Positions 1 to 38,556 of a stretch of 38,556 nucleotides of DNA are shown piece after piece. Every line of letters starts with the position of its first letter. Positions within the stretch are counted from its first letter, which is position 1. Under the pieces are notes generated by a model, which worked only from the letters and a program-made list of their open reading frames with translations, did not search any database and had not been told where the DNA came from. Origin of the DNA: a virus. The stretch is from IMG/VR virus record IMGVR_UViG_3300037119_001989, positions 1 through 38,556 of that record. One strand, 5' to 3'. Made by a program: the position numbers and the translations under genes.

Positions 1-210
1 ACTGATCTTCTGCCCGTGCTCGCGCCACTTGCGGATGGTGTAGACTGAGACACCGGCTTTGCTGGCCGCGACGTCCCAGGGCACGCCAGCGCGCACGGCA
101 GCCACCACGGCCCGACGCACGGCCGGGGTCAGCCCAGGGGGGACGACTGCCTTCGGCTTGGCGGTGCGGCCGGGGGTGTACCGGGGCGGGGCTTTGCGGG
201 TGGTGCGCAC
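1..210 (-). CDS. Partial HTH protein, candidate terminase small subunit
   Basis: This minus-strand gene is open from a GTG at 210 to the window edge (70 codons, no stop). After a basic Arg/Thr/Pro-rich N-terminus, the sequence from about residue 35 (RRAVVAAVRAGVPWD, then SKAGVSVYTIRKWREHG) has the layout of a helix-turn-helix with Trp-Arg in the recognition helix, as in phage small terminases and transposase-like HTH domains. Small terminases bind the packaging site and hand DNA to the large terminase. Its position at the downstream end of the minus-strand arm, with protease and capsid genes entering from the other window edge, fits the usual terS-terL-portal-protease order if the genome is circular. 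The ribosome binding site GCAGGGG overlaps a small hairpin. An ordinary HTH regulator remains possible. Confidence 0.5.
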   Translation of the reverse strand, partial: MRTTRKAPPRYTPGRTAKPKAVVPPGLTPAVRRAVVAAVRAGVPWDVAASKAGVSVYTIRKWREHGQKIS

Positions 211-227
211 CCCTGCAAGATACAGGG
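211..227 (-). promoter_or_regulatory. Hairpin over the ribosome binding site of the HTH gene
   Basis: CCCTG (211-215) and CAGGG (223-227) can pair around a 7-nt loop. On the minus strand the CAGGG arm is the ribosome binding site of the GTG-started gene at 210, so the stem would hide it. A 5-bp stem is weak, and the regulatory role is inferred. Confidence 0.25.
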
Positions 228-321
228 CCTAGCGGTGGGGGACCATTGGCTTTGCAATACTGCCGCTGCGTAGTAATGGCTAATACTAAGGGGCCATACA
301 GCAACCGGCACAATACCGCTT

Positions 322-363
322 GCCCGGCCCCCGTGCCTGTGGGGCAACGGGGGTTTGCCGGGC
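322..363 (-). terminator. Strong GC hairpin, terminator-like, without a U tract
   Basis: GCCCGG (322-327) pairs with CCGGGC (358-363), CCCCCGT (328-334) with ACGGGGG (347-353), and GCC (335-337) with GGC (343-345). This makes a stem of about 16 bp with a TTTG bulge. It lies just after the stop codon of the minus-strand membrane peptide at 383 and before the HTH gene at 210. No T run follows on either strand, so it may be a processing or stability element rather than a classical terminator. Confidence 0.45.
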
Positions 364-382
364 GCTAGCAACTAATTGGCTA

Positions 383-505
383 CTATTTGCTCCAGGCCAG
401 CAGAATGACTTTCGCCACATGCAGCATGAGGGTGACAACGGCGAGGAACAGGACCAGCAGCATGGCCCACCATTCGCGGTCCTTCACTGCTTCACCGGCC
501 TGCAT
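383..505 (-). CDS. 40-residue single-pass membrane peptide
   Basis: The ATG at 505 opens a 40-codon frame ending TAG at 383-385. It overlaps the end of the upstream gene by 22 nt in another frame. A charged N-terminus (MQAGEAVKDREWW) is followed by a hydrophobic run of about 20 residues (AMLLVLFLAVVTLMLHVAKV) and a short tail ending WSK, typical of small phage inner-membrane proteins. No good ribosome binding site precedes it, so translation may be coupled to the upstream gene. A GTG seven codons downstream is an alternative start. Function is unknown; small holin-like or superinfection-exclusion roles are only possibilities. Confidence 0.5.
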   Translation of the reverse strand: MQAGEAVKDREWWAMLLVLFLAVVTLMLHVAKVILLAWSK

Positions 506-804
506 ATCATGGGCGGCCCATCGTACGTCTCGCCGATGACGGTCTTCACGTCCGTGCGCTCAAGCGCGCACAGCGGCCCCATGTCCGACCCCGCGTTGAT
601 CCTCTTCGCGCAGGTGTCGCAGTAGAACGCCTCGGTGATGCGGTTCCACCAGCGCCGGCCCATGGTCAGCTGAGTCTGACACGCGGTGCGGTTGCACCGG
701 GTCGTTCCCTTGCCCGGGGTGATGGGCATGGACTCTGACTCGAAGTGAAAGGGAAGGCGGCCCTTGCGCTTGGCCTTGCGGATGATCTTGTCTTCGGGAC
801 TCAT
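484..804 (-). CDS. Hypothetical protein with a Cys pair (possible zinc ribbon)
   Basis: The start is the ATG at 804, which overlaps the upstream TGA as ATGA. This is preferred over an in-frame ATG further upstream that would run deep into the neighbouring gene. The product is 106 residues. It has a basic N-terminus (KIIRKAKRKGR), then a CNRTAC pair at about residues 38-43 and an FYCDTCAKR pair near residue 61, which together could bind one zinc. The C-terminal third is not recognised. Zinc-ribbon proteins of this size in phages often act as host-takeover or nucleic-acid-binding factors, but nothing here proves that. Confidence 0.6.
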   Translation of the reverse strand: MSPEDKIIRKAKRKGRLPFHFESESMPITPGKGTTRCNRTACQTQLTMGRRWWNRITEAFYCDTCAKRINAGSDMGPLCALERTDVKTVIGETYDGPPMICRPVKQ

Positions 805-1157
805 TTGCGTTTCCTCTTGGTGGGTGCTGAGGTGAATGTGATGGGGCCGCTGCTGGCGATTGTGAACCGCGAGATGCTGACCCCAGCCATCATTCGCGTC
901 CATGGGCCGTCACCGACATGTATCACTTCTCGGTCCGTCTCGAACCGTTCGAGGCGGGCTGCGAGCTGGTACGTGCCGTCCTTGGTCTGGATGAACACCT
1001 TGGCTGCGTGCGGGTCATCGATCCACGGCGACTCGGCAACGAGCTTCTCCCTGCGCTTGCGCGCACGATTCTGCTTGGCCTGCGCTGCCTTGAGCTTCTT
1101 CCGCTTAGCGGGTGACAGGATCTCAGGCTCGGGGCCGTCCCACTCGTAAGGATCCAT
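801..1157 (-). CDS. Hypothetical basic protein
   Basis: 118 residues. The start ATG at 1157 shares one base with the stop of the upstream gene (TAATG), and the stop overlaps the next gene as ATGA, so all three are probably translated in series. Residues 12-38 are a Lys/Arg-rich helix (AKRKKLKAAQAKQNRARKRR), and the protein ends in KRKRK, so nucleic-acid contact is plausible. The middle (residues about 47-105) looks like a small beta-rich domain. No family is recognised. Confidence 0.6.
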   Translation of the reverse strand: MDPYEWDGPEPEILSPAKRKKLKAAQAKQNRARKRREKLVAESPWIDDPHAAKVFIQTKDGTYQLAARLERFETDREVIHVGDGPWTRMMAGVSISRFTIASSGPITFTSAPTKRKRK

Positions 1158-1567
1158 TATTCACACTCCATGCGGCAGAGCTTAACGAAGTTCCTCAAAG
1201 CGAAAGCCTTGGCTTCGTTAAGCGATGGTAGGACACTGTATTCGCGGTCGTTCATGTGCCACGTCAGCAGCGACGCAGTCTTCTCGTCCACCATGATGGA
1301 CACCCGCCAGCCGCGCGTCGGCACGGAATCGTCTGCGGTACACCAGAAGATCCGCTTGAAGACAGTGCGCTCGAACGTCTGCGTCTTGATGAACCCGTTG
1401 CGGCCGATGACGTTCACGGGCTTGAAGTAGCCGTAGAACGCTTCACCGCGCACCATGCCCTTGACGACTGCCTTGGCGGTTGCGGTGTGGCTCAGCGACT
1501 CCGACTCGGTCCAGTCGTAGTGCTTGTCGGCGAGGTCGACCCATACGATCGTCTGCTTGTGCTTCAC
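1157..1567 (-). CDS. Hypothetical protein
   Basis: 136 residues starting at a GTG (1567) that overlaps the upstream TGA as GTGA, a junction type used repeatedly in this phage. The sequence is mixed alpha/beta with many aromatic residues (WVDLADKHYDW, FYGYFKP, FKRIFWC). No signal peptide, membrane segment or catalytic motif is seen. The context is the small-gene early-type arm upstream of the terminase candidate. Function unknown. Confidence 0.6.
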   Translation of the reverse strand: MKHKQTIVWVDLADKHYDWTESESLSHTATAKAVVKGMVRGEAFYGYFKPVNVIGRNGFIKTQTFERTVFKRIFWCTADDSVPTRGWRVSIMVDEKTASLLTWHMNDREYSVLPSLNEAKAFALRNFVKLCRMECE

Positions 1568-1812
1568 AGGGTCACCCAGATGACGTTATCCTGCTGGCAC
1601 TTCTTGGCGATCCACTCGATGGCCTTGTGCGCGCTGTTGAATGACGCTTCACATGCCCACGCTGGGCTGAACAACCCCTGAGGGTCTTCGCGCCAGTGGT
1701 ACAGATGTACCTCTCGGTAATGCTTTGATGACTGGAGTGCGAACGCTTCGGGCATCGCGGGGGCTTTGGGTAGCTCCGCCGTGTTGGTGCATGCGTAGAT
1801 GACGACGTTCAT
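1564..1812 (-). CDS. Hypothetical small protein
   Basis: 82 residues from an ATG at 1812 that overlaps the upstream stop as ATGA. The layout is beta-alpha (MNVVIYACTNTAELP at the start, SAHKAIEWIAKKCQQDNVIWVTL at the end), compatible with a compact globular fold. No motif is recognised. It is co-translated with the genes on either side. Confidence 0.6.
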   Translation of the reverse strand: MNVVIYACTNTAELPKAPAMPEAFALQSSKHYREVHLYHWREDPQGLFSPAWACEASFNSAHKAIEWIAKKCQQDNVIWVTL

Positions 1813-2012
1813 ACGGGCACCAGGGAGCTGAGGATATGCGAAGCGTTGTTAATGGCCAGCTCAAGCTGACCCTTGGCGATGTTGTACTGACGGACCTTTT
1901 CCATGTTCAGCACATCGTTGGCCTGCTCCTCAACCGCGAGGATGTACGCCAGTTCGGCCCGGTGTACAGCGGCAGCGGCTTCAACGAGCCTGAGAGCGCG
2001 GGACTTGATCAT
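1809..2012 (-). CDS. Small helical protein, possible paralogue of its upstream neighbour
   Basis: 67 residues, almost wholly alpha-helical with Ala/Leu/Glu heptad-like spacing (VEAAAAVHRAELAYILAVEE). The pattern of Ala-rich helix, then a LAE/ELAY segment, then a second helix rich in LAI resembles the gene immediately upstream (2009-2221). The two may be an old tandem duplication. The start overlaps the upstream stop as ATGA. Function unknown. Confidence 0.6.
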   Translation of the reverse strand: MIKSRALRLVEAAAAVHRAELAYILAVEEQANDVLNMEKVRQYNIAKGQLELAINNASHILSSLVPV

Positions 2013-2221
2013 ACCGCCTCCATTTCGCCCATAGCGCGCTCAACTGCAATGATGGCCAAGCGGTAGTTCTCTTTCGCCTGCTTACGGGCCTTCGTGTTAG
2101 CGACGCTGTAGTGCCCCGGGGCGAGAGCGTAGCCGACCAGGGCGCGCGTCTTGCTGGCCTTGTACGCCTGCTCGGCGAGGACCAGGGCGTTGGCGGCTTT
2201 GAGAACGTTGAGGGCGGACAT
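2009..2221 (-). CDS. Small helical protein, first gene behind leader element P1
   Basis: 70 residues starting at the ATG at 2221, chosen because AAGGAG sits at the right distance (2228-2233) within a leader element found six times in the window. A longer reading from 2245 would run through that leader. The protein is helical (NVLKAANALVLAEQAY, then AKENYRLAIIAVERAMGEME) with a Gly/Pro loop between the helices. It heads a chain of minus-strand genes that overlap by one to four bases, and leader P1 probably drives them. Confidence 0.65.
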   Translation of the reverse strand: MSALNVLKAANALVLAEQAYKASKTRALVGYALAPGHYSVANTKARKQAKENYRLAIIAVERAMGEMEAV

Positions 2222-2289
2222 GGCTAGCTCCTTGGTGACTTGCACCGGCTGGTATGGCTATGTGATAACAGCCGGTTTCAACTCTGCAA
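2222..2289 (-). promoter_or_regulatory. Leader element P1 (promoter, hairpin, ribosome binding site)
   Basis: On the minus strand TTGCAG (2284-2289), a 16-bp spacer and TATCAC (2262-2267) form a promoter-like pair. They are followed by GGTG-CAAGT-CACC (2234-2246) and then AAGGAG (2228-2233). The stretch ATAGCCATACCAGCCGG downstream of the -10 box is identical in copies P3 and P5. The -35 box touches the stop of the upstream gene. Confidence 0.7.
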
Positions 2290-2712
2290 CTATAAAAGCG
2301 GATCCTCGTAGCGAATGCCCAGGTCCTCGCAGTCCTGCGGGGTGAGTTTCTCCATGACCTTCCTGCGTCGCTCCTTCCGTTCCTCGCGTGCAGCGAACTC
2401 CGCTGCCTCCCGACGATCCTGTTCTTCGTGCCTCTCCCACCACTCCTTCAGCTCACAGTCAACCTTCGGGCTGTCGCGGAAGGTGTTCTCCAGGGCCACC
2501 TTGACGGAGTTGTTGGTGCGCAGCAGCGCGCACAGCTTGGCCGCATAGTCGTTATCCTTTCCGTCGATGAGGTCCTCCGTCACGGCAGCCTTGAGGCCGG
2601 GCATGATCGCGACGTCGAGAGCGCGGATGTAGAGCCGTGCCACGTAGCGACGACGGTCCTTTTCCGCAGCGCGGTTCTCTCGGTCAGTTGGGTATGCGTC
2701 GTGACAGGGCAT
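2290..2712 (-). CDS. Hypothetical charged protein
   Basis: 140 residues from the ATG at 2712, chosen over an in-frame ATG at 2730 because CGGAG lies a normal distance upstream of 2712. It opens MPCHDAYPTDRENR, a start I associate with small phage proteins of unknown role. The middle is helical, and the C-terminal third is a very charged coiled-coil-like helix (RREAAEFAAREERKERRRK). No catalytic motif is visible. It is preceded by the tiny gene at 2715-2807 and followed by leader P1. Confidence 0.6.
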   Translation of the reverse strand: MPCHDAYPTDRENRAAEKDRRRYVARLYIRALDVAIMPGLKAAVTEDLIDGKDNDYAAKLCALLRTNNSVKVALENTFRDSPKVDCELKEWWERHEEQDRREAAEFAAREERKERRRKVMEKLTPQDCEDLGIRYEDPLL

Positions 2713-2714
2713 GG

Positions 2715-2807
2715 TTATTCTCCGAGCCATTTCCGGGTGAGGATGAATCCCTTACGCAGGCGGCCCTTGCCCAGGGCCACCGCGAGGGAGAGCGGGAAGC
2801 GGATCAC
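2715..2807 (-). CDS. 30-residue basic peptide
   Basis: GTG at 2807 overlaps the upstream TGA as GTGA, GGGAG lies 8 nt before it, and the frame stops at TAA 2715-2717. The peptide VIRFPLSLAVALGKGRLRKG continues for ten residues to WLGE. The overlap style and ribosome binding site match the accepted genes around it, and it fills an otherwise empty gap of about 90 bases. Function unknown. Chance openness cannot be excluded at this length. Confidence 0.45.
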   Translation of the reverse strand: MIRFPLSLAVALGKGRLRKGFILTRKWLGE

Positions 2808-3028
2808 TTGTTCCACTCCCAGTCGAACTTCGCATTGTTCCAAACGGGCTTAACGTAGACCCCGGTCTTCACTTCGCGTCGGTAGCGGCGCGACACCTTG
2901 GCACGGTGGCAGAGGATCGTCCGCACAGTGGGTGCATGCGCCCCACCAGTGCGCCCCAGCTCGACGGCGAGCTTGCATGTCCAGGCGGCGATGGAGTTGG
3001 CAGCAGTGGGCTTGTGGAGGACGATCAT
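2804..3028 (-). CDS. Hypothetical small basic protein behind leader P2
   Basis: 74 residues from the ATG at 3028, with AAGGAG at 3035-3040 provided by leader element P2. The sequence has a helical start (ANSIAAWTCKLAVELGRTGG), then a basic segment (CHRAKVSRRYRREVKTG) and an aromatic tail (WNNAKFDWEWNK). No known family. It is probably co-transcribed with the 30-residue peptide and the 140-residue protein that follow. Confidence 0.6.
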   Translation of the reverse strand: MIVLHKPTAANSIAAWTCKLAVELGRTGGAHAPTVRTILCHRAKVSRRYRREVKTGVYVKPVWNNAKFDWEWNK

Positions 3029-3095
3029 GGCTAGCTCCTTGCGCGGGTGCGCGGCTGGTATGACTACTTGATAGTCTGTAGCTTGGAAAGCACAA
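3029..3095 (-). promoter_or_regulatory. Leader element P2
   Basis: On the minus strand TTGTGC (3090-3095), a 16-bp spacer and TATCAA (3068-3073) are followed by GCGC-ACCC-GCGC (3041-3052) and AAGGAG (3035-3040). The dyad around the -10 box differs from P3 by a matched pair of changes (GGC..GCC becomes GAC..GTC), so the symmetry is kept. The promoter lies within the 3' end of the HTH gene at 3064-3306. Confidence 0.65.
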
Positions 3096-3306
3096 GGGGA
3101 TTCTTTTCAGCCCATGCCAGCACGTACGCAATGGTCACCCTGCCGCCCTCGTCGTTCATCACGCGGTTGAGCGTATCCCAGGACATGCCCATCTCAGCGG
3201 CGACGTCGAGTCGGCTTCGGTCCTTCCCCTCCAGCTGGCGGATGATCTGCTTCGCCCGATCCCTGTCCTGCGTCATCTGTGGGGTGATCCGCATTCTGCC
3301 GCCCAT
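3064..3306 (-). CDS. Predicted HTH transcriptional regulator
   Basis: 80 residues with AAGGAG ideally placed before the ATG at 3306. The centre (residues about 31-52, RLDVAAEMGMSWDTLNRVMN) has the spacing of an XRE/Cro-type helix-turn-helix, with Ala-Ala-Glu in the first helix and a polar recognition helix after Gly-Met-Ser. The remainder is helical. This is the best candidate in the window for a phage repressor or early-late switch, and it could recognise the dyad in the six leader elements, one of which (P2) lies in its own 3' end. That link is inference. Confidence 0.6.
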   Translation of the reverse strand: MGGRMRITPQMTQDRDRAKQIIRQLEGKDRSRLDVAAEMGMSWDTLNRVMNDEGGRVTIAYVLAWAEKNPLVLSKLQTIK

Positions 3307-3415
3307 GTTCCAGCTCCTTGATTCGCGCGTCCAGCTTCAGCAGCAGTTCGCGCAGGTTTTCGTTATTGACCAGCCGTTGCCCGGCTACGTCCTCGAAGCA
3401 GTCTTCTACATTCAC
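3194..3415 (-). CDS. Hypothetical protein overlapping the HTH gene
   Basis: GTG at 3415 overlaps the upstream TGA as GTGA. The first 37 residues (NVEDCFEDVAGQRLV, then NLRELLLKLDARIKELEH) read like a genuine helical protein. The last 36 residues overlap the HTH gene by 113 nt and are low-complexity Asp/Gly/Pro/Arg, so the tail may be only the shadow of the better-supported regulator. Either the gene is real with an unusually long overlap, or a stop codon has been lost. Function unknown. Confidence 0.4.
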   Translation of the reverse strand: MNVEDCFEDVAGQRLVNNENLRELLLKLDARIKELEHGRQNADHPTDDAGQGSGEADHPPAGGEGPKPTRRRR

Positions 3416-3561
3416 TTTCTGGCCTTTCCCGCGAACCATACGATCGCGACGGTTGGTATGACGCCGAGGAAGAACAGCACGCCGATGGGCTTGGCCCACC
3501 ACTTCAGGTCGATCCAGAAGTCGCGCTTGGCGCAGTCCCACAGGATGGCAGCGTTCGTCAT
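3412..3561 (-). CDS. 49-residue single-pass membrane protein
   Basis: ATG at 3561 overlaps the upstream stop as ATGA, and AAGGGG precedes it. The product starts MTNAAILWDCAKRDFWIDLKWWA, followed by one strong membrane segment (PIGVLFFLGVIPTVAIVWF) and a basic GKARK tail. The positive C-terminus suggests an N-out, C-in orientation. Function unknown. The size and context fit an accessory phage membrane protein rather than an identifiable holin. Confidence 0.6.
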   Translation of the reverse strand: MTNAAILWDCAKRDFWIDLKWWAKPIGVLFFLGVIPTVAIVWFAGKARK

Positions 3562-3722
3562 GCGTTTTCCCCTTCATCGTGTCTGGCGTTCTCGAGCATG
3601 AGCCGCGCTTCGGCGCTACCCACCTGCTCGATCATGGTCTGCCCCAGCTCGCGGGCCAGCTTGCCCAGGTCCTTGGCCACCTCGTACTGATCGCCTCCGT
3701 AGGTGGGGAACTCAATGGTCAC
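3558..3722 (-). CDS. 54-residue acidic protein
   Basis: GTG at 3722 overlaps the upstream TGA as GTGA, and the stop at 3558-3560 overlaps the next ATG. The product is acidic and helical (YEVAKDLGKLARELGQTMIE, then EARLMLENARHDEGENA). Codon choice is G/C-ending like its neighbours, and the double overlap supports a real gene. No family recognised. Confidence 0.5.
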   Translation of the reverse strand: MTIEFPTYGGDQYEVAKDLGKLARELGQTMIEQVGSAEARLMLENARHDEGENA

Positions 3723-3925
3723 GGCCGGTCCAGTTCACTGGGGTGAACGGAATCCCGATTCAGCGTAGCGATGATGCCTGCAATGGTGCATAGGGCCAGC
3801 AGGCAGAACACGAACCCATAGAGCCACCCGGGGGCGCCGAAGCGCTCCAGTGACAGGAAGGCCACGAGGTATGCCTGCAACCCCACAATGGGGGAAGGGA
3901 GGTACTTGGATGCGATGACTTTCAT
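3719..3925 (-). CDS. 68-residue two-pass membrane protein
   Basis: ATG at 3925 overlaps the stop of the lipoprotein gene as ATGA. Two hydrophobic stretches (about residues 12-27, IVGLQAYLVAFLSL, and 34-53, WLYGFVFCLLALCTIAGIIATL) are separated by a short charged turn (ERFGAPG). The tail is polar. Two short segments in a small protein fit a pinholin or holin layout, but no lysis enzyme lies nearby, so this is only a possibility. Confidence 0.5.
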   Translation of the reverse strand: MKVIASKYLPSPIVGLQAYLVAFLSLERFGAPGWLYGFVFCLLALCTIAGIIATLNRDSVHPSELDRP

Positions 3926-4242
3926 TTGGGTGCCTTGAATGCACGGATGTCGATTTGGCGGGACTCGGCGAGGCCCTGGAGCATGGTCTTGATGAGGATG
4001 GTTTCGCTGGGGTAGCGCGTGGGGTCGGCCTTGATGTAGATCTTGCCCTCGCCCACCATGACGTCCGCACCCCAGCGCGGGTCCGTCTCGATGCCGGTGC
4101 CCTCTTCGGCCATGTTGTTCATCGTCACAGCGTCGGTGAGATAGATCTCGATCTCTGCTCCGGGGTTGATGCAGTGGGGCCGGTGTGCAGTGCTGCACGA
4201 GGCAAGGAGGAAGGAAAGAAGGATGAGATGTTTCATGCCCAT
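3922..4242 (-). CDS. Small predicted lipoprotein
   Basis: 106 residues. The N-terminus MKHLILLSFLLASC is a signal peptide with a lipobox (LASC), so the mature protein would begin at Cys and be lipid-anchored in the envelope. The mature part is mixed alpha/beta (AEIEIYLTDAVTMNN, then GEGKIYIKADPTRYPSETILIKTM). ATG at 4242 or 4236 could be the start. This is the most upstream gene of the small-gene run after the AT-rich candidate origin. A role in superinfection exclusion or lysis is possible but not shown. Confidence 0.65.
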   Translation of the reverse strand: MGMKHLILLSFLLASCSTAHRPHCINPGAEIEIYLTDAVTMNNMAEEGTGIETDPRWGADVMVGEGKIYIKADPTRYPSETILIKTMLQGLAESRQIDIRAFKAPK

Positions 4243-4558
4243 TTGTCTGCCGCCGGGAGTGAAAGTAAAGCATCGAATTGGGGCACCCCCTGCTTAACCC
4301 CCCTCCAAAGTGCCAGCTACAGCCCTATCGATTTGATCGATGAATCTATTTTGCCAAAGAAAAAGTAATGTATTTAAAGAGGGGGTAGAAGGGGTAATAT
4401 TAAATATACACTGTAAAAGCGATAAAACGGCACCCCCGCATCGGCCCCCGGCTTTCACCCCCGCAAATACCCCCGCTACAAGCCATTTGTCGACTTTTTT
4501 CATATGACTTGGCTCGACTTTCACGCTAAAATGGTGACTAATGACAAAAACCGACCTA
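4243..4558. other. Candidate replication origin: AT-rich tract plus ACCCCCGC repeats
   Basis: About 316 bases without a convincing gene. Roughly 4325-4430 is clearly AT-rich for this genome. It contains two ATCGAT palindromes (4327 and 4338, 11 bp apart) and an AAAGAGGGGGTAGAAGGGG purine run. From 4431 the G-poor strand carries three ACCCCCGC repeats at short intervals, plus a CCCCCGG variant. An AT-rich unwinding segment beside short iterated repeats, next to the primase-helicase gene, is the usual make-up of a phage origin. No DnaA box is evident. The origin role is inferred. Confidence 0.4.
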
Positions 4559-4588
4559 CCCCATCTTACATAAAAAGGCAAGATGGGG
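4559..4588 (-). terminator. Intrinsic terminator of the primase transcript
   Basis: CCCCATCTT (4559-4567) and AAGATGGGG (4580-4588) form a 9-bp stem with a 12-nt loop, 9 nt after the primase stop codon. On the minus strand the stem is followed within 8 nt by TTTTT. On the plus strand it is followed by GCTGTTTT, so it may work in both directions. Confidence 0.55.
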
Positions 4589-4597
4589 GCTGTTTTA

Positions 4598-7171
4598 TCA
4601 GCAAAACTTTCTCAAGAACGCCACCTTATCGACCGCTTTGGTGTACCCTGCCGCATGTATGCCAGCAACTGCCCAATGGCTCTTTAGCGTGCCCTTACGC
4701 GACCCCACCGCACCCATCTCGCGCACACCAGCGGTCTCGAACCCGAGCATACGGAGCATGCGCCCGAGCGACTGGCCAGTGGGTGCCTCTCCTTCATCAG
4801 CCAGTATGAGCTTCAGCGACTCCAGCTCCACCACGTTGCGGTTCACAGTGGGCACAGCAGCACCGTCCAGGGCCGCTTCTACAGCCACCTGGAGGTCGCT
4901 CTTGCTGTCCTGCACCATCTGCGCCTTCGACTGCGTAGCGAGCGCGCGGTAGGCGTCGAACCCCTTCAGCGACACCCCTTGCAGCCACCCAGCGAGCGCG
5001 TCCGCGTGGTCCCGTGCGGCAGCGGCCAGCTTGATGAAGTACTTCCTTGCCGCTGCCCGGCCGCCGAGGTCGTCGATGAACTCCAGCCCGTGCCAGCGCG
5101 ACGAGCAGACGTAGTAGCGGCGATCCATGGCCACGATGGGCAGAGCGTTGGCGTGGTTCGTGCCCATGATGTATGACGTGACGTTGCGCGTGGTGTACTT
5201 CGGCCGTCCCTTCGGGTGGATCGCGATGACGTCGTTGGTGATGGCTGGCTTCAGCACGTTCATGACGTCCCACTTGGCCCGCCCCTCGACGTACACCTCT
5301 TCCACCATGCACACCTGACGCGAGTCAGCCCAGTCGTTGAACTGCACGTACATCAGCGTCTCGTTGCCGAGCACATCCACGTTCGTGTTGCCCAGCACTG
5401 AGCGCAGCAGGTCATGGACGATCATGGTCTTGCCACAGCCTTCAGGCCCCCGCATGAGGAATGCCCACCGCACGCGCTTGCCGGGGTTCTGCACCACGTA
5501 CGCCATGAACTGCGTGAGGACCTTGGCATGCTCGGGCCCCAACAGCCAGTCCAAGTGGCCCTTCCACAGGGCGACGGCTGCCTCGCCACCCTCGTCCAGC
5601 AGCATCTCGTCCACTGGCTCCACCGTGCAGGCGCGGTAGGTGTTGAGCAGCTGGACGCCGTCCTGCTCCATGATTCGCTCGTCGCCCGGGCTGTAGCGCA
5701 CCGAGGACACCTTCTCCACCAGCTCAGCGTTAACCAGCAGGTCAGTCGGCAGGACGTACGGATGCAGCTTGCCCTGAGCCTTCATGACGTCGGTGATGAG
5801 CCGCGCGGAGTACATCATGTTGAACGTCTTGGTGCCATAGGCCACCATGTTGTCGATGTTGATGAACGACCCTTCCTTCTCCGAGCAGAAGACGAACGGT
5901 GCAGCCCACTCGGGGCAGCCTTCCTTCGTCACCGTGCGCGCGTAGTTATAGGCGGTGATCAGGTCGACGGCCCGCTTGGTCATCTTCTGACCGTTGGTGA
6001 CCTCCTTGTACTTGGCCATGAACGCGTCGACCATGGTCTCACGCGACGAGTCGAACAGCTCCAGCCCTGAGATGCTACGGGCCACGTCACCAGTCAGCTC
6101 AGTAACGGACAGGGCGCCGTCGATGAGGGCCAGTGCGTCCTTGAGCATGCGCACGTCCGCGCGGGCCACCTCCTTGCGCCGCGTGTCGGACAGCTCGGCA
6201 CCGTCGCTCCCGCTGCCACCCATGGCCACCCGGACGTCCATGCCCGCGTCCTTGGCCATCTTGATGACCGTGCGCATGGTGACGTCGCTGCCCTCGCCAC
6301 GCTTGCCGAACGATTCCCATTTGATGGTGCAGTCCTCATCGCCTTCCCAGTTCTCAGGCGTGTCGCCCGACCACAGCACGCCAGCGGACCAGCGTTGGAA
6401 CAGGTCGAGGCCATCCTCAGGCCATTGGCAGTGCAGAGCCATGCCAACCGCCATCCAATCACCATACCCGCACGAGGGGTCGATGGCGGACAGCAGTGTC
6501 TCGGCCTCGGGCAGCTCCATGGCCACGCGCTTGTCCAGCGACGCGAGCATCTCCTCGTCGGTGCCACCTGGGGTCGCAGCTGTCTCCTTCACACGCGGGC
6601 GGCACACCAGGGGCTGCGCCTGCTTGGCGACGTATACCTTGGGATCGTAGGAGAGGAAGCACAAGCGGGAGCAGTCGCTACCAGACTTGTCCAGCTTCGG
6701 CCACCCCTGCGCCTCGCTGTGCTTCTTGCAGGCAGAGTATGCATCCTTGTGGGTGGCCTCGTCCTTGAAGCGTACCGCCATCAGCACCTTCAGCCCCGAA
6801 CCACGGGGAGAAACGAAGGCGGCCACCACATGGGGGTCGGCTGAGACCTTGGCCCGCAGCGAGCGGATGGCCTTGTCGGTCAGCTCATCATAGTCCAGCA
6901 TCACCAGTTTGCTGTGACTGAGAATCCCGCTGGCCTCACGCTTCTCGAACTCACCTGACCATGTGACCGCCGGCAGGTTCTTCTTGAAGCGCTCAGCGTC
7001 CGCATCGCTGGCATTGCGTATCCGCCCGATGGCCTTGGCCAGCACGTCGTCCGACCGGATCCTATCGAGTGCCTCCCCCACCGTCGTCCGGCTCCCAGCT
7101 GTATCGCTGGCCCGGCTAAATTCGCTGATAATTACCTGCTTTACATCCTCGATAAGTCGCATATCCTTCAT
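4598..7171 (-). CDS. Primase-helicase (VirE-N/BT4734-like, PriCT-2, SF3-type helicase)
   Basis: 857 residues. The N-terminal part (about 1-190, with SKLVMLDYDEL and SPRGSGLKVLMAV) matches the BT4734/VirE-N primase-type domain of phage and plasmid primases. Residues of about 205-305 (ETLLSAIDPSCGYGDWMAVG, ALHCQW) match the PriCT-2 linker. The C-terminal half is a superfamily-3/D5-like helicase: Walker A GPEGCGKT at about 575-582, Walker B VCMVEE near 620, and an arginine-rich sensor region (IVAMDRRYYV). It should unwind the replication fork and prime synthesis for the phage polymerase. It is transcribed away from the structured divergent region, and a hairpin terminator follows it. The start ATG at 7171 is the first in frame; an ATG three codons later is possible. 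Confidence 0.85.
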   Translation of the reverse strand: MKDMRLIEDVKQVIISEFSRASDTAGSRTTVGEALDRIRSDDVLAKAIGRIRNASDADAERFKKNLPAVTWSGEFEKREASGILSHSKLVMLDYDELTDKAIRSLRAKVSADPHVVAAFVSPRGSGLKVLMAVRFKDEATHKDAYSACKKHSEAQGWPKLDKSGSDCSRLCFLSYDPKVYVAKQAQPLVCRPRVKETAATPGGTDEEMLASLDKRVAMELPEAETLLSAIDPSCGYGDWMAVGMALHCQWPEDGLDLFQRWSAGVLWSGDTPENWEGDEDCTIKWESFGKRGEGSDVTMRTVIKMAKDAGMDVRVAMGGSGSDGAELSDTRRKEVARADVRMLKDALALIDGALSVTELTGDVARSISGLELFDSSRETMVDAFMAKYKEVTNGQKMTKRAVDLITAYNYARTVTKEGCPEWAAPFVFCSEKEGSFINIDNMVAYGTKTFNMMYSARLITDVMKAQGKLHPYVLPTDLLVNAELVEKVSSVRYSPGDERIMEQDGVQLLNTYRACTVEPVDEMLLDEGGEAAVALWKGHLDWLLGPEHAKVLTQFMAYVVQNPGKRVRWAFLMRGPEGCGKTMIVHDLLRSVLGNTNVDVLGNETLMYVQFNDWADSRQVCMVEEVYVEGRAKWDVMNVLKPAITNDVIAIHPKGRPKYTTRNVTSYIMGTNHANALPIVAMDRRYYVCSSRWHGLEFIDDLGGRAAARKYFIKLAAAARDHADALAGWLQGVSLKGFDAYRALATQSKAQMVQDSKSDLQVAVEAALDGAAVPTVNRNVVELESLKLILADEGEAPTGQSLGRMLRMLGFETAGVREMGAVGSRKGTLKSHWAVAGIHAAGYTKAVDKVAFLRKFC

Positions 7172-7202
7172 TCCAGTGCCCTTCGTGCGGGTGCGGTGAC
7201 AT

Positions 7203-7236
7203 CAAGGCCCTGGCTGCTACACGCGGCTAGGGCCTT
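7203..7236. repeat. 14-bp inverted repeat upstream of the primase
   Basis: AAGGCCCTGGCTGC and GCGGCTAGGGCCTT pair over 14 positions (two G-T) around a TACAC loop. On the plus strand GCTGTTTT follows, giving a weak terminator. On the minus strand the stem lies in the primase leader about 31 nt before its start, so it could also control translation or serve as a protein-binding site. Confidence 0.5.
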
Positions 7237-7375
7237 GCTGTTTTATGGTTGTAATTTAAAAACGCTGCATAATTGGCTATGTGCGGTGCTTGGTTAATGC
7301 TATATGCAGGGGCCGGCGGGGCCAGCCACTACATATAGGGCGGCGGGCCTAGGCGTGGTGCAGTAAACAAAGTGC

Positions 7376-7403
7376 TTGCAAGGCTACGGAGCAACCCTAA
7401 TCT
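7376..7403 (+). promoter_or_regulatory. Candidate rightward promoter
   Basis: TTGCAA (7376-7381), 16 bp, then TAATCT (7398-7403). The TTGC core and the 16-bp spacer match the six leader elements, though the dyad and the leader hairpin are absent. It would drive transcription through the structured region and tRNA-like gene into 8127 and beyond. Confidence 0.4.
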
Positions 7404-7582
7404 ATGCCCATGCTGCCAGCCTACGTCCGTTTCCTGCTCTGGGGCCTGAGTGCCCCGTACGAGTGGGCAGCGTTCGCCGGCCCTAGCCTCTCACTGCTCT
7501 GGTGGACGGGCCTCTGGTCCCTCAACCCTGCGGTCGGAGAGCAGCATACCCGGCGGGAATTACAAACCCGAGGCCCGCCGAG

Positions 7583-7876
7583 CCAGCTGAAACAACAGCT
7601 GGACCCCAGCCGCATAGCTCTGGCCTATGCAGGTTGAGCACTCCAGCTCCTACAAGTCCGAAGAACGGCCGGTCACGCGGACCTTAAACGCAACACCCTC
7701 ACCCGGAGTACGTCATGTACCACGGCGGTTAAAACCCGCTCCAGACTCGGCAGAGACAATACGAGCGACGGACCTAGCACCAGCTCAGCGCACTGCGCAT
7801 AGATTGTCTCGGGTAACATCTGCTACCAATCCGCGGGAGAAAGCGGACAAGACCCGGTGCGATCTTCGGCACCGGG
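7583..7876 (+). ncRNA. Possible structured RNA upstream of the tRNA-like gene
   Basis: Three stems lie in tandem: a 7-bp hairpin with an AAACAA loop (7583-7602), an 8-bp long-range pairing GAGACAAT/ATTGTCTC closing 7751-7809, and an 8-bp hairpin CCCGGTGC/GCACCGGG with a GATCTTCG loop (7853-7876). No known RNA family is recognised and the strand is uncertain. The plus strand is favoured because the adjacent tRNA-like gene and promoter point that way. Confidence 0.3.
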
Positions 7877-7922
7877 CAGCTCTTAAGCATTCGATTCCTG
7901 GGAGGGTTGAGAATGCTGTATG

Positions 7923-8005
7923 TGGGGTGTACCTCAGTCGGCCAGAGGACCGGTCTAGCTAGCTACAGCCGGCAGTCGGTGGTTCAACTCCACCCACCCT
8001 ACCCA
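7923..8005 (+). tRNA. tRNA-like gene with a 13-nt anticodon loop
   Basis: All tRNA arms except the anticodon loop are canonical. The acceptor is TGGGGTG/CACCCTA (7923-7929 with 7995-8001, one G-T). T8 and A9 follow, then D stem CCTC/GAGG with a GG-containing 9-nt loop (7932-7948). The anticodon stem is CCGGT/GCCGG (7950-7954 with 7968-7972), the variable loop has 5 nt, and the T arm is GGTGG-TTCAACT-CCACC (7978-7994). A discriminator C and encoded CCA end the gene at 8005. The anticodon loop, CTAGCTAGCTACA (7955-7967), is six bases too long and consists of TAGC repeats. TAG/CTA could pair inside it to leave a CTAG tetraloop. The U1-A72-type acceptor and CCGG anticodon stem recall tRNA-Gln. 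The decoding capacity cannot be assigned. It may be a decayed tRNA, a recoding tRNA or a tRNA mimic. Confidence 0.6.
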
Positions 8006-8084
8006 ATCCCGTAAGCTGGAGCCGGGACAAACGGACCCTGGGTCTGAGGCCTAGAGCTCCGGGAGTCGAGTACCAGTATGCGAA

Positions 8085-8104
8085 ACCAACCTTCCGGGGT
8101 TGGT
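8085..8104 (+). promoter_or_regulatory. Leader hairpin before the 8127 gene
   Basis: ACCAACC (8085-8091) pairs with GGTTGGT (8098-8104) around TTCCGG. It lies shortly upstream of the ribosome binding site AAGGGT and the ATG at 8127, like the hairpins of the leader elements elsewhere. Confidence 0.4.
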
Positions 8105-8126
8105 GTAAGCATTACAAGGGTTCAAC

Positions 8127-8366
8127 ATGCCTCTCTTCCGCAAGCGCCCCGTCACCATTGAAGCAGTCCAGTTCACTGGCCTCAACTACGAGGAGATCGA
8201 GCGCTTCGTGGGCGGCGACATCGGCACGAACAACGGCAAGCCCTATGTGGCCACGCTGGAAGGCCCCATGCAGATCAGCATCGGTGACTACGTGATCAAG
8301 GGTGTGAAGGGTGAGTTCTACCCGTGCAAGCCCGACATCTTCTCCCAGACCTACGACGCTGTCTGA
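8127..8366 (+). CDS. Conserved small phage protein (PGDYG-like)
   Basis: 79 residues from ATG 8127 with AAGGGT upstream. The pattern [15 protein letters not shown], then [33 protein letters not shown] is that of a very widespread phage protein of about 80-100 residues containing a (P/I)GDY-(I/V)-x-G motif. Its biochemical role is not established to my knowledge. It is the first gene of the rightward operon, separated from the next by about 240 non-coding bases. Confidence 0.7.
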
Positions 8367-8605
8367 CGAGGCCTTGATGGCCGAAACGTGTTAGCCCCTC
8401 CTCTCCGGCGCACGTCACAGCAAGCTCTTTACCGTTAGGGAGACTCTGCGGTTGTTACGAATCGCAGTGGAGGCATAGCGACAAGTAAAGTCCCCTAGCC
8501 TCAGGGACGTTGAAGCCCTAAACAATCTTCATACGCCATAACGGACGTATTCGCACCGCGCATTCAGCGCACAACCGGGCACAGCCCAAACAGAAGGAAG
8601 AGACC
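8367..8605 (+). other. Structured intergenic region
   Basis: About 240 bases without a gene. Visible hairpins are CTGCGGTT/AATCGCAG with a GTTACG loop (8446-8467), GTCCC/GGGAC (8490-8508), and GGGC-ACA-GCCC (8577-8587). The last sits a short way before the GGAAG ribosome binding site of the next gene, as in the leader elements. No clear promoter match is found. Confidence 0.4.
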
Positions 8606-8983
8606 ATGTCCCTCGAAGACGAGATCAAGAAGCTGACCGCCGCCCTGGTGGCCAACACCGCCGCCCTGGAGGCCGTCGCCGATGACGAGGCCCCCGCCGC
8701 CAAGCCGGCCAAGGGCAAGAAGGCCAAGAAGGAGGAGCCGGAAGACGAGGAGGAAGAGGAGGCCGAGGAAGAGGCTGAGGAGGAAGCCGAGGAGGAAGAG
8801 GCCGAGGAGGAAGAGGAGGAAGAGGAGGACAACTCCGCCGTCCTCGCCGCCGCCAAGAAGGCCATCGGCGTCGACCGTGACGCGGTGCAGGCGGCCCTCA
8901 AGAAGCTGAAGGTCAAGAAGGCCAGCGAGATCAAGCCGGCGCAGTACGCTGCGGCGATCAAGCTCTTCAAGGCCATCAAGTAA
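8606..8983 (+). CDS. Acidic-tract protein of unknown function
   Basis: 125 residues from ATG 8606, with GGAAG upstream. The N-terminal helix (SLEDEIKKLTAALVANTAAL) is typical of small phage proteins of this type. An Ala/Lys/Pro linker follows, then about 30 residues of almost pure Glu/Asp/Ala (residues about 45-75), then a basic C-terminal helical segment (VQAALKKLKVKKASEIKPAQ). Such acidic tracts can mimic DNA or buffer basic partners. The C-terminal domain resembles small helical protein- or nucleic-acid-binding modules. The acidic tract is encoded by GAGGAAGAGG-type repeats, which may vary in length between isolates. Confidence 0.6.
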   Translation: MSLEDEIKKLTAALVANTAALEAVADDEAPAAKPAKGKKAKKEEPEDEEEEEAEEEAEEEAEEEEAEEEEEEEEDNSAVLAAAKKAIGVDRDAVQAALKKLKVKKASEIKPAQYAAAIKLFKAIK

Positions 8984-9036
8984 GACAAGCCGTGGCCCCA
9001 GCCGACAGCGGCGGGGCCACGCACCAAAGGACTACA

Positions 9037-9288
9037 ATGATGCTCCCATCCCGTGAAGACGCTGAACGCGAAGGCATATCCTGGGTCGCGTGGCTGATGC
9101 TGGTGTACGCGCTCGTCGTGTGCATCACCTATGGCCACGCCTGGGCAAATGTCAAGCCAGCGGAAGGCCTCATCCAACGTGGTGCGGCATCCGAGGCCAG
9201 ATTCTGGATGACGATCAGTTCTGCCATCGTGTGGCCATTCTACTGGTCTTGTGTGGCGTTTGAGAAGCCCACTGTGGAGAACGCGTGA
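9037..9288 (+). CDS. Two-pass membrane protein
   Basis: 83 residues. The ATG at 9037 is chosen because AAAGGA lies 6 nt upstream; an in-frame ATG at 8992 has no ribosome binding site. Two hydrophobic segments (about residues 13-33, SWVAWLMLVYALVVCITYG, and 57-75, TISSAIVWPFYWSCVAF) flank a short polar loop. The stop overlaps the GTG of the next gene. Function unknown. Confidence 0.6.
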   Translation: MMLPSREDAEREGISWVAWLMLVYALVVCITYGHAWANVKPAEGLIQRGAASEARFWMTISSAIVWPFYWSCVAFEKPTVENA

Positions 9289-10463
9289 GCAGCTTCTACG
9301 CCGACGAGGGCACCGCAGCCCACAAGATCTTCGAAGCGTGCATGCGCAACCGGAAGATGACGGCTGCCTCGTGGGTCGGCAAGACCATCGACACCACGCA
9401 GACGCGCACGCATGCACCGTATGCCCCCAGCAATTCCAAGCAGTGGCTGACATGCCCCGGCTCCGTGAAGTACCTGGACCAAGTCCGGCCATTCACCAAG
9501 AAGCAGGAGGGCATGAAGATCAAGGTCACGGTCGAGATGGCTGAGGCGGTGCAGCAGGCAGTGGACTACGCGCGGGACCTGTGTGTGTCGCTCAAGGAGA
9601 AGCCCCAGCTCTTCATCGAGCACGAGGTCTTCATCCCCGTGACCAAGGACAAGGGCCATCTGGACCTCGCCATCTGGTTCCCCGTCGCGCGCCACCTGCA
9701 CGTCATGGACTACAAGCATGGTGTCGGCATTGTATTCGCGTCCAAGAACACGCAGCTCCAGCTCTACACGCTGGGGCTGATGGCCAAGCTGAAGCCCGTC
9801 ACCATCACACTGCACGTCATGCAGCCACGATGCACCCGCCGCGAGAACCCGTTCGACACCTGGGACGTCACCCCGCGCGAGCTGGTGGCGTTCGAGCTGT
9901 ACGCCAAGAAGCAGATAGCCCTCAGCAAGAAGGACGATGCCCCCTTCGCCCCCGACGAGGACACCTGCCGTTGGTGCGAGCCGACAACGTGCCACGCGGC
10001 CATCGCCAAGGCTGCCAACGCAGCGCGCTCGGACTTCAGCGAATTCATCGAGGGCAAGGCTCCGCGCAAGATGGAGAAGGCGATCGGCGTGAAGCAGCTG
10101 GCCGCGATGAAGGCCAACATGCCGTTCCTCCTGATGTTCGCCCGCAGCCTGGACGAGGCCATCACCGCCAAGCTGGAGAAGGGTGTCAAGGTCCCCGGCT
10201 GGTGCCTCGCCCCGGGCCGCAGCAACCGCCAATGGAAGGACGAGGAGGCGGCCGCAGCCGCACTCCTCAAGATCTTCCCCGCCGGCAAGTTCATGGATCG
10301 CAAGCCACGCCTGCTCGGCATTCCGGCCATAGAGAAGGCGCTCCCAGCAGCCAAGCGGGAAGCGTTCCTCAAGAAGCACACCATCAAGCCCATCGGCAAT
10401 CCCACGCTCCAACCCGATCGCGGTGGCAATGCCACTGACGACTTCCAGGACGACTTACTATGA
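9285..10463 (+). CDS. DUF2800 Cas4/RecB-like nuclease with reordered N-terminus
   Basis: 392 residues from a GTG overlapping the upstream TGA. The PD-(D/E)xK nuclease core is intact: GHLD near 124-127, MDYK near 141-144, and QLQLY near 157-161. Cysteines at about 57, 228, 231 and 236 (CPGS and CRWCEPTTC) can bind the iron-sulphur cluster of Cas4/AddB-type nucleases. DUF2800 proteins commonly sit beside DUF2815 and a phage polymerase, as here, and probably act in recombination or end processing. Unusually, the YADEGTAAH motif (about 5-13) comes before the SNSKQWLTCPGS segment (about 49-60). In the family as I know it, the Cys segment comes first. This looks like a swap of two adjacent blocks. 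Confidence 0.75.
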   Translation: MSSFYADEGTAAHKIFEACMRNRKMTAASWVGKTIDTTQTRTHAPYAPSNSKQWLTCPGSVKYLDQVRPFTKKQEGMKIKVTVEMAEAVQQAVDYARDLCVSLKEKPQLFIEHEVFIPVTKDKGHLDLAIWFPVARHLHVMDYKHGVGIVFASKNTQLQLYTLGLMAKLKPVTITLHVMQPRCTRRENPFDTWDVTPRELVAFELYAKKQIALSKKDDAPFAPDEDTCRWCEPTTCHAAIAKAANAARSDFSEFIEGKAPRKMEKAIGVKQLAAMKANMPFLLMFARSLDEAITAKLEKGVKVPGWCLAPGRSNRQWKDEEAAAAALLKIFPAGKFMDRKPRLLGIPAIEKALPAAKREAFLKKHTIKPIGNPTLQPDRGGNATDDFQDDLL

Positions 10464-10732
10464 ACTCTCTCGAAATGGCACCAGCCATCCGCGACATGCT
10501 GAAGACCCTCATCGAGCTGGAAGCGGCGGAGGCGAACTTCGCCCAGGCTGAGAAGGAACTCCAGGCGGCCACCAACGCCGACACCATCGCTCGCAAGCGG
10601 TGCGAGGAGGCTATCGATGGCGACATCGACACCCTCATCCATGGCAGCGCCGCCGGCATGCAGGTCTTCCGCCTGAAGCGCACCGGCAAGACGCCGATCA
10701 CCATCAAGCGTGTGCAGGCGTTGCGGGTATGA
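10460..10732 (+). CDS. Small helical protein
   Basis: 90 residues, ATGA overlap with the nuclease gene. The first 60 residues form a long Ala/Glu-rich coiled-coil-like helix (IELEAAEANFAQAEKELQAA). A short basic beta-like tail (VFRLKRTGKTPITIKRVQAL) follows. No family recognised. The position between the DUF2800 nuclease and the DUF2815 protein suggests a replication or recombination accessory. Confidence 0.6.
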   Translation: MNSLEMAPAIRDMLKTLIELEAAEANFAQAEKELQAATNADTIARKRCEEAIDGDIDTLIHGSAAGMQVFRLKRTGKTPITIKRVQALRV

Positions 10733-11019
10733 GCCTGCCACACGTTCCCGGGGAACTCACCGTTGCTGACCTGTGCCAGAAAGCACTCGAAACCTGGGAC
10801 CACAAGAACGAGGCGGATAAGGCTCTCGTCTCCACCCTGGCACTCCAGGCCAAATGCTTCGATGAGATGCAGCTCGCGGCGTCCAATCTGCGTGCCGCTC
10901 TCGGCGAAACGAAAATCCTCGACCAGATCATCAAGTGGCGCGGTGGGGTGTACCGCCTGCGTTGCTGCCGTTCTGGACGGTGTGATATCGACCCCGTCCC
11001 GTACCTCGATCTCAATTAA
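10729..11019 (+). CDS. Hypothetical small protein
   Basis: 96 residues from ATG 10729, which overlaps the upstream stop as ATGA. It is helical (TVADLCQKALETWDHKNEAD, then TLALQAKCFDEMQLAASNLR) with a Cys/Arg-rich end (YRLRCCRSGRCDIDP). Three closely spaced Cys might bind metal, but no known pattern fits. Part of the recombination operon. Confidence 0.6.
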   Translation: MSLPHVPGELTVADLCQKALETWDHKNEADKALVSTLALQAKCFDEMQLAASNLRAALGETKILDQIIKWRGGVYRLRCCRSGRCDIDPVPYLDLN

Positions 11020-11042
11020 CCCGCATCCTGAAAGGAAGCAAC

Positions 11043-11684
11043 ATGGCCGAAAAGCTGATGACCCCCGAGTTCCGCATGTCCTATGCGTGGCTCCTCCAGC
11101 CCAAGAAGAACAAGCAGGACGAGACCAAGAAGGCCAAGTACTCCGGCATGATCGTGCTGGACAAGAGCCTCAAGTCCACGCGCATCTTCATCGCCAAGCT
11201 CGAGAAGGCCCTGCTCGCGGCCAGCCTCGAGAAGCATGGCAAGGTGATCCCGAAGTCCAAGCTGAAGCACTGGCCCATCAAGGACGGTGACGACGGCGAT
11301 GCCGAGGGCGAGGTCAACCCCGCGCACGAGGGGTGCTGGTGCATCAACGCCAGCTCCAACCGCAAGCCCCAGGTCATCGACCGCAAGGGCCGCGAGCTGC
11401 TCGACGAGGAGGAAGTCTACTCGGGCATGTGGTGCAAGGCGACGATCCACTGCTGGGGCTGGGACAACCCGGCCAGCGGCAAGGGTGTGAGCGTCGACCT
11501 CGACAACGTCATGAAGACCAAGGACGACGAGAAGCTCGGCGGCAGCGGCACCAAGGCCGAGGACGACTTCGCCGACGAGCTCGAAGACGGCGATGATGAC
11601 GAGGAGGATGACGACGAGGACGAGAAGCCCGTCCGCAAGCCGGTCAAGAAGAGCAAGAAGAGCTCGGACGACGACCTGCTCTGA
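11043..11684 (+). CDS. DUF2815 single-stranded DNA-binding protein
   Basis: 213 residues, AAAGGAAG before the ATG. The first 140 residues (MTPEFRMSYAWLLQPKKNK, YSGMIVLDK, VYSGMWCKATIHCWGWD) match DUF2815, a phage family with an OB-type fold related to gp2.5-like SSBs. The C-terminus is a long Asp/Glu tract ending DDDLL, analogous to the acidic protein-interaction tails of SSBs. It would coat single strands made by the helicase and nuclease and recruit partners. It is usually found next to DUF2800 and a family A polymerase, as here. Confidence 0.8.
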   Translation: MAEKLMTPEFRMSYAWLLQPKKNKQDETKKAKYSGMIVLDKSLKSTRIFIAKLEKALLAASLEKHGKVIPKSKLKHWPIKDGDDGDAEGEVNPAHEGCWCINASSNRKPQVIDRKGRELLDEEEVYSGMWCKATIHCWGWDNPASGKGVSVDLDNVMKTKDDEKLGGSGTKAEDDFADELEDGDDDEEDDDEDEKPVRKPVKKSKKSSDDDLL

Positions 11685-11701
11685 TCTCTCGGCCACCTGC
11701 C

Positions 11702-11731
11702 ACCCCACCCCGCATCGTGCGGCGGTGGGGT
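11702..11731 (+). terminator. Hairpin after the SSB gene, possible attenuator
   Basis: CCCCACC and CCGC (11703-11713) pair with GCGG and GGTGGGG (11719-11730), with one bulged C and an ATCGT loop; A11702 and T11731 can extend the stem. Only TT follows, so full termination is doubtful. It may lower expression of the polymerase relative to the abundant SSB, or stabilise the SSB transcript. Confidence 0.45.
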
Positions 11732-11739
11732 TCAGCGTT

Positions 11740-11922
11740 ATGAGCCTGCATAAAACTGAGTTCACTGTTGCCGGTCTCCCGGTGTGGATTGAGGTGGACG
11801 ACAAGATGCCTGAACGTGACAAGGTGTGGGCTGTGCGCAACGCTGAGTTCGGCATAAAGACCATCCTCGAGAAGAGCCAGATGCTCTACCATGTCAGCCC
11901 GATTGCGCAGAAGCCACGATGA
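11740..11922 (+). CDS. Hypothetical small protein
   Basis: 60 residues from ATG 11740, ending in an ATGA overlap with the polymerase. The compact mixed sequence begins MSLHKTEFTVAGLPVWIEVD and ends in a helical segment (FGIKTILEKSQMLYHVSPI). No strong ribosome binding site, so it may rely on read-through from the SSB gene. Function unknown. Confidence 0.5.
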   Translation: MSLHKTEFTVAGLPVWIEVDDKMPERDKVWAVRNAEFGIKTILEKSQMLYHVSPIAQKPR

Positions 11923-13865
11923 TACGCCTGGACTACGAGACTCGCAGCCGCTCCAACCTGAAGAAGGTGGGTGTGTGGCGCTACGCTGAGGACCCATCCA
12001 CGCAGATCCTCTGCTTTGCCTACCGCATCAACGGCGGCCGGATCAAGTCCTGGCGCATGGGCCAGAAGCTGCCGCGTGACTTCTGCGACGCCATCCGTGC
12101 AGGCGACCAGATCACCGCCTTCAATGCCGACTTCGAGCGTGCCATCACGGAGCTCGTTGGCAAGAAGCTGGGCATGCCCATACCGAAGCTGTCCCAGTGG
12201 GTGGACACGCAGGCAATCGCGCTCATGTGCTCCCTGCCGGCGTCCCTCGGCGTGCTGGCCGAGGTGCTTGGCGTGGACGAACAGAAGGACAAGGAAGGCA
12301 CGCGGCTCATCCGCAAGTTCTCCATGCCACAGCGCAACGGGCATTTCATCGACCCCGAGGACGACCCCGAGGACTTCGACAAGTTCGTGGCCTACTGCGA
12401 GCAGGACGTCGTGACCGAGGAATCCGTTGCCGATGCCATGCCCGTGCGCGAGCTGCCAGCCATCGAGCAGAAGATCTGGCGCATGGACAGCCGGATCAAT
12501 AAGCGCGGCATCCCAATGGACCGCCTGCTGCTGGCCGGTGCCATCAAGATCGAGCGACGCGGGCAGCAGGAAGCACGCACGGAGCTCACGCGCCTGACCA
12601 AGAACTGCCGCGTGAAGGTTACGGCCCCCGGGCAGACGCAGAAACTCAAGGCACTCGCAGAGGAGTTGAAGTATGGAGGACTGCCCAATCTCAAGAAGGA
12701 GACCATCGAAGTCTGCCTTACCGATGCTGGTCTACCCCCACTGCTTCGACGAGTACTCCGAATTCGGCAGAGAACAGCTCAGGCTGCTGTCAAGAAGTAC
12801 TATGCTGCCGCAGGAGCTGTGTGTCGTGACGGCAACGTCAAATCAGTCCATCGCTACCATGGAGCGCACACTGGCCGATGGACTGCTGGACTGCTTCAGA
12901 CACAGAATCTTGCACGTCCAAAGATTAAGCTCGATGACACCGACAATGATATCATACGTGCAGGAGACTATGACAGTCTCGAATGCCTATACGATGATCC
13001 AATGTCCGTCCTTCGGGACGCTGTCCGCCACATCATTCGCGCGATTGAAGGCGAAAAGCTTATCGTCTGCGATCTGGCCAGCATTGAGGCCAGGGTATTG
13101 GGATGGCTGGCATCCGATCCTAAATACCTTAAGGCGTTCCGAGATGGGCTCGACCTATACAAGGTTACGGCTGCAGAGATATTTGGAGTCTCTTACGATG
13201 ATGTCGACGAAGACCAGCGATGGGTTGGTAAACAGTCAGTACTTGCGCTCGGATATTCAATGGGAGTTGACACCTTCTATGACCACTGTGTCAAATACCA
13301 GCCGCAGATCAAGAAGTCTCTCCTGGCTCGGGCCGTAAAGGCGTACCGAAAGACCTACTACCGCATCGTGAACTACTGGAAGGCCATCGAGGTCGCTGCC
13401 GTTCGCGCGGTCATACAGCCCGGCAGCGTGACCGAGGCCGGCTGTGTGTCCTTCAAGATGGTCAAGGGATATCTGACCATGCGCCTGCCCAGCGGCCGCG
13501 CGCTGTGGTATCCCGGTGCCAAGATCGTGCGTGCGAAGACCAGCTGGGGCGAAGAGAAGTCGGTCGTGTCCTACATGACCTGCATCAAGAAGCGTCTGTG
13601 GGTGCGCAAGACCACATACGGCGGTCGCCTCACTGAGAACGCTGTGCAGGCCATCGCGCGCGACATCCTCGCCCATGGCATGCTCCTCATGGAAGCCGGC
13701 AAGATGCTCATCCGCATGCACGTCCATGACGAAGCCGTCACATCAGTCAAGAAGTCTGTTCCAGTTCAGCGCGTCACCGACTGTCTCACCGCAGTTCCAG
13801 CATGGGCGCCCGGCATTCCGCTCGGCGCAAAGGGCTTTGAAACCATCTTCTACAAGAAGGACTAA
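11919..13865 (+). CDS. Family A DNA polymerase with proofreading exonuclease
   Basis: 648 residues. The 3'-5' exonuclease motifs are LDYET (Asp5, Glu7), AFNADFE (Asp71) and YCEQD (Asp163). Polymerase motif A is CDLASIEAR (Asp385), motif B is RWVGKQSVLALGYSMG (Arg434, Lys438) and motif C is HVHDEAV (Asp604, Glu605). No 5'-3' exonuclease domain is present, as in other phage replicative PolA enzymes. It would copy the genome with the primase-helicase. If the thymidylate synthase homologue makes hmdUMP, this enzyme must incorporate the modified nucleotide. Bases from about 12690 to 13330 use noticeably fewer G/C-ending codons than the flanks, suggesting a recombined segment. Confidence 0.92.
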   Translation: MIRLDYETRSRSNLKKVGVWRYAEDPSTQILCFAYRINGGRIKSWRMGQKLPRDFCDAIRAGDQITAFNADFERAITELVGKKLGMPIPKLSQWVDTQAIALMCSLPASLGVLAEVLGVDEQKDKEGTRLIRKFSMPQRNGHFIDPEDDPEDFDKFVAYCEQDVVTEESVADAMPVRELPAIEQKIWRMDSRINKRGIPMDRLLLAGAIKIERRGQQEARTELTRLTKNCRVKVTAPGQTQKLKALAEELKYGGLPNLKKETIEVCLTDAGLPPLLRRVLRIRQRTAQAAVKKYYAAAGAVCRDGNVKSVHRYHGAHTGRWTAGLLQTQNLARPKIKLDDTDNDIIRAGDYDSLECLYDDPMSVLRDAVRHIIRAIEGEKLIVCDLASIEARVLGWLASDPKYLKAFRDGLDLYKVTAAEIFGVSYDDVDEDQRWVGKQSVLALGYSMGVDTFYDHCVKYQPQIKKSLLARAVKAYRKTYYRIVNYWKAIEVAAVRAVIQPGSVTEAGCVSFKMVKGYLTMRLPSGRALWYPGAKIVRAKTSWGEEKSVVSYMTCIKKRLWVRKTTYGGRLTENAVQAIARDILAHGMLLMEAGKMLIRMHVHDEAVTSVKKSVPVQRVTDCLTAVPAWAPGIPLGAKGFETIFYKKD

Positions 13866-13868
13866 GCC

Positions 13869-14243
13869 ATGTACCCCGATTGGTTGAAAGACGCTCTCCC
13901 CATCACCGACGCTGACCGTACCAAGCTGTCCGAGGTGCTGCGGAACTACAACATCTGGAACGACCTGCGCGAGTCTGTCGTGACCACCGAGGTGCTCGCC
14001 AAGAAGGCGTTCATCATCGAGTTCACTGGCAACCGCCGACTCCTCCTGCTGGAGCGCATCAAGTTCCGTCATGATCTTCTCCGTACCAAGCGAGAAATGA
14101 ATGAGTTCTACAAGTCCAAGATCAGCAGAGAAACCTATCGAAAGCCGGCTGCGGCTGGCGTGTCTGAAGAGAGGGTGGCTGCCGCTGAAGTTCACAAGCC
14201 CGGGACGAGTAGGCGTGCCCGACCGGCTAATCCTGCTAAGTGA
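13869..14243 (+). CDS. Hypothetical protein overlapping the VRR-NUC gene
   Basis: 124 residues from ATG 13869. The first 85 residues look genuine (MYPDWLKDALPITDADRTKL, then helical up to LLRTKREMNEFYKSK). The last 40 or so, Ala/Arg/Pro-rich (RKPAAAGVSEERVAAAE and on), lie over the VRR-NUC reading frame and are probably its shadow. The native stop may have been lost. No family recognised. Position suggests a replication accessory. Confidence 0.5.
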   Translation: MYPDWLKDALPITDADRTKLSEVLRNYNIWNDLRESVVTTEVLAKKAFIIEFTGNRRLLLLERIKFRHDLLRTKREMNEFYKSKISRETYRKPAAAGVSEERVAAAEVHKPGTSRRARPANPAK

Positions 14244-14658
14244 AGGCCGTCATGCTTTCATCGAAACAAAAGCGACAGGCAAGAAAGCGTCCGCCCGCCA
14301 AGAAAGAGAGATGCTCGCATATCTCCAGCTTGGCCACTTTTGCGCTGTGCTTAGCAGCACTGAGGAAGTAGACGAATGCGTTTCGTGGCTAGACCTTACC
14401 AGTCCCGAGCAATTGAGTTCGGTTGTAAAAGACCAGTCAGCGCTCTCCTTCTTGACATGGGCCTTGGTAAGACGGTTATTACCCTCAGCATCATTGCGGA
14501 TGATATCGACTCCTGCCTCAGCACCGGCTGCCTCATCATCGCCCCCATCAAAGTCGTTGAGCAAGTCTGGAGCCAAGAAGCGCAAAAGTGGGATCACCTT
14601 AGGAAAATCAAGGTGGCGACGATCAGCGGCGTGGCTCGGGACCGCGAGGCGGTTCTAA
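14101..14658 (+). CDS. VRR-NUC domain nuclease
   Basis: The domain spans about residues 9-100: EKPIESRLRLACLKRGWLPL, GRVGVPDRLILL, then FIETKATGKK. The G-x-PD and E-x-K residues form the PD-(D/E)xK active site of VRR-NUC nucleases, which cleave branched or flapped DNA and commonly sit between the polymerase and SNF2 helicase in phages. The usual phage version is about 90-110 residues. Here the frame stays open for 185, overlapping the helicase gene by 283 nt, with a Ser/Ala/Lys-rich tail that is probably not functional sequence. The front overlaps the preceding gene by 143 nt. The start is uncertain. Confidence 0.7.
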   Translation: MSSTSPRSAEKPIESRLRLACLKRGWLPLKFTSPGRVGVPDRLILLSEGRHAFIETKATGKKASARQEREMLAYLQLGHFCAVLSSTEEVDECVSWLDLTSPEQLSSVVKDQSALSFLTWALVRRLLPSASLRMISTPASAPAASSSPPSKSLSKSGAKKRKSGITLGKSRWRRSAAWLGTARRF

Positions 14659-15758
14659 AGCGCGGCGGAGCAGACGTCTACTTGATCAGCTACAGCAATT
14701 TGCTATGGCTGTCCGAGTGGATGCTGGAGAACCAACCGCCGTTCGACAGCTTTGCCTTCGACGAATCGTCCATGATGAAGTCGTCCGGGGCCAAGCGGTT
14801 CAAGCGGTTTAAGCCCTTCACACCGTTCTTCCGCCGCCGCATGATCCTCACGGGCACACCCGCGGCCGAGTCGCTGATCAACCTGTGGGCGCAGTATTTC
14901 CTCCTGGACCAGGGCAAGCGTCTGGGGAAATACATCACCCACTTCAAGGCCGAGCACTACCGCCAGCAAGATCGGTATGGCTACAAGCTGCTGCTGAAGC
15001 CGGGCCACGATAAGCTGATATACGCTGCGGTGAAAGACATCACGCTGACGCTCCGCGCTGAGGACCATCTCAAGATGGACCCGGTGATCTACAACACGAT
15101 CAAGCTGGAGCTCAGCCCCAGGCAGATGAAGGACTACAAGAAGTTCGAAGACGAGATGTTCGTCGAGATGGAGGAGGGCAGCGTGGAAGCCCTCAACGCG
15201 GCAAGCCTGTCCATGCGCTGCCGCCAGTTCACCAGCGGTGCGCTCTACGACGCCGAGAAGCCCGGGTCGTGGTACAAGCTGCACGACGTCAAGATGGACG
15301 CGCTCGAGGACATGCTGGATCAGATGGACGGTCAACCGCTGCTGGTGGCCTACGAGTTCCGACACGAGGCCGAGCGGTTCCGCAAGCGGTGGCCCAAAGC
15401 CCCCATCATCGGTGGTGGTACCAAATCCAAGGAGACCAATGACGCCTTCAAGAAGTGGAATGCTGGCAAGCTGCCTGTGATGTTTGTCCAGCCTCAGTCT
15501 GTCGGGCATGGGGTCAACCTCCAGTTCGGCGGACACACTCTCCTCTGGTACACCACCACCTGGAGCGGCGAGCGGTACATGCAGACCGTCAAGCGGCTGC
15601 ACCGCTCTGGCCAGACCCACCCGGTCACCGTACATCATTTCGTCTGTACGGGCACGGTAGACCCCTTGGTGCTGACGGCACAGAGACGCAAGGGGAAAAA
15701 CCAAGGCGACATGATGACGGCTTTATCGGGCTATAAAAGAAAGTCCTTGCACCCGTAG
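14376..15758 (+). CDS. SNF2-family DNA helicase/translocase
   Basis: 460 residues. Motif I is DMGLGKT (about 27-33), motif II is FDES (about 128-131), motif III is ILTGTP (about 157-162), and motifs V/VI are VGHGVNLQFGGH and QTVKRLHRSGQT. This is a two-RecA-fold superfamily 2 ATPase of the compact phage SNF2 type. The start at 14376 gives the usual opening (FVARPYQSRAIEFG). It probably remodels replication or recombination intermediates together with the VRR-NUC nuclease encoded just upstream. Leader element P3 starts directly after it. Confidence 0.88.
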   Translation: MRFVARPYQSRAIEFGCKRPVSALLLDMGLGKTVITLSIIADDIDSCLSTGCLIIAPIKVVEQVWSQEAQKWDHLRKIKVATISGVARDREAVLKRGGADVYLISYSNLLWLSEWMLENQPPFDSFAFDESSMMKSSGAKRFKRFKPFTPFFRRRMILTGTPAAESLINLWAQYFLLDQGKRLGKYITHFKAEHYRQQDRYGYKLLLKPGHDKLIYAAVKDITLTLRAEDHLKMDPVIYNTIKLELSPRQMKDYKKFEDEMFVEMEEGSVEALNAASLSMRCRQFTSGALYDAEKPGSWYKLHDVKMDALEDMLDQMDGQPLLVAYEFRHEAERFRKRWPKAPIIGGGTKSKETNDAFKKWNAGKLPVMFVQPQSVGHGVNLQFGGHTLLWYTTTWSGERYMQTVKRLHRSGQTHPVTVHHFVCTGTVDPLVLTAQRRKGKNQGDMMTALSGYKRKSLHP

Positions 15759-15808
15759 CCGGCCGGGCTATCACATAGCCATACCAGCCGGTGCAACGCA
15801 CCAAGGAG
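15747..15808 (+). promoter_or_regulatory. Leader element P3
   Basis: TTGCAC (15747-15752), 16 bp, TATCAC (15769-15774). The -10 box sits in a perfect dyad GGCTAT-CAC-ATAGCC. Downstream come GGTGC-AAC-GCACC (15790-15802) and AAGGAG (15803-15808), then ATG 15815. This is the clearest copy of the family. Confidence 0.75.
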
Positions 15809-15814
15809 CTAACC

Positions 15815-16213
15815 ATGAACGCCAGCCAGATCCTCGCCGACACCGCCACCATCAACGACCAAGTCCCCGCCGACGCGGTCAAGCTGGTGCATGGGCAGGA
15901 GATCCGGGTGCCGGGCAGCACAGCCATGCACAACATCCGGGTCGGCACGCACCTGGGGTATTTCGGCAGCTTCACCACCAGCAACCAATCGACCGAGCAC
16001 GCCTGGACCAACCGCGCGGCGGCGGTCCTGGACGATGCCCCCATGCACGTTAAGCATGCCCGCATGGAGCAGCGCCACGAAGAGTTCATGGGTGCCGTCA
16101 TGCTCAACAAGGGCGACAAGGTGTGGGTGGACGGCAAGGTCATGTACGTCCGAATCCTGGGGGTGCAGTACGCCGACCCCGTGATGTTCTCCTTCGTCGC
16201 CCCGGGGGCGTGA
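15815..16213 (+). CDS. Hypothetical protein behind leader P3
   Basis: 132 residues. The start at 15815 is set by AAGGAG of leader P3. The sequence is mixed, with a helical N-terminus (MNASQILADTATINDQVPAD), Gly/Thr-rich strands (NIRVGTHLGYFGSFTTSN) and a C-terminal beta-like part (KGDKVWVDGKVMYVRILGVQ). The KVWVDGK segment resembles a small SH3-like barrel strand pair. No family recognised. Having its own promoter-like leader suggests strong, independently timed expression. Confidence 0.65.
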   Translation: MNASQILADTATINDQVPADAVKLVHGQEIRVPGSTAMHNIRVGTHLGYFGSFTTSNQSTEHAWTNRAAAVLDDAPMHVKHARMEQRHEEFMGAVMLNKGDKVWVDGKVMYVRILGVQYADPVMFSFVAPGA

Positions 16214-16232
16214 GTGGGGTACAAGAATTTCC

Positions 16233-16295
16233 TTTACGTTTCAAGCAACTGCCCTATCACATGGGCACAACCGGCGCACTGCGCCACAACAGGAG
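16233..16295 (+). promoter_or_regulatory. Leader element P4
   Basis: TTTACG (16233-16238), 16 bp, TATCAC (16255-16260), then GGCGC-ACT-GCGCC (16273-16285) and AGGAG (16291-16295) before ATG 16304. The -35 box is the least conserved of the six, but spacing, -10 box and hairpin fit. The -10 dyad here is GCCC..GGGC. Confidence 0.6.
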
Positions 16296-16303
16296 AAAAG
16301 ACC

Positions 16304-16666
16304 ATGTCCAAGAACGACGACCTGCTCGGTGACACCAAGCCCAAGAAGGCCAAGGTCAAGGCCACCAAGCCGGCGGCCAAGGCTGCCACTGCCAAGGTGA
16401 AGGCCAAGGCTGCCCCCGCCAAGGCCACCGCGCGCACCAAGCTCGGCGAGGACGCCAAGCTCAAGTCCGGCAAGACCGAAGCGAACGGCATGATGGGCAT
16501 CGTGCAGAAGGCGTTCGGCGCCGGCACGACCGTCAAGACCGGCATCGAGCGCCTGCGCAAGACCCTGAAGCAGCCGCGCGGCAAGGCTGCCAAGACCGAC
16601 AGCGACGGCTTCATCCGCGGCTACATCAGCGGTGCCGTCCGCAAGGGTGTCCTCACCGTCATCTGA
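16304..16666 (+). CDS. Basic histone H1-like protein
   Basis: 120 residues. Residues about 10-55 are Lys/Ala/Pro repeats (PKKAKVKATKPAAKAATAKV), like the tails of H1-type nucleoid proteins. The C-terminal half is a small globular domain (ANGMMGIVQKAFGAGTTVKT, then DGFIRGYISGAVRKGVLTVI) that looks winged-helix-like. It probably binds DNA non-specifically, compacting or protecting phage DNA or the host nucleoid. It has its own leader (P4) and lies directly before the base-modification cassette. Confidence 0.65.
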   Translation: MSKNDDLLGDTKPKKAKVKATKPAAKAATAKVKAKAAPAKATARTKLGEDAKLKSGKTEANGMMGIVQKAFGAGTTVKTGIERLRKTLKQPRGKAAKTDSDGFIRGYISGAVRKGVLTVI

Positions 16667-16694
16667 CCGCTTCACCGCACCTGCAGAATGACAC

Positions 16695-17492
16695 ATGAGA
16701 ATCTTCATACCGACTCGCAGCCGTCCCCACGATCAAGTCACGCTCAAGAGCCTGGGGTCTTCCTCACGCCTCGCGAGCTTGGTAGTGGACCATGACCAAG
16801 TCTCCACCTATCGCACGGCGGGGTGGAAGAACGTCATCGGTCTGCCGAAAGACGTCAAGGGAATCAGCCGCATACGCAGCTGGATCCTGAGAACGGCAGT
16901 GGACGACGTTGTGGTCATGATGGACGACGACCTTTCCTTCTACGTGCGAGGCCCTAAGAAGGACAAGGCTGCGGCTACCCCGTTCAGCCTCTACACAGCA
17001 AGCGACAGCGACGTCAGCAAGATGCTGCGCAAACTCGACAAGCTGCTGTCCACACACGCTCACGCTGGCATCTCGCCGCGTGAAGGGAACAACCGCGTCG
17101 CGAGTGACGTGGTGTTCTGCACCAGAATGATGCGAGTCATCGCGTACAACAAGAAGCTCTTTGGGGAGTCCGGATGTGACTTCCACGACTCGAGTTGGTT
17201 CACCATGGATGACTTCGACATGACGCTTCAGCTCTTACGAGCTGGGTTCGCGAATGCCGTCGTCTACGACTACTGCAACAATCAAAAGTCCAGCAATACC
17301 CCCGGTGGTGCCAGTGACTACCGCACATCCGAAAGCCATGCGCGCTCCGCAAGGGAGGTAAAGCGCCGGCATCCGGAGTTCGTGCGCTTGGCCACCAAGG
17401 CGACGAAGACCTCGTGGGGCGGAGGCATGGGTGGCGAACGGCTGGACATCGTCGCCAGCTGGAAGAAGGCATACGAGAGCAGCCTGCTATGA
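16695..17492 (+). CDS. TAGT-like DNA-base glycosyltransferase
   Basis: 265 residues with a GT-A layout: IPTRSR at the start (residues 5-10), GISRIRSWIL (about 56-65), a DDD metal and nucleotide-sugar motif at 77-79 (MMDDDLSFY), MDDFDMTL at 171-178 (catalytic-base region), then GGASDYRT, a HPEF motif and a SWKKAY end. This order matches the TET-associated glycosyltransferase family (TAGT) of phages, which glycosylate hydroxymethylated bases in DNA. No TET/JBP dioxygenase is visible in the window, but a hydroxymethyl-pyrimidine could come from the thymidylate synthase homologue two genes downstream. The stop overlaps the next ATG. Substrate and sugar are unknown. Confidence 0.7.
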   Translation: MRIFIPTRSRPHDQVTLKSLGSSSRLASLVVDHDQVSTYRTAGWKNVIGLPKDVKGISRIRSWILRTAVDDVVVMMDDDLSFYVRGPKKDKAAATPFSLYTASDSDVSKMLRKLDKLLSTHAHAGISPREGNNRVASDVVFCTRMMRVIAYNKKLFGESGCDFHDSSWFTMDDFDMTLQLLRAGFANAVVYDYCNNQKSSNTPGGASDYRTSESHARSAREVKRRHPEFVRLATKATKTSWGGGMGGERLDIVASWKKAYESSLL

Positions 17493-18325
17493 CCATGATT
17501 CACGCATTCTGCAACTTCATCTTCGAGCGCGAGCAGGTGCGTCTCAAGCGCAAGCGCGGCCACCCCGCACCGTGGACGGAGGACCCCATCCTGCGCGAAT
17601 GGCGGTTCTGCAACGTGGACCGCGAGCACGACCGCGAAACCATATGGATTCGTGAGTACATCCGCGGGCCGCACGCAGATCACCCGTCTCTGTGGTTCAA
17701 CCTCGCGCTGGCGCGCTTCGTGAACTGGTCACCCACGCTCGACCAGATGGGCTTCTACAAGACGTGGATGCCGAGTGACTTCATCAGCGTGATGGAGACG
17801 CGCAAGCAGCATGGTCAGAAGGTCTGGTCAGGTGCCTACATCGTCAGCACCAACGGTGCCACCAAGCCGAAACCGAACTACATCGCAGAAGACGTGCTGA
17901 CCCCCATGTGGGGGCGGCGCAAGGAGACCAAGGACTTCACGGAGTGTGCCCACTGGGCAGAGTTCTTCCTGTCGTGCAACGGCATGGCGAGCTTCATGGC
18001 CAACCAAGTCATCACGGACATGAAGTACACGCGGTATCTGGTCAATGCGCTTGATCGCCACACGTTCGTCCTCGCCGGCCCCGGCACCAAGCGTGGAATC
18101 AACAGGTTCTTCGAGCGCGACTTGGGGTTCACCAAGGCCAACTTCGAGCATGAGCTGATCGCGATACGCAAGCTGGTCTTCCGCGAGCGCAACATGCGCA
18201 GGTACTTTGACGGGGCCTTCGAGGACCTGAATAACCTGAGCAACTGCTTCTGTGAGTTCGACAAATATCAACGAGTCAAAAACGGGGAGGGCACACCGCG
18301 CTCCCGCTACACACCAAGGACCTGA
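17489..18325 (+). CDS. 5-hmdU DNA kinase helical domain protein / thymine pyrophosphorylase-like
   Basis: 278 residues, ATGA overlap with the glycosyltransferase gene. The opening FCNFIFEREQVRLKRKRGHP, APWTEDPILREWRFCNVDRE, HDRETIW is the signature I know from the helical domain of 5-hydroxymethyl-dU DNA kinases and the alpha-glutamyl/putrescinyl thymine pyrophosphorylase group. Those act on hydroxymethyl-uracil in phage DNA to install a leaving group for further substitution. No Walker A motif is present, so this is the stand-alone helical version. The overlap with a TAGT-like gene and adjacency to a thymidylate synthase homologue support a role in base hypermodification. The exact reaction is inferred. 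Confidence 0.68.
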   Translation: MTMIHAFCNFIFEREQVRLKRKRGHPAPWTEDPILREWRFCNVDREHDRETIWIREYIRGPHADHPSLWFNLALARFVNWSPTLDQMGFYKTWMPSDFISVMETRKQHGQKVWSGAYIVSTNGATKPKPNYIAEDVLTPMWGRRKETKDFTECAHWAEFFLSCNGMASFMANQVITDMKYTRYLVNALDRHTFVLAGPGTKRGINRFFERDLGFTKANFEHELIAIRKLVFRERNMRRYFDGAFEDLNNLSNCFCEFDKYQRVKNGEGTPRSRYTPRT

Positions 18326-18328
18326 TTC

Positions 18329-19354
18329 ATGCACGTCATCGCCGCACGCAATGTCAACGACGCTTACAACCAGGGGGGACAGCTCATCCGTGATTACGGG
18401 AAGGAGCAGGACACCCGGTATGGCAAAGCCCTGGTCGTGGAGATGCCCGTCACCACGCGGTACAGCCACCCCACCGAGCGCGTCCTGTTCGACGCCAAGC
18501 GGGACGCCAACCCGTTCTTCCACTTCTTCGAGGCCCTGTGGATCATCAACGGCCAGAAGGACGTGAAGACGCTGGCCTACTTCAACAAGCGCATGGCCGA
18601 GTTCTCGGACGATGGTGTGAACTATCATGCTCCGTACGGCTATCGCCTGCGCCACACCCCATGCCCCGTCCGCGACTACATGGACCAGATCGAGGAGTCC
18701 ATCAAGCTGTTGAAAGCCAATAACAACAGCCGGCAGGTTGTTATGTCGATCTGGTGTCCGTCTCGGGACCTGGGGGCCAGCAAGAAGGACATCCCCTGCA
18801 ACGACATGATCAAGCTGCGCATCGTGAACGGTGCGCTCGACATCATGGTCTTCTGCCGCAGCAACGACATGATCTGGGGTGCCTACGGGGCCAACGTGTT
18901 CCAGTTCTCCTCGCTCCAGGAGTACATCGCAGGCTGCGTCGGCGTGCCGGTCGGTGCGTACTACCAGATCAGCTGCGATTTCCATGCCTACGTGGACACC
19001 TGGGAGAAGGCTGACCCCTGCGGGCCTTACGCTGGCGACCCGTACATGACCATGACGAACATCAACACGTTCCCCATGTTCGCGGGCATACCGACCGCCG
19101 ACAAGTGGGATAACGCACTCGCGGACGTCATGGAGACGGTGGACGCCATCGCCACGGGTGCGCCGGAGATGCATGTCATCGGCTTCAACGACACGGACGT
19201 TCCGTACTTCGACCATGTGGCCATCCCGCTGCTACAGTCGTGGATGTTCTACAAGGAGCGGAACTTCCAGAAGGCCCTGAATGCGCTCACGCTGTGCGCG
19301 GCCGATGACCTCGCCTTCGCGGCCAAGCAGTGGCTCCAGAGGCGCATCAAGTGA
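18329..19354 (+). CDS. Thymidylate synthase homologue, probable dUMP hydroxymethylase
   Basis: 341 residues; AAGGA precedes ATG 18329. Visible features are the FFEALWIINGQKDV helix, YHAPYGYRLR, SRQVVMSIW, catalytic Cys157 in IPCND, phosphate-binding CRSND (176-180), and Asn189 in WGAYGANVFQFS. Asn at that site selects uracil, while dCMP hydroxymethylases carry Asp. The WGAYGAN form and the PCN in place of PCH are typical of phage homologues rather than cellular ThyA. It could make dTMP or 5-hydroxymethyl-dUMP from methylene-folate. The neighbouring modification genes favour the latter. It lies 3 nt after the kinase-type gene and overlaps the HD nucleotidase. Confidence 0.8.
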   Translation: MHVIAARNVNDAYNQGGQLIRDYGKEQDTRYGKALVVEMPVTTRYSHPTERVLFDAKRDANPFFHFFEALWIINGQKDVKTLAYFNKRMAEFSDDGVNYHAPYGYRLRHTPCPVRDYMDQIEESIKLLKANNNSRQVVMSIWCPSRDLGASKKDIPCNDMIKLRIVNGALDIMVFCRSNDMIWGAYGANVFQFSSLQEYIAGCVGVPVGAYYQISCDFHAYVDTWEKADPCGPYAGDPYMTMTNINTFPMFAGIPTADKWDNALADVMETVDAIATGAPEMHVIGFNDTDVPYFDHVAIPLLQSWMFYKERNFQKALNALTLCAADDLAFAAKQWLQRRIK

Positions 19355-19944
19355 GCGGCCCGGTTCTCACCCCCCATGGCGTGATGATGGGCATCCGCTG
19401 TGGGGGTGCGGTGAAACGCTGGCACGCGCACCCCGTCCATATGCAGCAGACGGTCGCGTCCCATTCGTGGGGCGTGGCCATGGTGATGAAGGCCATCTGC
19501 ATGCCGGACAAGCTGAGCGTCCCCCTGCTCCTGGCCGCGCTGGAGCACGACGTCGCCGAGGGGTATACGGGCGACATCCCGTATCAGGCGAAGAGGACCT
19601 TCCCCGACCTGAAGGCAGCGTCGCTCGCGGCCGAGGACAGCATCAACCGTGAGCTCGGCGTGATGGGTGCCACACTCACGGACTACGAGCAGCTCATGCT
19701 CAAGCTGTGTGACATGCTTGAGCTGATGTGGTTCGCGCTCGAGGAACGCAAGCTGGGCAACCGCAACATGGGCAACGTCGTGCCCCTGGGGACGGAAGCC
19801 GTTCGCCACCTGCTGATGCAAGCTAGCGAACTGCGGACTGTACACGATACATGCACGTATCGTATATTCGACGAGTCCGAGACCAAAGCTGCCGAAGACA
19901 TGCTCACCACCATTCTGAAGGACTATGCAAATGCAACAGGCTAA
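19351..19944 (+). CDS. HD-domain nucleotide phosphohydrolase (YfbR-like)
   Basis: 197 residues from a GTG at 19351 that overlaps the synthase stop. Metal ligands are visible as His38 (SHSWGVAM), His66-Asp67 (EHDVAEG) and Asp121 (LCDMLEL), the layout of 5'-deoxynucleotidases of the YfbR group that remove phosphate from dNMPs. Right behind a dUMP-modifying synthase, it could deplete dTMP or other competing nucleotides so that the modified one is used, as several modified-DNA phages do. It may also simply recycle host nucleotides. The substrate is not readable from the sequence. Confidence 0.75.
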   Translation: MSGPVLTPHGVMMGIRCGGAVKRWHAHPVHMQQTVASHSWGVAMVMKAICMPDKLSVPLLLAALEHDVAEGYTGDIPYQAKRTFPDLKAASLAAEDSINRELGVMGATLTDYEQLMLKLCDMLELMWFALEERKLGNRNMGNVVPLGTEAVRHLLMQASELRTVHDTCTYRIFDESETKAAEDMLTTILKDYANATG

Positions 19945-20449
19945 TGATTCTCAGGTCGGCGGAAGCCACTACCAAGCGAAGGACGGCTTCCAGCACTGGG
20001 ATCTCATGATCCTGCTGAACATGCCGTACACCATCGGGTGCGCGACGAAGTACCTGTACCGCTGGCGCGACAAGAACGGCATCGAGGACCTGAAGAAGGC
20101 CAAGCACTACCTCGAGAAGACGCTGGAGATGTACTCCACGATCAATGCGTGGCAGGGCAGCCGGCCGCTGCCGATCGCAGATGGCCACATCCCGTCCACG
20201 GTGGGTGCGGTGGAGCGCATGCTGTGCATGATGGCCCTGAATGCCTTCAACCCGCACCTCGTGGTGATCAACGGGCTGCCGGCCACCAGCGGGGAGCAGG
20301 TCCTCACGGAGGCCATCGCGGTCCTCGGCATGTACATCACGCAGGAGCAGGGAAATGACGTCTATGCGCCAGCGGCTCGTGCAGCGTTTGCGGCAGCGCA
20401 CCCGGACGCCAGTGACCAGCCGAAGGCCAGTGAGCTCCACCCCGGTTGA
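19925..20449 (+). CDS. DUF3310 protein with C-terminal extension
   Basis: 174 residues. The N-terminal 75 (VGGSHYQAKDGFQHWD, TIGCATKYLYRWRDKNGIED, LKKAKHYLEK) are the DUF3310 signature of phage proteins near nucleotide-metabolism genes. The function of DUF3310 is not firmly known. The remaining 90 residues are a helical extension (LCMMALNAFNPHLVVINGLP). The start overlaps the HD gene by 20 nt; ATG 19925 or 19931 are both possible. Probably part of the nucleotide-supply operon. Confidence 0.75.
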   Translation: MQMQQANDSQVGGSHYQAKDGFQHWDLMILLNMPYTIGCATKYLYRWRDKNGIEDLKKAKHYLEKTLEMYSTINAWQGSRPLPIADGHIPSTVGAVERMLCMMALNAFNPHLVVINGLPATSGEQVLTEAIAVLGMYITQEQGNDVYAPAARAAFAAAHPDASDQPKASELHPG

Positions 20450-20702
20450 TCAGACCGGATGGGTGCTTACACCGGAGATGGGCCTTCTTCCAGTCGGGAC
20501 GCTGGTGCGGTTGCGCTGGCGTCCCGGTGTTGTGATGGTGGTGGCGGACTGGTGTAAGCAAGACTCGTGGAATGTGCCGCTGTGCTTCCGCCGCAGGCAG
20601 GATGGAACAGGTGGAGTTATCGCAGCGAGACCAAGCATTCATCAGGTTAGGCTCGTTTCAAGAATAACCCTTGCGGTCTTGAAACGGCGAGCTATCACAT
20701 AG
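20430..20702 (+). CDS. Hypothetical small protein
   Basis: 90 residues from a GTG at 20430, preceded by GAAGG. A longer reading to 20355 would lie inside DUF3310 in a low-complexity frame. The product is beta-rich (MGLLPVGTLVRLRWRPGVVM, then VVADWCKQDSWNVPLCFRRR), like a small SH3-type barrel. Its 3' end contains the promoter boxes of leader P5, and the stop lies just past the -10 box. Function unknown. Confidence 0.5.
   Translation: MSSTPVDQTGWVLTPEMGLLPVGTLVRLRWRPGVVMVVADWCKQDSWNVPLCFRRRQDGTGGVIAARPSIHQVRLVSRITLAVLKRRAIT
20651..20692 (+). repeat. Inverted repeat enclosing the -35 box of P5
   Basis: GCTC-GTTTCAAGA (20651-20663) pairs with TCTTGAAAC-GGC-GAGC (20677-20692): 9 perfect pairs plus 4 after a GGC bulge. 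TTGCGG (20671-20676) sits at the loop edge and TATCAC directly follows the 3' arm. It may terminate upstream transcription or act as an operator. Confidence 0.4.
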
Positions 20703-20732
20703 CCATACCAGCCGGTGCAAGACACCAAGGAG
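20671..20732 (+). promoter_or_regulatory. Leader element P5
   Basis: TTGCGG (20671-20676), 16 bp, TATCAC (20693-20698), GGTG-CAAGA-CACC (20714-20726), AAGGAG (20727-20732), then GTG 20739. From the -10 box to the first hairpin arm it is identical to P3. Confidence 0.72.
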
Positions 20733-20738
20733 CTAGTC

Positions 20739-21014
20739 GTGAACAAGAACGAAATCGCCACCAAGATCCTCATCGAGCTCATGCTGGACATGGGCGTCTC
20801 GTACGACGAGAAGGTCGAGATGGAGAAGAAGTTCTTGGCCCGGGTGGAGAAGGCCATCACTCCCGCGGTCGACGCGGGGTGGCAGCCCACTGACGAGGAA
20901 ATAAGCACCATCACGTCTGGCATGGAAGAAGATGCAGCCGCAGCGGCCAAGGCTATACCGGCCAATGCTGGCAAGAAACTGGCCAAGCTGCTGGACACCA
21001 TTTTCGAAAGCTAA
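20739..21014 (+). CDS. Hypothetical acidic helical protein behind leader P5
   Basis: 91 residues from a GTG at 20739 set by AAGGAG of leader P5. It is helical throughout (NKNEIATKILIELMLDMGVS, EKVEMEKKFLARVEKAITPA, then EEDAAAAAKAIPANAGKKLA). No motif recognised. The next leader (P6) begins 8 nt after the stop, so this gene is probably expressed as a single unit. Confidence 0.6.
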   Translation: MNKNEIATKILIELMLDMGVSYDEKVEMEKKFLARVEKAITPAVDAGWQPTDEEISTITSGMEEDAAAAAKAIPANAGKKLAKLLDTIFES

Positions 21015-21021
21015 ATAGGGC

Positions 21022-21089
21022 TTGCGCCCGTAGCTGGGCAAGCTATCGTGTCCGTACAACCTAGCCGGGGCGCATCGACCCCATGGAGC
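21022..21089 (+). promoter_or_regulatory. Leader element P6
   Basis: TTGCGC (21022-21027), 16 bp, TATCGT (21044-21049), GGGG-N8-CCCC (21067-21082), GGAG from 21085, then ATG 21094. It is the most diverged copy: the -10 dyad is lost, but box spacing and the hairpin beside the ribosome binding site are kept. Confidence 0.6.
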
Positions 21090-21093
21090 TAAA

Positions 21094-21291
21094 ATGGTCC
21101 TCGACATCGCCGCCCACCCGCTCGCCAAGTACATCTCCAGCTTTCCCGCTGGTACCAAGCTGACTGCCACCCAGATGGCGGCTCAGATCCAGGGCGGGAA
21201 GGTCAATCGCAACCTCCAGCTGGAGCTGCGTTGCCTCGTCCTCCACAAGCTCATCAAACTCACCGGCGTCGCCACCTACGAGGTTCTCTAA
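21094..21291 (+). CDS. Small winged-helix-like protein
   Basis: 65 residues from ATG 21094 with GGAGCT upstream. The pattern FPAGTKLTATQMAAQI, then NLQLELRCLVLHKLIKLTG resembles a compact winged-helix (threshold residues, a helix-turn-helix, then a long helix), so DNA binding is plausible. The stop overlaps the next ATG by one base. It could be a small regulator, but the fold assignment is weak. Confidence 0.55.
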   Translation: MVLDIAAHPLAKYISSFPAGTKLTATQMAAQIQGGKVNRNLQLELRCLVLHKLIKLTGVATYEVL

Positions 21292-21638
21292 TGCTTACCG
21301 TCTGCACCGACGTCTCCGAGTTCGACCTGCTCGGCCATCGCGCCATCAACCCCCCGCCCGGTGGTGCTTCCATGCACCTGCGCACCGTGGCCGCGAGCTT
21401 CGGCCTGGAGGACCAATCGACCGGCCTGCTCATGCGCTGGTACGACAAGGAGCTGAACAGCTGGTGCGTTGGCTACTGCGGCGAGTCCGGCGATACCTAC
21501 TTCACGACCTACATCGATGGCCCGCGCGCCCATGACGCATTCCTGGGGGCGTGTCGTCTCATGCTCAGCGCGTGCTTCATGTCGGAAGTGAACTTCACCG
21601 AGTTCATCACGACAGCCTACCGCATGGAGCTCCTGTGA
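21291..21638 (+). CDS. Hypothetical protein
   Basis: 115 residues, TAATG junction with the previous gene. Mixed sequence with an aromatic middle (GLLMRWYDKELNSWCVGYCG) and several Cys (positions about 5, 58, 62, 87, 94). The C-terminal half is helical (AHDAFLGACRLMLSACFMSE). No known family. Confidence 0.55.
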   Translation: MLTVCTDVSEFDLLGHRAINPPPGGASMHLRTVAASFGLEDQSTGLLMRWYDKELNSWCVGYCGESGDTYFTTYIDGPRAHDAFLGACRLMLSACFMSEVNFTEFITTAYRMELL

Positions 21639-22246
21639 ATGTCTTCGTCCTGGACACCGATCCGTACAAGGCGGCGGAGTACCACTGCGACGTCCACATC
21701 AACAAGATGCTCCTGGAGACTGCGCAGCTGCTGAGCTCCGTCATCCATGCCGTGGACCCAGGTGGCATCCGCTCCGAGTACGACGACAGCGTCGGCAGGC
21801 TGCGCCCTTGGTGGATGGGGGCCAACATCTACGGTCCAGCCATGGACAAGGGCTGCGCCGATGTGTGGTTCCTGTGGGCGAAGGCGTCACGGGGGAACAT
21901 GGAGTGGCTCCTGTCCCTGGCCGACGGTCTCAACACGCAGATGGAGCTACGCTGGCGCCACCCCGGCTACGCTCCGCACTCAGTGTGCCTGCACATCCGC
22001 CGCAACCTGGGCAGTCTCTGGCTGAAGGACTGGCCCACGTCCATGACGCCGTTCCCCTTGCGGCTGCCGCCGAAGATCGTGAATCTCGAGCTCGACCCCG
22101 TCACGTCCTACCGACTCCATTACGCAAGCGACAAGAGAAACATTGCGGAATGGAAAAAGGTCGGTAAGAACCCTCCATGGTGGGAAGCATCCTGCTCTTC
22201 CGCCGAAGCCCTGTCCCTCACCCGTTCCAAAGGAACACCCCCGTGA
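21635..22246 (+). CDS. Conserved phage protein with HCD-x-H motif
   Basis: 203 residues from a GTG at 21635 overlapping the upstream stop; GGAGC precedes it. The opening MNVFVLDTDPYKAAEYHCDV, HINKMLLETAQLLSSV is a signature I recognise from many tailed phages (V-L-D-x-D-P, then H-C-D-x-H-x(3)-M-x-x-E-x-A-Q-L-L). The end has the family's Y-x(4)-K-x(3)-A-x-WKK and PPWW elements. To my knowledge its function is not established. The invariant His, Asp and Glu suggest an enzyme. Its position after the modification and nucleotide genes makes it a candidate partner of that pathway, by inference only. Confidence 0.6.
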   Translation: MNVFVLDTDPYKAAEYHCDVHINKMLLETAQLLSSVIHAVDPGGIRSEYDDSVGRLRPWWMGANIYGPAMDKGCADVWFLWAKASRGNMEWLLSLADGLNTQMELRWRHPGYAPHSVCLHIRRNLGSLWLKDWPTSMTPFPLRLPPKIVNLELDPVTSYRLHYASDKRNIAEWKKVGKNPPWWEASCSSAEALSLTRSKGTPP

Positions 22247-22803
22247 AGATCGCGTTCATCACCGCTCCTGTCTCCGATACCCACTGCACCGTCGCCCTCG
22301 TGAAGGCCATCAAGGAGCACGATCCGATCAGCATCGTCTTCGAGTGGCTGAAGGTCAACGGGGCATGGGTCCTGTCCGACTGGCGCGCGGCCGGTGCCGT
22401 CGCCCACGTCAAGCTCGCCTCGAACCTCATGTACCACGTCGACAAGTTCCTGGCCAGCGGCAAGAACCTCGCCGACACCCCCGAGAAGCTGATGCTGGCG
22501 CTCGAGAAGGCTGGCTACGAGCAGATCGTCGTCGTGGCCGGCACCCAGGTCTCCACCGCCGAGGTGCAGGGCACCAAGGAGCAGTGGAAGCCGGTGGAGT
22601 TCGATGGCGTGCTGGTCAGCGCCACCGACGAGGCCGATGCCAAGTCGACCATCCGTGGCCGCATGCTGAAGATCCTCAAGGACGAGCCGGAGCGTGCCGC
22701 CGCGGTGGGTGCGTGGTTCGCCCAGGCGCAGCCGATCGCCAAGGTGTCCGGGGCCGCCCTGGTCGAGTTCACCCATCAGCGCGACTACCACCTGGGCCGC
22801 TGA
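22243..22803 (+). CDS. Hypothetical alpha/beta protein
   Basis: 186 residues from a GTG at 22243 (GTGA overlap) with AAGGA upstream. The first strand (KIAFITAPVSDTHCTVALVK) and a second strand (YEQIVVVAGTQVS) look like a Rossmann-like alpha/beta fold. The C-terminal part is helical (RMLKILKDEPERAAAVGAWF). No catalytic signature recognised. It could be a nucleotide-handling enzyme, but I cannot assign it. Confidence 0.55.
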   Translation: MKIAFITAPVSDTHCTVALVKAIKEHDPISIVFEWLKVNGAWVLSDWRAAGAVAHVKLASNLMYHVDKFLASGKNLADTPEKLMLALEKAGYEQIVVVAGTQVSTAEVQGTKEQWKPVEFDGVLVSATDEADAKSTIRGRMLKILKDEPERAAAVGAWFAQAQPIAKVSGAALVEFTHQRDYHLGR

Positions 22804-23096
22804 TGAGACTCGCCGCACGCATCCGCAAGGGAATGTCGCTGCTGCGTGCGGCGATGACCACTGGTCCCGCTGACCAGCGGGTGGCCACCTGCCTCCGGAT
22901 ATATCCGGGGGCTACAATCCCGGAGATCATAGCTGCGACTGAGATGCCAGAAATGAAGGTGTACTTCGCTTGTCATTCGATGTATCTCGAAGGCAAAGTC
23001 CGGGCAGAGACCGTAAACAACGTTTTCAGGCAGTACCTCAAATGGCCATCCTCTTCTGGACGACGCTCGCGCTGTGGGCTGTTACCAGCTTCATAA
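22803..23096 (+). CDS. Small winged-helix DNA-binding candidate
   Basis: 97 residues, TGATG junction with the previous gene. Residues about 25-65 (DQRVATCLRIYPGATIPEII, TEMPEMKVYFACHSMYLEGK) follow the winged-helix pattern with a recognition helix before Y-L-E-G-K. The N-terminus is basic. The last 20 residues (SSSGRRSRCGLLPAS) overlap the next gene by 55 nt and may be non-functional. A regulator role is possible. Confidence 0.5.
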   Translation: MRLAARIRKGMSLLRAAMTTGPADQRVATCLRIYPGATIPEIIAATEMPEMKVYFACHSMYLEGKVRAETVNNVFRQYLKWPSSSGRRSRCGLLPAS

Positions 23097-23362
23097 CGAA
23101 ACGTCTGCACAAGAAGCACATCGCAGCCATATGGGCAGTCAATGAAGTGATGAGACAGGCGAGCGCAGTGGTCATGTCCATTCACATGCAAGAGGTGTCC
23201 GCTGCCGCTGGCAAGAGCAAGCAGTTCAAGAAGTACGTCCACGACAGATTGGACAAGTTCGGCGTGCCCGAAGACCCGTTCCCCGAGCAGACCAAGGCCA
23301 CGGGGTGCCACATCGAAGGCCGGCTGACGTGGCTGTTCAACCGGGTGCCAAATGAAAACTGA
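23042..23362 (+). CDS. Single-pass membrane protein
   Basis: 106 residues from ATG 23042. An N-terminal membrane anchor (AILFWTTLALWAVTSFI) is followed by a basic helical cytoplasmic or periplasmic domain (TKRLHKKHIAAIWAVNEVMR, then SKQFKKYVHDRLDKFGV). Anchor plus helical domain recalls Rz-type inner-membrane spanins, but length and context do not settle it. It overlaps the preceding gene by 55 nt and the next by 11 nt. Confidence 0.5.
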   Translation: MAILFWTTLALWAVTSFITKRLHKKHIAAIWAVNEVMRQASAVVMSIHMQEVSAAAGKSKQFKKYVHDRLDKFGVPEDPFPEQTKATGCHIEGRLTWLFNRVPNEN

Positions 23363-23540
23363 CACCATCGCCCTGGTCGTGCTGCTGGCCTGCATCGCCA
23401 TGGTCGCGTTCATTCTCACCTGGGACAGCTGGAACATGATCGCGCTCGGCCGCAAGAACGAGGCCTGCATGGATGGTTTCATAGTCATCTTGCTATGGGC
23501 TATCTTCTCAGGACTTATGACTTTCCTCAGAAAGAAATAG
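23352..23540 (+). CDS. Two-pass membrane protein
   Basis: 62 residues. Two hydrophobic segments (about 5-24, TIALVVLLACIAMVAFILTW, and 42-58, DGFIVILLWAIFSGLMTF) are joined by a charged loop (ALGRKNEACM), with a basic tail (LRKK). Small size, two helices and neighbouring lipoprotein and membrane genes fit a class II holin, but no endolysin is beside it. Function unproven. Confidence 0.5.
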   Translation: MKTDTIALVVLLACIAMVAFILTWDSWNMIALGRKNEACMDGFIVILLWAIFSGLMTFLRKK

Positions 23541-23551
23541 CTTTCTCACGA

Positions 23552-23566
23552 GAGTCTGATAGACTC
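23552..23566 (+). promoter_or_regulatory. Leader hairpin before the lipoprotein gene
   Basis: GAGTCT-GAT-AGACTC is a perfect 6-bp stem ahead of the AAGG ribosome binding site and ATG 23585, the same hairpin-before-RBS arrangement seen in the leader elements. No matching promoter boxes are seen. Confidence 0.35.
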
Positions 23567-23584
23567 CGGGTAAGGAAACCAACC

Positions 23585-23959
23585 ATGCGCTACTTCATCC
23601 TCGCCGTCATCGCCCTCACTCTCTGCGGATGCTCGCACGGGGGCAGCAATCCCCCGCCGACCTTCTCCACCAACTTCGACAATCTCGTGATCGAACCCAT
23701 CACGACCGCAGTGGTCACGCAGGACGCCACCTCGATCACCATCGTGGTGACCAACGTCAGCGACGCGCCGGTCACGGTCAGCATCGGCACCCAGGAGGCC
23801 GATGACCCGGCTGACTTCCACACGTGGCACACCGCTGCCCTCACCAGCTACACCATCGCCCCAGGGGCCAGCATCACGCACACCGCGACGGTCGTCGGGT
23901 GGGCGCGGGCCATCACCCCCTTCCTCGGAACGTTCACCTTCTTCGGAGTTTCAGCATGA
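23585..23959 (+). CDS. Lipoprotein with Ig-like domain
   Basis: 124 residues with AAGG before ATG 23585. The signal peptide MRYFILAVIALTLCGC carries a lipobox (LCGC), and the mature protein starts at Cys. The rest is Thr/Val-rich with alternating strands (ATSITIVVTNVSDAPVTVSI, then ASITHTATVVGWARAITPF), typical of an Ig-like or beta-sandwich domain. An outer-membrane or periplasm-facing role such as superinfection exclusion is plausible but unproven. ATGA overlap with the next gene. Confidence 0.6.
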   Translation: MRYFILAVIALTLCGCSHGGSNPPPTFSTNFDNLVIEPITTAVVTQDATSITIVVTNVSDAPVTVSIGTQEADDPADFHTWHTAALTSYTIAPGASITHTATVVGWARAITPFLGTFTFFGVSA

Positions 23960-24381
23960 GCCTTCTCGCCGCCTTCAACGGTTTCCTTGCCCCGTACCCC
24001 CTGCGCAGGCTCGAGATCGAGGAAGTCAAATTCCTCACGCAGCTGATGTTCAGCTCTGACCTCGCAGGGTTGCACACCGCGCTCTTACGTCAGTCGGGGT
24101 ATGCGATCATCCATTCGCGCATGCCGGAAGGCACTGCCGACACCCAGGCGATCGCGTTCATGGCGCAGGTGTGCTCGTCGCCGGGCCACTGTGTGATGGC
24201 CGCCTTCACGCTGTTCCGCATCAGCAGGAAGCTCGGCGGCAAGCTGGTCACCCTGCGGGACCTCACCAACGGCCCGTTCGCGAATGGTGTGCCTGACGTC
24301 GATGCGCCCGCGTGGCGCGATCTATGGGAAGCCCAGAAGGACGGTGGGGCCAACCTGCTGGATACCACCGCCTGGGTGTAA
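23956..24381 (+). CDS. Hypothetical protein, last rightward gene
   Basis: 141 residues. A helical first half (LRRLEIEEVKFLTQLMFSSD, then GLHTALLRQSGYAIIHSRMP) is followed by a mixed second half with GHCVMAAFTLFRIS and DAPAWRDLWEAQKD. No catalytic motif of known endolysins (muramidase, amidase, peptidase) is found. Two terminator hairpins follow immediately, so it closes the rightward operon. Confidence 0.55.
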   Translation: MSLLAAFNGFLAPYPLRRLEIEEVKFLTQLMFSSDLAGLHTALLRQSGYAIIHSRMPEGTADTQAIAFMAQVCSSPGHCVMAAFTLFRISRKLGGKLVTLRDLTNGPFANGVPDVDAPAWRDLWEAQKDGGANLLDTTAWV

Positions 24382-24387
24382 AAGAAA

Positions 24388-24411
24388 AACCCTGAGCTTT
24401 CGCCCAGGGTT
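24388..24411 (-). terminator. Terminator for leftward transcription
   Basis: AACCCTG (24388-24394) and CAGGGTT (24405-24411) form a 7-bp stem. On the minus strand the stem runs directly into TTTTTCTTTT, so it should end the late, leftward transcripts after the gene at 24440. Confidence 0.7.
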
Positions 24412-24416
24412 CCTCC

Positions 24417-24454
24417 GCCGACCTAGCGCCATGCCAGGACTAGGTCGGCTTTTT
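24417..24454 (+). terminator. Terminator for rightward transcription
   Basis: GCCGACCTAG (24417-24426) and CTAGGTCGGC (24440-24449) form a perfect 10-bp stem followed by TTTTT. It ends the rightward operon. Its 3' arm also encodes the last codons and stop of the leftward gene at 24440. Confidence 0.8.
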
Positions 24455-24967
24455 CATCTCTTCGAGTGACTGGTTCACGATGGTGAGCGCCAGCGCGGGC
24501 CACCTATCCCCGAGCTTCGCCTTCAGGTCTCCGACGGTCATATTGTTGCTGACCTCGTTCAGCACGTTGAACATCGTGGTTCCGGCCTGCGCCCATGCCA
24601 GTTGCTGTCGCTCCGCCTCCTGCACATGCGCGGGAGTTATCGCCTTCTTCAGCACCGTCACGCCGGCCTGGAGGATGTTGCTCGCCGCGTTGGCCTGCGG
24701 AGCGAAGCGGCCCACCACGCCGAGCACCACGCCGAGCACGGTCAGGGCAGCGAGGCCCGTGCCGACCCAATCGATGGGCTTCGGTGCCTGGGCTTCCGTG
24801 GCCTGCGCCTGCTTCATGCCGGCGTCGAACGCCTTCTGCTGGTCAGCGCTCCAGGCGGCGGGGGTAGCAGCGGACACCGCAGACGGGCGCGCGTCGTCTG
24901 CGGTGAACATGGGGACGGCGAAGATCGCCATGAGGAGGATGATACCTCCGATGATGTGACTTTTCAC
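24440..24967 (-). CDS. Membrane protein, possible holin
   Basis: 175 residues. An N-terminal hydrophobic segment (IIGGIILLMAIFAVPMF) that could be a signal or anchor is followed by an Ala/Gln-rich linker, a strong membrane segment (about 67-86, WVGTGLAALTVLGVVLGVV) and a long polar helical C-terminus. It sits downstream of a small lipoprotein, which would suit a holin and spanin pair at the end of the late operon. No defined holin family is recognised. Its last codons form part of the rightward terminator. Confidence 0.5.
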   Translation of the reverse strand: MKSHIIGGIILLMAIFAVPMFTADDARPSAVSAATPAAWSADQQKAFDAGMKQAQATEAQAPKPIDWVGTGLAALTVLGVVLGVVGRFAPQANAASNILQAGVTVLKKAITPAHVQEAERQQLAWAQAGTTMFNVLNEVSNNMTVGDLKAKLGDRWPALALTIVNQSLEEMKKPT

Positions 24968-25179
24968 TTGTGTTCCTCTCCGGGTTCGTACTTGAACCCT
25001 TCAGCATGGATGATGGCCATTGCATTGGCCTTGATGACGTCGCCGGTATGCGCGCCGGCCTCCTGCGCGACCTGGGCATCGTAGATGGTGGCTGCACTGT
25101 TGGCCACCTGCTGCGCACGCTCGTCGCCCGAGCAGCCGGTCAGGAGCAGGAGTGGAAGAAGGTACTTCATGGTTCTCAC
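24964..25179 (-). CDS. Small lipoprotein, possible o-spanin
   Basis: 71 residues from a GTG overlapping the upstream stop (68 from the ATG at 25170, which gives the cleaner signal peptide MKYLLPLLLLTGC). The LTGC lipobox predicts lipidation at Cys. The mature part is only about 54 residues, helical and charged (AQQVANSAATIYDAQVAQEA). Small outer-membrane lipoproteins beside a membrane protein at the end of the late genes are typical of outer spanins. That assignment rests on size and context. Confidence 0.5.
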   Translation of the reverse strand: MRTMKYLLPLLLLTGCSGDERAQQVANSAATIYDAQVAQEAGAHTGDVIKANAMAIIHAEGFKYEPGEEHK

Positions 25180-26441
25180 TTGATGTAGGAGGAAGCGACG
25201 ATCGCAGCCACTTCGGCGTCGGACGCAGCGCGGGCGAGGATTCCAATGGCGACGTTGCCATCAAAATACCGATCTAACGCTGACCGATTCCCAATAATCA
25301 CCGGAGTCGCCGCAGCAAACGGCAGCGTCGGGGCGGCACTGGAGACGGTCACTCCGTCCACGGTGATGCGGTTGGAGGTGGCGTCGAAGCGTTGGGTGAC
25401 GATCTTTTGCTGGCCGGCGATGGCAGGTTTGGCCGCAGAGGTGGTGCCATTGGGAGCGACCAGTGCGTCGGTGCGGATACAGGCGTATTCACCAGCGCCA
25501 GAGCCCTGGTAGAGCAGGTATCCGGTGCTCGGCGTGGCATCGTATAGACGCGGCGTCGGGGTGTTGATTAGGCCAGCCCACCCATACGGCAGCCCCCACG
25601 CGAACACCGTCCCAGCCGCCAAGTCCAGCGACTGAGCCCACGACAGCCGGTTGGCCACGCGCGACACCACGCCGCCGTCCCAGTTGTGCGGGGGCGTGGC
25701 GTACCCGCCGTCCTCGGTCTTGTAGCCAGAGAGGATTAGGCTGCTGACGCCGTCGCCAGTGTAGGTCGCTGTAGCGCCGGACACCATGCGACAACGCATG
25801 CGCACATTGCCGCCCCAGGCCGGAGAGTTGCCAGTGACCTGACACAGATACCAGCCATCCCCGAGGCTTCGGATGGAGGAGCGTACGAAAACGCCGTTTC
25901 CAACCGACGCCTGTATGACTGTGGTGCCTGCCGTCAGATCGAAGCGCGCACCGAAGGTATTCACGTCGCTGCGGTCAACGTCCAGCAGCAGGTTGCGCGT
26001 TCCGACTCCGCGCTTGACCAGAACCGAAGCGCAGTAGTCTATACCATCGGTAAGCGCCACGGCTGCACAGAAGGCGAAATGGCCTGTGTTGACGGCAGCG
26101 TTTTCGACGATGGTGCGTTCGGTTGGCCAGCGCTCGCCCGCAGCAGCCACGTTCGATGTTAGGCCGAACGTGCTTGAGACGGCAATCATCATTGACGAGC
26201 TCGCACGATACGCGGACAGCGCAGCCCCGGGTATGGCTACGCCACCTATGATCAGGTCGCGGCCCCATGCGGTGTTTGCGGGGACAGCTGCGCCAGTCTC
26301 GGAGTTCACCGTGGCGTCAGACGTCACGGTCAGGGCGCCGTCGCGGGTGGCGATCAGCATCTCCGACCGCAGCGACGCGACGAGTGCGGGGTCGTAGCTC
26401 AGGCCACCGCCGGAATTCCACAGTCCAAGGCCGATCTTCAT
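25176..26441 (-). CDS. Tail-associated carbohydrate-binding or receptor-binding protein
   Basis: 421 residues. The centre (about 130-240: IDYCASVLVKRGVGTRNLLL, SIRSLGDGWYLCQVTGNSPA, DGVSSLILSGYKTEDGGYAT) follows the pattern of the beta-sandwich carbohydrate-binding module found in phage tail fibres and head spikes. The C-terminal part (VTQRFDATSNRITVDGVTV, PVIIGNRSALDRYFDGNVAI) is LamG/concanavalin-like. Two such modules downstream of the tail hub point to host-surface binding. The short opening KIGLGLWNSGGG may attach it to the tail. Confidence 0.6.
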   Translation of the reverse strand: MKIGLGLWNSGGGLSYDPALVASLRSEMLIATRDGALTVTSDATVNSETGAAVPANTAWGRDLIIGGVAIPGAALSAYRASSSMMIAVSSTFGLTSNVAAAGERWPTERTIVENAAVNTGHFAFCAAVALTDGIDYCASVLVKRGVGTRNLLLDVDRSDVNTFGARFDLTAGTTVIQASVGNGVFVRSSIRSLGDGWYLCQVTGNSPAWGGNVRMRCRMVSGATATYTGDGVSSLILSGYKTEDGGYATPPHNWDGGVVSRVANRLSWAQSLDLAAGTVFAWGLPYGWAGLINTPTPRLYDATPSTGYLLYQGSGAGEYACIRTDALVAPNGTTSAAKPAIAGQQKIVTQRFDATSNRITVDGVTVSSAAPTLPFAAATPVIIGNRSALDRYFDGNVAIGILARAASDAEVAAIVASSYIK

Positions 26442-26821
26442 TTTGATTCCTTCGTGTCGAGTTGGATGATCTTTGCGTGCTGCGCGCCCACGAGCATGAG
26501 CGCGGTGATGATGGCGACCACCACGCCACGCAGGGCTATGGAGAAGGCCTCGCTGAGGACGGACTTGATAGACCTGTCCATGGGGTCCTTCTCTTTCAGC
26601 GCGCGTTCATAGCCAGACCCCCGGTTCTCAGCCTTGGTCTCGAGCTTGATCACGCGGTCGCGTACGTCTTGTATGACCCGGAGGTCCTTCTCTCTGCCCT
26701 CTTTCAGGTCTTCCATGCCCTTCATGGTGCTGTGGCGGAACTCCTTCAAGAACGCCTTGATGAAGGCGATCTCAACCGAGGTGCTGTCCTTGTGGATCTT
26801 GCTGGTGTCGTCTTCGCTCAT
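26438..26821 (-). CDS. XhlA-like membrane protein (holin candidate)
   Basis: 127 residues. A long coiled-coil N-terminal region (SVEIAFIKAFLKEFRHSTMK, GREKDLRVIQDVRDRVIKLE) is followed by one C-terminal membrane segment (about 98-117, ALRGVVVAIITALMLVGAQH) and a short tail. This layout matches haemolysin XhlA-type proteins, which assist holins. Both ends overlap neighbours by a few bases. The family call rests on layout only. Confidence 0.5.
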   Translation of the reverse strand: MSEDDTSKIHKDSTSVEIAFIKAFLKEFRHSTMKGMEDLKEGREKDLRVIQDVRDRVIKLETKAENRGSGYERALKEKDPMDRSIKSVLSEAFSIALRGVVVAIITALMLVGAQHAKIIQLDTKESK

Positions 26822-27438
26822 CAGAACACCATGGCCTGAATAGCGATCGTCATGATTGCGGCCACGCTGAGGTCTGATTTCAGGCCGATAGACGTGCCAG
26901 TCACCTTCAGCGTAAACCCGCTGGCACCGCTCACGAGCACAGTGTCTGACGTCAGCGCTGTACCGAACATTGTGAGCGTCGATGTATAGCCGCCGCTATT
27001 CGTCACGATAGCTTGGATGACCTGATTTGCTGCGTCCAGCACGCACTCAACAACGAACAGGTTAGCGGACGCCGGGTTCTGCCGGCACGTTATGGTCACC
27101 TTCTTGACCCCGGTGGTCGGAAGAGTGAGTGTTCGCGTGTAGGTGGTGACTGATCCGCTGGTGCCTTCATCGTGGTAGATGGTGCCGCCGCCGGCTACGT
27201 ACTCGATCAGCTTGCGGGGGGTGTCCACGGGGTGGACGACAGTGCTCACGCGCAGGTATTGGCCCGCGTTGGCCGCGGGTGCAGACAGGCTGAGCTCGCT
27301 GAAAAGGCTCGGGGCGTTGACACCGCCACCAAGCACAGCGAGCAGGTTGTCACGGAAGGCATACGCGAGCGCAGACGTTGCCGGTTTGCCCGGATCAACC
27401 TGAGTGTCAGCGATGGCAGCGAAGGCAGGGACTGGCAT
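26821..27438 (-). CDS. Hypothetical tail-associated protein
   Basis: 205 residues between the tail hub and the XhlA-like gene. Ala/Thr/Ser-rich and beta-prone throughout (VTTYTRTLTLPTTGVKKVTI, then ASGFTLKVTGTSIGLKSDLS), with no membrane segment apart from a mildly hydrophobic end (IMTIAIQAMVF). It is probably a tail tip or fibre accessory. No family recognised. Confidence 0.5.
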   Translation of the reverse strand: MPVPAFAAIADTQVDPGKPATSALAYAFRDNLLAVLGGGVNAPSLFSELSLSAPAANAGQYLRVSTVVHPVDTPRKLIEYVAGGGTIYHDEGTSGSVTTYTRTLTLPTTGVKKVTITCRQNPASANLFVVECVLDAANQVIQAIVTNSGGYTSTLTMFGTALTSDTVLVSGASGFTLKVTGTSIGLKSDLSVAAIMTIAIQAMVF

Positions 27439-27441
27439 GGT

Positions 27442-29337
27442 TTAGATCCAAACGTAAGAGGATTGACCGTCTGAGAACTGCCCGCTGGCAAACCCCCAGA
27501 AGACGTATGCTTGCTTGATATCTGCTGGCGACGTGTCGTAGTCGAGTGGCATCACGGTGCCCGCGCTTGGCAAGCCCACCGGGATGACCACACCGGGAAC
27601 CGGCGTCCAGTTGGCTGTTATGCCGCTGTACGTGCTCTGCTCCTGACAGGTGAACTGATACCTTATGCCCTCAGCAGTGATGATCTCGTCTGCCTGAGTG
27701 ATCAGGTAGTTCACCACGCGGTTCGCACCGAACTCATCCTGATACAGCGATGACTGAAGCAGGATGTTGTCGCCGACCCAGTACTGAGAGTCCTTCGGGT
27801 CCACCTGGAAGGTGAACACATGGTACGAGTCTTGAAAGCGCTGAAGCTGGCGTGCCGCGATCTGTGGTGCGAGGGAGGCGTTGTTCTCCAGCCACCGTGA
27901 ATAGAGGAAACTCACCTGCCGTTGGTCATACTTGTCTGCAGACTCGAGGGACAGGTCAGCCTGAATGCTGATCACCTCATAGCTGGTGCTAAGCTTCAGG
28001 TTGTACGTCGGATTGATGACATTCCATAGCACCCACGCCTGACTGATGCGCTCCTTCGCGTTCTCTGCGATGCCCTGGGACCCCTCTTGGATGTTGGACG
28101 TCTCGTTGAACGCGACTGGGTTTGATGCGCTGCGGAACACCAGGGCGCGACACTTCACAAGCTGCGCACGCTCGTCCCACCATAGGAGGATATTGTGCTG
28201 GGTCAGCTCGTCCAATAGGGTCTTCACACCATTTGGCTTCACCAGCAGATTGGTGAACTGGTAGGAGGCGATGCCGGCGGCCGCGAAGTCGGCGTCCCAA
28301 ATGGCCAGGGCTTCGATGTATGTGGGGTCGATCCCGGTGACCAGTAGCAGTTGACGAATGATGCTGGTGGCGTTCACCGCGCTCCACTCATAGCAGGCAT
28401 TGACCGTTGCCCCCAGGCGATGGGTCGCCCCCAGGTTGGTTCCCGCTTGGTAGTACGACGGGATCGCGGTTGCACCAGGACCACGCACGACAGTGAACGT
28501 GTAGACGGTGCCAGCCACACCTGTCGGCGCCGGAGCTATCGCAGTCACGCGCATGACTTCGTTGTCGACGCAGATATACGGCTGAGCCACAGTGATGGGG
28601 CCAGCCACCTGAAGCTCGCCCATGAGGTCGAGGATCGTGATGGACGTGGCGACAGCCGTGATGTCCGCAGCCAGAGTGAATCGATACGCGAGGGGGAACT
28701 GCGTCTTCTCGTTGTCCGCGAACTTCAGCGGGTCCTTGGCCTCGATCGTCAGGTTGCCCTGCGCATCCGGGCCGCTGATGTTGGTGATGAAGTACGTGCG
28801 GGTCTGGAAGTTCGCCGCGTTGTATACGTTGCCATCGTCCAGGAATCCGGTGTGGACCGTGATGCGGCGGTTCTCATGGTAGCGGTTGCGCGCCAGGAAC
28901 TTTCCCCAGAACGTCCCCACCGCCCCGGGGTTGGCAGCTGCACCAGTGCGGTCCGTACGATAGGGGTCGGTGTAGACATCAGTCCACGGGAAGTCTGCTG
29001 CGGTGACCTTGATCATCGCGCGCGTGCCCAGGCCCTTACCCGGGGTCAGCACCGTCGGAGCCGTGTCCACGCTGGTGAGAACCGGGAACACCGGAGATTC
29101 ATCGACCGCCTGGAAGCCAGTGACGCGCGTGGTCGCGAGGTTGTACTTCCAGCCGTCTGTTTCGCTGTAGTTTGCCGGGTCCTTGCACGAGCTACGGGTG
29201 CGGAAGCATTTCTGATTGCCCACGCCGACGGCCGTGCAGGGGGCGACGCCAAACTGATGGGAGCACCGCGACATGTGCATCTGCACGATGACACATGGCT
29301 GCTTGCCCATCACCTTGGCCGCAGTCAGAAAGGTCAC
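27442..29337 (-). CDS. Tail hub/tip protein with Cys-rich N-terminus
   Basis: 631 residues in the tail-hub position after the distal tail gene. Five cysteines lie in the first 51 residues (15, 25, 34, 44, 51; CSHQFGVAPC, KCFRTRSSC). Such clusters in siphophage hub-region proteins (lambda gpL being the known iron-sulphur case) can bind an Fe-S cluster or metal. The rest is beta-rich with VGDNILLQSSLYQD and a long ELTQHNILLWWDERAQLVKC segment typical of baseplate hub and DUF2163-like proteins. It would cap the tube and carry receptor-binding parts. Confidence 0.65.
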   Translation of the reverse strand: MTFLTAAKVMGKQPCVIVQMHMSRCSHQFGVAPCTAVGVGNQKCFRTRSSCKDPANYSETDGWKYNLATTRVTGFQAVDESPVFPVLTSVDTAPTVLTPGKGLGTRAMIKVTAADFPWTDVYTDPYRTDRTGAAANPGAVGTFWGKFLARNRYHENRRITVHTGFLDDGNVYNAANFQTRTYFITNISGPDAQGNLTIEAKDPLKFADNEKTQFPLAYRFTLAADITAVATSITILDLMGELQVAGPITVAQPYICVDNEVMRVTAIAPAPTGVAGTVYTFTVVRGPGATAIPSYYQAGTNLGATHRLGATVNACYEWSAVNATSIIRQLLLVTGIDPTYIEALAIWDADFAAAGIASYQFTNLLVKPNGVKTLLDELTQHNILLWWDERAQLVKCRALVFRSASNPVAFNETSNIQEGSQGIAENAKERISQAWVLWNVINPTYNLKLSTSYEVISIQADLSLESADKYDQRQVSFLYSRWLENNASLAPQIAARQLQRFQDSYHVFTFQVDPKDSQYWVGDNILLQSSLYQDEFGANRVVNYLITQADEIITAEGIRYQFTCQEQSTYSGITANWTPVPGVVIPVGLPSAGTVMPLDYDTSPADIKQAYVFWGFASGQFSDGQSSYVWI

Positions 29338-30128
29338 AGGAGCACTCGCAGGGGCATGCTCACCGCCATGTACGGGGGCGGGTTGCTGTTCTCAGGTGGC
29401 ACAATCTGCTCCGCCCCACCAAACACGATCTCATTCGGGTAGTCCACCGAGTTCCACTGGAAGAAGCACGCGAACCGCGCCATGTGGGCTGCGAACGGCT
29501 CCCATGCGCCGCGCACCCACTCGGGCGTCACGGGCGACAGGTCGATCTTGTAGCCACGGTCGGTGCGGCGGATGTTGCGACCGAGAATGGATCCGTTCAC
29601 CGCGATGGTGGTGTTGGTCACAATGGTGCCGCTGAGGGTGGGCGGGGCGATCCCGCCGAACTGCCCACGCTGACCGTCGAGGCTTGACCCAACGAAGATC
29701 TGACGGAAGACGACAGCCTGCCCCGTCGCGTCCGTGCGTGTGATGCGGAACTTGCAGCCTGCGGGGATTACCTTCGGTGCCGTGAGCGCAGCCCCCACAG
29801 GCGCGGTCGTGCCAGCCGGGACCACGATGGTCGCGATGGTGGTGAAGCCGGCGCCACTGGTGGTGAGCTCAGCCGACAGCACGAACGTTGATGCAACCGG
29901 CGTGCGAGACAGCCAGATGAAAAACCCGCTGATCAAGTACGGTGTGACCGCAGGCAGGAGCTCAGCGAACGACCCGGTCGTGGCGACCCACTGAAACTCG
30001 GAGAAGTCTCTCCAGTCACACGTGTTCGCCCACTCAAAGCCGGCGCTCTCCGTGAGGCCACCGCCGAGCGTGTAGCCTGCACCGACGATCTGATTGACCC
30101 ACCACATGCGGGGGAAATTCTCGGCCAT
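29334..30128 (-). CDS. Distal tail protein-like
   Basis: 264 residues directly after the tape measure gene, the usual place for the distal tail protein. Aromatic start (FPRMWWVNQIVGAGYTLGGG), a beta-rich centre (STFVLSAELTTSGAGFTTIA), and near the end a WEPFAAHMARFACFFQWNSV segment as in Dit-type and minor tail proteins of this module. ATGA overlap with the hub gene. The family is inferred mainly from order. Confidence 0.55.
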   Translation of the reverse strand: MAENFPRMWWVNQIVGAGYTLGGGLTESAGFEWANTCDWRDFSEFQWVATTGSFAELLPAVTPYLISGFFIWLSRTPVASTFVLSAELTTSGAGFTTIATIVVPAGTTAPVGAALTAPKVIPAGCKFRITRTDATGQAVVFRQIFVGSSLDGQRGQFGGIAPPTLSGTIVTNTTIAVNGSILGRNIRRTDRGYKIDLSPVTPEWVRGAWEPFAAHMARFACFFQWNSVDYPNEIVFGGAEQIVPPENSNPPPYMAVSMPLRVLL

Positions 30129-32402
30129 TTAGCCCACCTGCGTCTTGAGGGTTGTGTTGTCGTCCGTCGCCGCGTTGATTTGGCTGATGAGCGCGCGCAC
30201 CTGGGCAGCGCTGAATACATCGCCCTGAAGAGTGACGTTCACCTGCCGGCTGATCTGCGGGGCTGCTGCGCCAGGGCCTTGGCCCGGGTCGGGTGCGCCA
30301 CCCACTCCATTGCCGCCGCCGGCAGTGGTGCCGGGTCCGCCTGCGCCCATGCCACCGACCGCACCGCCGGACCCGAACTGTGTGCTCTGGATCTTTTTCA
30401 CGTTGGCGAGGCCCGCCACCACCGCAGCGCCAGCCGCAGCAGCACCGAGGGCGGGGCCGACGATGGGGATGCCCGCGAGGGAGGAGTAGGCGGCGGTCGC
30501 TGCCTTGTATGTGTTGATCACGGTCTCGGCGATGGCCGAAGCCTTGCCGATCTCGAACATCTTCCGGTTGGACGACTGCATGAGCACGGACATTTGCCCG
30601 AAGAACCCCTGCATCACGTCCAGCTTGCCCTTGTAGCCAGCTTCCCAGATCGTGACGTTCTGGTCTTCCAACTTCCGCTCCTGCTCCAGGCGGTTGGTCT
30701 TCTCGTCCAGGATCATCTGGTTGAGGTTGCGCTCACGCAGCATCTGCCCCTCAGCACTACCGGACGCCATCTCCTGCTCAACGTCGTAGCGCGCCTGCGA
30801 GGCCTCCATCTGGGTCTGGAGGTCCAGTGTGTACGCCTCCAGATTGGCTTGCCGCGTCAGCTCGCGCTGGGCATTGATTGCGTTCTCGGAGTCGAACATG
30901 ATCTGATATGCTGACGTGGCCATGGGCACGAGCGTATCGTAGAACATCTTCGCGGCCGCGAGGTCAGCCTCATAGACTGCATTCGTCGTCTTCACGGACT
31001 CGGCTGCGCTGGCGCGCTCCTGCACGTCACGGTCCACGCGCGCTTGCGCTTCCGTGTTGATGGCCTCGGTCACGCGCGAGATGGCTGCCACAGCAGCGTC
31101 ACCCCAGGTTCCTTCCAGGCCGATCGAGTCCTCCAGAGCCTGCGCCCTGTTCCGGAACATCGTGGCCACCTCTTGGCCGCCAGCGATAAGGTCGTCCATC
31201 TGTGGAGTGGAGGTGTCCAGGCCCTTGATCTTGGAGCTGGACTCGCTGGCCGCCGCGGACATCAGCTGTAGGTGGGCCGCCACTTCGGTCAGCTTGACGG
31301 TCATCTCGTCCATGCCGGAGGCCGCAGCCATGTCCGCCATGGTGCCGATGACGCGCGCTGCGTAGCCGTTCACCTTGGATACAAACTCGTCCCACAGCTT
31401 TTCAGCCAGCTCCAACGGGCGGCTGAAGGCGTCCCATATAGCAGAGCCTACCTGGACGAAGACCTTGGCGATCTGGTACACCCCGACGCCAATCTGCGCG
31501 ACCAGTTCACCCATCTCATTGTAGATGATGGCCACACCCTGCGTGAAGTCACCACCCAGCTTGGCCATGACGGACCCAGCGTCCGCAACCGTATCACGAA
31601 GCTCGGCGAAGCCACCCTTATTGGCCACGAAGGATTCTATCGCCTTGCTGGCGGCAAGAATGGCTGGGGTGAGGGCTTCCGCGAACAGCATCTTCATCGT
31701 GTCGAGAACGTCGTTGACGTCGCCGAGGGCATTGCGCCCGACCTGGAGCTTGGCGAAACTCAGATCATCCACCGCACCGTGAACAGCCTTGAAGCCGGCG
31801 GCGGCAGCGTCGAGACCGTCCTTGCCCTGGCTCAGCCAGTGGACCATCTTCGCGCCCTGCGCGCCGAAGGCAGCAGTGGCGATGTTGAGTTTCTCGGTCT
31901 GGCTGCCTGCATTTTTCACTGCTTCGGCGATGATGTTGAGGCGATCGCTCGTGTCAGCCGAGGACAGTGCAGCGAGGTTCAGGCCCACCTTGTGGAATGC
32001 TTCGGCCGCGTTCCCACCATTGGTGGCCGCGTCTGCGATAGCTGAATTCATGCCGAGGATGGATCGCTGCACCTTCATCATCTTCAGGCCGGCCTCTTCC
32101 ACGTTGTCGGAGAGCGCGCGGTACTGGGATGCCGAGACTTGCAGCTGGTCAGCGTTGTCCTGAATCGACGCACCGATGTCCACGCCAGCCTTGACGATCG
32201 CAGCCGAGGCCACTACTGCGGCTGCGGCAATACCCGCACCCCACAGTGTGGCCTCTGCCCCGAGCGACACCATCTTGCCTGCGATACCCTGAGCGTTCTT
32301 GGAGAACGCTGCCATGCCCGCCTCGGCGGACTTCATGCCAGAGTTGAACTTGGAAGCGTCAAGCCCCAGTTCTACGATCAGGCTGTCTACGACAGTGGAC
32401 AT
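30129..32402 (-). CDS. Tail tape measure protein
   Basis: 757 residues. The N-terminus VVDSLIVELGLDASKFNSGM, then SAEAGMAAFSKNAQGIAG, is characteristic of tape measure proteins. Long helical stretches, a hydrophobic segment (LWGAGIAAAAVVASAAIVKA, about 53-72) and a Gly/Pro-rich tail follow. Its length sets tail length: at about 1.5 angstrom per residue, a tail of roughly 110 nm. It lies after the frameshifted tail chaperones, as expected. Confidence 0.9.
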   Translation of the reverse strand: MSTVVDSLIVELGLDASKFNSGMKSAEAGMAAFSKNAQGIAGKMVSLGAEATLWGAGIAAAAVVASAAIVKAGVDIGASIQDNADQLQVSASQYRALSDNVEEAGLKMMKVQRSILGMNSAIADAATNGGNAAEAFHKVGLNLAALSSADTSDRLNIIAEAVKNAGSQTEKLNIATAAFGAQGAKMVHWLSQGKDGLDAAAAGFKAVHGAVDDLSFAKLQVGRNALGDVNDVLDTMKMLFAEALTPAILAASKAIESFVANKGGFAELRDTVADAGSVMAKLGGDFTQGVAIIYNEMGELVAQIGVGVYQIAKVFVQVGSAIWDAFSRPLELAEKLWDEFVSKVNGYAARVIGTMADMAAASGMDEMTVKLTEVAAHLQLMSAAASESSSKIKGLDTSTPQMDDLIAGGQEVATMFRNRAQALEDSIGLEGTWGDAAVAAISRVTEAINTEAQARVDRDVQERASAAESVKTTNAVYEADLAAAKMFYDTLVPMATSAYQIMFDSENAINAQRELTRQANLEAYTLDLQTQMEASQARYDVEQEMASGSAEGQMLRERNLNQMILDEKTNRLEQERKLEDQNVTIWEAGYKGKLDVMQGFFGQMSVLMQSSNRKMFEIGKASAIAETVINTYKAATAAYSSLAGIPIVGPALGAAAAGAAVVAGLANVKKIQSTQFGSGGAVGGMGAGGPGTTAGGGNGVGGAPDPGQGPGAAAPQISRQVNVTLQGDVFSAAQVRALISQINAATDDNTTLKTQVG

Positions 32403-32635
32403 CAGATGATCCCTCTTTGTTTCAGGTCTTCTTCGAGCGCTCTGGCATCCTCAACGGACCCCAGCTGCCCGGGTTTCTTTTGCCCGGTCCGTATCATGTG
32501 GATTTCCATCATGACCCAGAACTCTCGTACCGTGCAGTTCCAAGCATCCTCAAGTGGCATGCCGAAGGCCACCACCAGGGTCCCGACGAACTGCATCCAG
32601 TCCGTCGGTTTGCTTGGAACTACTGTGCCAAAGGG
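32402..32635 (-). CDS. Tail assembly chaperone, -1 frameshift extension
   Basis: The minus-one frame opens at the slippery CCCTTTG and runs to a stop at 32402, adding 75 residues (GTVVPSKPTDWMQFVGTLVV, then AFGMPLEDAWNCTVREFW) to the upstream 128. This gives a fusion of about 203 residues. An internal ATG at 32596 would give a 64-residue stand-alone protein. In siphophages such G/GT pairs coat the tape measure protein during tail assembly in a fixed ratio set by the frameshift. Confidence 0.75.
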   Translation of the reverse strand, partial: PFGTVVPSKPTDWMQFVGTLVVAFGMPLEDAWNCTVREFWVMMEIHMIRTGQKKPGQLGSVEDARALEEDLKQRGII

Positions 32636-33012
32636 GCTTCTTCCCTCACCTCTGGCAGCTTCTTGGCCGCCTCGTCTTCCTTGCGCTTGGCTTCGGCCTT
32701 CTCCAGCTCTTCATCCGTGGTGATGGCCAGGGTGAGGAACTTGAGCAGGGGTTCGAGCGTGCTGTTCAGGCCATACGCCTGCACCAGCTCGCCGACTTCC
32801 AGTGTGGAGACCTTGACCATTGAGGCCACGCTGATGACCTTGGCCAGCTCGCTGATCTTCGTGGTGCGCGGGGCTGAGAAGTCCCGCACGATGGCGAAGA
32901 TGGAGCGGCCGAGCGCGTCCTCCAGCGTGGCGAGCACGGTGAAGGACGGGTTGAGGGTGAAGACGTGCGGACCGACGGGAACGTCGACTTGACCGCGGAG
33001 TGCATTGGGCAT
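32620..33012 (-). CDS. Tail assembly chaperone (GTA gp10-like)
   Basis: 130 residues. VFTLNPSFTVLATLEDALGR, then ISELAKVISVASMVKVSTLE, match the small tail-tube/chaperone family found between the major tail protein and tape measure (GTA gp10 type, phage tail assembly chaperone). The helical C-terminus is rich in Glu/Lys/Ala (EKAEAKRKEDEAAKKLPEV). A canonical slippery heptamer lies two codons before the stop, so some ribosomes continue into the minus-one frame. Confidence 0.75.
   Translation of the reverse strand: MPNALRGQVDVPVGPHVFTLNPSFTVLATLEDALGRSIFAIVRDFSAPRTTKISELAKVISVASMVKVSTLEVGELVQAYGLNSTLEPLLKFLTLAITTDEELEKAEAKRKEDEAAKKLPEVREEAPLAQ
32629..32635 (-). other. Programmed -1 frameshift slippery site
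   Basis: On the minus strand the coding frame reads C-CCT-TTG, an exact X-XXY-YYZ heptamer. It lies just before the zero-frame stop TAG (32620-32622), with the minus-one frame open for 76 codons including its stop. Position between tail tube and tape measure genes is where siphophages carry this device. Confidence 0.75.
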
Positions 33013-33034
33013 GGCACTATTCTTTCAATGTGGC

Positions 33035-33472
33035 TCAGGGAGCCGGGGTGTATGCGATGGGGCCGGAGGACTCGAGGGAGATGCTGAACTTCTCGGCGGT
33101 GTTCTTGTCGCCGGTGCGCTCGAGAGCGGTGACCTCGAAGAGGCCCTTGAACACGTCGCCGGCAGCCGAGATCATCTTGAACTGGTAGAACGGCTGCGGG
33201 TTGAGGTTGATGACCTGCGCCAGGAGCTGCTTGAAGGCAGCGTCGCCGGTGATGAAGCCGGCAGCCTTCAGCGAGACGGTGGTCATGCCAGCGGCCGGGA
33301 GCAGGGTGCGCCAGGGCATCGCCTGCTTGTCGGTGATGTCCACCGATTCCTGGCCGATGGACAGCGCGTTGGAGTCGCAGCCGCCGACGGTCTGGAAGGT
33401 GCCGGGGGCGGAGGCGAGCTCCACCTGGAGGAGGAACTGGGAACCGGGGTACTTGTTCAGGGACGAGGCCAT
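33035..33472 (-). CDS. Major tail (tube) protein
   Basis: 145 residues. FQTVGGCDSNALSIGQESVD, ITDKQAMPWRTLLPAAGMTT and the FYQFKMISAAGDVFKGLFEV strand fit the phage major tail protein 2/GTA tail protein family, which builds the hexameric tube. Beta-rich, no signal. The gene lies between the tail terminator and the chaperones, the standard order. Confidence 0.85.
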   Translation of the reverse strand: MASSLNKYPGSQFLLQVELASAPGTFQTVGGCDSNALSIGQESVDITDKQAMPWRTLLPAAGMTTVSLKAAGFITGDAAFKQLLAQVINLNPQPFYQFKMISAAGDVFKGLFEVTALERTGDKNTAEKFSISLESSGPIAYTPAP

Positions 33473-33481
33473 GTTGGATCC

Positions 33482-33904
33482 TTAGGTTTGACCGGAGAGT
33501 GAACGGAATCGGAGGATTCCATGGTGGAGAATTCCGTCGGCGTCAGTGTCCACCACTGACCCGTCGAACTGGATCAGGACGTCCTGACCACTGGTGACCA
33601 CGAGCGGAATGTTGTGAACTGCGGCCACCACGGCGTCCATGATGGTGAGGACTTCCTTGTCCCCGCGCGCATCCGAATAGATATCTATCTGGATTTGGTT
33701 GTCATAACCGATCTCGTTCTTGGCCCCGAAATCGCCCGTGGCCGCGACCATGAAGTGGATGTACGGCTTGTCAACCCGCTTGTCTTCCAGCTCGGGGACA
33801 TGGTTGAAGATCTTATTCGCGGGCACCAGCGCGATGATCCCGCCGTTGGTGCTCAGCCTCAGAAAGAGCTTGTTCAGAAACTCGGACTGAAGGGGAGCAC
33901 TCAT
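33482..33904 (-). CDS. Tail terminator/DUF3168-like protein
   Basis: 140 residues from ATG 33904, which overlaps the upstream stop as ATGA. A longer upstream in-frame reading lies inside the neighbouring gene. Sequence PLQSEFLNKLFLRLSTNGGI, then PYIHFMVAATGDFGAKNEIG and IQIDIYSDARGDKEVLTIMD, matches DUF3168, the family that caps the tail tube at the head end. The position just before the tail tube gene agrees. Confidence 0.8.
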   Translation of the reverse strand: MSAPLQSEFLNKLFLRLSTNGGIIALVPANKIFNHVPELEDKRVDKPYIHFMVAATGDFGAKNEIGYDNQIQIDIYSDARGDKEVLTIMDAVVAAVHNIPLVVTSGQDVLIQFDGSVVDTDADGILHHGILRFRSLSGQT

Positions 33905-34341
33905 GCGCCACCCAATGCAGCTTTGACGTCTGCGCGAATCTTCGGTTCGTGCTGCATCCATGCGGGGCGCACGAACGGGCGGGCCTTGATGCTGCCATCC
34001 ACACGGCCGAATTCCAGCGCGAATGCGTATGCGGCCTGGACGATGACCATGGCCACCTTCGTTGCTGGATCGCCACCCACAGCGGCGAACTTGAACGTCG
34101 TGCTCTGCCCGAGGTGGCCCGTGTCGCGCGCGGGGGCTTCCCCGGGGGCTGACGCGGTGTGGGTCTTCCCACCGCGCTCGTACTGGCTGCCGCTCTTGGT
34201 GGCCACGAAGCTCCTGATTATGGTGCCGTGGATGGCCAGTGCACCACGATTCAGGGCTTTGGCTGCATTGGTCATCTTGTCGCTGCGGGCCTTGTCCCAG
34301 CCCGGCTTCGCCATGCGCTTGACGTTGGCTACCACCTTCAC
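33901..34341 (-). CDS. HK97 gp10-like neck protein
   Basis: 146 residues from a GTG at 34341 (GTGA overlap). GALAIHGTIIRSFVATKSGS, GHLGQSTTF and the RPFVRPAWMQHEPKIRADV end are the HK97-gp10 family pattern, in which a basic protein bridges the head-tail connector and tail terminator. Longer in-frame readings go back over the neighbouring connector gene and are rejected. Confidence 0.82.
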   Translation of the reverse strand: MKVVANVKRMAKPGWDKARSDKMTNAAKALNRGALAIHGTIIRSFVATKSGSQYERGGKTHTASAPGEAPARDTGHLGQSTTFKFAAVGGDPATKVAMVIVQAAYAFALEFGRVDGSIKARPFVRPAWMQHEPKIRADVKAALGGA

Positions 34342-34700
34342 AGAGCCACCCCCGATTCGGCCCGGATGATGCCGGTCACGTTCCGCTGGAGCTTGTTTTC
34401 CAGAGTGCGGATGTTGTAGTACACTCCAGCGAACAACAGGCGGTCCGTGGACAGCGCGGTGGCCACATCGTTCCAGTTCCCGCTGAACTTGTACACATTC
34501 TCGCCCGCGAGAGCCTGCTGACGGTTCTTCTCCCAGCCGGAGCTCGCTTCCATCTTCACCCAGGCTGTGAACTTCGGCACCCACTGGGGCTTCGTCTGGC
34601 CGCCGGACCCATCGGGGACGGACGTCTGTGACTCCACCGTGACGAGCGCGGTGCGGTCGCCAACAGGAATCACAAGATCTGCGTCGCAGATGGGTTTCAT
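34338..34700 (-). CDS. Head closure protein (head-tail joining)
   Basis: 120 residues from ATG 34700 (ATGA overlap). VTVESQTSVPDGSGGQTKPQ, FTAWVKMEA, FAGVYYNIRTLENKLQRNVT follow the phage head-tail joining family (SPP1 gp16/lambda FII type). It seals the connector after packaging and gives the tail its docking surface. Two-sided overlaps confirm the start. Confidence 0.8.
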   Translation of the reverse strand: MKPICDADLVIPVGDRTALVTVESQTSVPDGSGGQTKPQWVPKFTAWVKMEASSGWEKNRQQALAGENVYKFSGNWNDVATALSTDRLLFAGVYYNIRTLENKLQRNVTGIIRAESGVAL

Positions 34701-35395
34701 AGGGAGTAGACCACGTATGGCTGAGCGAGGGATTTGGCGCCGCAGGCTGACACACAGTCGCCCGAGCAGTCGCCGCGATTGTTGTACAGGAAGGCAGTCA
34801 TGTTGAGTATCGCTTGCCGCAGGCCGACAGGCACCACGGCCTGAAGCTCGGTGTCCGTCCATGGGCCGAGACCGCTGGGGCTGTAGCCGGCGATCCACTC
34901 AACTCGGAGGCTGTTCTGATTGCGGTAGGCCCCACCGGGCCAGACTACCGACTCTTTGAGGGTGATGCGCGCTGGCATCGATTTGTCGACCACGTCCACG
35001 CGGTACGTCGTGGGGTCCACGATCGTCGCGTTGTCATTCTCGTCATACACGGTGACCGAAGTCACGGAGACGGCAGGCAGCCACGGCAGTTCGATCGTAC
35101 GAAGCGCCATGATGGCGGTGATGGAGGCCACGATGGACCCCTCCCACCACGTTGACATCAGCTGGGCGATGTCGAGATAGCCTTCCATTGTCTGGCGGAT
35201 GAACTTCCGCTGCGTGTACTCCTGCATGAGGTCGGTCGCCACCAGGATCAAGGACGTCAGGTAGGCGTCCTCGATCGAGTTGGTGATTCTCAGGTTGCTC
35301 TTCACTTCCGCCAGAGTGACGGGAGCGCACTGCGGGGCCACCATGACCTGATCCCGCATCATCCACGACTTGGATTTGTATTGACCTCGGTACAT
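34697..35395 (-). CDS. Head-tail connector/adaptor (gp6-like)
   Basis: 232 residues. APVTLAEVKSNLRITNSIED, AYLTSLILVATDLMQEYTQR is the helical opening of the gp6/gp15 connector family. The centre is beta-rich (VSVTSVTVYDENDNATIVDP, then VDVVDKSMPARITL) and the helical end contains GLRQAILNMTAFLYNNRGD. The larger two-part form is the usual phage adaptor of about 200-230 residues. It binds below the portal. The gene follows the major capsid region, as expected. Confidence 0.8.
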   Translation of the reverse strand: MYRGQYKSKSWMMRDQVMVAPQCAPVTLAEVKSNLRITNSIEDAYLTSLILVATDLMQEYTQRKFIRQTMEGYLDIAQLMSTWWEGSIVASITAIMALRTIELPWLPAVSVTSVTVYDENDNATIVDPTTYRVDVVDKSMPARITLKESVVWPGGAYRNQNSLRVEWIAGYSPSGLGPWTDTELQAVVPVGLRQAILNMTAFLYNNRGDCSGDCVSACGAKSLAQPYVVYSL

Positions 35396-35409
35396 GGTGG
35401 CCCTTCAGC

Positions 35410-35808
35410 TTACAGGGTCTTCGCGCGGTCGGTGATGTTCTGGAGCTCACCGATGGCGATGACCGAGATGGTCGGGGTGCCGCCGCTGGTGCGGACCGCG
35501 GTGTACCGCTTGTTCCCGACGTAGGCCAGCATCAGGATGGTGTTGGCCACGGCGAGGGACACCGTGCCGCCCGGACCGGACGGAGCGATGACCACGTTGG
35601 GGTCTGCCGGGACGGTGAAGGTGATGTTGTCATCCGATTCCCAGATGGTGGCCAACGCGGCGGCACCCGTCTTGACGGCGATGAGGTAGGTCACCGCATC
35701 GCAGCCGAGGTTGTCGAAACCCGGGACCACGGTCTGGGGGTTGGTGACGGCGGCTTCGGGGATGTACGTGGACTGGAGGAGGCTGTCGAGAGTGCTGCGA
35801 TTGGGCAT
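35410..35808 (-). CDS. Hypothetical head protein (decoration candidate)
   Basis: 132 residues between the capsid and connector genes. Beta-rich with a short helical start (NRSTLDSLLQSTYIPEAAV), then DAVTYLIAVKTGAAALATIW and ANTILMLAYVGNKRYTAVR. This layout and position fit small proteins that sit on the capsid or fill the connector, but no family is recognised. A strong hairpin (35833-35861) separates it from the capsid gene. Confidence 0.5.
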   Translation of the reverse strand: MPNRSTLDSLLQSTYIPEAAVTNPQTVVPGFDNLGCDAVTYLIAVKTGAAALATIWESDDNITFTVPADPNVVIAPSGPGGTVSLAVANTILMLAYVGNKRYTAVRTSGGTPTISVIAIGELQNITDRAKTL

Positions 35809-35832
35809 GATTCTTTCCTTTTGAGGTTGGGT

Positions 35833-35861
35833 GGCTGCTGGGGTAACGCACCCCAGCAGCC
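35833..35861 (-). terminator. Hairpin after the capsid gene (stabiliser or attenuator)
   Basis: GGCTGCTGGGG (35833-35843) and CCCCAGCAGCC (35851-35861) form a perfect 11-bp stem just after the capsid stop. No U tract follows on the minus strand. It may partly terminate transcription, raising capsid output over later genes, or protect the capsid message from exonucleases. Confidence 0.55.
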
Positions 35862-35868
35862 GATCGTC

Positions 35869-37098
35869 TTACTGACCGATCATCAGCTTGATGGCGTCGA
35901 AGTTCACCACGTCGCCGCCGACACGCTGGCGGCTGTAGTACTCGACGAACGGCTTCGAGCTGTACGGGTCGACCAGCACCGAGAGACCGACGCGGTCCAC
36001 GATCTGGTAGGCCTCGCCGAAGTTCGCGTACACCGCGCACAGCGCCGAGGTCGCGACGTTGGCCATGTCGTTCAGCTCGACGGTGCCCGAGCCGAGGATG
36101 GTCGGCGGCACCCCCGCCTCGAAGGACGGCTGCCAGTAGTAGCGGCCCTGCGAGTCCTTCAGCTGGCGGATCAGCGCACCCGTGAGGCGGTTGTAGCCGA
36201 AGACCGCGCCCGTGCGCCAGTCATCCTTCAGGGCAGCCTGGAGGTTGATCAGGCCGTCCGCGGTGATGGCCGCCGAGGCGCCCGAGTTGATGCGCTGGAT
36301 CGTACCCCAGAGGGTGTTACCAGCCGCGCCCGCGGGGTAGGTGGTGAAGCCGCGGGGCTTGCCGACACCGTTGCCGATGACGAACGCCGAGTTGGCCGCA
36401 CGCGCGAACTTGTCGGCGACCTTCGTGGCCAGCCAGACGGCCGGATCGAAGTTCGCGTCCTCGAGGAGCTTGGTCGTGATCTTCGGGCGGGTCGCCTGCT
36501 CGTGCACCGGGATACGGTACTTGCCCAGCTGCGGGGTCTTGGTGTTCGGGGTGCCCGTGTTGGTCTCGCTCACCCACTCGGCACCGGCCTCGTCGATGTC
36601 GATCAGGCCTTCGAGCGCGTCGGTGGTGATGGCCTGCACCGCACAGATGCGGCGCATCGGGGAGGTCTCCCAGATACGCTTCGCCACGCGGCCGGAGGTA
36701 TCCGGGGTCACCAGATAGCCGCCGTCGGCGTCGGAGTTGACGGACAGGGTCTTGGCCTCGATGAGCTTGTCCATGCCCTCGGTGCCACGGCCGCGCAGGT
36801 AGTCGCTCTCGGCGCGCTTCATCTCGAGCTTGAGCTTCTTCTGCTCGATCTCGGGGTCCTGGTTGTTGCCGCCGCCGCGCTTGAACGCAGCTTCGACCGC
36901 CTCGATGCGGGACTTCAGCTCCAGCCCCTCGTTGAGGGCCTTCTCGAGCTTCTCCTGCTTGGCCTTGGTGTCGCCGCTGGCCTCGCCGAGTCGCTTGACC
37001 TCGTCGTTGAGCTTGTCGTTGACCTTCTTCAGCTCTTCCCAGTTCTGGCCGATCTTCTCGATCGCGCCCTTGAATTCCTTCATTTCGACAGAGTCCAT
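35869..37098 (-). CDS. Major capsid protein, HK97 fold
   Basis: 409 residues. Residues about 1-105 form a charged coiled-coil delta/scaffolding domain (KEFKGAIEKIGQNWEELKKV, KAKQEKLEKALNEGLELKSR), expected to be cut off by the protease. The mature part has HK97-type signatures: GGYLVTPDTSGRVAKRIWET, AITTDALEGLIDIDEAGAEW, KYRIPVHEQATRPKITTKLL, FVIGNGVGKPRGFTTYPAG. It forms the icosahedral shell. The protease gene lies upstream with one small gene between. Codons are strongly G/C-ending, in keeping with high expression. Confidence 0.93.
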   Translation of the reverse strand: MDSVEMKEFKGAIEKIGQNWEELKKVNDKLNDEVKRLGEASGDTKAKQEKLEKALNEGLELKSRIEAVEAAFKRGGGNNQDPEIEQKKLKLEMKRAESDYLRGRGTEGMDKLIEAKTLSVNSDADGGYLVTPDTSGRVAKRIWETSPMRRICAVQAITTDALEGLIDIDEAGAEWVSETNTGTPNTKTPQLGKYRIPVHEQATRPKITTKLLEDANFDPAVWLATKVADKFARAANSAFVIGNGVGKPRGFTTYPAGAAGNTLWGTIQRINSGASAAITADGLINLQAALKDDWRTGAVFGYNRLTGALIRQLKDSQGRYYWQPSFEAGVPPTILGSGTVELNDMANVATSALCAVYANFGEAYQIVDRVGLSVLVDPYSSKPFVEYYSRQRVGGDVVNFDAIKLMIGQ

Positions 37099-37137
37099 GT
37101 TCTTTTCCTTGGTTGGTTGTGTAGATGGGCCGTTCGC

Positions 37138-37476
37138 TTACAGCGTCGGGCGGATGGCCTTGGCGGTCACGGTCGTGATGGCCGAGCAGATGAAACCGAC
37201 GTTGCCGTTGGTGTCATTGTACTGCGCGGGGGCGAACGGGCCGATCATCGCGCGGATGAGGGTCGGCACGACGAGGGTCTTCGGCGCAGCGGCCTGACCG
37301 TCGACCAGCTGCGTCGGCTGGATCGTGATGGTGGTGGAGACGCCACCACCGTTGTTGACTTCGAGGAACGTGTTGCCATCGTTGGCGAACACATCGCCGG
37401 CTACGGCGACAGCCGTGCCAGCCGTGGACGACAGGATGCCGGCACGGTTGAGGGTGGTGAGTGCGATCTGGGCCAT
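37138..37476 (-). CDS. Small head decoration-like protein
   Basis: 112 residues between protease and capsid. QIALTTLNRAGILSSTAGTA, then GDVFANDGNTFLEVNNGGGV and ALVVPTL/IRAMIGPF-like beta strands fit the small beta-sandwich cement or head-associated proteins seen beside HK97-type capsid genes in many phages. No signal or membrane segment. Function inferred from position and composition. Confidence 0.6.
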   Translation of the reverse strand: MAQIALTTLNRAGILSSTAGTAVAVAGDVFANDGNTFLEVNNGGGVSTTITIQPTQLVDGQAAAPKTLVVPTLIRAMIGPFAPAQYNDTNGNVGFICSAITTVTAKAIRPTL

Positions 37477-37485
37477 GGTGCTTCC

Positions 37486-38136
37486 TTACTTGAAGGTCTT
37501 GTTGATCAGGGCTGTGATGTCGGACAGTTCCTCGGAGTCATCGTCACGATGACCATCGTTCAACGCCTTGTAGCCACCGCTCATGAGAGCTTTGGCTTCA
37601 CGCGATGAGAGGCCAACTTCGTCACGAAGCAGACGCTCTAGAGTTCGTGGATCCAACACGCCACCAGCGGATTTCACCCGCATGACAGTGGCTTCAGGGT
37701 TCATCGGGATGGGGGTTGGGGAGATTTCGAGGAGCTCCATCTCCTGCAGAAGGCGGCGGCCCTTGCTGTCTCGGTCGGACTGCTTGGTGATGAAGCCCAC
37801 GGACAGACCTTTGCTGCCAGTGCCCTTCATCATCTTGTACGCGCGCTCGGCATTCTGGATGCCATTGCCGAGCCAGAGCTCACCTTCCACATAGAGGCCC
37901 TTCACGTCCTCTTCCATGCGGGTCCAGTCGCCGATCGTGTCGGACAGCTTGTGGTCCCAGGGCATGACGGGCATGATGCCCTTCGCCTTGTGCTCAGCGA
38001 GGGTCTTCGCGAAGGCGCCCTTGACGATGATGTCATTGCCGTGGTCCACGTTGCCGAAGACGGCACCGTACCCCGAGAACTTGCCCTTCTCGTCGATGCC
38101 CTTGATCTCGAGCGGGAGGTAGAGCCGGCTGCTCAT
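37486..38136 (-). CDS. Prohead protease, HK97 family (S78)
   Basis: 216 residues. FSGYGAVFGNVDHGNDIIVK, the catalytic His in MPWDHK (about His62) and Ser in KGLSVGF (about Ser112) are the HK97 prohead protease pattern. LEISPTPIPMNPEATVM closes the domain. It would cleave the capsid delta domain during head maturation and then itself. The C-terminal 40 residues (GLSSREAKALMSGGYKALND, then EELSDITALI) form the usual helical tail. Confidence 0.92.
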   Translation of the reverse strand: MSSRLYLPLEIKGIDEKGKFSGYGAVFGNVDHGNDIIVKGAFAKTLAEHKAKGIMPVMPWDHKLSDTIGDWTRMEEDVKGLYVEGELWLGNGIQNAERAYKMMKGTGSKGLSVGFITKQSDRDSKGRRLLQEMELLEISPTPIPMNPEATVMRVKSAGGVLDPRTLERLLRDEVGLSSREAKALMSGGYKALNDGHRDDDSEELSDITALINKTFK

Positions 38137-38138
38137 GA

Positions 38139-38405
38139 TCAGGCGAACCCGTGCAGGGTGCCAGCACCGCCCGAGAAGGCGGAGATGACACGGTAGCGGA
38201 AGGCGTAGACCTGACCTGCGTTCACGGACACAGTGAAGCTGACTTCGCCCGGACCCGCGAGGATGCCGGTCACGGTGCCGGTCACGTCGCTCGTGATGGC
38301 GCGCGTGATCTGCGCGAGGTCAGCACCGCTGGCCACGATGAGCTGATGGGCAGTGGCCGGAGATTCCAGGCCACCGAGGTATGAGGTGAAGAGCGGGTCA
38401 GGCAT
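38139..38405 (-). CDS. Hypothetical small head-region protein
   Basis: 88 residues immediately before the protease. Beta-prone throughout (HQLIVASGADLAQITRAITS, then PGEVSFTVSVNAGQVYAFRY). Located where portal-proximal or scaffold accessories occur. It overlaps the preceding partial gene. No family recognised. Confidence 0.5.
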   Translation of the reverse strand: MPDPLFTSYLGGLESPATAHQLIVASGADLAQITRAITSDVTGTVTGILAGPGEVSFTVSVNAGQVYAFRYRVISAFSGGAGTLHGFA

Positions 38406-38556
38406 GATCGGTCTCGTCGGAGATGACCACCGGCTCTTCGTCGACGATCAGCAGGGCCATCTGGAACCCGCTGACCGTAGCGACGCGGATGACCTCGTCG
38501 TCGACCAGCTCGCTCAGGGCCTGCTGGCCTTCGGCGGAGGGGGTGCCCGGCGGTTC
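38398..38556 (-). CDS. Partial gene, C-terminal 52 residues
   Basis: Open from the right window edge to a stop at 38398-38400. The visible end is acidic (ALSELVDDEVIRVATVSGFQ, then IVDEEPVVISDETDHA). By order it could be the end of the portal protein or of a small gene after it; the sequence does not decide. It slightly overlaps the next start. Confidence 0.5.
   Translation of the reverse strand, partial: EPPGTPSAEGQQALSELVDDEVIRVATVSGFQMALLIVDEEPVVISDETDHA

Follow-up and report, generated by a model that had tools for sequence, protein, structure and literature searches.

A four-gene cassette in the genome of an uncultured phage probably makes glycosylated 5-hydroxymethyl-2'-deoxyuridine (5-hmdU) that replaces some or all thymidine, with a helical HMUDK_hel protein (HEL) as common adaptor and a TAGT glycosyltransferase in the slot held by a kinase in M6-type phages. 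This proposal draws on family membership, operon structure, predicted folds, intact residues of a thymidylate synthase (TS) homologue, and the exclusion and swapping of kinase and TAGT across loci, all computed here. The window analyzed (38,556 nucleotides) is an entire IMG/VR contig, IMGVR_UViG_3300037119_001989, in which terminal repeats are absent. It is collinear with ctUhy936 (MW202897; an uncultured phage, Manatee Spring), a complete circle of 40,378 bp, relative to which it is apparently short of the portal and terminase only; any gene in that region could escape detection. No near-identical DNA was found in the phage collection.

A sequence-only reading had proposed four adjacent or overlapping genes belonging to the TAGT, HMUDK_hel, TS and HD families. 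The four open reading frames were confirmed, in an overlapping, operon-like arrangement on the plus strand, and the TAGT, HMUDK_hel, Thymidylat_synt and YfbR-like matches all exceed curated Pfam cutoffs, far beyond chance. The TAGT gene (16695 to 17492, 265 amino acids; PF20691, E 9e-23; phrog_842, E 1e-41) shares an ATGA with the gene for HEL (17489 to 18325, 278 amino acids; PF18723, aGPT-Pplase1, E 7e-43), and the TS homologue (18329 to 19354, 341 amino acids; PF00303, E 3e-21; phrog_5131, E 2e-97) follows. For the HD-domain 5'-deoxynucleotidase-like protein (19351 to 19944; YfbR-like PF12917, E 7e-12), the GTG at 19351, whose GTGA overlaps the TS stop codon, is preferred as the start over the alternative at 19330. 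A DUF3310 protein adjoins the cassette on the same strand (19925 to 20449; PF11753, E 6e-8; no Walker A motif) and has 58% identity to its ctUhy936 neighbor over 102 amino acids; its membership in the cassette is uncertain.

TAGT matched the whole of the PF20691 profile (positions 1 to 205 of 205) at 81.7 bits (cutoff, 27.5) and contains the motifs quoted earlier, i.e., IPTRSR, DDD (residues 77 to 79; positions 16923 to 16931) and MDDFDMTL. Its AlphaFold2 model (pLDDT 94.6) has a GT-A fold, matching ppGalNAc-T2 with a Z score of 15.3 over 222 residues, and DDD, R129, D173, R210, R249 and W256 are invariant across 57 TAGTs. The model predicts a metal-dependent GT-A enzyme with a DXD-type metal motif, and TAGT is the sole glycosyltransferase recognized here. 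Single-sequence and profile searches against solved structures returned nothing meaningful for TAGT or HEL, and neither protein is given a name by NCBIfam or PADLOC. The structure alignments for both were built from the window and viral-contig rows only.

The TS homologue has 40% identity over 99% to the M6 TS-family protein and falls in the M6 PHROG. It contains the previously noted WGAYGAN motif (Asn189 at 18893 to 18895) and the catalytic Cys157. Catalytic Arg, Asp, His and Tyr are likewise present; like the Cys and the uracil-type Asn, they do not vary among 122 TAGT loci and 19 kinase loci. Sequence comparison predicts an M6-group dUMP 5-hydroxymethylase; the active-site residues examined do not separate hydroxymethylase from methylase, and 5-hmdUMP as the product gets indirect support from membership in the M6 PHROG. 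These shared residues would also suit a homologue that yields ordinary dTMP, with hmC, a protein or a surface glycan, rather than hmdU, as the acceptor for TAGT, and similarly shaped GT-A enzymes do glycosylate peptides and wall polymers. Such an arrangement is nevertheless very unlikely, as M6, with whose family the TS homologue groups, makes hmdU-derived bases (PMC6449724), the TAGT of T2/T6 acts on phage DNA (PMC13216743), and TS and HEL are present in 72 and 71, respectively, of 80 TAGT contigs. Against the hmC version, Asn occupies the uracil position in 122/122 TS proteins of TAGT loci, whereas CMP hydroxymethylase carries Asp there in an alignment to solved TS and CMP hydroxymethylase.

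The HD protein matched PF12917 at 45.8 bits (cutoff, 25.9), with H...HD...D in its translation, as well as phrog_6047 (E 2e-32) and the dATP triphosphohydrolase family phrog_7076 (E 9e-15); it fell below the NCBIfam YfbR equivalog cutoff (18.6 versus 122). It plausibly trims competing nucleotides, as first suggested.

HEL matched positions 3 to 277 of the 281 in PF18723 at 147.5 bits (cutoff, 25) and has 37% identity to M6 gp55 over 97%. The sequence-only reading had correctly described it as lacking a Walker A motif: the cassette has none, and the primase (4598 to 7171) contains the one convincing case in the window. The same reading had HEL activate the base, and this part of its pathway fails. 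M6 encodes its P-loop kinase (gp54, PF18748) separately from its helical protein, gp55; PF18748 has no match anywhere in the window record, from which the portal and terminase region is missing. The identification of any cassette protein as a 5-hmdU DNA kinase was rejected on the lack of both a PF18748 match and Walker A, as was an M6-type pathway with kinase and ADDT in the cluster, since neither was found in the contig. The free-standing helical domain, which had seemed odd, is likewise a separate protein in M6, PaMx11, Sonora and ViI, while kinase and HEL form a single polypeptide in Bacillus phage Goe26.

The HEL model (pLDDT 94.4) best matches the PaMx11 gp46 glycinyltransferase (Z 10.9), followed by DNA glycosylases (Z 8 to 9.7), in VIA-align comparisons of candidates proposed by Foldseek, which alone gave no match below an E value of 0.001. 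Since the best match is a transferase, HEL could itself be a base-modifying transferase resembling gp46 that adds its own group, with TAGT decorating the product or another site. Many invariant residues are kept in HEL, and HEL and ADDT have co-linear motifs in common (G-x-G-x-F/W...D and NxQ...C...K/D...Y/H), although their profile-profile comparison by hhalign was not significant (probability 1%, P 0.05). We consider a transferase role unlikely, because the amino-acid transferase of M6-type phages is ADDT, which coexists there with HEL, and because HEL is fused to the kinase in Goe26. Furthermore, the invariant residues of HEL are identical in kinase-linked and TAGT-linked members, which argues for one common role. 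The DNA-glycosylase fold, together with the listing of the aGPT-Pplase domain among unvalidated DefensePredictor candidates (PMC13092281), could alternatively make HEL an anti-defense or defense-type DNA glycosylase homologue outside the modification pathway. A defense-system reading was considered and rejected, and we give it very little credence: PADLOC yields no match, TS adjoins HEL in 43 of 46 diverse loci, and the fusion in Goe26 is to the hmdU kinase. The preferred role of HEL is that of an adaptor for the enzyme encoded beside it.

The association of HEL with kinase or TAGT was followed in viral metagenomes. The sample was chosen by best match to the proteins of the window and is not random. 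Among 85 HEL-anchored contigs, TAGT occurs in 49, kinase in 16 and both in none (Fisher P = 9e-8); the corresponding counts in the subset with <75% identity are 22, 10 and 0 (P = 6e-4). The pairing of TAGT with a helical protein, initially thought unusual, is therefore common in this sample, from both the HEL and the TAGT side. PF18748 was found in none of 50 whole records bearing TAGT, though present in M6 and locus L007, and 37 HEL records, either kinase-linked or TAGT-free, all lacked TAGT. ADDT occurs in the census only alongside kinase and never with TAGT. The HEL tree contains at least 10 changes between kinase and TAGT, including swaps within the sister pairs Neferthena/Guetzie (Microbacterium phages) and L095/L078. 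Neferthena has TAGT and an Asp-type TS, and Guetzie has the P-loop kinase and HEL. In the sampled loci, kinase and TAGT are thus mutually exclusive and have been repeatedly exchanged.

HEL is known from kinase systems, and an undetected kinase, from the host or the missing part of the genome, could phosphorylate 5-hmdU with HEL, the TAGT sugar being a separate step in an M6-like pathway with added glycosylation. The absence of the portal and terminase region from the contig leaves room for such a gene, and PF18748 misses some divergent kinases, e.g., PaMx11 gp49. The kinase-free TAGT records and the separation of ADDT from TAGT make this quite unlikely, as does the finding of a small P-loop protein within 6 kb at only 4 of 122 TAGT and HEL loci, compared with 17 of 20 kinase loci. 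Replacement of the kinase by TAGT is the reading carried forward here. The TAGT and HEL genes overlap or lie ≤60 nucleotides apart in 76 of 121 loci (by open-frame bounds), and no TAGT-HEL fusion was found. Mirror-tree distance correlations are 0.58 for HEL and TAGT, 0.68 for HEL and TS, and 0.61 for TAGT and TS; the HEL-TAGT value is no higher than the others and gives no specific sign of partnership.

From this evidence we infer each catalytic step, base presentation by HEL, the identity of the sugar and the fraction of thymidine replaced. The TS homologue would convert dUMP to 5-hmdUMP, host kinases would raise this to 5-hmdUTP, and the phage polymerase would incorporate it, while the HD protein would lower competing dTMP and dTTP. 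Of the pathway originally outlined, the 5-hmdU start, decoration by TAGT and trimming by HD are retained. After replication, HEL, through its DNA-glycosylase fold, would bind DNA and present the flipped hydroxymethyl base, and TAGT would attach a single sugar to the hydroxyl, with a nucleotide-sugar of the host, perhaps UDP-glucose, as donor. TAGT would fill the slot of the P-loop 5-hmdU DNA kinase of M6-type phages, the group-transfer enzyme being exchangeable and HEL shared, and base J, or a related base, would result. A point against the need for HEL is ctUhy936, which has TAGT, TS, HD and DUF3310 in the same order as the window but nothing between TAGT and TS and HEL nowhere in its genome. 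TAGT can therefore work without HEL, whose role we infer.

A broader and more tentative suggestion is that HMUDK_hel may be a general DNA-glycosylase-fold adaptor that flips and presents 5-hydroxymethylpyrimidines in DNA, perhaps setting sequence preference. Phages might plug into it a P-loop kinase, a GT-A TAGT or perhaps other glycosyltransferases, and the window and many environmental phages might thereby form base J or a similar glycosylated hmdU without a TET/JBP oxygenase. A search of the window for TET/JBP, run without a positive control, gave no match, in line with what was originally noted. The Pfam name "5-hmdU DNA kinase, helical domain" may conceal a shared, enzyme-independent role.

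The M6/PaMx11 pathway resembles the window in having HEL, a TS homologue and HD in similar order, with 5-hmdU as the common intermediate (PMC6449724). It differs in its P-loop kinase and ADDT, of which the window has neither, TAGT adjoining HEL instead. Sites of the M6 type are reported to favor TG/TC (PMC6449724). The T2/T6 TAGT (beta-glucosyl-HMC-alpha-glucosyltransferase) has in common with that of the window PF20691, a predicted GT-A fold and phage DNA as acceptor (predicted for the window), but it acts after alpha-GT, putting a second glucose on glucosyl-hmC (PMC13216743), whereas the window TAGT sits with a uracil-type TS. Kinetoplastid base J, made by JBP1/2 and JGT, belongs to the same predicted product class, O-glycosylated 5-hydroxymethyluracil. 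In base J synthesis, thymine is hydroxylated within DNA by JBP1/2; the hmdU of the window would instead arise at the nucleotide stage via the TS homologue.

The gene combination itself was already noted in 2022 in a Pelagiphage Clade II region, with TS, aGPT-Pplase1 (HEL), a 5'-deoxynucleotidase and a "beta-glucosyl-HMC-alpha-glucosyltransferase" (PMC9599517), the last named like phrog_842, the family matched by the window TAGT. In the portion of that report considered here, the genes are described as co-located and no kinase-replacement pattern or mechanism is drawn. As of 2019, phages were not known to contain glucosylated hmdU (PMC6449724). A 2026 study found a solitary TAGT homologue, with no alpha- or beta-GT, in 288 of 753 phage genomes and called its function open (PMC13216743). 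The sampled TAGTs of this solitary type adjoin a uracil-type TS homologue and HEL, making hmdU the likely acceptor. If the pathway operates as proposed, phage DNA should contain glycosyl-hmdU, a nucleoside of the base J type, and many phage glycosyltransferases of unknown purpose would gain a testable job. The wider claim can be tested in cultured relatives with both TAGT and HEL, Brevibacterium phage LuckyBarnes and Microbacterium phage Neferthena. LuckyBarnes carries HEL, two TAGTs and a TS with the Asn, and in locus L020 an NDP-sugar epimerase gene adjoins the TAGT/HEL cluster.

The putative hypermodification cassette occupies positions 16695-19944 on the plus strand, where, as the sequence-only reading had proposed, four genes overlap or abut. 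They encode a TAGT-type glycosyltransferase (PF20691; 16695..17492), a stand-alone HMUDK_hel protein (HEL; PF18723, aGPT-Pplase1; 17489..18325), a thymidylate synthase (TS) homologue (18329..19354), and a YfbR-like HD protein, with GTG at 19351 as the most probable start codon; each of the four proteins passes its curated Pfam cut-off. The window spans an entire IMG/VR contig of 38,556 bases, which lacks end repeats, and encodes a tailed phage with primase, DUF2800 exonuclease, Enc34-type single-stranded DNA-binding protein, DNA polymerase A, SNF2 helicase, tail, tape measure, connector, major head protein, and head protease genes. It is collinear with phage ctUhy936 (MW202897, a 40,378-base circle), against which portal and terminase seem to be the sole absent genes. 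Just downstream of the cassette, the protein at 21551-22246 matches phrog_624 “DNA binding protein” (E 1e-29) and has no match in Pfam.

The cassette is best read as a variant of known 5-hmdU-based hypermodification systems. In M6-type systems, a P-loop 5-hmdU DNA kinase (PF18748) and the amino-acid transferase ADDT (PF18724) act after 5-hmdU, whereas TAGT is predicted to do so in the window. Loci from IMG/VR (80 HEL and 80 TAGT), with 19 HEL and 2 TAGT loci added from single-sequence searches, were typed with local profiles. TAGT was present in 49 and the kinase in 16 of 85 distinct HEL-anchored contigs, and both in none (Fisher p 9e-8), although these proportions are not population estimates because the samples lean toward relatives of the window's own proteins. 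The pattern was retained among 46 contigs with HEL proteins <75% identical (TAGT 22, kinase 10, both 0; p 6e-4). The 80 TAGT-anchored loci contained HEL (71), TS (72), and HD (36), but no kinase or ADDT, and ADDT was found solely alongside the kinase. PF18748 had no match in 50 whole TAGT-bearing records, with M6 and a second kinase locus (L007) as working controls, nor did PF20691 in 37 whole HEL records with the kinase or without TAGT. In a small separate sample of bacterial and archaeal genome contigs, the kinase was present at seven loci and TAGT at two, and no locus had both. Kinase-TAGT exclusion is the robust part of the census.

The gene combination had been considered unusual, but it is widespread in the census, and a cluster of TS, aGPT-Pplase1, deoxynucleotidase, and glucosyltransferase is among the features described for Clade II Pelagiphages (PMC9599517). 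Part of the genomic link may have been published before; the apparently new elements are that TAGT and the kinase exclude each other, that they swap repeatedly around a common HEL, and that a specific prediction follows.

Most economically, the data can be read as a single slot that is filled in the main by either the kinase or TAGT. 5-hmdU would enter DNA first, and HEL would then present the hydroxymethyl base. In the M6-type branch, the kinase would form a phosphate that is replaced by ADDT and others; in the window-type branch, TAGT would cap the hydroxyl with a sugar. Glycosylation needs no prior base activation because the sugar donor is already activated, which would explain why kinase and ADDT are jointly missing where TAGT is present. 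A single sugar is expected for the window, which has one TAGT (LuckyBarnes has two), and the likely donor is a host nucleotide-sugar, as none of the window's genes was identified as serving sugar biosynthesis. The end product is predicted to be base J or something closely related to it.

The partner label (kinase or TAGT) switches at least 10 times across the HEL tree, and well-supported forks force at least five changes of the kinase label; several long terminal branches make deep placements unsure. Opposite partners occur between sisters, for example in L095/L078 and in two cultured Microbacterium phages, Neferthena with TAGT and Guetzie with a P-loop kinase. Several HEL and TS loci without TAGT or kinase carry other candidate group-transfer genes, which are leads rather than results: a sub-threshold TAGT (L059), a weak GT-B match (L015), GT-like genes judged by eye alone (L061 and L110), and radical-SAM/SPASM genes in some. 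In a further locus of this kind, the next gene (L043:10837-11610) has a weak sulfotransferase match below the cut-off.

The window HEL is 37% identical to M6 gp55. By sequence, HMUDK_hel does not qualify as a kinase: in M6 the kinase is the separate gp54 (PF18748), and ADDT is gp51. HEL occurs as a free-standing protein in M6, PaMx11, Sonora, and ViI, whereas in Bacillus phage Goe26 a single 636-residue protein (L193:4053-5963) contains both HEL and the 5-hmdU DNA kinase, an arrangement that links their functions. The HEL model (pLDDT 94.4) is nearest to the PaMx11 gp46 5-PmdU glycinyltransferase (8z2n; Z 10.9, 4.2 A, 222 residues), followed by 8-oxoguanine and 3-methyladenine DNA glycosylases (Z 8.0-9.7), with Z values inflated for helical folds such as this; Foldseek alone gave no match with E <0.001. 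The fold assignment is good but not beyond doubt. HEL could itself act as a transferase, as does its nearest fold match, but the combined evidence suggests a DNA-binding protein that handles flipped bases. HEL cannot be strictly required for TAGT, because ctUhy936 has TAGT followed directly by TS and then HD, in the window's order, with no HEL gene at the site (L001:20777-20804) or elsewhere. Furthermore, the TAGT-HEL tree-distance correlation was no better than that of other operon pairs, and no TAGT-HEL fusion was seen. The kinase-type P-loop proteins beside HEL in M6 (gp54, L002:3686-4249) and PaMx11 (gp49, L191:7423-7992) are publicly annotated as “terminase small subunit”; PF18748 matches gp54 and, weakly, gp49, and the labels are probably misannotations.

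The window TS homologue falls in phrog_5131, with M6/YuA-type proteins as nearest phage matches. It has catalytic Cys157, Arg177, Asp180, His219, and Tyr221 and, as the sequence-only reading noted, the uracil-type Asn (Asn189), where the solved CMP hydroxymethylase has Asp. This Asn is found in all TS proteins of TAGT loci (122/122) and kinase loci (19/19). The active-site residues argue for uracil as the substrate; they are silent on hydroxymethylation, which is predicted by analogy with the M6 group. The HD protein has visible metal-binding residues and would lower dTMP/dTTP; a dTTPase activity has been described during infection by phiW-14 (PMC5977210). The Microbacterium phages Neferthena (L187) and Guetzie (L189), despite their different partners, both pair HEL with an Asp-type (dCMP-like) TS homologue, so HEL may also serve hydroxymethylcytosine.

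The window TAGT matches PF20691 over its full length, and its AlphaFold2 model (pLDDT 94.6) has a GT-A fold resembling ppGalNAc-transferases (Z 15.3, 4.2 A, 222 residues), with DDD 77-79 invariant across 57 homologues. T6 TAGT was likewise assigned to GT-A in a 2026 paper, which also reported that 288 of 753 phage genomes have a solitary TAGT homologue and left its role open (PMC13216743). One 581-residue protein (L145:3318-5060), adjoining HEL and TS, fuses TAGT to a radical-SAM/SPASM domain, and separate radical-SAM/SPASM genes adjoin HEL or TAGT at L022, L059, and L061. Directly upstream of TAGT-HEL-TS in L020, an NAD-dependent nucleotide-sugar epimerase/dehydratase-like gene (2301-3380) hints at a custom sugar donor.
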